Part shown: positions 1 through 43,686 of the stretch, piece after piece
Layout: every line of letters begins with the position of its first letter
Numbering within the stretch: the first letter of the stretch is position 1
NCBI GenBank assembly: GCA_018065415.1
Contig: JAGHTI010000019.1
Coordinates: 1-43,686 of the forward strand
DNA length: 43,686 nt
Direction: 5' to 3'
Source: Candidatus Equicola stercoris
GTDB lineage: Bacteria; Bacteroidota; Bacteroidia; Bacteroidales; Bacteroidaceae
Notes under the pieces: generated by a model
What the model saw: only the letters and a program-made list of their open reading frames with translations
The model's database searches: none
Told to the model about the DNA's origin: nothing
Program-made: the position numbers and the translations under genes

Positions 1-183
1 CTGCGTTACGATACGAACAGAGTTCTACGATATACTGCGTTACGATACGAACAGAGTTCTACGATACACTGCGTTACGATACGAACAGAGTTCTACGATA
101 CACTGCGTTACGATACGAACAAAGTTCTACGATACGCTTCGCTACGATACGAACAAAGTTCTACGATACACTGCGTTACGATA
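1..183. repeat. 34-bp tandem repeat array, about 5.4 copies, probably continuing left of the window
   Basis: Units start at 1, 35, 69, 103, 137 and 171; consensus CTGCGTTACGATACGAACAGAGTTCTACGATACA; each unit has two TACGATAC octamers and a GAAC-AGA-GTTC inverted repeat. Confidence 0.95.
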
Positions 184-227
184 ACCTTTTCGACTCTTCG
201 ACTTTTAGACTTTTCGACTTTTTGACT

Positions 228-659
228 CTAACCTCTAAGCTCTCTGCTCTGCTGTGCAAGTGCATAGAGTCGTATCTGCTTTACCATGGCGGCGAGGCCG
301 TTGGAACGTGTTGGGCTGAGGTGCTCTTGCAGTCCTATGTCGCGGATGAAGTAGAGGTCGGCATTGAGGATGTCGTCTGGTGTCTGTCCGTCGAAGACTC
401 TGATGAGGAGTGCTATGATGCCCTTGACGATGAGGGCGTCACTCTCTGCCTTGAAGGTGAGGGTGTTGTCGGCGGTCTTGCTTACTGTGAGCCACACACG
501 ACTCTGACAACCGTCTATGAGGTTGTCGTCGGTCTTGTAACTATTGTCCATCGGCGACAGTTCGTTGCCGAGGTCTATGAGCATCTGGTAACGGTCCATC
601 CAGTCGTCAAGCTGACTGAACTCTTCTATTATCTCGTCTTGTATTTCGTTTATTGTCAT
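228..659 (-). CDS. sufE: SufE family Fe-S cluster assembly protein
   Basis: ORF translation MTINEIQDEIIEEFSQLDDWMDRYQMLIDLG...DGCQSRVWL matches SufE; start taken at the internal Met (659) because the -7 promoter element at 664-671 lies inside the longer ORF. Confidence 0.9.
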   Translation of the reverse strand: MTINEIQDEIIEEFSQLDDWMDRYQMLIDLGNELSPMDNSYKTDDNLIDGCQSRVWLTVSKTADNTLTFKAESDALIVKGIIALLIRVFDGQTPDDILNADLYFIRDIGLQEHLSPTRSNGLAAMVKQIRLYALAQQSRELRG

Positions 660-663
660 GATG

Positions 664-671
664 CAAAAGTA
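664..671 (-). promoter_or_regulatory. Bacteroidetes -7 element TACTTTTG for sufE
   Basis: caaaagta on + strand = TACTTTTG (TAnnTTTG) 4 nt before the sufE ATG. Confidence 0.6.
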
Positions 672-716
672 GTAATTATTTTTGATATGATAAATGGGTA
701 TGTCGGGAAAAAACAC

Positions 717-724
717 TACCTTTG
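717..724 (+). promoter_or_regulatory. Bacteroidetes -7 element TACCTTTG for mnmG
   Basis: TACCTTTG matches TAnnTTTG; GTG start 7 nt downstream. Confidence 0.6.
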
Positions 725-730
725 CCGTCT

Positions 731-2626
731 GTGAGTATTTTTAACTTCGACATACTGGTCATCGGCGGTGGGCATGCTGGTTGTGAGGCTGCCTGTGCTG
801 CTGCAAACATGGGGGCAAAGACGTGTCTTGTCACCATGGACATGAACAAGATTGCGCAGATGAGTTGCAATCCTGCTGTGGGTGGCATCGCCAAGGGGCA
901 GATAGTGCGTGAGATAGATGCTCTCGGTGGACAGATGGGACTGGTGACGGATGCTGCCACGATACAGTTTCGCATGCTCAACAGGAGCAAGGGTCCTGCC
1001 ATGTGGAGCCCACGTGCACAGTGTGACAGGGAGAAGTTCATCTGGCAGTGGCGCAGTTGTCTGGATGCGACGGACAATCTCGACATCTGGCAAGACCAGG
1101 TGTGCGAACTGCTGGTGGAAGGCGGAAAGGTCATGGGCGTGAGGACGATATGGGGAGCCGAGCTGAGGGCGAAGGCTGTGGTCATCACGGCTGGCACCTT
1201 CCTGAACGGTCTCATGCACGTAGGACGGAAGCAGGTGGAGGGCGGACGCATAGCCGAACCTGCGGTGAAAGGCCTTACGGAGAGCATAACACGTCATGGC
1301 ATCACGATGGCGAGGATGAAGACAGGAACACCGGTGCGCATAGACAGACGCAGCGTACATTTCGAGTATTGCGAACGCCAAGATGGCGATGAGGCTATAT
1401 ATGGATTTTCTTATCTCAATGCTACACACCGCTCCGACAAGGGGCTGAGACAGTTGCCATGCTGGATATTGCAGACCAACGAGGAGTGTCACGAAGAACT
1501 GAAGAAAGGACTTCCAGACTCTCCGCTCTTCAACGGTCAGATACAGAGCATTGGTCCGCGTTACTGTCCGTCAGTGGAGACGAAACTGGTGACCTTTCCT
1601 GACAAAGACCATCATCCGCTATTCCTCGAACCAGAGGGCGAGGATACGAATGAGATGTATCTGAACGGATTCTCTTCGTCGATGCCTATGGATGTGCAGA
1701 TAAATGCTCTGAAGAAGATTCCTGCTCTCAAGGACCTGAAGATATACCGTCCGGGATATGCGATAGAATACGACTTTTTCGACCCTACACAACTGAAACA
1801 CTCGTTGGAATCGAAGATTATAGAGGGTTTGTTCTTTGCAGGACAGGTGAACGGTACTACGGGTTATGAGGAGGCTGCCGGACAGGGACTTGTGGCTGGT
1901 GTGAATGCTGCCAACTACTGTGCGGGCAGAGAACCTTTTGTGATGGGGAGAGACGAGAGTTACATTGGAGTGCTCATTGACGACCTCGTGACAAAGGGTG
2001 TGGACGAACCTTACAGAATGTTTACCTCACGTGCCGAATACCGCAACTTGCTGCGTCAGGCCGATGCCGATGGACGACTGACGGAGAGGGCATACGAGAT
2101 GGGCTTGGCAAGACGTGACCGCTATGAGTGGTGGCTGGAGAAGAAGGAGAGGATAGAGGACATCATCACCTTCTGCAAAAACTTTGCCGTGAAACCGCAG
2201 ATGGTGAACGGATGTCTGGAGACGTTGGGCACATCACCGCTGTCGGCAGGGTGCAAGCTGATAGAGATACTCGGACGACCGCAGGTGTCGCTTGACGACA
2301 TGGCGACGGTGTTCCCTGAACTGAAGGAGAAGATGTACGGCTACGGACAGGAGGAGGCGAGGAAGAAAGAGATTGCCGAAGCGGCAGAGATAAGGATAAA
2401 ATATAGCGGATATATAGAACGAGAACGAATGGTGGCTGAGAAGATGCACCGTCTGGAGTATATCAGGATAAAGGGGAAGTTCGACTATATGTCCATGACA
2501 GGACTCAGCATAGAGGCTCGTCAGAAACTGGAGAAGATACAGCCAGAGACGCTGGCACAGGCTTCGCGTATTCCGGGAGTGTCGCCAAGCGACATTGACG
2601 TGCTGCTGGTGCTCTCCAAAAGATGA
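731..2626 (+). CDS. mnmG: tRNA uridine-5-carboxymethylaminomethyl(34) synthesis enzyme MnmG (GidA)
   Basis: N-terminal FAD motif FDILVIGGGHAGCEAACAAANMG, CNPAVGGIAKG; full-length ORF; GTG start inferred. Confidence 0.95.
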   Translation: MSIFNFDILVIGGGHAGCEAACAAANMGAKTCLVTMDMNKIAQMSCNPAVGGIAKGQIVREIDALGGQMGLVTDAATIQFRMLNRSKGPAMWSPRAQCDREKFIWQWRSCLDATDNLDIWQDQVCELLVEGGKVMGVRTIWGAELRAKAVVITAGTFLNGLMHVGRKQVEGGRIAEPAVKGLTESITRHGITMARMKTGTPVRIDRRSVHFEYCERQDGDEAIYGFSYLNATHRSDKGLRQLPCWILQTNEECHEELKKGLPDSPLFNGQIQSIGPRYCPSVETKLVTFPDKDHHPLFLEPEGEDTNEMYLNGFSSSMPMDVQINALKKIPALKDLKIYRPGYAIEYDFFDPTQLKHSLESKIIEGLFFAGQVNGTTGYEEAAGQGLVAGVNAANYCAGREPFVMGRDESYIGVLIDDLVTKGVDEPYRMFTSRAEYRNLLRQADADGRLTERAYEMGLARRDRYEWWLEKKERIEDIITFCKNFAVKPQMVNGCLETLGTSPLSAGCKLIEILGRPQVSLDDMATVFPELKEKMYGYGQEEARKKEIAEAAEIRIKYSGYIERERMVAEKMHRLEYIRIKGKFDYMSMTGLSIEARQKLEKIQPETLAQASRIPGVSPSDIDVLLVLSKR

Positions 2627-2664
2627 AAGGTCTTGAAAAACAATAACATAAAATATTACAGACT

Positions 2665-3195
2665 ATGAACAAAGAACTTATTATGAACAACCTTCGCAGT
2701 ATTCCTGATTGGCCTATACCAGGAGTGAACTTCCGTGATGTGACAACACTGTTCAAGGATGCTGCAACTCTGAACGAACTGTCGGACACTCTGTATGAGA
2801 TGTATAAAGATGCTGGCATCACAAAGGTGGTGGGCATCGAAAGTCGTGGTTTCATCATGGGAGCCATCCTCGCTGTACGTCTTGGTGCTGGTTTTGTGCT
2901 TTGCAGAAAGCCGGGTAAGTTGCCGGGCAAGATTGTCAGAGAGAGTTACCAGAAAGAATACGGTACTGATACTATCGAGATTCATGAGGGTTCCATTGAC
3001 GAGAATGATGTGGTGCTCATCCATGATGACATCCTCGCCACTGGAGGAACGTTTGCCGCTGCATGCCGTCTGGTGAAGAAGTTCAACCCGAAGAAGGTGT
3101 CGTTCAATGCTCTCATAGAACTGGTGAACGAGGGTTTTGTAGGTAGAGATGCCCTGCCGGAAGATATTGATGTCAAGTGCCTCTTACAACTCTGA
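2665..3195 (+). CDS. apt: adenine phosphoribosyltransferase
   Basis: IPDWPIPGVNFRDVTTLFKD, GIESRGFIMGAILA, PRPP motif VVLIHDDILATGGT. Confidence 0.95.
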   Translation: MNKELIMNNLRSIPDWPIPGVNFRDVTTLFKDAATLNELSDTLYEMYKDAGITKVVGIESRGFIMGAILAVRLGAGFVLCRKPGKLPGKIVRESYQKEYGTDTIEIHEGSIDENDVVLIHDDILATGGTFAAACRLVKKFNPKKVSFNALIELVNEGFVGRDALPEDIDVKCLLQL

Positions 3196-4999
3196 CATAA
3201 AGGCTATCGTTGACAGATTGCCTTCCTCTCCCGGCTGTTACCAGTATCTGGACAAGACGGGAAAGATAATCTATGTTGGTAAGGCAAAAAACCTAAAACG
3301 CAGGGTTTCATCGTATTTTCGTTCCGATCCGGGAAGTTACAAGACAAAGGTGCTGGTGTCGCAGATTTGCGACATCAAGTATGCTGTGGTGAAGACTGAC
3401 CAAGAGGCTTTCCTCCTTGAGAACTCGCTGATAAAACAGCACAACCCGAAATATAACGTGCTGTTGAAAGATGGTAAGACATATCCTTATATTTGTGTTA
3501 CCAAAGAGGAGTTTCCGAGAATCTTCAAGACACGCAAGGTGAACAAAAAGATGGGATATTTCTATGGTCCCTTCTCGCATCTGGGCAGTATGTATGCCAT
3601 GCTGGAAGTGATAAAGAAACTGTACAAACCCCGTACCTGCAACATGCCGATGACGGTAGAAGGTGTGGATGGTGACAGGTATCGGTCGTGTCTGGAGTGG
3701 CATATAAAGAGATGCGATGCACCATGCATAAGAAAGCAGTCGCACGAGGAATATATGCAGAACATAGAAGATGCGAAGGAGATACTGAAAGGTCGTACGA
3801 GGGCTCTGCTGACAAAGATGTACGAGGAGATGCTGAGGCTGTCGGAAGAACTGCGGTTCGAGGAGGCAGAAGAGATGAAACGCCGTTACCTGCTAATACA
3901 GGACTATTGCAGTAGGAGCGAGGTGGTGAGCAATGTCATTGATGATGTGGACGTCTTCTCCGTGACAAGTGATGACAACATGGCATTCATAAACTTTCTG
4001 CATGTAGCCTCAGGTAGCATAAACCAAGCCTTCACCTTTGAATACAAGAAGAAGTTGGATGAAGACGACAGGGAACTGTTGCAGATGGCAATCATAGAGA
4101 TTCGTAACAGACAGAGCTCTACGACTAAGGAGATAATAGTGCCTTTCGACATGGAGATGGAACTGGATGGTGTGACCTTCACCGTGCCACAGCGTGGCGA
4201 CAAGAAGACGCTGCTGGAACTGTCGCTGATGAATGGGAAGCAGTATCGCTTTGATAGACTCAAACAGGCGGAAAAACTGAATCCAGAGCAGAAGGCGGTG
4301 AGGATGATGAAGGAGATACAGACGGCACTACACCTGCCGAAGATGCCGTACAGGATAGAGTGTTTTGACAATTCCAACATATCGGGCACAGATGCCGTGG
4401 CAGGACTTGTGGTGTTCAAGAAACTGAAACCGTCAAAACAAGACTATAGGAAGTTCAATATCAAGACGGTGGTGGGTGCTGACGACTATGCCTCGATGCG
4501 TGAGGTGGTGTGGAGACGGTATTCACGACTGAAGGAAGAAGGAGCAGAACTGCCTGACGTGATAATAACAGACGGTGGAAAGGGACAGATGGGTATCGTG
4601 AGCGACGTGCTAAGAGAGTTGGACGTTGACATCCCTGTGGTGGGACTGGCAAAGAGCGACAGACACCGTACCAACGAGGTGCTGATTTATGATGCAGGGG
4701 ATTCGACAAACATCGTGTCCGTAGGGATGAAGACAGACAGCGAGGTGTTCCATCTTTTTACACGCATTCAAGACGAGGTGCACAGATATGCGATTTCTTT
4801 CCATAGAGACAAGAGGAGCAAAGGGCAGACACACTCGGAACTGGACGATATCAAGGGTATCGGCGTGAAGACAAAACAGGCGTTGCTGCAACATTTTAGA
4901 AGTGTGAAGCAGATAAAGTTGGCTGACATGGACGCTCTGGAAAAGGTGGTGGGAAAGGCAAAAGCCAAAGTGATTTATGATTTTCTGAAAAAGACATAA
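3170..4999 (+). CDS. uvrC: excinuclease ABC subunit C
   Basis: GIY-YIG start (LPSSPGCYQYLDKTGKIIYVGKAKNLKRRVSSYF), UVR motif, C-terminal HhH; overlaps apt by 26 bp. Confidence 0.95.
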   Translation: MSSASYNSDIKAIVDRLPSSPGCYQYLDKTGKIIYVGKAKNLKRRVSSYFRSDPGSYKTKVLVSQICDIKYAVVKTDQEAFLLENSLIKQHNPKYNVLLKDGKTYPYICVTKEEFPRIFKTRKVNKKMGYFYGPFSHLGSMYAMLEVIKKLYKPRTCNMPMTVEGVDGDRYRSCLEWHIKRCDAPCIRKQSHEEYMQNIEDAKEILKGRTRALLTKMYEEMLRLSEELRFEEAEEMKRRYLLIQDYCSRSEVVSNVIDDVDVFSVTSDDNMAFINFLHVASGSINQAFTFEYKKKLDEDDRELLQMAIIEIRNRQSSTTKEIIVPFDMEMELDGVTFTVPQRGDKKTLLELSLMNGKQYRFDRLKQAEKLNPEQKAVRMMKEIQTALHLPKMPYRIECFDNSNISGTDAVAGLVVFKKLKPSKQDYRKFNIKTVVGADDYASMREVVWRRYSRLKEEGAELPDVIITDGGKGQMGIVSDVLRELDVDIPVVGLAKSDRHRTNEVLIYDAGDSTNIVSVGMKTDSEVFHLFTRIQDEVHRYAISFHRDKRSKGQTHSELDDIKGIGVKTKQALLQHFRSVKQIKLADMDALEKVVGKAKAKVIYDFLKKT

Positions 5000-5011
5000 T
5001 ATATATATAAT

Positions 5012-6127
5012 ATGAATAAGGTGTTGATTTTGTGTGTGGGGCTATGTATGGCAGTTGCAGTCTGTCGTGCACAGGAAGAAAAACCACTTTTCACCGTCAT
5101 CGGCGGTCCTGACGAACCAGTGCTGACGGCTACATCTCCAGGATGTGAGGACATACAAGGAGGTTTTGAAGGAGGTGCGTGTGTGAAGGTAAACGGTGTG
5201 TATCATCTGTTTCCAACGGAGAGAGCAGGCGAAAAAGGACAACCTGCAAAATACGACAGGATAAAGACGAGGATAGGACACTGGACAAGTAAGGATGCGA
5301 TACACTGGAAACGCGAAGGAACCATATTCCAGTCGAGTGGAAAGTATGCCGTGAGTCATTATGACAATCCTGCCAATGACCGACGTGCAGCGATATGGTC
5401 GTACTACCCTATCTTCAACAGAGCCCATAACCGCTGGCAAGGATATTACCTCTGCTATACCTGTGATTCGGTGATAGCACCAAACCATTCCTTCGGCAGG
5501 ATATGGAAGTGTGAATCGGAAAAAGAAGGTATGGATGGCATTGGCGGTCCTTACCATAACCTCGGCATAGTGATGGAACCCGGTCTTGACACACAGTTGT
5601 GGGAAGGAAGACAAGGTGTGGCTTCTTTCTATCCGTATGAGTGTCCTGACGGCACATGGAAAGCCTTTTACAGTGGTGCATACCCTTTCATGTCGCGCGA
5701 AGACTATCCCTTTGGCGGAAAGGAAGGCCACTGGTATATTGCACTGGCAAAGAGTGACAGTCTTGACGGTGTGTGGGAAAGGATGGGGGAAGATGTGAAC
5801 CCAGTGACGTCGATACATCCAGAGTTTGTAGAAAACCCAATAGTGAGTCGTCTGCCAGATGGTACATACATCGCAGTTTTTGACGGAGGACCAGCCGACA
5901 AAGGGTTTGCAAACAAGATAGGTTACACCACATCAAAAGATGGACTGCATTGGAGCAAGGCAAGATATATTGCAATAGAAGAAAAGGTAAAAAAGTGGTG
6001 GATAACGATGAGGACACCACTTTGTCTCATCCCAGAAGGAAACGATGTTTATACCATTCTATACAACGCCATAACAAAGGACAGATTTCACCCTATGGGA
6101 ATGGTAAAAGTTCGATTAAATCGGTAA
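5012..6127 (+). CDS. secreted glycosidase-like protein (five-bladed beta-propeller, GH43/GH32-like fold)
   Basis: Signal peptide MNKVLILCVGLCMAVAVCRAQ; repeated blade motifs such as GHWTSKDAIHWKREG and IGYTTSKDGLHWSKA. Confidence 0.6.
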   Translation: MNKVLILCVGLCMAVAVCRAQEEKPLFTVIGGPDEPVLTATSPGCEDIQGGFEGGACVKVNGVYHLFPTERAGEKGQPAKYDRIKTRIGHWTSKDAIHWKREGTIFQSSGKYAVSHYDNPANDRRAAIWSYYPIFNRAHNRWQGYYLCYTCDSVIAPNHSFGRIWKCESEKEGMDGIGGPYHNLGIVMEPGLDTQLWEGRQGVASFYPYECPDGTWKAFYSGAYPFMSREDYPFGGKEGHWYIALAKSDSLDGVWERMGEDVNPVTSIHPEFVENPIVSRLPDGTYIAVFDGGPADKGFANKIGYTTSKDGLHWSKARYIAIEEKVKKWWITMRTPLCLIPEGNDVYTILYNAITKDRFHPMGMVKVRLNR

Positions 6128-6232
6128 TTTTAGAGAATACAAACAACAGGATAACCCTTTGTCAGGAGGTCGGTTTTTGGGGTTTTCACAAGGGAAGATA
6201 AAAAGACCGATTTTAAGGGTGAAAATGGTGGA

Positions 6233-6268
6233 ATGACAGGCGCAGAAGTGTGTCTGTCATGTTTTTTT
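6233..6268 (+). terminator. Rho-independent terminator
   Basis: 12-bp stem ATGACAGGCGCA / TGTGTCTGTCAT (two G-U pairs), GAAG loop, then GTTTTTTT. Confidence 0.85.
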
Positions 6269-6396
6269 GTGTCATCATCGAGGAGCAGAGAAGGAAATTC
6301 TTATTTTTTGATTTTTATCCACCACTCATAACAGCTTGAATATCAATAGGAAAAATGGTCGAGATTAAAGAATTAGAAAAAAGTTAATAAAAAAAG

Positions 6397-6411
6397 TGGG
6401 GAATTGTGGGG
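6397..6411 (+). promoter_or_regulatory. Putative MraZ operator: two TGGGG boxes with 10-bp period
   Basis: aaagTGGGGaattgTGGGGgaac immediately upstream of the mraZ promoter; matches the TGGGN repeat-type site known for MraZ. Confidence 0.7.
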
Positions 6412-6431
6412 GAACTTAAAATAATTTTTAT

Positions 6432-6439
6432 TATTTTTG
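6432..6439 (+). promoter_or_regulatory. -7 element TATTTTTG of the mraZ/dcw promoter
   Basis: TAnnTTTG match 24 nt before the mraZ ATG. Confidence 0.7.
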
Positions 6440-6463
6440 CACGAAATTTCTATAATAGCGAAG

Positions 6464-6934
6464 ATGATGAGATTTCTTGGGAACATAGAAGCACGAATAG
6501 ATGCAAAGGGAAGAGCCTTTCTTCCTGCTTGTTTCCGTAAGGAATTGCAAACTGGTGGCGAGGAGAACATCATCCTGCGCAGAGACGTGTTCCAGGATTG
6601 TCTTGTGCTATACCCTGAGTCTGTATGGTGCGCACAGATGGACTTGTTACGTGGAAAGTTGAACAGATGGAACGGTAAGGAACAGATGTTGTTCCGTCAG
6701 TTCGTGAGTGATGTAGAGATTTTATCGCTTGACACTAACGGTCGTATCCTCATCCCTGCCAGATACAGAAAGCTGACAGGCATAAGTCAGGATGTACGGT
6801 TTGTTGGTATGGGCGATGTCATTGAGGTATGGTCACCAGAAAATCTGGACAAGGTAATGCTTGAGCAGCAACAGTTTGCTGGAGAACTGGAAGACATGAT
6901 GAGTGCCTTGTCGGAAGATGGACATAAGGAGTAA
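6464..6934 (+). CDS. mraZ: division/cell wall cluster transcriptional repressor MraZ
   Basis: MRFLGNIEARIDAKGRAFLPACFRKEL; first gene of the dcw cluster; start moved downstream of the promoter. Confidence 0.93.
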   Translation: MMRFLGNIEARIDAKGRAFLPACFRKELQTGGEENIILRRDVFQDCLVLYPESVWCAQMDLLRGKLNRWNGKEQMLFRQFVSDVEILSLDTNGRILIPARYRKLTGISQDVRFVGMGDVIEVWSPENLDKVMLEQQQFAGELEDMMSALSEDGHKE

Positions 6935-6961
6935 GTATTCCGAAACTTTTTGACGAAGACT

Positions 6962-7873
6962 ATGGTTAAGGTTGCAGAGACATATCACGTACCGGTATTG
7001 TTGAAAGAAAGTGTTGATGGACTTTCTATCCATGAAGGTACGTATGTTGACATGACCTTTGGCGGTGGCGGTCATAGTCGGGAGATACTGAGCAGGATGC
7101 CGAAAGGTGCGAGGCTGTATGGTTTTGACCAAGACAGAGATGCAGAGCAAAACATCATCGATGATGATAGGTTTGTGTTTGTGAGAAGCAACTTCCGCTA
7201 CCTTAAAAACTGGATGAGATACCATGGTGTGGATGGTGTGGATGGCATCATCGCAGACTTAGGAGTATCAAGTCATCACTTTGATGATGAGACACGAGGA
7301 TTCTCGTTCAGGTATGACGCTCCGCTCGACATGAGGATGAACAACAGAGGTGGCAAGACTGCTGCCGACATCCTGAATGAGTACGACGAAGAACGATTGG
7401 CAACGATATTCCGTCTGTATGGTGAGATAAAGAATGCTGGAAATGTGGCACGTAAGATTGTATCATACAGAATGTCGAAAGCACTGGCAACAACACAAAA
7501 CCTGATGCATGCCGTGTGGGGTGTGGAGGAGTTGACACCCAACATGAAAAAGGAAGCAGCACGATTGTTTCAGGCTCTGCGTATAGAGGTGAACCACGAG
7601 ATGGAGGCTCTGTCAGAGATGCTTGTCTCTGCTGTGGAACTGCTGACAAAAGGAGGCAGACTGGTGGTGATAACTTATCACAGTCTGGAAGACAGACTTG
7701 TGAAAAACGTGATGAAGTCAGGGAATATCGAAGGTAAGGTGGTGCAGGATTTCTTTGGACAGAAACAAGTTCCTTTGAAAGAAATGTGCAAGGTGATAAC
7801 GGTGTCTGCCGAAGAACTGGAGAGTAATCCACGCAGCAGAAGTGCCAAACTGAGAATTGCAGAAAAGAGATGA
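6962..7873 (+). CDS. rsmH: 16S rRNA (cytosine1402-N4)-methyltransferase
   Basis: YHVPVLLKESVDGL...YVDMTFGGGGHSREIL; ADLGVSSHHFD. Confidence 0.95.
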   Translation: MVKVAETYHVPVLLKESVDGLSIHEGTYVDMTFGGGGHSREILSRMPKGARLYGFDQDRDAEQNIIDDDRFVFVRSNFRYLKNWMRYHGVDGVDGIIADLGVSSHHFDDETRGFSFRYDAPLDMRMNNRGGKTAADILNEYDEERLATIFRLYGEIKNAGNVARKIVSYRMSKALATTQNLMHAVWGVEELTPNMKKEAARLFQALRIEVNHEMEALSEMLVSAVELLTKGGRLVVITYHSLEDRLVKNVMKSGNIEGKVVQDFFGQKQVPLKEMCKVITVSAEELESNPRSRSAKLRIAEKR

Positions 7874-8304
7874 ACGAAGATATAAAGGACATAGAGATTA
7901 CGGAAGAGGAGCAACTCTCACAAGACCGTATGAGAGCTATCAAGAAGATAAAGACACTTGGTAGTGATGACGAGTCCGTGAAGGGAAGGATGACCTTGAT
8001 GAAGATTGTCGGTGGCGATATCTTGACAGGACGTATGATAAGAGTCCATATCGGTATCCTCACACTAATCTTTTTCTTTTTCATAATCCAGATAACAAAC
8101 CGCTATAGTAGCGATTATGAACTGCAGAAGATAGACAATCTGCAGAAAACATTGAAAGATGCAAAATACAGTGCTCTGTGGAGCGAAAGTCAGTTGACAA
8201 AAAACTTCCGTCAAGGCAGGGTAATGGAGATATTAGAAAGCAACAACGACACTTCACTGCACGCGCTGGTGACACCGTTGTACAAAGTGGAGGTGGATGA
8301 ATGA
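7870..8304 (+). CDS. ftsL: FtsL-like cell division protein
   Basis: Position between rsmH and ftsI; small bitopic protein with one TM (IGILTLIFFFFIIQI) followed by a coiled-coil-like segment. Confidence 0.8.
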   Translation: MNEDIKDIEITEEEQLSQDRMRAIKKIKTLGSDDESVKGRMTLMKIVGGDILTGRMIRVHIGILTLIFFFFIIQITNRYSSDYELQKIDNLQKTLKDAKYSALWSESQLTKNFRQGRVMEILESNNDTSLHALVTPLYKVEVDE

Positions 8305-10409
8305 TGAAGATATTTTTTAACAATAAGAAAACGCTGAAACGGTATCGTTTATTTGCCTGGCTATTTGTTTTGTTAGGTATCTTCATCGTATTTGCAACAT
8401 TGCGAACAATGACTGTTGACAGTGAACGATGGATAAAACTGTCAAAGACATTGAAGAATGACAGTGTGCCACTTCCTGCCATCCGTGGAAACATACTAAG
8501 CAGTGATGGGACCATCCTTGCAAGTTCTTTGCCGAAATATAAGATATTCATGGATTTCGAGGCAGGAGATTCATTGACGCGGGATTCGGTATGGAAGGCC
8601 AATGAGGAGATTATCTATGCCGGACTCAGTGAGATATTTCCTGACATGTCGGCAGCAGACTTCAAGGCACGTTTGGAGAAAGGTCGCAGAAAGGCAAGAG
8701 GCAGACGCCATGTGCTGATATATCCTAAGTCAATAGACTATAACAAATATAAGGCTGTACGCCGTCTTCCTGTGTTCTGTTTGTCGGCTGGTCGTGGTGG
8801 TTTCCATGTTGAACCAGTCAACAATGCCCGCAACCATCCTTATGACAGACTTGCAGGTAGAACGATAGGCGACTGGTATGATGGAAAGGACAGTGCAAAG
8901 AATGGACTCGAATTGTCGTATGACAGGTTTCTGCGTGGTGTTGACGGTCTGGAAAAAAAGCAGAAGGTACGTTCTTCAAATATAAACCTTCCATCTGTCA
9001 AGGCTATTGACGGCAACGATATCGTCACGACTATCGACGTGGATATGCAGGATATTGCTGAAAGAGCCATATTAGAACAACTGAAAAGATTCAATTCAAA
9101 CGTAGGCGTTGCCATTGTCATGGAGTGCAGTACGGGCGATGTGAAGGCGATAGTAAACCTATCAAGATATGCTGAGGGAAAGTATGCTGAGATGAAAAAC
9201 AATGCACTTTCGGACTTGCTCGACCCAGGTTCTGTGTTTAAGACAGCCTCTCTGATGGTGGCACTTGACGATGGAGTTTGTGATACTACAGAAATCATCG
9301 AAACCGGTTGTGGTATCGTAAATATGCACGGTGCAAAAATGAAAGATCACAATTGGCACAAAGGTGGATATGGTACGATGAACATGGCAAAAGCACTCGA
9401 ACAGAGTTCAAACATTGGAGTAAGTCAAGTGATAGACAAATATTACAGACATGACCCACAGAAGTTTGTTGATGGTCTAAACCGTATTGGCATCACCTCT
9501 AACCTTCGTTTACCAATAAAGGGTAGTGCAAAGCCACGTATTTATGGTCCGAGAGAAAGGGCAAAGATGCCACGCATGGTGTGGGCAGGAACATCATTGC
9601 CTTGGATGAGTATAGGTTATGAAACACAGATTCCTCCTATCTCTACAATAGCATTTTACAATGCCATTGCCAATGACGGAGTGATGATGAAACCACGTTT
9701 TGTCAGCAAGGTAGTGAAAGACGGAGAGGTGATAGAAGAGTTTCCGCCTGAGGTGCTGAAGAAAAAAATCTGTAACAAAGATGCTCTGAAGAAGGTACAG
9801 ACAATGTTGACTCATGTGGTATCTAGAGGAACAGGCAAGCCAGCAAGGTCAAAATATGTGAAGATAGCAGGAAAGACAGGTACGGCACAGATTTCAAAAG
9901 GTTCTGCAGGCTATCGTGCAGGTGGAGTAAACTACCTTTTGAGTTTTGCGGGTTACTTCCCTGTTGAAAAACCAAAGTACAGTTGCATCGTCTGCATACA
10001 GAACACAGGCGGACCAGCTGCCGGCGGTTTGATTGCGGGTTCTGTGGCAAAGAAGATAGCCGAAGGTGTGATGGCAAGAGACATCGTGTTGACAGCCAAC
10101 GAAGCGCGTGACAGCATAAACAATCTCCATCCAATAGTGAAGGTGGGCAACAAGAAAAAGACAGAACAAGTGTTCGCTGAACTGAAATTAAAAGGTCAGC
10201 GTTACACGTCTTCCGATACACGTTTGGCAGGATATAGAAAGAACATTATGCCCGATGTCATCGGCATGGGAGCACGTGATGCTGTCTATGCACTTGAAAA
10301 ACGCGGGATAAAAGTAAAGTTATCAGGACGTGGAAAGGTGACAGCACAGGATATATCTGTTGGCACCATCATAACAAAAGGTATGAAATGTACCCTACAT
10401 TTGAATTGA
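8301..10409 (+). CDS. ftsI: Division-specific penicillin-binding transpeptidase (FtsI/PBP3) with C-terminal PASTA domain
   Basis: [13 protein letters not shown] (SxxK), SSN motif, AGKTGTAQ (KTG), C-terminal [28 protein letters not shown]. Confidence 0.93.
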
Positions 10410-10422
10410 AGATAAACGAGAT

Positions 10423-11886
10423 ATGAAACTAAGTGAACTGTTAAAAGGAATAAAGCCGTTGGCCATACATGGTAATGGTGATGTTGAGGTTTCTGGAGTA
10501 AACATAGACTCCCGTCGTATTGAAGAAGGGCACATGTTCATTGCTGTCAAAGGAACTCAGGTGGATGGGCATATCTTCATAGATAAGGCTATAGCACTCG
10601 GTGCCAAGAGCGTGCTCTGCGAGACGTTGCCAGAAAAAATGAACGATGATGTGACCTATGTTCAAGTATCGTCAACAGAAGATGATGCAGGCAAGGTGGC
10701 AACAGTGTTCTATGGCGAGCCATCCAAGAAACTGAAACTTGTCGGTGTGACTGGTACAAATGGAAAAACCACGATAGCCACTCTATTATATAATATGTTC
10801 CGTAAGTTTGGATATAAATGCGGACTGCTTTCAACGGTTTGCAATTATATAGAAAGTCTTGCCATTCCTACGGACCATACTACACCAGACCCGATAGAAT
10901 TGAACCGTCTGTTGGCAAGTATGGTTGAGGCTGGATGCCAGTATGTGTTCATGGAATGTTCTTCACATGCTATCGCACAGAAACGAATCGGTGGACTGAA
11001 CTTTGCTGGTGGGATATTTACAAATCTGACTCGTGACCACTTGGATTATCATAAGACGTTTGAAAACTATCGCGATGCAAAGAAGGCCTTCTTTGACGGA
11101 CTCAGTCGTAATGCTTTCGTGATAACAAATGCCGATGACAAGAATGGTATGTTCATGGTACAAAACACGAAAGCTGTGGTGAAGACCTATTCACGACAGT
11201 CACTTGCCGACTTCCAAGCTAAAGTGTTGGAATGTCATTTTGATGGAATGTTATTAGACTTATGCGGTAAGGAGATAAATGTCCAGTTTATCGGCAAATT
11301 CAATGTAAGCAACCTCCTGGCAGTATATGGAGTAGCCATCATGTTGGGACGTCAACCAGACGATGTTCTTTTGGTATTGAGTACATTGAAGAGTGTCAGC
11401 GGACGACTTGAGCCAATACATAGTGCTAATGGCGTTACCGGTCTTGTAGATTATGCTCACACACCAGATGCTCTGGAGAATGTACTGAACGCCATTCACG
11501 AAGTGTTGGGTAGCAGTCATCAGAAATGTCAGGTGATAACAGTATGTGGTGCAGGTGGCAACAGAGACCAAGGCAAGAGACCACTCATGGCACAAGAGGC
11601 TGTAAGGCAGAGTGATAAAGTGATTATCACCAGTGACAACCCTCGTAATGAAAATCCGCAGGACATAATCAATGACATGTTGGCAGGGCTGAATGCAGAA
11701 CAGTTGAAGAAAACTCTGACGATAGTGGATAGAAAAGAAGCTATCCGCACAGCTTGTATGCTGGCAAATCCTGGCGATGTGATTCTTGTTGCAGGTAAGG
11801 GACATGAGAAATATCAGGAGATAAATGGTGTGAAACATCATTTTGATGATAAAGAGATATTAGTTGAGATTTTTAAGAATTCATAA
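10423..11886 (+). CDS. murE: UDP-N-acetylmuramoylalanyl-D-glutamate--2,6-diaminopimelate ligase
   Basis: [14 protein letters not shown], Mur ligase signature, DNPRNENP motif typical of DAP-adding MurE. Confidence 0.95.
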
Positions 11887-11896
11887 TTGAAAGAGT

Positions 11897-13192
11897 ATGT
11901 TATATTATCTTTTCAGATTATTGGAACAATTTGACGTGGCAGGTTCGCATCTGTGGGGTTACATATCTTTCAGAGCATTGTTGGCATTGATTCTGTCGCT
12001 TGTGATATCCGCATGGTTTGGTGAACACTTCATCAAATATCTACGTTGTAAGAATATAAATGAGACACAACGCGATGTGAAGATAGACCCATTTGGAGTA
12101 GATAAAAAAGGTGTGCCTTCCATGGGCGGAATAATAATAATCGTTTCAATTCTTATTCCAGTATTATTGTTAGGTCGTCTAAGGAATGTATATATAATAT
12201 TGATGATTATCACAACATTGTGGTTGGGACTTTTGGGATTTCTGGATGATTACATCAAGATATTTAAGAAAGACAAAGAAGGACTGCATGGAAAATTTAA
12301 GATAATAGGTCAGATAGGCATTGGTCTCATTGTTGGTTTGACACTATATCTGAGTCCTGATGCCGTTATCCGTGAGAATATATCTCAACCAAAAGAGAAT
12401 GCAACGGAGGTGGTGGTGCCTATGGAGCAGAATGTCAAGGTGGAACATAAGATGGAATTGTCAAAATCGACAAAGACCACTGTGCCATTTGTGAAAAACC
12501 ATAATCTCGATTATACAGACATCTTTTCATTCTTAGGAGAGTATAAATATGTTGCAGGATGGATATTTATTATGATTATGACCATCCTCGTAGTAACCGC
12601 TGTTTCCAACGGTGCCAATCTTAACGATGGAATGGACGGAATGTGTGCAGGGAACTCTGCGATAATAGGCGTGGCATTAGGCATATTGGCTTATGTTAGC
12701 AGTCATATAGAATATGCATCTTATCTTAACATAATGTATATTCCTGGAGCACAGGAACTAGTAATATTTATCTGTGCATTCATCGGTGCTCTTATTGGTT
12801 TCCTATGGTACAATGCTTATCCAGCACAGATATTTATGGGCGACACGGGCTCTTTGACCATTGGTGGTTTGATAGGTGTTTGTGCCATTTGCATCCATAA
12901 AGAACTATTGCTCCCGATACTTTGTGGAATATTCTTCGTAGAGAGCCTGAGTGTCATATTGCAGGTGGAATGGTTCAAATGGGGAAAACGCAAGGGAAGA
13001 AAACAAAGGATATTCAAACGTACTCCAATCCATGACCACTTCCGTACACAGTTGTCGCAATTGGACCCAGAGTGCAGTTATGTTTTCAAGAAGTCGCAGA
13101 ATGTATTTCATGAATCAAAGATAGTTACACGTTTCTGGATTGTATCAATCATCCTTGCCGCATTGGCAATAATCACATTGAAAATAAGATGA
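11897..13192 (+). CDS. mraY: phospho-N-acetylmuramoyl-pentapeptide-transferase
   Basis: GVPSMGGIIII, LGFLDDYIK, NLNDGMDGMC, FMGDTGSL, RTPIHDHF. Confidence 0.95.
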   Translation: MLYYLFRLLEQFDVAGSHLWGYISFRALLALILSLVISAWFGEHFIKYLRCKNINETQRDVKIDPFGVDKKGVPSMGGIIIIVSILIPVLLLGRLRNVYIILMIITTLWLGLLGFLDDYIKIFKKDKEGLHGKFKIIGQIGIGLIVGLTLYLSPDAVIRENISQPKENATEVVVPMEQNVKVEHKMELSKSTKTTVPFVKNHNLDYTDIFSFLGEYKYVAGWIFIMIMTILVVTAVSNGANLNDGMDGMCAGNSAIIGVALGILAYVSSHIEYASYLNIMYIPGAQELVIFICAFIGALIGFLWYNAYPAQIFMGDTGSLTIGGLIGVCAICIHKELLLPILCGIFFVESLSVILQVEWFKWGKRKGRKQRIFKRTPIHDHFRTQLSQLDPECSYVFKKSQNVFHESKIVTRFWIVSIILAALAIITLKIR

Positions 13193-14523
13193 TGAAAAAG
13201 ATAGTTATATTAGGAGCTGGAGAAAGCGGTGCGGGTGCAGCCGTTCTTGCAAAGAGCAAGGGATTTGATGTATTTGTTTCGGACATGTCGTCGATAAAGG
13301 ACAAATACAAGAAACTCCTTGATGAGCATGATATACGATGGGAAGAGCGCCAGCATAGTGAAAATGAAATTTTGTCTGCCGATGAAATCATCAAAAGTCC
13401 TGGTATCCCTGATGAAGCTCCGATAATCCAGAAAGCTATTGCAAAAGATATTCATATCATCAGTGAGATAGAATTTGCTGGGCGTTATACATCATCAAAG
13501 ATGATTTGTATTACGGGTAGCAATGGTAAGACGACAACAACGTCATTGATATATCACATCTTCAAAGAGGCAGGATATGATGTAGGACTTGCAGGAAATA
13601 TTGGGAACAGTCTTGCATTGCAAGTTGCTGAAACGCCACATGAGTATTACATCATAGAACTTAGTTCGTTCCAACTTGATAACATGTACGACTTCAAGGC
13701 AGATGTTGCTGTTCTCCTCAACATAACTCCAGACCACCTTGACCGCTATGATAATAATATGCAAAATTATGTGGATGCGAAGATGCGTATTGTGCAGAAT
13801 CAGACGGAGAAGGATTATTTCATCTATTGGTATGATGACCCAATTATCAAACAGGAATTAGAAAAGTACGATATCCATTCATATCAGTGTCCATTTTCTG
13901 CTGTGAAAAAGTCGGGTGTGATAGCATATATGGAAGAAGGACAGTATGTCATTGAACAATCTGATAATGATTTCAGAATACCTCAGGACGAGTTGGCACT
14001 GAAAGGAGTACACAATCTCTACAACCAGTTTGCTGCTGGTCTTGCAGCTCTTGTATCAGGAATAAGTCGAGAACATATTCGTCATGCCTTGAGTACATTC
14101 CCTGGTGTGGAACACAGACTTGAGAATGCTGGTGTATATAATGGTGTACAATTTATCAACGATTCGAAGGCAACGAATGTTGACGCATGCTATTATGCCC
14201 TTGAAAGCATGACAACACCAACCATACTCATCTTGGGAGGAAAAGATAAAGGAAATGATTATAACGAGATAAAACAACTTGTTGATGAAAAATGCAAAGC
14301 CCTAGTATTTTTAGGAGCTGACAACACTAAGCTACTTGACTTTTTCCACGATTTCAACGGAGAAATAAGAGATACACACAGTATGAAGGAATGTGTTGCA
14401 GAATGTAAGAAGATAGCAACAGCCGGTGATACGGTACTATTATCCCCATGCTGTGCAAGTTTTGACCTTTTCCACAACATGGAAGACCGTGGCGAACAGT
14501 TTAAGACGTTAGTAAAAGAATGA
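13189..14523 (+). CDS. murD: UDP-N-acetylmuramoylalanine--D-glutamate ligase
   Basis: GAGESGAGAA, ITGSNGKTTTTSL, GVEHRLE, NDSKATN. Confidence 0.95.
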   Translation: MMKKIVILGAGESGAGAAVLAKSKGFDVFVSDMSSIKDKYKKLLDEHDIRWEERQHSENEILSADEIIKSPGIPDEAPIIQKAIAKDIHIISEIEFAGRYTSSKMICITGSNGKTTTTSLIYHIFKEAGYDVGLAGNIGNSLALQVAETPHEYYIIELSSFQLDNMYDFKADVAVLLNITPDHLDRYDNNMQNYVDAKMRIVQNQTEKDYFIYWYDDPIIKQELEKYDIHSYQCPFSAVKKSGVIAYMEEGQYVIEQSDNDFRIPQDELALKGVHNLYNQFAAGLAALVSGISREHIRHALSTFPGVEHRLENAGVYNGVQFINDSKATNVDACYYALESMTTPTILILGGKDKGNDYNEIKQLVDEKCKALVFLGADNTKLLDFFHDFNGEIRDTHSMKECVAECKKIATAGDTVLLSPCCASFDLFHNMEDRGEQFKTLVKE

Positions 14524-14534
14524 GATAACAAAAT

Positions 14535-15797
14535 ATGACAAAGATATTCAACATATTCAAAGGGGACAAGTGCATTTGGGGACTATTCTTATTGTTCTGT
14601 ATTATAAGTATTATTGAGGTCTATAGTGCTTCCAGCATACTTACATACAAGACAGAAGACTATGCCAACCCTATCTTGAAACATATTGGTATGTTGGTTA
14701 TTGGATTTTTCGCAATGGTTATGGTTCTGCATATCCCTTGCAGTAAATTCAAGATATTGATACCATTCTTATTGATATTTTCATTCATCTTCCTTATTGT
14801 GGCTTTGTTAAATGGCGAATCCACAAACGGTGCTCAACGTTGGGTAAGCCTTTTTGGCATTCAGTTCCAGCCTTCGGAGATAGCCAAGGGAACAGCTGTT
14901 TTGACAATAGCACAGATATTGAGTTTTACACAAACGGAGGTTGGTGCAGACAAGCGCGCATTCTCCTATATCTTATGGGTGTGCCTTCCATTGATAGGAT
15001 TGATTTTCTTTGAAAATTTCTCTACAGCAGCATTACTTTTCGCTGTAATGTTCATGATGATGGTAATTGGTCGTATTCCGAAAAAATACATCTTGCGTCT
15101 TGTGTTATGTGTAGTAGTATCGGCTACAATTGCTGTATTAGTTGTTCTTGGCGTTGGTAAGACAGATAAACAATTGGCTTTAGACAGTGGTAGTGCTAAT
15201 ACAGAGACGACTCTGACTCAAGATGATGGAACTTCTTTGATAAAGAGACAAGGTCTTCTACACCGTTTTGACACATGGAAAAACCGTATAACGGGTTTCC
15301 TGTCATCGGATGAGATAGACTATAAAAATTATGATTGGGATAAGAACGGACAGAAGGCACATGCCAGGATAGCGATTGCTACTGGTGGTTTGACAGGTAA
15401 GATGCCAGGCAACTCTGTAGAACGAGACTGGCTTCCACAGGCTTTTGCCGATTTTATCTATGCTATTATAATAGAAGAGATGGGACTTTTTGGAGCATTG
15501 ATAGTGGTGATATTGTATATAATATTATTGTTCCGTGTATCAAAGATAGCGAATAAGTGTGAACGCAACTTCCCTGCATTCCTTGTTTTGGGACTGGGGT
15601 TGTTGATATGTACACAGGCCTTTTTCAATATGTGTGTTACTGTGGGGTTGGCTCCTATAACAGGACAACCGCTACCTTTTATAAGTAAAGGTGGTACGTC
15701 AACGGTAATCAATTGCATCTATTTAGGCATGATACTAAGTGTCAGCCACACAGCGAAAAAAAGGAAAACAGAATTAGAAATAGTAAAAGAAGTGTAA
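14535..15797 (+). CDS. ftsW: SEDS peptidoglycan polymerase FtsW
   Basis: Polytopic; NGAQRWVSLFGIQFQPSEIAK, GLAPITGQPLPFISKGGTS. Confidence 0.93.
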   Translation: MTKIFNIFKGDKCIWGLFLLFCIISIIEVYSASSILTYKTEDYANPILKHIGMLVIGFFAMVMVLHIPCSKFKILIPFLLIFSFIFLIVALLNGESTNGAQRWVSLFGIQFQPSEIAKGTAVLTIAQILSFTQTEVGADKRAFSYILWVCLPLIGLIFFENFSTAALLFAVMFMMMVIGRIPKKYILRLVLCVVVSATIAVLVVLGVGKTDKQLALDSGSANTETTLTQDDGTSLIKRQGLLHRFDTWKNRITGFLSSDEIDYKNYDWDKNGQKAHARIAIATGGLTGKMPGNSVERDWLPQAFADFIYAIIIEEMGLFGALIVVILYIILLFRVSKIANKCERNFPAFLVLGLGLLICTQAFFNMCVTVGLAPITGQPLPFISKGGTSTVINCIYLGMILSVSHTAKKRKTELEIVKEV

Positions 15798-15798
15798 T

Positions 15799-16908
15799 AT
15801 GGCATTGAGAGTTATTATAAGTGGTGGTGGTACTGGAGGGCATATCTTCCCTGCAATATCTATTGCAAATGCAGTAAAAGAACTGCAACCGAATGCAGAG
15901 ATACTGTTTGTCGGTGCTTTGGGGAGGATGGAAATGCAACGTGTACCTGATGCTGGATATGAGATAAAAGGTTTGCCAGTCATGGGCTTTGACCGTAAGA
16001 ACTTATTAAAAAATATAATTGTTTTGTATAAGTTGTATAAGTCACAGTGCAAGGCAAAGAAGATAATACGCGAATTCCAACCACACGTAGCTGTTGGTGT
16101 CGGAGGTTATGCCAGTGGTCCTACACTGAATAAAGCTGCAGCTGCAGGAGTTCCATGCCTTATACAGGAACAGAATTCTTATGCCGGCGTGACAAACAAA
16201 CTTCTTGCAAAAAAGGTTGCAAAGATTTGTGTGGCATACAACAATATGGAGCGTTTCTTCCCATCAGAGAAGATTATAAAAACAGGAAATCCTGTACGTC
16301 AGTCATTATTGCAGACAACGATAACATCAGAAGAGGCAAAAGCACAAATCTTCGGTAGTGAAAATAGCCATAAGAAAACAATATTGTTTGTAGGCGGCTC
16401 TTTAGGTGCTGGCACTATAAATGAAAGCATCCTTAGTCATCTGGACATCATCAAACAATCTGATGTTCAGATTATCTGGCAAACAGGAAAATATTACCAT
16501 GCTTCCATTATGGAATCATTGAAGGGACATGATATCCCTAACTTGCATGTAACAGATTTTGTGGCAGATATGGGAACGGCATACAAGGCAGCAGATCTTG
16601 TTGTGAGTAGAGCAGGTGCCAGCAGTATATCTGAGTTTTGTCTATTAGGCAAACCAGTCATCCTTGTGCCATCTCCAAACGTCGCAGAAGACCATCAGAC
16701 AAAGAATGCGATGGCTTTGGCAAATGAAGATGCAGCTCTTTATGTAAAAGATTCTGAAGCTAAGGATACTCTTCTGCAACTTGCTGTTGAGACGGTGGCT
16801 GATGATGCCAAACTGGCAAATCTCAATAAAAACATATTGAAGTTGGCTTTACCTGATTCAGCACGTATAATTGCTGAAGAAGTAATAAAATTAGCAAATG
16901 CAAAATAA
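15799..16908 (+). CDS. murG: UDP-GlcNAc transferase for lipid II synthesis
   Basis: ISGGGTGGHIFPAISIA, GVGGYASGP, VSRAGASSISE. Confidence 0.95.
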   Translation: MALRVIISGGGTGGHIFPAISIANAVKELQPNAEILFVGALGRMEMQRVPDAGYEIKGLPVMGFDRKNLLKNIIVLYKLYKSQCKAKKIIREFQPHVAVGVGGYASGPTLNKAAAAGVPCLIQEQNSYAGVTNKLLAKKVAKICVAYNNMERFFPSEKIIKTGNPVRQSLLQTTITSEEAKAQIFGSENSHKKTILFVGGSLGAGTINESILSHLDIIKQSDVQIIWQTGKYYHASIMESLKGHDIPNLHVTDFVADMGTAYKAADLVVSRAGASSISEFCLLGKPVILVPSPNVAEDHQTKNAMALANEDAALYVKDSEAKDTLLQLAVETVADDAKLANLNKNILKLALPDSARIIAEEVIKLANAK

Positions 16909-18277
16909 GGCAAACATGATAAAAGCAGTATATTTCATAGGTGCAGGCGGTATTGGGATGAGTGCTATTGCACGATATTTCCTTAAAAAGAAACTTGTTG
17001 TCGCAGGTTATGATAAGACTCCATCCGACCTTACACGAACATTGGAAGAGGAAGGCATGATTATCCATTATGATGAAGACGTGGAGAAGATTCCTGTTGA
17101 GTGCAAAGAAAAGGAATCAACTCTGGTTATATATACTCCTGCCATTCCTGCTACACATAAGGAATTGCTGTTTTTTCAGAAAGAAGGTTTTGACATAAAA
17201 AAACGTGCTCAGGTGTTGGGAGAACTGACAAAATCAAATAAAGGCTTATGCGTGGCAGGTACTCACGGAAAGACCACAACTTCCACTATGGCTGCACACA
17301 TAATGCATGGAAGTCATCTTGATTGTAATGCTTTCCTTGGAGGTATTTCAAAAAATTATGGCACAAACTACATCTTGAGTGATAGTAATTTTGTTGTCAT
17401 TGAAGCCGATGAATTCGACCGTTCTTTCCATTGGTTGCGTCCTTATATCTCAGTGATAACTTCTACCGACCCAGACCATTTGGATATCTATGGAAACAAA
17501 GAGGCATACCTTGACAGTTTCCGCCATTATACCACTCTCATTCAGCCAGGAGGTGCATTGATTCAACATGTTGGATTAGAGATGAAAGTAGATGTACAGG
17601 ATGGCGTCACTGTCTATACATACGGACGTGATGAAGGCGATTTTCATGCAGAGAATATCATCATTGAGAATGGAAATATATCCTTCGATTTCATCTCCCC
17701 TATAGAAACCATAAAAGACATCCATCTTGGACAACCTATCCCTATCAATATAGATAACGGAATCGGCGCAATGGCTATGTGCCAACTGAGCGGTTGTACA
17801 GCAGATGAAATCCGTAAAGGAATGGCAACGTTTGAAGGTGTTGACCGTCGTTTTGATTTCAAGATAAAATTAGACAAGCTTGTTTTCCTCAGTGACTATG
17901 CACATCATCCTAAAGAAATCTATCAGAGTGCAAAAAGTCTGAAAGAGGTATATGCAAACAGAACGGTAACAGCCATATTCCAACCACATCTATATACGCG
18001 TACGCGTGATTTTTATAAGGACTTTGCTGACTCGTTGAGTTTGTTTGATGAAGTAATACTTTTAGATATATATCCTGCACGTGAAGAACCGATACCAGGC
18101 GTTACATCAAAACTTATCTATGATAATCTATCTTCGAATGTAAAGAAGATGATGTGCACTAAAGATGAAATACAAAATGTAGTGCGTAATAGGGATTTTG
18201 ATGTTTTGGTAGTCCTTGGTGCTGGTGATCTGGACAATCAGGTACCTGCGTTGACAGAGATACTTAAAGGAAAGTAA
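16898..18277 (+). CDS. murC: UDP-N-acetylmuramate--L-alanine ligase
   Basis: VYFIGAGGIGMSAIARYFL, GTHGKTTTSTM, DYAHHPKEI; overlaps murG. Confidence 0.95.
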   Translation: MQNKANMIKAVYFIGAGGIGMSAIARYFLKKKLVVAGYDKTPSDLTRTLEEEGMIIHYDEDVEKIPVECKEKESTLVIYTPAIPATHKELLFFQKEGFDIKKRAQVLGELTKSNKGLCVAGTHGKTTTSTMAAHIMHGSHLDCNAFLGGISKNYGTNYILSDSNFVVIEADEFDRSFHWLRPYISVITSTDPDHLDIYGNKEAYLDSFRHYTTLIQPGGALIQHVGLEMKVDVQDGVTVYTYGRDEGDFHAENIIIENGNISFDFISPIETIKDIHLGQPIPINIDNGIGAMAMCQLSGCTADEIRKGMATFEGVDRRFDFKIKLDKLVFLSDYAHHPKEIYQSAKSLKEVYANRTVTAIFQPHLYTRTRDFYKDFADSLSLFDEVILLDIYPAREEPIPGVTSKLIYDNLSSNVKKMMCTKDEIQNVVRNRDFDVLVVLGAGDLDNQVPALTEILKGK

Positions 18278-19029
18278 TGATGGATAAGAATACGTTACAT
18301 AAAGTCGTTTATATCGTATTGGATACAGTTCTATTGATCTGTCTCTTCTTGATTATGTTTGCATTAAAACTACCGATGGAACTGAAGAATCCAGTATGCC
18401 ATACGGTGAATATAACAATATCAGACAATGTAACGGATAACTTTCTTTCTGCTGGAGATATTAAGGCAATGTTAGAAGCACGAAACTTATATCCTCTCGG
18501 AAAATCTTTGAATGACATAAACACAAGAACTGTTGAAGCTTATCTGCATGCGAATAGCCTTATCCATAATGCCGAATGTTATCATACAGTATCAGGAGCG
18601 ATAAATATAGACATTAAACAACGTACAGCAGTAATGCGTGTAAAGAGCGATACGGGCGAAGATTATTATCTTGATGAATGTGGCGAAGCTATTTTCAGAA
18701 ACCAGTACCCTACTGATTTGATTATTGCAACAGGGAATATAAACAAGATATATGCACGTCGTTATCTTATGAAGATAGGAAATTATATAGTACATGATAA
18801 TTTCTGGAAGAATCAGATAGAACAGATACATGTGTTGCCAAATAATGATATTGAGATGATACCACGTGTTGGTGAACATGTTATATTCCTTGGACAGCCA
18901 AAGGGAATTGAAAAAAAATTAGACAGATTGCGAAAGTTCTATTTGTATGCACTCAATGACATCGGATGGAACAAATACTCAATGATATCTGTGGACATTC
19001 CCAATCAGATAGTTTGTAAGAAAAAATAA
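18277..19029 (+). CDS. ftsQ: Cell division protein FtsQ
   Basis: Single N-terminal TM, position murC-ftsQ-ftsA, FtsQ/DivIB-like region. Confidence 0.85.
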   Translation: MMDKNTLHKVVYIVLDTVLLICLFLIMFALKLPMELKNPVCHTVNITISDNVTDNFLSAGDIKAMLEARNLYPLGKSLNDINTRTVEAYLHANSLIHNAECYHTVSGAINIDIKQRTAVMRVKSDTGEDYYLDECGEAIFRNQYPTDLIIATGNINKIYARRYLMKIGNYIVHDNFWKNQIEQIHVLPNNDIEMIPRVGEHVIFLGQPKGIEKKLDRLRKFYLYALNDIGWNKYSMISVDIPNQIVCKKK

Positions 19030-19044
19030 ATAAAAACAATATAT

Positions 19045-20433
19045 ATGACAAAAGATTTTGTAGTTGCCATTGAACTCGGTTCTTCACATATTAGAGGAAT
19101 CGCAGGAAAGAAAAATGCTGACGGCAGTATTAACGTATTGTCTTTGGTTCAGGAAGATTCTTCACAGTTTATCCGCAAAGGATATGTGTACAACATTGAC
19201 AAGACAACAGAAGCCATTCAGCGCATTGTAACCCAGTTGTCAAGCCAGTTGAAAGTGAAAATCAAAAAGGTGTATGTTGGTATCGGGGGACAGTCTGTAC
19301 ATGGACGACTAGAAACTGTTGACAGTGAGTTTGTTGAGCCAACAAAGATTACACAGGCGATGGTAGATGGAATCATGGATACAAATCGTGCAACATCTTA
19401 CCCTAACCGTGAGATTCTTGATGTTTCCGTTCAGGAATATAAAGTCGATACCCAATATCAGTCAGATCCTGTGGGTATAGAATGTCTGCATTTTGAAGGT
19501 ACATTCCTTAACATTGTAGTACGTAAGTCATTCTATGCCAGCATAAACAAATGCTTTTCTGCAGCACGCGTACCTTCAATAGAGATTGTACTCGCGCCAT
19601 TGGCATTGGCAGATGTGATACTTACTGATCAAGAGAAACGACTTGGATGTATTCTTGTAGATATGGGAGCAAGTACTACCACAATATCTATTTATCACAA
19701 AAGTATATTGCGTCACCTTGTTGTCATCCCTATCGGCAGTAATAACATCACTAAAGACATTGCATTCCTCAATATGGATGAGAATGATGCAGAACGCCTG
19801 AAACTGGCTTATGCAGATGCACATTATGAACCATCGGAAATGAATGAGGAAAAGACTTATCCTATAGATGAAGAACGCACCGTCAATAGCCAGACATTTG
19901 CCGATGTGGTCGAAGCACGTCTTACTGAGATAATAGAAAACATAAAAGCCCAGATACCTTCTGAATATGAAGGTAAACTCTCTTGTGGATTTATCTTGAC
20001 AGGTGGAGGTTCTAATCTAAAGCATATCACGGAGAAATTTGCAGAGATGATTCGTGGTTATAAGATTCGTGTTGCAAAGACCATTTCCGCACCTGTACTG
20101 ACGAAGATAGAAAATGATAACTTTAACAATTCCACTCTAAATACTATTCTGGGAATTATGGTCAATGGAAAAGATAATTGTGCTGGGGATGACGTAGATC
20201 CGAATGATCTTTTCCAAAATCCTATTCAGGAATCATCAGTTGATACTGATGATACTATTGATACTTATGATACCGATGTTGATAACGGCGGTAGCAAAAT
20301 TGATAGTGGCATAGATGTGGAATTTGGAGATAAACACCCAGAAGAACACGAGACTGCACCTAGTAAGACTCAAAAGGAAGGTGTCATGAAACATATAGGC
20401 AACTTCTTCAAGAAATTTCTCGAAGATGACTAA
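19045..20433 (+). CDS. ftsA: Cell division protein FtsA
   Basis: VAIELGSSHIRGIAGKK, ILVDMGASTTTISIY, C-terminal amphipathic helix MKHIGNFFKKFLEDD. Confidence 0.95.
   Translation: MTKDFVVAIELGSSHIRGIAGKKNADGSINVLSLVQEDSSQFIRKGYVYNIDKTTEAIQRIVTQLSSQLKVKIKKVYVGIGGQSVHGRLETVDSEFVEPTKITQAMVDGIMDTNRATSYPNREILDVSVQEYKVDTQYQSDPVGIECLHFEGTFLNIVVRKSFYASINKCFSAARVPSIEIVLAPLALADVILTDQEKRLGCILVDMGASTTTISIYHKSILRHLVVIPIGSNNITKDIAFLNMDENDAERLKLAYADAHYEPSEMNEEKTYPIDEERTVNSQTFADVVEARLTEIIENIKAQIPSEYEGKLSCGFILTGGGSNLKHITEKFAEMIRGYKIRVAKTISAPVLTKIENDNFNNSTLNTILGIMVNGKDNCAGDDVDPNDLFQNPIQESSVDTDDTIDTYDTDVDNGGSKIDSGIDVEFGDKHPEEHETAPSKTQKEGVMKHIGNFFKKFLEDD
20242..20277 (+). repeat. In-frame 9-bp tandem repeat (4 copies) encoding DTx
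   Basis: GATACTGAT GATACTATT GATACTTAT GATACCGAT. Confidence 0.85.
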
Positions 20434-20477
20434 TAAACAGAATAACGATACAAAATAAAACCAGAAAATAACATATT

Positions 20478-21773
20478 ATGGAAAATAATAATATACCGAA
20501 TATCCTCGACTTTGGCAGTTCTGATAATAAGCATAGCATCATTAAGGTAATTGGTGTCGGTGGTGGAGGCGGAAATGCAGTCAATCACATGTATCGTGAA
20601 GGTATTCATGATGTATCTTTCGTGCTATGCAACACTGATAATCAGGCTCTGAATGATTCTCAAGTTCCGATAAAAATTCAGTTGGGTTCAGAAGGACTAG
20701 GCGCTGGAAACAAACCGGAAAAGGCAAGAGCTGCTGCTCTTGAGAGTGAAGAGACTATAAGAAATATGCTCAACGATGGTACAAAGATGGCATTTATCAC
20801 AGCTGGAATGGGTGGAGGTACAGGAACCGGTGCGGCACCTGTCATTGCAAGGATATCAAAAGAAATGAATATCCTTACAGTGGGTATCGTAACAATCCCA
20901 TTCTTCTTTGAAGGCGACAATAAGATAGACCAGGCTCTTGATGGTGTTGATGAAATGTCCAAAAATGTGGATGCCATGCTTGTCATAAATAATGAACGTC
21001 TTCGTGAGATATATCCGAGATTATCTGTCATGGATGCCTTTGCAAAAGCTGATGACACTCTGTCAATAGCGGCAAAAAGTATTGCTGAGATAATAACTGT
21101 TCACGGATTGATAAACCTCGATTTCAACGATGTAAAGACAGTGTTAAAAGATGGTGGTGTAGCCATTATGAGTACTGGATATGGCGAGGGTGACAGACGT
21201 GTCAAAACTGCAATAGAAAATGCACTGAACTCTCCATTGCTTAACGATAATGATATCTTTTCTTCCAAGAAGATTCTTCTTTCTATTCTTTTCAGTGATG
21301 ATACGAATTATACGAATGGACTTACAATGGAAGATATGAATGATGTCCATGAGTTTATGTCTAACTTCCATGACTTTGAAATAAAGTGGGGTTTGGCAGT
21401 AGATACCAACCTTGGACAAAAGGTTAAGGTCACAATCATTGCAACTGGATACGGACTAGACAGCATTACCGGCATGGCAGAACATAATCGTAAACTGTCA
21501 CAGGAAGAGGTTACAAAAAGTGCAGAGATTGAGCAAGAGGACATCAAGCGTCGTGAACGTCGCCATCATTATTATGGCACAGAGCCGACAGCACAACATA
21601 AACGTCTTCCGAAACTGTTTATCTTCACAGATATGGACATTGATAATGATGAAGTCATCCAGCAGATTGATGACATGCCAACTTTCAAACGTACACTTGA
21701 CGACTTGAAAGGAATACAGAAAATATCATCGACAAAAAGCAACGTCCTGCTTGAAGGTGACATCTTCAGCTAA
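20478..21773 (+). CDS. ftsZ: Cell division protein FtsZ
   Basis: IGVGGGGGNAVNHMY, ITAGMGGGTGTGAAPV tubulin signature. Confidence 0.97.
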   Translation: MENNNIPNILDFGSSDNKHSIIKVIGVGGGGGNAVNHMYREGIHDVSFVLCNTDNQALNDSQVPIKIQLGSEGLGAGNKPEKARAAALESEETIRNMLNDGTKMAFITAGMGGGTGTGAAPVIARISKEMNILTVGIVTIPFFFEGDNKIDQALDGVDEMSKNVDAMLVINNERLREIYPRLSVMDAFAKADDTLSIAAKSIAEIITVHGLINLDFNDVKTVLKDGGVAIMSTGYGEGDRRVKTAIENALNSPLLNDNDIFSSKKILLSILFSDDTNYTNGLTMEDMNDVHEFMSNFHDFEIKWGLAVDTNLGQKVKVTIIATGYGLDSITGMAEHNRKLSQEEVTKSAEIEQEDIKRRERRHHYYGTEPTAQHKRLPKLFIFTDMDIDNDEVIQQIDDMPTFKRTLDDLKGIQKISSTKSNVLLEGDIFS

Positions 21774-22341
21774 AGATACCTTTCAATACTTCCAGCGATT
21801 TTATCGCAGGAAATGATGGTAGGTGTTGACGATAGTAATCCATAAGAATCTCGGTGTGATGATTTCGTTCATTATGATTCATCAACCGAGGTTCTTTCGT
21901 TATTGATGTATCGAATTCTGGATTATAACCAAGGAATTTTAAGATGTTTGTAAGAAATGTGATATGAAAACTGGAAAATTCATTTTCTGCTACATCAAGC
22001 CACGACATCTCTTTTTCTATGTAGTCAAAAATATCTTTACTTTCCTTTTCCTCTCGTAAAGCATATCGCAAAACCTCAGCCAGAAACATCACTATTGTCA
22101 TCTTGTATGGATTTTCAGCAAGCCCCGTAAAAGGTGTGACAAGTTTTATATCTTTGAAATATTGGATACGTCTGTTCTGTCTGTTTTCGAAACTTATCTC
22201 TACAATACTCATCGGCAAAAGATGCAACTTCCTCTTACACATGAATGATACCATTCCCATTTCACGTGTAAAAAGTGTTATGATAGACGAATTATCGCCA
22301 TATTTCACACTACCAATCATTACCGCTTTTGATGAAACCAT
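21766..22341 (-). CDS. recO: DNA repair protein RecO (shortened form)
   Basis: KAVMIGSVKYGDNSSIITLFTREMGMVSFM and C-terminal YYRQHLPSFPAIKSLEVLKGIF are RecO-like; 191 aa. Confidence 0.8.
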   Translation of the reverse strand: MVSSKAVMIGSVKYGDNSSIITLFTREMGMVSFMCKRKLHLLPMSIVEISFENRQNRRIQYFKDIKLVTPFTGLAENPYKMTIVMFLAEVLRYALREEKESKDIFDYIEKEMSWLDVAENEFSSFHITFLTNILKFLGYNPEFDTSITKEPRLMNHNERNHHTEILMDYYRQHLPSFPAIKSLEVLKGIFS

Positions 22342-22364
22342 ACCTTTTATAATGTTTTATAAAA

Positions 22365-23021
22365 TTAGTCTTTATAGAGATGGTGCATGTTAATGTATTC
22401 CACTACTGATGGTGTGACGAGTGAGGAGATGTCTTTTCCTTCTCGTACCATACTGCGTATCTGTGTGCTACTTATATCATATAAAGGTGCGGAGATGAGT
22501 TTCGGGGTGGTTTGTTGAGTTGTTGGGTTGCAATCAAGTTCGTTCATGCTTTGCAAAGTCAAAACAGACATTGCTTTGCCATCGCTTAATGGTTGCTTGG
22601 ACTTGTCTTCTTGTCGTGGATAGACATAGATGGGATAGTGTGCCAGTATATCATTGGACCTGTACCATAGTGGAAAACGTTTCCAGTTGTCTTCACCGAT
22701 AAGGAGTATGGGTTCGTAGTGTGGATTGTCACGGCAGATTCCTTCGAGTGTATTAATCATGTACGAAGGACGTGGTAAGTGAAACTCGTAGTCTGAGGCT
22801 TTGACATTAGTATTGTCTGAGAATGCGTCAAGAACAGACAAGTGAGTCATCTCTAGGCGCATGGAGTCGGCAAGCAAGGTGTCGTCTTTTTTAAAAGGAT
22901 TCATCGGGGATACAACGAACCATAGAGCATCAAGGCGCGCCTGCTCAATGAAGGCTTTTGCCAGTTGGATGTGTCCTATGTGTATGGGGTTGAATGTCCC
23001 ACCAAAAATTCCAAGACGCAT
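22365..23021 (-). CDS. nadD: nicotinate-nucleotide adenylyltransferase
   Basis: MRLGIFGGTFNPIHIGHIQLA; ISSTQIRSMVREGKDI. Confidence 0.95.
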   Translation of the reverse strand: MRLGIFGGTFNPIHIGHIQLAKAFIEQARLDALWFVVSPMNPFKKDDTLLADSMRLEMTHLSVLDAFSDNTNVKASDYEFHLPRPSYMINTLEGICRDNPHYEPILLIGEDNWKRFPLWYRSNDILAHYPIYVYPRQEDKSKQPLSDGKAMSVLTLQSMNELDCNPTTQQTTPKLISAPLYDISSTQIRSMVREGKDISSLVTPSVVEYINMHHLYKD

Positions 23022-23587
23022 TATTTATTGAGGAAGTCTTGTACTAGTTCAATGACTTTATGCTCTGCCTGTTCAAGGTTATCGTTGACAACGACTTGAT
23101 CAAAGTTATTTGCTTGCGATATCTCGTAGTCAACTCGTTTCATTCGTTCTTCGATCACCTCATACTCGTCTGTGCCACGTGTGAGCAGACGCTGTGTGAG
23201 TTCTTCCTTACTTGGTGGCATGATGAATACTGATAGTGCCCTGTCGCCATAAAACTTCTTTATTGCCATGCCTCCATTTACATCTACATCAAAAATGACG
23301 TTTTCACCGCGTGCCAACTGTGCTTCTACCTGTGATTTTAGAGTACCGTAGAAAGTATCACGATAGACTTCTTCATACTCGATAAAATCGTTCATTATAA
23401 TGTGTTTTTTGAACTCTTCTTTTGTAATGAAGAAATAGTCGACTCCGTCCTGTTCTGTGCCACGGCGTTTGCGTGTTGTGGTAGATACTGAAAAATGACA
23501 GTTCAGTCCTTGATGCATAAGAAAGTTTACTATTGTTGACTTTCCTGCTCCTGACGGAGCTGCGAAAATTAATAATTTGCCTTGCAT
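23021..23587 (-). CDS. gmk: guanylate kinase
   Basis: LLIFAAPSGAGKSTIVNFL; SVSTTTRKRRGTEQDGVDYFF. Confidence 0.95.
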   Translation of the reverse strand: MQGKLLIFAAPSGAGKSTIVNFLMHQGLNCHFSVSTTTRKRRGTEQDGVDYFFITKEEFKKHIIMNDFIEYEEVYRDTFYGTLKSQVEAQLARGENVIFDVDVNGGMAIKKFYGDRALSVFIMPPSKEELTQRLLTRGTDEYEVIEERMKRVDYEISQANNFDQVVVNDNLEQAEHKVIELVQDFLNK

Positions 23588-23621
23588 ATTGTGTTACATT
23601 TTTTACACTAAACAGTGTGTA

Positions 23622-24497
23622 TTACATTACGTTAAGAACTTGTTCTTTTATCTGTTCGAGTTCATCTTTCATCATGACAACGATGTTTTGCATTTCGGCG
23701 TTGTTGCTCTTGGAACCAGTTGTGTTGATCTCACGTCCCATCTCTTGTGCTATGAAACCGAGTTTCTTTCCTTGTGACACTCCATCTTTCATTGTCTTGC
23801 GGAAGTATTTGAGATGATTGGTGAGACGTTGTTTTTCTTCGCTGATGTCGAGTTTCTCTATGTAATAGATGAGCTCCTGTTCGAGTCTGTTTTGGTCGTA
23901 TTCAACTTCTTTTATTTGTGATAGTGCCTCTATGAGACGTTGTTTTATCTTTTCAACGCGATTTTTCTCGTATGTCTCTATACTTGCAAGGAGTCGTTCA
24001 ATGTTGTCTATCTTCTCGGAGAATTTTTTTTCAAGTGCCATGCCTTCCTGCCTACGGAAGTCTGTGAGGTGTTGTATCGTTGTCTGTATTCCTTCGTAAA
24101 CGACTGCCCACTCGTTTTCGTCAAGAACCTCCTCTTCTGTCTTGGTTAAAACATCTGGCATACGTGTGAGAAGTGACATCCAGTCGTCAGGTTCTGGTAT
24201 ATTGTGTTCGGATGTAATCTTCTTTATCTGTTGATAGTAGTTCTCGACAAGTTGTGCATTGATAGGTACAGCATTTGTTCCGTTCTCCTGTGTGACCCAG
24301 ATTGCAACATCTATCTTTCCTCTTTCGAGACTATCAGCAATGGTTTTCCTTATCTCTATCTCTTTCTCTCGATAGATAGGTGCGATGCGTACAGAGATAT
24401 CCATAGACTTGCTGTTAAGAGATTTTATCTCTATATTTATCTTCTTGTCTTTATATGTTACGGTTGTCTTTCCGTAACCTGTCATTGAGAGAATCAT
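23622..24497 (-). CDS. yicC: YicC family endoribonuclease/stress protein
   Basis: MILSMTGYGKTTV...EIKSLNSKSMDI...KLGFIAQEMGREINTTGSKSNNA. Confidence 0.92.
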   Translation of the reverse strand: MILSMTGYGKTTVTYKDKKINIEIKSLNSKSMDISVRIAPIYREKEIEIRKTIADSLERGKIDVAIWVTQENGTNAVPINAQLVENYYQQIKKITSEHNIPEPDDWMSLLTRMPDVLTKTEEEVLDENEWAVVYEGIQTTIQHLTDFRRQEGMALEKKFSEKIDNIERLLASIETYEKNRVEKIKQRLIEALSQIKEVEYDQNRLEQELIYYIEKLDISEEKQRLTNHLKYFRKTMKDGVSQGKKLGFIAQEMGREINTTGSKSNNAEMQNIVVMMKDELEQIKEQVLNVM

Positions 24498-24525
24498 CGT
24501 TTATTTATGTTTTGTTTTTCGCGGT

Positions 24526-24533
24526 ACAAAAGT
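24526..24533 (-). promoter_or_regulatory. -7 element TACTTTTG for yicC
   Basis: caaaagta on +, 28 nt before the yicC ATG. Confidence 0.5.
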
Positions 24534-24597
24534 AATAAAAAAAGATAAATACGTAAAAAATAATGCTGTATAAAGACTCCAAGTCGCAAATTATTAG

Positions 24598-24605
24598 TAT
24601 TTTTG
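24598..24605 (+). promoter_or_regulatory. -7 element TATTTTTG for tsaB
   Basis: TAnnTTTG match upstream of tsaB. Confidence 0.55.
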
Positions 24606-24656
24606 CAAACTAAAAATTGAAATACATTTCAATTATAAATCAGAAGTCATAATACA

Positions 24657-25355
24657 TTGGCAACAATATTACACATAGAGACGAGTACGAATGTTTGCAG
24701 TGTTGCATACTCCCATGATGGTGTTTGTCTTTTTGAGAGGTTAGACATGATGGGACCGAACCATGCATCTGTGCTCGGTGGTTTTGTAAGGGATGCTATT
24801 GCCTTTGCTGATTCTCAGTTGCTCCCTATAGATGCTGTTGCTGTGAGTTGCGGTCCTGGTTCCTATACAGGTCTGCGCATTGGGGTTTCGACGGCAAAAG
24901 GCGTGTGTTATGGTCGTAATGCGAAACTCATTGGCATACCTACTTTAGAGGTGATGTGTGTGCCTCTGTTGTTGGGGGAGAAGATTCCAGAAAATGCTTT
25001 GTTGTGTCCTATGATTGATGCTCGTCGCATGGAGGTATATACCGCTGTCTATGACAGAGCGTTGCGACCAGTGAAGACGATATGTGCAGAGGTGCTGGAT
25101 GAGAATTCTTTCAGCGACTTATTGAAAGACCAGGACATATATTTCTTCGGTAATGGTAGTGGTAAGTTCAAGACCATCCTTGATGGACACGGCGTAAAAA
25201 ATGCCCATTTCTTCGATGATGTAGTACCTGTAGCGAAAAATATGATGCCTCTTGCAGAACAACGTCTTATGCGTGACGAGACGGAGGATGTGGCGTATTT
25301 TGAGCCTTTCTATCTCAAGGAGTTTGTGGCTGTGAAATCAAAGAATAAATTATAA
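24657..25355 (+). CDS. tsaB: tRNA threonylcarbamoyladenosine biosynthesis protein TsaB
   Basis: ILHIETSTNVCSVA, GPGSYTGLRIGVSTAKG; apparent TTG start. Confidence 0.93.
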   Translation: MATILHIETSTNVCSVAYSHDGVCLFERLDMMGPNHASVLGGFVRDAIAFADSQLLPIDAVAVSCGPGSYTGLRIGVSTAKGVCYGRNAKLIGIPTLEVMCVPLLLGEKIPENALLCPMIDARRMEVYTAVYDRALRPVKTICAEVLDENSFSDLLKDQDIYFFGNGSGKFKTILDGHGVKNAHFFDDVVPVAKNMMPLAEQRLMRDETEDVAYFEPFYLKEFVAVKSKNKL

Positions 25356-25370
25356 TAAAAGTGGTATAAT

Positions 25371-25973
25371 ATGAATGTCAAAGGTTTGGATTATAATACC
25401 GAAAGAAAAAAACTGACAATCTCGGAGTACGGCAGACATATCCATAAGATGGTGGACTACTGTAAATCTCTCCCTACGAAAGAAGAACGTACGGAATGTG
25501 CTCACAATATAGTTAGCGTCATGGATGTGATGAATCCATATTTGCGTCAGACTGCCGATTATAAACAAAAACTATGGAACCATCTTGCCATAATAAGCAA
25601 CTTTGAACTGGATATTGATTACCCTTTCCCTGTGACGGAGCGAGAGGATTTTATGAAGAAACCAGAACCTCTTAAATACCCGATGCAAAATATCGTGGTA
25701 CGTCATTACGGACATTTATTGGAGGAACTTTTCGATATTTTAAAGAATATGCCAGAAGGAGAGGAACGTGACGTGTTGGTGGAGCGTACTGCAAACCAGA
25801 TGAAACGTTCTCTGCACATATGGAATTTTGGTGGTAATGATGATGAAAAGGTTGCCGATGATTTGGCTCGTTTTACTAACGGAAAAATACAGTTGGATTT
25901 GAATAATTTCAAGTTTGAGAAGATTGTGGCCTCTCCGCAACAGGCTAAACAGAAGAAATCACGCAAGAAATAA
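25371..25973 (+). CDS. DUF4290 domain-containing protein (Bacteroidetes-specific)
   Basis: GLDYNTERKKLTISEYGRHIHKMVDYC...; conserved position before murA. Confidence 0.75.
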   Translation: MNVKGLDYNTERKKLTISEYGRHIHKMVDYCKSLPTKEERTECAHNIVSVMDVMNPYLRQTADYKQKLWNHLAIISNFELDIDYPFPVTEREDFMKKPEPLKYPMQNIVVRHYGHLLEELFDILKNMPEGEERDVLVERTANQMKRSLHIWNFGGNDDEKVADDLARFTNGKIQLDLNNFKFEKIVASPQQAKQKKSRKK

Positions 25974-25987
25974 TATATCAATAAGTT

Positions 25988-27295
25988 ATGGCACAGTTCG
26001 TAATCAATGGTGGATATCCTCTAAAGGGAACAATTGTTCCTCAAGGTGCGAAGAACGAAGCTCTTCAGGTGATAAGTGCCACTCTTCTTACCTCTGAAAA
26101 GGTGACGATACAAAACATCCCTGACATCAGTGATGTTAACAACCTCATCGGTTTGATTAAGAAGATAGGAGTAAAGGTTACACATCCTGCAGATCACACC
26201 TATACTTTTGAGGCTGACGACATCTGTCTGGAATATCTTGAAAGTTATGAATTCATAAAGGCTTGTGCTGCTTTGCGTGGTAGTGTACTCATGATAGGTC
26301 CTCTGCTTGCGCGTTTCAAGAGAGCTGTCATATCACAACCTGGCGGTGACAAGATAGGACGCAGACGATTGGATACTCATTTCCTCGGTTTTGAAAAGTT
26401 AGGTGCACGTTTCGTTCATAATGATGATAAAGGAACGTTTACTATTGGCTGTAAGGAGCTTAAGGGGTGTGACATGCTACTTGATGAGGCTTCTGTTACT
26501 GGTACGGCAAATATCATCATGGCAGCCGTGATGGCAGAAGGTACGACGACAATATACAATGCTGCGTGCGAACCATATATACAACAGTTGTGCCGAATGC
26601 TGAACAGCATGGGTGCAGACATTAAGGGGATTTCATCAAATCTTTTGACGATAAATGGTGTGAAGGAACTGCACGGAACGGAGCATATCATACTGCCAGA
26701 CATGATTGAGGTGGGCTCTTTCATCGGTCTTGCTGCAATGATTGGTGAAGGGGTTACGATAAAGAATGTGGGATTGCAGTATCTTGGCATCATCCCGGAA
26801 TCGTTCGCACGGTTGGGAATAAAGATAGAGAAAAGAGGTGATGATATCTATATACCATATCAGCCACATTATCAGGTGGAGAGTTTCATTGACGGTTCTA
26901 TAATGACCATCAGTGATGCACCGTGGCCAGGACTTACCCCTGACCTACTGTCTGTGCTTATCGTTGTTGCTACTCAGGCAAAGGGTAGTGTGCTAGTGCA
27001 CCAGAAGATGTTTGAGAGTAGGTTGTTCTTTGTGGACAAGTTGATAGACATGGGGGCTCAGATAATTTTGTGTGATCCTCATAGGGCTGTTGTGATAGGT
27101 CATGACAGACAGATACAGTTGCGTGCTGGCAAGATGTCGAGTCCTGATATCCGTGCTGGTATTGCACTGCTCATTGCTGCCTTGAGTGCAAATGGTGAGA
27201 GCAGGATAAACAACATCGAACAAATAGACCGCGGATACGAAGATATAGAAGCCCGTTTGATGGCTCTCGGTGCTCACATAAGACGTGAAGAATGA
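25988..27295 (+). CDS. murA: UDP-N-acetylglucosamine 1-carboxyvinyltransferase
   Basis: GGYPLKGTIVPQGAKNEALQVISATLLT; PPLLS-type DAPWPGLTPDLLS. Confidence 0.95.
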   Translation: MAQFVINGGYPLKGTIVPQGAKNEALQVISATLLTSEKVTIQNIPDISDVNNLIGLIKKIGVKVTHPADHTYTFEADDICLEYLESYEFIKACAALRGSVLMIGPLLARFKRAVISQPGGDKIGRRRLDTHFLGFEKLGARFVHNDDKGTFTIGCKELKGCDMLLDEASVTGTANIIMAAVMAEGTTTIYNAACEPYIQQLCRMLNSMGADIKGISSNLLTINGVKELHGTEHIILPDMIEVGSFIGLAAMIGEGVTIKNVGLQYLGIIPESFARLGIKIEKRGDDIYIPYQPHYQVESFIDGSIMTISDAPWPGLTPDLLSVLIVVATQAKGSVLVHQKMFESRLFFVDKLIDMGAQIILCDPHRAVVIGHDRQIQLRAGKMSSPDIRAGIALLIAALSANGESRINNIEQIDRGYEDIEARLMALGAHIRREE

Positions 27296-27795
27296 TACGC
27301 GAGGAGGATGTTTTTAAAATAGGTATCCTTGGGAAGACGCATGGCGTGAAAGGCGAGTTGAACATGGTCATCGATGATGATGTCTTCGACAGAGTGGATG
27401 CCGATTATCTCGTACTTAAGGTGGATGGTATCATGGTACCTTTTTTCATTGAAGAATACCGTTTCCGAAGTGATGACCATGTGCTGATAAAGTTCTGCGA
27501 TGTTGAAAGTGCGGAGAGAGCAAAGAACATGACGGGTGTGGAAGTGTTTTTTCCTTATAGCCTTGCTGACAGAAGTCGTGAGGAGATGATGAAATGGACT
27601 GATTTTGTAGGATACACCATAGACCATGTCGGAGAGATAGTGTCAGTAGATGATACTACGGAGAATATATTGTTTGAAGCGGTAAACAGTAATGATGGTA
27701 GGCATGTCCTTATCCCAGCTGCTGAGGAGTGGATAAAGGAGATAAAGGATAAGAAGATAATAATGGACATTCCGAAAGGATTGCTTGACTTATGA
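27292..27795 (+). CDS. rimM: 16S rRNA processing protein RimM
   Basis: FKIGILGKTHGVKGELNM; PAAEEWIKEIKDKKIIMDIPKGLLDL. Confidence 0.93.
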   Translation: MIREEDVFKIGILGKTHGVKGELNMVIDDDVFDRVDADYLVLKVDGIMVPFFIEEYRFRSDDHVLIKFCDVESAERAKNMTGVEVFFPYSLADRSREEMMKWTDFVGYTIDHVGEIVSVDDTTENILFEAVNSNDGRHVLIPAAEEWIKEIKDKKIIMDIPKGLLDL

Positions 27796-28943
27796 AGAAA
27801 CAGATTGCAATATTAGGTAGCACGGGTTCGATAGGTACTCAGGCATTGGATGTGATAGATGCACACAGTGACCTCTATGAGGTGTATTGTCTGACCGCAA
27901 ATAATAAGGTACAACTTCTTGCAGAGCAGGCAAGGAAATACAATCCTGCTGCAGTTGTCATAGCCAACGAAGCACATTATGATGAATTGCAGTCGTTACT
28001 TTCTGACTTACCTATAAAAGTATATGCTGGCAAGGATGCTCTATGTCAAATAGTACAAGCTGAGCCGATAGATATGGTGTTGACAGCGATGGTAGGCTTT
28101 GCCGGTTTGCCACCTACGATAGCTGCGATAAAAGCGAAGAAAAAGATATGCTTAGCAAACAAGGAAACTCTTGTCGTTGCCGGTGAACTGATATGCAACC
28201 TGGCAGTGGAGAACCATTGCCCTATACTCCCCGTTGATAGTGAACACTCTGCTATCTTCCAATCGCTAGTAGGCGAAGACGATAATCCTATAGAGAAGAT
28301 ATTGCTGACTGCTTCTGGTGGACCATTCCGTACAATGACGGAGGAGCAGATGGCAACGGTGACAAAGGCAGATGCGTTGAGACATCCTACATGGGATATG
28401 GGAGCAAAGATTACCATAGACTCCGCAACGATGATGAACAAGGGCTTTGAGGTTATAGAAGCCAAATGGCTCTTCGGTGTTACACCTGAACAGATACAGG
28501 TGTTGGTACACCCACAGAGCATAGTACATAGTGCTGTACAGTTCCGTGATGGTGCTGTGAAAGCACAATTAGGAGTGCCCGATATGCGACTGCCGATACA
28601 ATATGCATTTTCTTTCCCTCAGCGTATCTCACTAGATAATGAACGCCTTGACCTATTTTCACAGCCATTGGAGTTTTTTGAACCTGATATGAAGAAGTTT
28701 CGTTGTCTATCCTTGGCTTTCGAGGCTTTGAAGAGAAAAGGCAACATGCCATGCATCATGAATGCAGCCAATGAGATAGCAAACCGTGCTTTCCTTGATG
28801 ACAGGATAAGTTTTCCGCAGATAGCTGAGGTTATAGAGAAGACAATGAACAAGGCAACATTCGATGTGGCCCCAGATTATGATGTCTATCTGCAATCAAA
28901 TGATGAGGCACGCCGAATAGCAATGGAATATCTAAAAAATTAA
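27792..28943 (+). CDS. dxr: 1-deoxy-D-xylulose 5-phosphate reductoisomerase
   Basis: IAILGSTGSIGTQALDVI; LANKETLVVAGEL; PVDSEHSAIFQ. Confidence 0.96.
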   Translation: MKKQIAILGSTGSIGTQALDVIDAHSDLYEVYCLTANNKVQLLAEQARKYNPAAVVIANEAHYDELQSLLSDLPIKVYAGKDALCQIVQAEPIDMVLTAMVGFAGLPPTIAAIKAKKKICLANKETLVVAGELICNLAVENHCPILPVDSEHSAIFQSLVGEDDNPIEKILLTASGGPFRTMTEEQMATVTKADALRHPTWDMGAKITIDSATMMNKGFEVIEAKWLFGVTPEQIQVLVHPQSIVHSAVQFRDGAVKAQLGVPDMRLPIQYAFSFPQRISLDNERLDLFSQPLEFFEPDMKKFRCLSLAFEALKRKGNMPCIMNAANEIANRAFLDDRISFPQIAEVIEKTMNKATFDVAPDYDVYLQSNDEARRIAMEYLKN

Positions 28944-28967
28944 GAGTAAGAAAAATATATTTAAGAT

Positions 28968-30338
28968 ATGGAGACATTTTTAATTAGACTTTTGGAATTC
29001 ATGTTGGCAATATCAATACTTGTTGTCCTGCATGAGGGTGGTCATTTCTTTTTTGCAAAACTATTCAAGGTACGTGTGGAGAAGTTTTATTTGTTTTTCG
29101 ACCCTCTGTTTCATCTCTTTGAGATAAAGCCGAAGAACAGTGAGACGGCATACGGTATCGGCGGGATTCCTCTTGGCGGTTATTGCAAGATAGCAGGAAT
29201 GATTGACGAGAGTTTTGATAAAGAACAGATGAAACAACCGGCTCAACCATGGGAGTACCGTTCAAAACCGGCATGGCAACGACTGCTCATCATCATAGGA
29301 GGTGTCCTTGTGAACTTTATTCTGGCATTGATATTATATGCCATGGTTCTGTTTGTCTGGGGTGACAGTTACTTGTCAACGAAAGATATGACACAGGGAA
29401 TGGAATATAATGATACAGCCAAACAACTCGGTTTCATGGATGGCGACATGCCGATAAAGGCAGATGGCAAGACATTGGATAAATTTGACGTTGACCTTTA
29501 CCGTGCCGTTGCTGATGCACAAACGGTTACCGTGATGCGTGGCGGTAAGGAGGTGGATATAAACATATCGAAAAAGATGGACCTTCTGGAGATGATGAAA
29601 GATGTACCACCATTCATGCGTGTATGCATCCCTGCAAAGATAGACTCTGTCATTCCAGATGGTGCTGTCGCTGCCATAGGATTAAAGAAAGGTGATTGCA
29701 TAAAGTCAATAAACGGCGAGGATGCTACCACATACAATAAGGTTTCAGATATCATAGGAGTACTGACGGATAAACTATCAACGGTTACTACTCCAGCCGA
29801 TTCATTGGCTTGCCGAACAATAGCATTGACGTATGTATCTGGTGATGTAACAAAGACAGACACCGTGGTGCTGTCAAAGGAGATGCGTATGGATGTGTTC
29901 TTCCTGAGCACTGCTGGTTTGTATAAGCCGACAGAGGTGAAATATGGATTCTTTGAGAGCATCCCTGCTGGTATAGAATATGGCTGGAACACCTTGGCTG
30001 GATATGTGGGAGACCTGAGATACATCTTCTCTTCGGAAGGTGTCAAGTCATTGGGTGGTTTTGGTACCATAGGTTCATTGTTCCCACCAGCATGGGACTG
30101 GATGATGTTTTGGAAGATGACAGCCTTCTTGAGCATTATACTTGCCTTCATGAACATATTGCCGATTCCTGCTCTTGATGGTGGACATGCCCTGTTCCTC
30201 ATCTATGAGATGATAACAGGCAGACAACCTTCTGAGAAGTTCATGGTGGCAGCCGAATATGTTGGATTTATCATTCTCATATTGTTGCTGATAGTGGCAA
30301 ATCTGAATGATATCTTAAGATATATAGGAGTGATGTAA
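28968..30338 (+). CDS. rseP: RIP metalloprotease RseP (site-2 protease)
   Basis: HEGGH (HExxH) in TM1, internal PDZ, C-terminal NILPIPALDGGH. Confidence 0.95.
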   Translation: METFLIRLLEFMLAISILVVLHEGGHFFFAKLFKVRVEKFYLFFDPLFHLFEIKPKNSETAYGIGGIPLGGYCKIAGMIDESFDKEQMKQPAQPWEYRSKPAWQRLLIIIGGVLVNFILALILYAMVLFVWGDSYLSTKDMTQGMEYNDTAKQLGFMDGDMPIKADGKTLDKFDVDLYRAVADAQTVTVMRGGKEVDINISKKMDLLEMMKDVPPFMRVCIPAKIDSVIPDGAVAAIGLKKGDCIKSINGEDATTYNKVSDIIGVLTDKLSTVTTPADSLACRTIALTYVSGDVTKTDTVVLSKEMRMDVFFLSTAGLYKPTEVKYGFFESIPAGIEYGWNTLAGYVGDLRYIFSSEGVKSLGGFGTIGSLFPPAWDWMMFWKMTAFLSIILAFMNILPIPALDGGHALFLIYEMITGRQPSEKFMVAAEYVGFIILILLLIVANLNDILRYIGVM

Positions 30339-30342
30339 AACA

Positions 30343-30369
30343 AAAAAGAGAGTCTTGAACTCTCTTTTT
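30343..30369. terminator. Bidirectional Rho-independent terminator (rseP + / tRNA-Asn -)
   Basis: Perfect 11-bp stem AAAAAGAGAGT-CTTGA-ACTCTCTTTTT between rseP stop and tRNA 3' end. Confidence 0.85.
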
Positions 30370-30370
30370 G

Positions 30371-30444
30371 CGCTCCAGGATGGGCTTGAACCAACGACCC
30401 CCTGATTAACAGTCAGGTGCTCTAACCAACTGAGCTACTGAAGC
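30371..30444 (-). tRNA. tRNA-Asn (anticodon GTT)
   Basis: Cloverleaf GCTTCAG TA GCTC...GAGC A CCTGA CTGTTAA TCAGG ... GTTGG TTCAAGC CCATC CTGGAGC G; CCA not encoded. Confidence 0.93.
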
Positions 30445-30477
30445 AATAAGATTACCATCTTGTGATGATAGCGGATG

Positions 30478-30508
30478 CAAAGGTACTAAAAAAAATGAAT
30501 GTACCAAA
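30478..30508 (-). promoter_or_regulatory. Consensus Bacteroidetes promoter for tRNA-Asn
   Basis: Minus strand TTTG-N19-TACCTTTG, exact -33/-7 consensus and spacing. Confidence 0.85.
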
Positions 30509-30569
30509 TTTTTTTTGAAAAGTTTTGAGTTGATAAATATTTTATTGGAAATAATTTTATCTGGAATAT

Positions 30570-32240
30570 ATGAAAAAGATACTGATATCAATAATCGTTA
30601 TGTGCCAAATGACAACAATGTGTGTGGCTCAGAATGTGACATCTCATAATTTTGAGGTACTTAAACATCTCGACATATTCAATGCCATGTATAAGAATCT
30701 GGACATGATGTTCGTAGATACGTTGAATGCCGAGAAGGTAATAGGTACTGCCATAAATAGCATGTTGTCACAGATGGATCCATATACGGAATATTTCCCT
30801 AACGAGAATGCTTACAAAAAAGGAATGACAGGTGCATACGCTGGTATAGGCGCAACGATACACTATAGTTTTTCGAGGAAGACGGTGGTCATAGATGAAC
30901 CTTTTGATGATTCTCCTGCGATGAAGGCTGGTCTTAAGAAAGGGGATGAAATCCTAGCTGTTGATAAGGAGAAGATGGAAGGAAAAGAGGTGTCATACGT
31001 ATCATCACATCTGCGTGGTGAAGCTGGTACTACATTCCTTTTGAAGATACGCCGTAACGGAAAGACAATGAAGATAAAGATTACTCGTGCATCTATCAAA
31101 CAGATGCAGACAATACCTTACTATGGTATGATAGGTGATGATATAGGGTATGTCTATCTTACCTCTTTCCTTGACGGGGGATGTGCAAAGGAGGTAAGAC
31201 GCTCTTTCGTGGAATTGAAGAATAAAGGTGCAAAATCGTTTATCCTCGACTTGCGTAATAATGGAGGCGGACTGATAAACGAGGCTGTGGATATCGTGAA
31301 TATATTTATACCAAAGGGGACAAAGATTGTAGAGACAAGGGGAAAGATGGAACGTCTGTTTTCTTCGTATTCTACCACCTTGGAACCTCTGGATACAGTA
31401 AGCCCTCTGGTTGTAATGGTAAACAATAGTTCTGCATCTGCATCCGAAATTGTTGCTGGTGCACTGCAGGATTTGGACAGGGCAGTGATAATAGGACAAC
31501 GTACCTTCGGAAAGGGATTGGTACAGCGTTCTGTGGATTTACCTTTTGAAAGCACTCTTAAACTGACAATAGGTAAATATTATATTCCTTCAGGAAGATG
31601 TATCCAGGAATTGAAATACAACAGGTCGGCGAAGGATAAGTTTGAAAAAGATGAAATCCCTGATTCTCTGACTCATGCCTTCAAAACACGCAATGGTCGT
31701 GAAGTTCGAGATGGTCGTGGCATCATGCCTGACATAAGAATCACCCCTGACACCATATCTCATTTGTCTTTCTATCTATCACAAATAGTCGATTCCACCG
31801 ATACATATTTTGATTGGATATGTGCTTACTGCAACAACCATTCTTCCATCGCATCTCCATCGGAATTTGAGATTACTGATGAGGATTTTGAAGATTTCAA
31901 ACAGAAGTGTATCAGCAATGGGTTTAAGTATGACCGTATCAGCAATGAGATTCTGAAACAACTGAAAGAAGCTGCACGCAAAGAGGGATATTATGATGAG
32001 ATGCAAGCTGAGTTCGAGGCATTGAAAAAGAAACTCAACCACAATATCAGCGATGATATTGATAAACATAAGGATGAAATAAAAACATTATTGGGAGCTG
32101 ACATAGTAACATATTTCTACCAAAGGAAGGGTGCAATAGAATATAGCTTGAAACATGATGTGGATGCTAAAGAGGCACAAAAGATTCTACGTGATGAAAA
32201 GAAATATAGGAATGTGCTTTTTACCCCTGCACAGATGTAA
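30570..32240 (+). CDS. S41 family C-terminal processing peptidase with PDZ domain
   Basis: Signal peptide; PDZ; FILDLRNNGGGLINEAV; SSASASEIVAGALQD; FGKGLVQ. Confidence 0.93.
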   Translation: MKKILISIIVMCQMTTMCVAQNVTSHNFEVLKHLDIFNAMYKNLDMMFVDTLNAEKVIGTAINSMLSQMDPYTEYFPNENAYKKGMTGAYAGIGATIHYSFSRKTVVIDEPFDDSPAMKAGLKKGDEILAVDKEKMEGKEVSYVSSHLRGEAGTTFLLKIRRNGKTMKIKITRASIKQMQTIPYYGMIGDDIGYVYLTSFLDGGCAKEVRRSFVELKNKGAKSFILDLRNNGGGLINEAVDIVNIFIPKGTKIVETRGKMERLFSSYSTTLEPLDTVSPLVVMVNNSSASASEIVAGALQDLDRAVIIGQRTFGKGLVQRSVDLPFESTLKLTIGKYYIPSGRCIQELKYNRSAKDKFEKDEIPDSLTHAFKTRNGREVRDGRGIMPDIRITPDTISHLSFYLSQIVDSTDTYFDWICAYCNNHSSIASPSEFEITDEDFEDFKQKCISNGFKYDRISNEILKQLKEAARKEGYYDEMQAEFEALKKKLNHNISDDIDKHKDEIKTLLGADIVTYFYQRKGAIEYSLKHDVDAKEAQKILRDEKKYRNVLFTPAQM

Positions 32241-32283
32241 TTTGATATTTTTTGCCTACCTTTGCACTCCGAAAAGATAAAAG

Positions 32284-33486
32284 ATGAAAAGGATAATCAC
32301 AATCTCTCTTTTTACAATCATTTTCTGTTGCTCGTCGAGAGCACAGGAATGTGTTGATAGCGTATCGTGGAATCAGAAGATAACGGAGAGACTGGATGAT
32401 TTATTGGATAACTCTTTTTTTGAAAAAACTCAGTTGGGGTTCATGGTTTATGACCTCACGGCTGACAGCATGCTTTATGCAAAGCATGAAAAGATGATAC
32501 TCCGACCTGCCTCTACCATGAAGATATTGACAGCCGTAACGGCTCTCGACAACCTTGGTGGAGATTATAAATTCCGTACTTCCTTGTATTATGATGGCGA
32601 ACTGAAAGGCAATATCCTTGAAGGAGATATTTATTGCAAGGGAGGTTTTGACCCTGCCTTTTGCAGTAAGGATATGGAATCGCTTATTGCTGCCATAACA
32701 TCATCGGGAATAGATACCATAAGAGGACATATCTATGCAGATGTCAGTTTCAAAGACGCAACGAAGTATGGCGAAGGATGGTGTTGGGATGATGAAAACT
32801 TTGTGTTGACTCCACTGCCTTACAATAGAAAACTGAACGAAGTGTTTATGGATGTCTTTCAAAGACGGTTATCTGAAAAGGTGTGCCTGATAGAAGACTC
32901 TTGCGAACATAAAAAAACAAAAGTAGTTCCTTCCAGTGCTATCTTTCTAACGGAGCGTACACACCCTATTTCGACCATCCTCAATAGGATGATGAAGATT
33001 AGTGACAACCTGTATGCAGAGAGCATGCTGTATCATATAGCACATGACTATAAGGGCAATAACGCAAGTGCCAAAGATGGTTTGAGAAAGATAAAGTCTT
33101 TGGTTACACGTCTTGGCTTCCGTGCTTCGGATTATCGCCTTGCTGATGGCAGTGGGCTGTCTTTATATAACTATGTCAGTGCAGAATTAGAATGTGCATT
33201 TTTGAAATATGCATTCCAGAACAACGATATCTTTTATTATTTATACCCTTCATTGCCTATAGCAGGAAAGGATGGTACTTTGGAAAAACGTATGAAGCGA
33301 ACAGTAGCTGCAGGGAATGTTCATGCCAAGACGGGGTCTGTCTCAGGAGTGTCTTCGTTGGCTGGGTATCTCACATCGTCAAATGGCCATTTCCTGTGCT
33401 TTAGCATCATCAACCAAGGGGTGATGAAATTGAGTGAATCCAAATTTTTTCAAAATAGAATATGTCAGATACTATGCAATCCATAA
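32284..33486 (+). CDS. dacB: D-alanyl-D-alanine carboxypeptidase/endopeptidase (PBP4 family)
   Basis: LRPASTMKILTAVTAL (SxxK), SDNLYAE (SxN), HAKTGSVSGVSSLAGYL (KTG). Confidence 0.9.
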   Translation: MKRIITISLFTIIFCCSSRAQECVDSVSWNQKITERLDDLLDNSFFEKTQLGFMVYDLTADSMLYAKHEKMILRPASTMKILTAVTALDNLGGDYKFRTSLYYDGELKGNILEGDIYCKGGFDPAFCSKDMESLIAAITSSGIDTIRGHIYADVSFKDATKYGEGWCWDDENFVLTPLPYNRKLNEVFMDVFQRRLSEKVCLIEDSCEHKKTKVVPSSAIFLTERTHPISTILNRMMKISDNLYAESMLYHIAHDYKGNNASAKDGLRKIKSLVTRLGFRASDYRLADGSGLSLYNYVSAELECAFLKYAFQNNDIFYYLYPSLPIAGKDGTLEKRMKRTVAAGNVHAKTGSVSGVSSLAGYLTSSNGHFLCFSIINQGVMKLSESKFFQNRICQILCNP

Positions 33487-35276
33487 GAAACATTGCCATC
33501 ATCGCCCATGTGGATCATGGGAAGACTACACTGGTAGATAAGATGATGACAGCGGGCCATTTATTTAGAGAAGGACAGAACGAAAGTAGTCAAGTGTTGG
33601 ATGCCAATGATTTGGAAAGAGAACGAGGCATAACCATCCTCTCTAAGAATGTGTCTATTACATATAAAGGTGTAAAGATAAATATCATTGATACTCCGGG
33701 ACACTCCGATTTCGGTGGTGAGGTGGAACGAGTGCTGAACATGGCGGATGGCTGTCTGCTGTTGGCTGATGCCTTTGAAGGACCTATGCCACAGACTCGT
33801 TTTGTGTTGCAGAAGGCTTTGCAGATAGGATTGAAACCTATTGTTGTTGTAAATAAGGTGGACAAACCTAATTGTCGTCCTGAAACGGTCTATGAGATGA
33901 TCTTCGACTTGATGTTCTCTCTCAATGCAACGGAGGAACAGTTGGACTTTCCTGTTGTATATGGCAGTGCCAAACTGGGATGGATGGGACCGGAATGGGA
34001 TAAACCTACTAACGACATCACATATCTATTGGATAAGATTATTGAACATATCCCTGCACCTCAGCACCTTGATGGAACACCACAGATGTTGATTACGTCA
34101 TTGGACTATTCTACCTATACCGGTAGAATCGCTGTAGGACGAGTACATCGCGGAACACTGCGACAGGGACAGCAAATCACAGTGTGCCATCGTGATGGTT
34201 CAATGGAGAAGACAAAGATAAAAGAACTGCATACCTTCACTGGCATGGGACATACTGCAACTGATGCAGTGTCAAGCGGAGATATATGTGCCGTCATCGG
34301 CTTGAGCAATTTTGAGATTGGCGATACTATTTGCGATCTGGAAAACCCTGAAGCATTGCCTACTATCAACATTGACGAACCGACAATGAGCATGTTGTTT
34401 ACTATCAACGATTCACCATTCTTTGGGAAGGAAGGAAAGTTGGTTACATCTCGTCATATCAATGACAGACTCCATCGTGAATTGGAAAAGAACCTGGCTA
34501 TGAAAGTTGAATCTTTCCCTGATTCCACCGACAAATGGATTGTCAGCGGACGTGGTGTGTTACATCTGTCGGTATTGATAGAAACGATGCGACGCGAAGG
34601 TTATGAACTGCAGGTGGGACAACCGCAGGTTATATACAAGGAAATAAACGGTGTGAAATGTGAACCTATTGAAGAACTGACAATAAATGTTCCAGAAGAG
34701 TTTGCAAGCAAGATGATTGACATGGTAACACGTCGTAAGGGAGAGATGACGTCTATGGAAACACAAGACGATAGGGTGAACATAGAGTTCGACATTCCTT
34801 CTCGTGGTATCATAGGATTGCGTACCAACATTCTCACAGCATCACAGGGAGAAGCGATTATGGCTCATCGTTTCAAGGAATATATGCCTTATAAGGGAAA
34901 TATGGAACGTCGCATCAATGGTAGCATGATAGCTCTTGAAACAGGAAATGCCTTTGCTTATTCTATAGACAAACTGCAGGATAGAGGACGCTTCTTCATT
35001 GATCCGGGTGATGACGTCTATGCAGGTCAGGTTGTGGGAGAACATGTGCATGAAAACGACCTTGTCATCAATGTTACAAAAGCAAAACAGTTAACAAATA
35101 CGCGTGCCAGCGGAAACGACGAAAAGGCTCATATAATACCAAAAGTGGAGTTTAGCCTTGAAGAACTATTGGAATATATTAAAGAGGATGAATTGGTGGA
35201 GGTGACACCAAAGAGTATGCGTGTGCGGAAGATAATCCTTGACCATTTGTCACGTAAACGTTCTGGAAAAGAATGA
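33462..35276 (+). CDS. typA: Ribosome-associated translational GTPase TypA/BipA
   Basis: [48 protein letters not shown]. Confidence 0.96.
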
Positions 35277-35674
35277 TATATCTTGGTATAGGCTCAAACC
35301 TTGGTGATAAGGAGAGAAATATCAACAAGGCTATAGAACTGATAGGAAAGCGAGTGGGCACTATTGTTGCCTGCTCGTCGTTCTATTATTCTGCTCCACA
35401 AGGTTTTCAGTCGCCGAATGATTTCGTCAATGTTGTTGTCGGATGCCAGACATCTCTTTCTCCTGAAGAACTGTTGTTGGCAACACAACAGATAGAAAAT
35501 GATTTGGGACGGAAAACAAAAAGTCATGACGGACATTATCACGATAGAATCATTGATATTGACATTCTGTTGTATGACGATGTCACTGTTGACACTCCAG
35601 AATTGAAAATCCCTCATCCGCTGATGCAGACAAGGGCATTTGTGATGATTCCGTTAAAAGAAATTACTTCTTAG
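35273..35674 (+). CDS. folK: 2-amino-4-hydroxy-6-hydroxymethyldihydropteridine diphosphokinase
   Basis: [46 protein letters not shown]. Confidence 0.95.
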   Translation: MIYLGIGSNLGDKERNINKAIELIGKRVGTIVACSSFYYSAPQGFQSPNDFVNVVVGCQTSLSPEELLLATQQIENDLGRKTKSHDGHYHDRIIDIDILLYDDVTVDTPELKIPHPLMQTRAFVMIPLKEITS

Positions 35675-35675
35675 C

Positions 35676-35735
35676 CTTTAGCCACCTTCATTCATATTTT
35701 TTCATGGCTAAAGATTCTGAATGACTAATCATTCA
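35676..35735. terminator. Hairpins between convergent folK and queA
   Basis: CTTTAGCCA (35676-35684)/TGGCTAAAG (35705-35713) and TGAATGA-CTAA-TCATTCA (35718-35735); first has a long 20-nt loop. Confidence 0.45.
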
Positions 35736-36846
35736 ATATGAGTATTGCATCGCCATAGCATCCGAACTTGTAACCGTTCTCTAATGCCAGTTTGTATGCT
35801 TCTACCATCAAGTCATATCCTCCAAATGCACACTCTACCATAAGTAATGTTGACAGTGGATGATAGAAGTTGCCTACCATGCAGTCTGCCACTTGACAGT
35901 TATAAGGTGGGAAGATAAATTTGTTTGTCCAACCTTCATACTCTTTCAGTTTGCCATCTGTTCCCACTGCCGTCTCCAAAGTACGTACAACACTTGTACC
36001 TACTGCAACAACATGATGTCCTTCTTCTTTTGCATTGTTCACCAAGTGGCATGCCTCGTCATTGACTTCCATCTGTTCGCTGTCCATCTTGTATTTTGAC
36101 AGGTCTTCCACATCAATATCGTTAAAGTTTGCAAATGATGTGTGAAGGGTGACGAAAGCTTTGTTGATGTCTTTTATCTCCATGCGTTTCAGCAGTTCGC
36201 GTGAGAAGTGCAACCCTGATGCAGGAGCGGTGACAGCACCTTCTTTCTTTGCAAATAGACACTGGAAATTCGTCAGGTCATCGGCTGTCGTCTTTCTTCT
36301 GGAGATGATATATTCAGGTAGCGGAGCCTCACCGAGCTTGAACAGTTCTTCCTTAAATTCCTCATGACTGCATTCATAAAGGAATCTCAATGTACGTCCG
36401 CGTGATGTCGTATTGTCTATAACTTCCGCAACCATGCTACCGCTTTCATCGAAGAATAATTTGTTACCAATACGAATCTTTCGTGCAGGTTCCACGATGA
36501 CATCCCAAAGACGCATCTCCTTGTTCAGTTCTCTGAGCAGATATACTTCAATATTTGCATCCGTCTTCTCTTTAGTACCGAAAAGACGTGCAGGCAATAC
36601 TTTTGTGTCATTGAAAACGAAAGTATCTCCTTCATCAAAATAGTTGATGATGTCACGGAACTCAATGAAAACCTTTTTTCTACCTTTCCCATTGAGTGGT
36701 TTTCCGTTTTCATCTTTTTTGAACATCTCAATTTCTCCGGACTTCTTGTGAATAACCATCATCTTACATTCATCTCGATGTAATGGTGGATTAAGTGCTA
36801 TATCCTTATCCGTGAGAGTGAAGAAATTAAATTCTGATAGTTTCAT
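35725..36846 (-). CDS. queA: S-adenosylmethionine:tRNA ribosyltransferase-isomerase
   Basis: DTKVLPARLFG; EGAVTAPASGLHFSRELL; HTSFANFNDI (divergent but QueA-like). Confidence 0.92.
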   Translation of the reverse strand: MKLSEFNFFTLTDKDIALNPPLHRDECKMMVIHKKSGEIEMFKKDENGKPLNGKGRKKVFIEFRDIINYFDEGDTFVFNDTKVLPARLFGTKEKTDANIEVYLLRELNKEMRLWDVIVEPARKIRIGNKLFFDESGSMVAEVIDNTTSRGRTLRFLYECSHEEFKEELFKLGEAPLPEYIISRRKTTADDLTNFQCLFAKKEGAVTAPASGLHFSRELLKRMEIKDINKAFVTLHTSFANFNDIDVEDLSKYKMDSEQMEVNDEACHLVNNAKEEGHHVVAVGTSVVRTLETAVGTDGKLKEYEGWTNKFIFPPYNCQVADCMVGNFYHPLSTLLMVECAFGGYDLMVEAYKLALENGYKFGCYGDAILILND

Positions 36847-36877
36847 TGTGTTTATCTGTTTTACAGTTTATCTATTA

Positions 36878-36912
36878 TCAATTATTAATTATTAATTATT
36901 AATTTTTAATTA
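36878..36912. repeat. AT-rich ATTATTA repeat (ATTAATTATTAATT)
   Basis: Repeated 7-mer ATTATTA; similar tract at 38765-38785. Confidence 0.8.
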
Positions 36913-36917
36913 CCATA

Positions 36918-36966
36918 AGCTCTCAGCTCTCAGCTCTCAACTCTCAGCTCTCAACTCTCAGCTCAG
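36918..36966. repeat. 7-bp tandem repeat AGCTCTC/AACTCTC, about 7 copies
   Basis: Units at 36918, 36925, 36932, 36939, 36946, 36953, 36960; runs into the truB 3' end. Confidence 0.9.
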
Positions 36967-37651
36967 CCCTCTCCAGCCATTCGTTGAACTCATCCAGTGT
37001 GAGACAGTCATCAAGCGTTATGTCCCCTATTCTTGTGCGACAGAGAGCAGTTAGATATGCTCCCGACCTTAACGCCTCACCAATGTCACGTGCTAATGCC
37101 CTTATATACGTACCCTTGCTGCATACTACGCGTATCGACAACTGCATGTTTTCTGGGTTAAAGTCCGTAAGTTCTATTTCATCAATGACCAGTGTCTTTG
37201 GTTCCAGTTTCACTTCCTTCCCCTTGCGTGCCAACTTGTAAGCAGGTTTGCCATCAACCTTACAGGCAGAAAATTCTGGCGGTCGCTGTTGTATGGTACC
37301 AACAAAAGAGGTCAGAGTTTCTTCTATCAGCTCTCTTGTGATATGCTCCACAGGATATGTCTTGTCAACAGGATGCTCCATGTCGTAACTAGGTGTCGTC
37401 GCACCAAGTTGCATGGTAGCCGTATATTCCTTTGTCTTATACTGAAATTCCTCAATCCTCTTTGTTGCCTTCCCTGTGCATAGAATGAGAACCCCTGTCG
37501 CAAGGGGGTCCAGAGTCCCTGCATGCCCTGTCTTGAGACGTTTCACTCCCAGCTTGCGTGACAACCTAGTACGCACGAAAGCCAGAGCACCGAAACTCGA
37601 CAGTTTGTAAGGTTTATTCAAATATATTACCTCGCCCTCAAAGAAGTTCAT
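36944..37651 (-). CDS. truB: tRNA pseudouridine(55) synthase
   Basis: [34 protein letters not shown]. Confidence 0.95.
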
Positions 37652-38489
37652 AACCAAGGAGTGCCATACCTACTATAGCACAGTAGATAGCAAAATATAT
37701 TAGTTTCCCCTTTTTAACTATACTTATCATCCATTTACAGGCAACGCATCCTGCAATGAAAGCAGCGATAAAACCGATGATTAGAGCAGAAATGGAGATT
37801 TCTCCAAAAACAGCACCCACACCTTGCTCCAGCATCTTCGTCGTATCTAGAAATGCCTCACCGAGAATAGGTGGGATGACCATGAGGAACGAGAACTGTG
37901 CCAACTTTTCCTTATTGTTCCCCAGTATCAGTCCTGTTGCAATGGTGCTGCCCGACCTGCTGAGACCTGGCATCACTGCAATAGCCTGTGCAATACCGAT
38001 GATGAAAGCATCCTTCAGAGAGAGCTCTTTCTTCTGTCGCGGACGTGCATAGTATGAGAATGCAAGCAGGAGTGCCGTACACAGCAACATGATGGCAACG
38101 ATGACAAGACCACTGCCAAAGATTTCCTCTACATAGTCTTTGAAACACAGCCCAACGATGCCAACAGGAATCATTGACACCAGAATGTTGAGAGTATATT
38201 TATGTTCCTCACTCAATCGTGATACTATAGTCTTTCCCTTAACCTTGTCGCGGTTGGAGTCATCGAATTTCGTTAATCCCGTTATGAGCCATGACACTTC
38301 TTTCCATAGGATGACTATTGTACTCAAGACAGTTGCTACATGGACTGCAATTGTGAAAGCAAGATTCGATTCACCGTCTTCCATGCCAAACAGATTGGAG
38401 AATATAGTCAGATGACCGCTGCTACTTACAGGCAAGTATTCCGTCAGACCTTGGATAAGACCTAATATCAATGCTTCTATATCGCTCAT
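37638..38489 (-). CDS. uppP: undecaprenyl-diphosphatase
   Basis: [30 protein letters not shown]. Confidence 0.96.
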
Positions 38490-38501
38490 TGTCTTTTAAT
38501 T

Positions 38502-38726
38502 TTATTTCTTTTGCTTCCAGAGGATAGCAACAATTATTGACAGAAAACCTACAAATGTGATTATAGGAGCCACCTTTATCCTCATCGGAGAAAAGATGTC
38601 AGGATTGTAAGCCTCTTCAGTCGAACCCGCTCCCGCCATCAGGATAAGTCCAATGATAACTATTACCATGCTGATGGCAAGCATGATGAAATTAATTTTA
38701 CCGAAAGCCAGTTTCTCTTTTCCCAT
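38502..38726 (-). CDS. DUF3098 small membrane protein
   Basis: Two-TM small protein FGKINFIMLAISMVIVIIGLILM...; conserved position next to ftsX/uppP. Confidence 0.75.
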   Translation of the reverse strand: MGKEKLAFGKINFIMLAISMVIVIIGLILMAGAGSTEEAYNPDIFSPMRIKVAPIITFVGFLSIIVAILWKQKK

Positions 38727-38764
38727 TTTATTTTGCTATTTTAATCGTTAATGCTCTTAACCTC

Positions 38765-38785
38765 TAATTATTAATTATTAATTAT
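38765..38785. repeat. TAATTATTAATTATTAATTAT repeat downstream of ftsX
   Basis: Same tract as at 36878-36912. Confidence 0.75.
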
Positions 38786-38807
38786 AATGCATCAATGCAT
38801 TGAAGCA

Positions 38808-39683
38808 TTAGTATCTATACAAGTCTGCAGCCGTCATCTTCAAGAATCTGTTCACAGAGATGAATGTGCATACAGTTGAAATCAGCAATCCTAGAACAAA
38901 CACAGAGATATAAGTGATAAGCACTATATCTTGTGTTATTATGCTCACTGCATATTGCTCATAATTATAGAGTAGCACAATACATATTCCAATGAACACA
39001 CAAGCCAGAGAAGCAGAGATGATGCCCACAAACATCATCTTCTTGAGGAACGGTTTGCGTATGAAACCGTAAGTAGCCCCCACCAGTTTCATTGTGTGCA
39101 TCTTGAAACGCTGCGAATAAACACTCAAGCGTATAGTATTGTTTATCAACGTAAACGATACGATAAGCAGGAATACTGCCAGGATGACAAGAACAAGACT
39201 TATTTTCTGGATGTTATTATTTATCTTATCCAGTAAGTCATGCTGATAGATTACGTCCGTTATGGATTTTGACTGTTTCCACTCTTTTTCTATCCATTTC
39301 ACCGAGTCTTTATTTGCATATTCTGCTTTCAGAGTCAGCTCTATTGATGACATGAACGGATTCTCATCCAGAAATTCAGACGGGTCTATGCCCATAGCCT
39401 TTGTCTCCTCCTTCAGCACCTTGTCCTTGCCGATAAAATCAGCACTATGAGTATAAGGACGGCGGAGCATATCCTGTGTCAGTTTCTTCCCTTGTTGCAA
39501 TGTCAGAGAATCGTCAAGGATGAGACTTGCCGTAAGGTTTTCCTTTACGGATTTTGAAATGTTGTTTGCGGCAAATAGGAAAAGGACAATCATACCCAAG
39601 ATTATAAGTACAAGTGTCGTACTGAGGCAAAGGGTAGCAATGTGCATGTCTCCCTTCTTTTTCGTAAAAATTCTATTGCTCAT
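38808..39683 (-). CDS. ftsX: Permease-like cell division protein FtsX
   Basis: Four TM segments, large periplasmic loop after TM1, LTASLILDDSLT, FKMHTMKLVGATYGFIRKPFL. Confidence 0.9.
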   Translation of the reverse strand: MSNRIFTKKKGDMHIATLCLSTTLVLIILGMIVLFLFAANNISKSVKENLTASLILDDSLTLQQGKKLTQDMLRRPYTHSADFIGKDKVLKEETKAMGIDPSEFLDENPFMSSIELTLKAEYANKDSVKWIEKEWKQSKSITDVIYQHDLLDKINNNIQKISLVLVILAVFLLIVSFTLINNTIRLSVYSQRFKMHTMKLVGATYGFIRKPFLKKMMFVGIISASLACVFIGICIVLLYNYEQYAVSIITQDIVLITYISVFVLGLLISTVCTFISVNRFLKMTAADLYRY

Positions 39684-39754
39684 GGATTTTTATACTGTTT
39701 GTTTTGCTTGTTATCATCAGCGTTCATCACGCCCGAACTTTTCAAAAACAGATA

Positions 39755-39762
39755 CAAAGATA
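39755..39762 (-). promoter_or_regulatory. -7 element TATCTTTG for ftsX
   Basis: caaagata on + upstream of ftsX. Confidence 0.5.
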
Positions 39763-39943
39763 ATACAAAAACGTCCGAATTCCAAATTTTTATCAAAACA
39801 TACAAAATACGGTTATGCGGTTTTGCGGTTTAAACCTTTAAACCATTAAACTTTTATCTAGTCTCCTAAACGACTGCAAGTTGAGTACATGCGAAACATG
39901 CGAAACTTGATTCAATTACCAAAGTTTTTTAGATGTAGCCTTT

Positions 39944-39973
39944 TTTGTATTTAGGAAATAATTATTATTTTTG
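39944..39973 (+). promoter_or_regulatory. Strong Bacteroidetes-type promoter before a non-coding region
   Basis: TTTG (39944-39947)-N18-TATTTTTG (39966-39973). Confidence 0.7.
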
Positions 39974-39978
39974 CAACG

Positions 39979-40262
39979 CTTAATGGCCCTGTTGGGTCAG
40001 GGGCAAAGAACTTTAAGGGTAAAAAACAACATGGCTCTCGTGTAGGGCGCAGTTGGTGAAAAGACGTTTTCAACGTTGTCTTCTACGTACAAATCTGGAA
40101 AATTTGACACTCTGGAAGATGATGCGCGATGCGTTTACGTTGGTGATTATTGGCTTCATGCTATATAATCCGAAGCGTGGGCTGTTGAGTGCTAATTCTA
40201 GAGTGTGGTATTCCAGAACCTGTACGTGGGATTAGCGAGATGATAATCACCCACGCTCTTTT
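39979..40262 (+). ncRNA. Candidate structured RNA or long 5' leader with alternative helices, upstream of an HTH gene
   Basis: CTTAA/TTAAG plus GCCCTG/CAGGGGC 5' hairpin; GCTAAT/ATTAGC; AGCGTGGG (40174) and CGTGGG (40225) both complementary to CCCACG(CT) at 40250; followed by CTCTTTTC; no convincing ORF. Confidence 0.5.
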
Positions 40263-40325
40263 CATAGGATACATATTGTTGTTCGACTTTCATGGGTGAG
40301 AGGTCAAAAGAAAATCTTATGTCGT

Positions 40326-40523
40326 ATGCACATAGGCGAAGAGATATTTAAGGTGATGAAAGAACAGGGTCGCACTACGGTGTGGCTATCACGGGAGTTA
40401 GGTTGTGCCAGGACGGTAGTGTATCGCATCTATGAACGTCCGAGCATTGATACCGCACTCCTACTGCGAATCTCAAAACTCCTCAACTACAATTTCTTCA
40501 CCTATTACAACGACTTCTTTTAG
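40326..40523 (+). CDS. Small helix-turn-helix DNA-binding protein
   Basis: MHIGEEIFKVMKEQGRTTVWLSRELGCARTVVYRIYERPSIDTALLLRISKLLNYNFF, XRE-like HTH; internal Met start. Confidence 0.7.
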   Translation: MHIGEEIFKVMKEQGRTTVWLSRELGCARTVVYRIYERPSIDTALLLRISKLLNYNFFTYYNDFF

Positions 40524-40531
40524 TCGTAACT

Positions 40532-41728
40532 TTAGTATATAAGCCCTGCCATCCAGAGCGGAAGTTTCTTGCCGACAGGAAACTCCATGGAGTCAGCAAA
40601 TATGAAGGAATCCGGTATGTCGGCAATCTGATCAAATGACTTGTCGTGTCCACCAACCTCAAATGTCCAGCGACCGTCAACGAAGAAATCCCCCTGAGTT
40701 TTCCCATACTCTACAATATGGTGAGTGGAAAGCTGGTTGACAACAAAACATTCACGGAGAGTACCTATATTTTCACTTGAAGCGAGAGCACACAGCATAT
40801 TCGGATTGTGGATGTATATTTTGTCAGGTTTCTGCATCTTGGAAACCGACTTGTTGTCGGAATAGAGCAGATGCAGGAGTTCTGCCCTCTGAAGACTGGA
40901 AAGATAGCTGAGGACAGTAATCTTATTGAGTTCAAGATACGACGACAGTTTTGCTATGTTAACCTCATAAGGGATGTTATCCGCAAGGTATAGGAGCATA
41001 GCCTTCAGTTTGCGCGTATATGCCGCATCGATATTGCAGAATTGCACCATTTCCTGTTCAATAATGAAGGAAATGATGTTTTCAATGCGTGTGTAGTACT
41101 GTACGTCGTTACCATCGAAAAATGGATAATAGCCTACCCGTAGATATTCCTCAAACATTTTCTGCGGATGACAAAGTCTGTTTACCTCTTCGCAGATAGC
41201 ATCAGCATTGGTAAGCACATCCTGAAGAGAATGTATTGGCAGTTTTATCTTGTGATAGAAGAGCATGTACTCACGAAAAGAGAGCCCATGCATAGAATAA
41301 GGCAATACACGGCGGGAAAGGTCAGCATCGGCATTGAGAATCTGGATAAGCGAAGAACCCGTAAACGTAATCTTGAGGTCGGGATATAAGTCGTTGAGTT
41401 CCTTTATTTCCTTGCTCCAGTCAGAGTACTTGTGCACCTCGTCAAGGAACAGATGCTTACCGCCCATCTGATGAAACCGTTCGCCGAGAGCCAGTAGAGT
41501 GTGATTGGTAAAATACATACTGTCCATAACGCAGTAAAGAGCCTCGCCGGCATTGTTTCCATAATGCATACTGATATACTGACGCATAAGGGTAGTCTTT
41601 CCCACACCCCGCGACCCACGAATGGCAACAAGTGGTTTTTCCCAGTCAATCTGATAAAGACTCTCACGGACTATCTCCGTACTCACCTGCGAGATTAGTA
41701 TGTGGTGTTTGCGATATAATGACTCCAT
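40532..41728 (-). CDS. AAA family ATP-binding protein (AAA_14-like)
   Basis: Walker A AIRGSRGVGKTTLM, Walker B KHLFLDEVHKYSDW, sensor-1-like ITFTGSSL; start moved inside the promoter. Confidence 0.85.
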   Translation of the reverse strand: MESLYRKHHILISQVSTEIVRESLYQIDWEKPLVAIRGSRGVGKTTLMRQYISMHYGNNAGEALYCVMDSMYFTNHTLLALGERFHQMGGKHLFLDEVHKYSDWSKEIKELNDLYPDLKITFTGSSLIQILNADADLSRRVLPYSMHGLSFREYMLFYHKIKLPIHSLQDVLTNADAICEEVNRLCHPQKMFEEYLRVGYYPFFDGNDVQYYTRIENIISFIIEQEMVQFCNIDAAYTRKLKAMLLYLADNIPYEVNIAKLSSYLELNKITVLSYLSSLQRAELLHLLYSDNKSVSKMQKPDKIYIHNPNMLCALASSENIGTLRECFVVNQLSTHHIVEYGKTQGDFFVDGRWTFEVGGHDKSFDQIADIPDSFIFADSMEFPVGKKLPLWMAGLIY

Positions 41729-41753
41729 TTTCTGTTTTGTTATTTTCCGAGTG

Positions 41754-41761
41754 CAAAGATA
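41754..41761 (-). promoter_or_regulatory. -7 element TATCTTTG for the AAA ATPase
   Basis: caaagata on +, 25 nt before ATG. Confidence 0.6.
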
Positions 41762-41871
41762 CAAAAGGTTATTGCAGTAACCAAATTTTCAAAAGAAAAG
41801 GTTATTGTTTTAAACGAAATTATGTCTTCCGCAGAAAAAACCAACTCTAGCCAGATACACAACTGTACCTC

Positions 41872-41891
41872 ATTTGCGACATGTCGCAAAT
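41872..41891. promoter_or_regulatory. 20-bp perfect palindrome, candidate operator
   Basis: ATTTGCGACATGTCGCAAAT between divergent ATPase and lipoprotein genes. Confidence 0.6.
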
Positions 41892-42003
41892 ACAATACAT
41901 ATATTGACGGAGTGGCATTTCTTTTTAGAGTAAATTCGCGTCGGATAACAAACCCTTCCATAACACATAATAAAAAATTATAAATCTTTAAAACAAACAA
42001 ATT

Positions 42004-42414
42004 ATGAAAAAAGTATTTTTATTCATGGCAGTGTGTCTGCCAATGTTCATTTTCACAGCATGCAGCAACGATGATGATGACGATGTGTATAATGATGTAA
42101 GTGGTGCTTATGCGTATTATTATCAAGATTCTTTCGAGGGTATTGAGTATAAGGATGGGTATGTTATATGGTTTGAAAAAGATAAATGTCATTATTCGGG
42201 TCTAACCGATAATACCAACCCTTCTCTTTGGGCGGATTGGGTTCGTTGGGCACCTCTGCCAGGATGTCCGGGATGGTATTTCGAAGAAGACCAAAATCAC
42301 CATGTATATTCTTATGTTGTTGATGGCTCTACGATTATTGTATCAAATGGAGACATCTTAACGAAGGATGGTAATAACATTTACAGGGATGGTACGAAAT
42401 ATGCAAAACTATAA
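42004..42414 (+). CDS. Putative surface-exposed lipoprotein
   Basis: Signal peptide MKKVFLFMAVCLPMFIFTAC with lipobox Cys followed by SNDDDDD. Confidence 0.75.
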   Translation: MKKVFLFMAVCLPMFIFTACSNDDDDDVYNDVSGAYAYYYQDSFEGIEYKDGYVIWFEKDKCHYSGLTDNTNPSLWADWVRWAPLPGCPGWYFEEDQNHHVYSYVVDGSTIIVSNGDILTKDGNNIYRDGTKYAKL

Positions 42415-42438
42415 ATCGCATTACAGACTATAGTTAAG

Positions 42439-42509
42439 ATATGGAAAATGGAATTTATTCATTAATTATAAATCTTTTAAAACAAACAAATTATGAAAAA
42501 AGTATTTTT
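42439..42509 (+). repeat. Shared leader, copy 2 (partial copy 1 at 41976-42020, copy 3 at 42990-43058)
   Basis: ATATGGAAAATGGAATTyATTCAyTAATTATAAATCTT(TT)AAAACAAACAAATTATGAAAAAAGTATTTTT. Confidence 0.85.
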
Positions 42510-42927
42510 ATTCATGGTAGTGTGTCTGCAGATGTTTATTTTCACAGCATGTAACAACGATGATGATGACAATGGTGGTAGCGAATCTATTGTCGGAACA
42601 TGGTATTCGTATGATATGGATGATGATGAATATAACGAATTGTCATTCAATGCTGATGGAACAGGTGTAAAATATGAAAACGAAATTAAAAATGTGCGCG
42701 GAAAATCTGAAGGAGAAGAAATAGATTATTTTGCGTGGAAGACTTCTGGTGATATCCTTTATATCGGTTGGCGCGAAAAAGGTGAAACCAAGCCGGTTAT
42801 TATTGAGGACCGTAGCACTTGGAGTGAGGATTGTAAATTTTCAATTTCTGGAGACAAGTTGTATCTAACCTATGATTACGATGAACCAGGACATGAAGAA
42901 ACAGTTGTCTTTACACGTAAAAAATAA
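42493..42927 (+). CDS. Putative surface-exposed lipoprotein, lipocalin-like
   Basis: MKKVFLFMVVCLQMFIFTAC followed by NNDDDD; IVGTWYSYDMDDDEYNELSFNADGTG lipocalin-like pattern. Confidence 0.75.
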   Translation: MKKVFLFMVVCLQMFIFTACNNDDDDNGGSESIVGTWYSYDMDDDEYNELSFNADGTGVKYENEIKNVRGKSEGEEIDYFAWKTSGDILYIGWREKGETKPVIIEDRSTWSEDCKFSISGDKLYLTYDYDEPGHEETVVFTRKK

Positions 42928-42989
42928 AAATGCTGAGGGAATGTAATTATCCTTTACCACAGCGTGGCAGTACAACAGGTACGGCAAAT

Positions 42990-43058
42990 ATATGGAAAAT
43001 GGAATTCATTCACTAATTATAAATCTTAAAACAAACAAATTATGAAAAAAGTATTTTT
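42990..43058 (+). repeat. Shared leader, copy 3
   Basis: atatggaaaatggaattcattcactaattataaatcttaaaacaaacaaattatgaaaaaagtattttt. Confidence 0.85.
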
Positions 43059-43665
43059 TATTGCAGTTGCAATGATTGTCGCAATGTCGGCAAATGCTCA
43101 GTTCTCTAATGGTGGAAATTCTTCCGATGAAATCAAGAATTTCAATGAAGTATATTTCCAGTATGGTCCTCATTCTCTGTCTGCTGATGGTCACACAGAA
43201 AGCGGATATAATGGTTTTACTCTCGGTTACAACAAGGCAATAAGCATCATGTCAACAGCTCCATTGTATTTCAAGGTAGGTGGTAATATTCGTTTTAACA
43301 CGTATTCTAAAGATCAGGGCAAATATGAATACAAATTTAAAACCTTTGCTGTTAATGTTCCATTGAGCATTGCTTACGATTTTAACATCCCTAATTCTGA
43401 TTTCACTATTGAACCTTATGCAGGTCTTAACTTTGACGTATATGCTTGGGGTGAAAATAAATATACTGATAGTCATGATTCGGAAACTGAAGACATCTTT
43501 AGTGGTGATGATGCACCAAGTCGTTTCCAGCTGGGTTGGCACATAGGTGCAAATGTTGCATTCCGCCAGGTATTCCTCGGCTTCCAGTATGGAACAGACT
43601 TCACAGAATTTGGGGAAAAATGCCACTTCAATAAACCAGAAATTAGATTGGGTTATAGGTTCTAA
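43042..43665 (+). CDS. Putative outer-membrane beta-barrel protein (porin-family)
   Basis: Signal peptide MKKVFFIAVAMIVAMSANAQ, alternating beta pattern, C-terminal LGYRF. Confidence 0.7.
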   Translation: MKKVFFIAVAMIVAMSANAQFSNGGNSSDEIKNFNEVYFQYGPHSLSADGHTESGYNGFTLGYNKAISIMSTAPLYFKVGGNIRFNTYSKDQGKYEYKFKTFAVNVPLSIAYDFNIPNSDFTIEPYAGLNFDVYAWGENKYTDSHDSETEDIFSGDDAPSRFQLGWHIGANVAFRQVFLGFQYGTDFTEFGEKCHFNKPEIRLGYRF

Positions 43666-43686
43666 ACAATTTATATGATATAATCA

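Follow-up and report, generated by a model that had tools for sequence, protein, structure and literature searches.

The window analysed here is a 43,686-nt stretch of Candidatus Equicola stercoris DNA (assembly GCA_018065415.1, contig JAGHTI010000019.1). It carries on its forward strand (+), to which all features below belong unless stated otherwise, a Bacteroidetes-type promoter at 39944-39973, in which a -33 element TTTG (39944-39947) is separated by 18 nt from the -7 box TATTTTTG (39966-39973). The promoter is followed by the main structured RNA (39974-40264), composed of a 5′ hairpin and the domains A, B and C, then by a second hairpin, P6 (40285-40305), and finally by the gene of a 65-aa Cro/C1-like helix-turn-helix (HTH) protein (40326-40523), for whose relatives weak HTH matches were obtained. 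Upstream, a divergent block (35725-39683, minus strand) encodes QueA-like, TruB, BacA-like (undecaprenyl diphosphatase) and FtsX-like proteins, and an AAA_14/DUF4143 ATPase gene (40532-41764, minus strand) is convergent with the HTH gene. The folding energy of the region was -106 kcal/mol (z -5.8), and none of 200 shuffled sequences folded as well. No Pfam match was found for the ORF at 40053-40232, and a protein reading of 40053-40235 was ruled out on this ground. An earlier note on this DNA had proposed a non-coding, multi-helix RNA with no convincing ORF at 39944-40325, and both the fold and the relatives described below bear this out; the extent of the full unit had been drawn slightly short, as the conserved element also includes the hairpin at 40285-40305.

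A DNA search first detected paralogs on contigs C79, C29 and later C12 of the window's own genome, along with a distant match from a different Bacteroidales family. About 30 relatives were aligned to obtain the covariance model R1, which covers the 3′ domain. R1 matched 217 of the 298 genomes of the window's genus (118/170 among those of high quality) and 66 of 294 genomes across Bacteroidales, representing 44 of 180 genera; in a sample of 248 genomes of the phylum, a single genome outside Bacteroidales gave a match, which was weak (G867:C1:1434109-1434199, E 8.6e-5). Seven multi-copy genomes examined closely held 7-16 copies each. The carriers named by a pattern scan were Bacteroides bouchesdurhonensis, Phocaeicola massiliensis, Xylanibacter rarus, Prevotella and Muribaculaceae, and judged by these the genus carrying the window is Prevotella-like. 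The carrier of one further locus (L140) is labelled as a Clostridia bacterium MAG, which is probably a binning error. When the window was compared with Rfam 15, nothing reached the gathering threshold and the permissive E-value mode gave nothing credible, so it belongs to no already described family at that level, a point that the earlier note had left to be checked. The same two kinds of scan with 20 relatives and the P. massiliensis copy also gave no credible match, the best chance scores being far below gathering, and no known aptamer was matched by the window or its relatives. No described family resembling this leader RNA was found in the open-access papers searched, and two genome surveys of structured RNAs make no mention of Bacteroid*; the leader family is apparently undescribed so far. 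We regard it as almost certain that 39974-40305 is one copy of a conserved structured RNA family of about 330 nt.

The architecture of this RNA was determined by covariation. A scan without any assumed structure was carried out on an alignment of 108 sequences, every pair of columns being scored by a background-corrected G-test. The top-ranked pairs were long-range and formed three helices, w, x and y, which link the loop of the 5′ hairpin (domain A) to the loop of the 3′ hairpin (domain C); the same pairs were found again in a second alignment, which extends into the flanks. The structure was then counted on alignment A4 (70 sequences), giving a 77-pair pseudoknotted fold with 92.4% of cells paired and double changes at 49 pairs. 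Its covariation score was 0.314, compared with 0.160 +/- 0.004 in shuffled alignments (0/500 as high) and at most 0.081 in slid controls. The local stems P2, A, C and P4 as well as the apical hairpins were supported in the same way, as were two tertiary contacts, one between AGTTA in the 5′ hairpin and TAACT downstream of P4, the other between TAC and GTA, and the internal-loop nucleotides of the conserved core were invariant in A4. The comparative alignment that had been suggested as a check on the RNA thus supports it.

In the window, the local 5′ hairpin P0 (39979-40004) corresponds to the GCCCTG/CAGGGGC pairing noted earlier, and its segment CTTAATGGCCC (39979-39989) is able to pair over a long range with GGGCTGTTGAG (40179-40189); the equivalent of the latter pairing in the family, AGTTA/TAACT, covaries (helix 3; 5.22-c153 in the flank-covering alignment). 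A candidate closing helix, P1 (40057-40264), is proposed from the complementarity of TGAAA (40057-40061) and TTTCA (40260-40264), and the corresponding AAAG/CUUU is near-invariant in the family. Domain A is closed by helix P2 (40062-40136; AGACGT at 40062-40067 with GCGTTT at 40131-40136), which is helix 6 of the alignment, with 95.9% paired and double changes at 2 pairs. Within it stands stem A (40079-40119; TCTTC at 40079-40083 with GAAGA at 40115-40119; helix 8), whose loop bears the arms w, x and y. The partner arms y′, x′ and w′ are borne by the loop of stem C (40191-40236; GCTAATTC at 40191-40198 with GGATTAGC at 40229-40236; helix 15, 100% paired), a conserved stem that includes the GCTAAT/ATTAGC pairing seen before. 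Together these arms make a lock. Helix w (40085-40227) joins ACGTAC (40085-40090) to GTACGT (40222-40227) and showed double changes at all six of its pairs (helix 9, among the top of the unbiased scan); helix x (40094-40217), the apical kissing loops, joins TCTGGAA (40094-40100) to TTCCAGA (40211-40217; helix 11, 100% paired, double changes at 4/6); and helix y (40108-40205), which gave the top pair of the unbiased scan, joins CACTCT (40108-40113) to AGAGTG (40200-40205; helix 12, double changes at 7/7). The terminal helix P4 (40174-40257) is formed by AGCGTGGG (40174-40181) and CCCACGCT (40250-40257), a pairing recognised in the earlier reading and now found to be conserved (helix 14, 99.3% paired), and is followed by CTTTTC.

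Because nested folding cannot hold a pseudoknot, the energy minimum of the single sequence shows just the rod made by w, x and y, and for the same reason several helices had at first been taken to compete with one another. The idea of mutually exclusive pairings was partly correct in that an alternative pairing exists, namely of P4 with 40293-40299; the competitors that had been named mostly belong to one pseudoknotted fold or are due to chance. Thus, of the two TCTGGAA copies proposed to compete for TTCCAGA (40211), the first (40094) is indeed its partner as arm x, and the second (40111) is made up of arm y and stem A. Likewise, CGTGGG (40225), which had been put forward as a rival strand for P4, marks the place where the variable arm w′ meets stem C. 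Both CGTGGG and the second TCTGGAA were rejected as competitors, as they were not conserved in A4.

A comparison of the copies within the window's genome revealed that the lock differs from the rest of the leader. The leaders on C79, C29 and C12 showed 90-93% identity in the part outside the lock and 94-96% in the spacer to the start codon, as against just 38-65% in the w and y arms, where changes were compensated on the opposite strand. When the A-loop/C-loop duplex was evaluated independently of any alignment, its energy was -26.4 kcal/mol within a copy and -12.2 kcal/mol between copies of the same genome, the values between genomes and for shuffled loops being -13.7 and -11.5 kcal/mol, respectively. 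In all four copies of the window genome, the strongest loop duplex was formed with the copy's own partner and not with that of a paralog, so each lock is private to its copy. At matched background identity, no clear difference was seen between same-genome and other-genome cross-pairing, and selection for orthogonality is therefore merely hinted at by the two cross-pairing energies given above, which moreover come from non-independent pairs; the hypervariability of the lock could be neutral compensatory drift. The leaders of Bacteroidales might be naturally occurring RNA switches that are orthogonal to one another, a single architecture having been duplicated ahead of many genes and the lock of each copy having diverged under selection for self-only folding; this is a tentative proposal that we hold to be less probable than its opposite. 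If true, the locks would act as an inbuilt code of insulation, comparable to those designed into synthetic riboregulators; the private loop-loop lock in itself is a natural example of paralogous RNAs avoiding cross-pairing.

The position of the RNA relative to genes was then considered. A TAnnTTTG -7 box was kept at the matching upstream place in 195 of 206 relatives (shuffled sequences: mean 15, maximum 24), in line with the near-consensus promoter that had been claimed at TTTG (39944)-N18-TATTTTTG. A same-strand ORF starts within 300 nt after the RNA in 199 of the 203 distinct loci with enough sequence, at a median gap of 75 nt (IQR 63-88). With the -7 box on one side and a nearby same-strand ORF on the other, the unit is therefore a promoter plus a 5′ leader, and very probably the RNA acts in cis on the gene that follows it. 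These genes are diverse: 148 downstream proteins gave matches to 74 Pfam families, the most frequent being BspA-type leucine-rich repeats (11), and other matches included C10 peptidases, dockerins, DUF2971, sigma factors and a restriction enzyme. Cys-Xaa-Xaa-Xaa radical-SAM substrates accounted for 6 of the 148, candidate defence proteins were present (PADLOC PDC-S31 matched 5/148), and by a crude test 78 of 179 downstream proteins (~44%) were export-like. Some targets were seen repeatedly. Short SRRxFFKKA-type peptides (radical SAM substrates, TIGR04117) follow the RNA, for example, at L014, L026, L037, L061, L136 and L173 (A3), and a small membrane protein (MGALFNILAHSIGSLF...) does so at L016, L018, L022, L055 and L056, being succeeded at the first three of these loci by a GLGGTGG protein that is tubulin-like by eye.

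Relatives of the window's HTH protein were found behind four further copies of the RNA (L142 (57%), L088, L215 and L229). This small Cro/C1-like family scores below Pfam cut-offs and recurs directly behind the RNA in different genomes; it may therefore be a preferred or self-regulating target of the leader. The earlier expectation that the leader regulates the downstream HTH gene is supported as far as a cis-acting leader is concerned; the leader is not specific to the HTH gene, given at least 74 Pfam families among the 148 downstream proteins. The lack of an obvious common function is unusual for a switch that answers to a single signal, and it counts against the explanation that we favour.

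A selfish or neutral mobile cassette was also considered, a promoter and leader spread by recombination and serving no regulatory purpose. In its favour, three copies within one genome share ~90% identity over the stretch between the -7 box and the ATG, ahead of genes that are not all related. However, the terminal inverted repeats of a transposon or MITE were not found around the unit, the repeats detected being internal or unrelated; no member of the family was found in IMG/VR with the pattern used, or in plasmid and phage records; and its fold is under strong purifying selection. This explanation appears very improbable to us.

Further evidence came from the second hairpin, P6. In the window its GAC(...)GTC stem (40285-40305) carries the loop TGGGTGA (40293-40299), which is complementary to TCACCCA (40247-40253) at P4. 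A hairpin around a conserved loop GGG was present between the RNA and the gene in 120 of 177 loci, compared with 7 in shuffled sequences, and ended at a median of 19 nt upstream of the start codon; about one third of the relatives had no clear 3-bp P6 hairpin by the criterion used. The bases that follow the GGG of P6 covaried with those that precede CCC in the 3′ strand of P4. The contiguous extension between the P6 loop and the P4 flank was 2.64 in cis and 1.52 +/- 0.08 with permuted partners, and matched flank classes were apparent (ACTCCC-GGGAGT, GCACCC-GGGTG, TCTCCC-GGGAGA and AATCCC-GGGAT, the window having TCACCC-GGGTGA). The alternative pairing itself, of the P4 strand with the P6 loop, is thus seen in the compared sequences, and the covariation indicates a putative conformational switch. 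As the pairing of the P6 loop uses the CCC of P4, both pairings compete at least partly; their overlap is CCC(A) alone, and an arrangement compatible with both is therefore possible, so that they are not necessarily exclusive. A GGG segment just after P2 was also considered as a competitor and rejected, its covariation being at chance (cis 0.63, permuted 0.49, maximum 0.67; on the outer side, cis 1.19 and permuted 1.20). The window has in addition a 13-nt inverted repeat of its own (40138-40150/40243-40255, 12/13 complementary) that would compete with P4, and the family segment matching this repeat showed no covariation.

The P6 hairpin bears on two further explanations. According to the first, the RNA would be a free, trans-acting molecule, either an sRNA or an ornate RNA, with its 3′ end at the U-tract, and the gene would be expressed by read-through or from another promoter. 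The compactness and strong structure of the RNA, its separate promoter and its U-rich 3′ end fit this description, and multicopy sRNA families are known in Bacteroides (FopS, PMC11697453), but the RNA is tied to the mRNA by the nearly constant spacing to the start codon, by a spacer conserved between paralogs and by the covariation of the P6 hairpin with P4; we consider a free RNA rather improbable. The second is processive antitermination, in which the leader would modify RNA polymerase to pass downstream terminators, as put and EAR RNAs do. A large leader with strongly conserved sequence elements before unrelated genes would suit an element of this kind. Many of the target genes appear short, however, and the P6-P4 covariation favours a local switch, which makes antitermination an improbable explanation in our view.

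The earlier note had seen in competing partners before a U-rich stretch the layout of an attenuator or a riboswitch. A cis leader with alternative pairing is upheld by placement, promoter and covariation; an attenuator is so far only a possible reading, as no terminator was called. The U-rich tract after P4 recurs in the family (its first four positions being T in 89%, 91%, 96% and 74% of loci) and keeps transcription termination or attenuation possible. However, neither a canonical nor a compact intrinsic terminator was called in the window, P4 encloses ~70 nt, and many relatives have merely UCUUUCC after the helix. These features also weigh on a conventional metabolite-binding riboswitch, in which the core would be an aptamer and its ligand would control an intrinsic terminator made of P4 and the U-rich tract. 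Such a riboswitch is suggested by the large conserved core with its invariant internal-loop nucleotides, by the conserved structured domain lying in the 5′ leader, and by a U-rich tract behind an 8-bp G+C-rich helix; it is opposed not only by the terminator data but also by the lack of a match to a known aptamer and by targets that share no pathway, the largest of their Pfam families having 11 members. We judge it unlikely.

We therefore return to the reading that we think probable, in which 39944-40325 is a promoter-plus-leader cassette with a cis-acting structured regulatory RNA that would switch between P4 and P6. In our view, sequence comparison establishes how the RNA folds and where it sits, together with its promoter motif, the alternative pairing and the private nature of the lock. 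RNA polymerase would start just 5′ of the 5′ hairpin and produce an mRNA leader of ~350 nt ahead of the gene. Domain A would be the first to fold; when domain C emerges, its loop would zip to the loop of domain A through w, x and y, and the two strands of P4 would thereby be brought together. The inner GGG/CCC end of P4 may then be exchangeable: its CCC with the 5′ flank could pair instead with the loop of the P6 hairpin, which ends ~19 nt before the start codon, and its GGG with the 3′ flank could pair instead with the 5′ hairpin. A shift between the P4-closed and P6-captured forms would make the start region more or less accessible, or affect early elongation, and would in this way set the expression of the following gene. 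We infer that the alternative pairings represent exclusive states, that they affect gene output, and that they act more probably on translation initiation; to the more specific claim, that expression changes when the end of P4 is exchanged with P6, with translation initiation as the likelier step, we give slightly less than even chances on the grounds of covariation and position. The family occurs in the majority of the genomes of a genus that is dominant in the gut and rumen, before genes for adhesins, secreted proteases, peptide precursors, restriction enzymes, sigma factors and small HTH regulators; if it is regulatory, a large gap exists in what is known of Bacteroidales gene control.

Finally, the family was compared with known systems. 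6S RNA is usually encoded by a stand-alone gene that is present once or a few times. The Bacteroidales 6S-like families are also free structured RNAs, whereas the present family is multicopy and gene-linked; the 6S-like free RNA that had been offered as an alternative is not supported, as no 6S covariance model was matched and each of the 7-16 copies per genome lies 5′ of a gene. With riboswitches and attenuators, of which the cobalamin riboswitch is an example with a kissing loop, the family shares the 5′ leader position, a conserved pseudoknotted core and probable alternative pairing near the expression region; it differs in having no Rfam match or common pathway and in lock helices that are unlike in every copy. 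The ornate large RNAs OLE, ROOL and GOLLD (PMC12286853) are likewise large, intricate and widely conserved, with a biochemical role that is not known, but the present RNA is ~330 nt long, has no Rfam match, and occurs in many copies per genome, each in the leader of a different gene. FopS of B. thetaiotaomicron comprises paralogous, trans-acting sRNAs with a single-stranded seed and a terminator hairpin; it resembles the present family as a multicopy Bacteroidales RNA family with a canonical sigma-ABfr promoter (PMC11697453), and its described architecture sets it apart from the present cis-acting leader with its several domains. HMP2_1881 (Fremin and Bhatt 2021) is a 108-nt candidate structured RNA, mostly from Bacteroidetes, that lies near radical SAM genes and is expressed in stool (PMC8040213). 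The present family also precedes radical-SAM peptide substrates, and HMP2_1881, compared by description only, could be at most a fragment of it. The best reading is thus a new class within a known kind, the cis-regulatory leader RNAs, with the private lock as its unusual feature.
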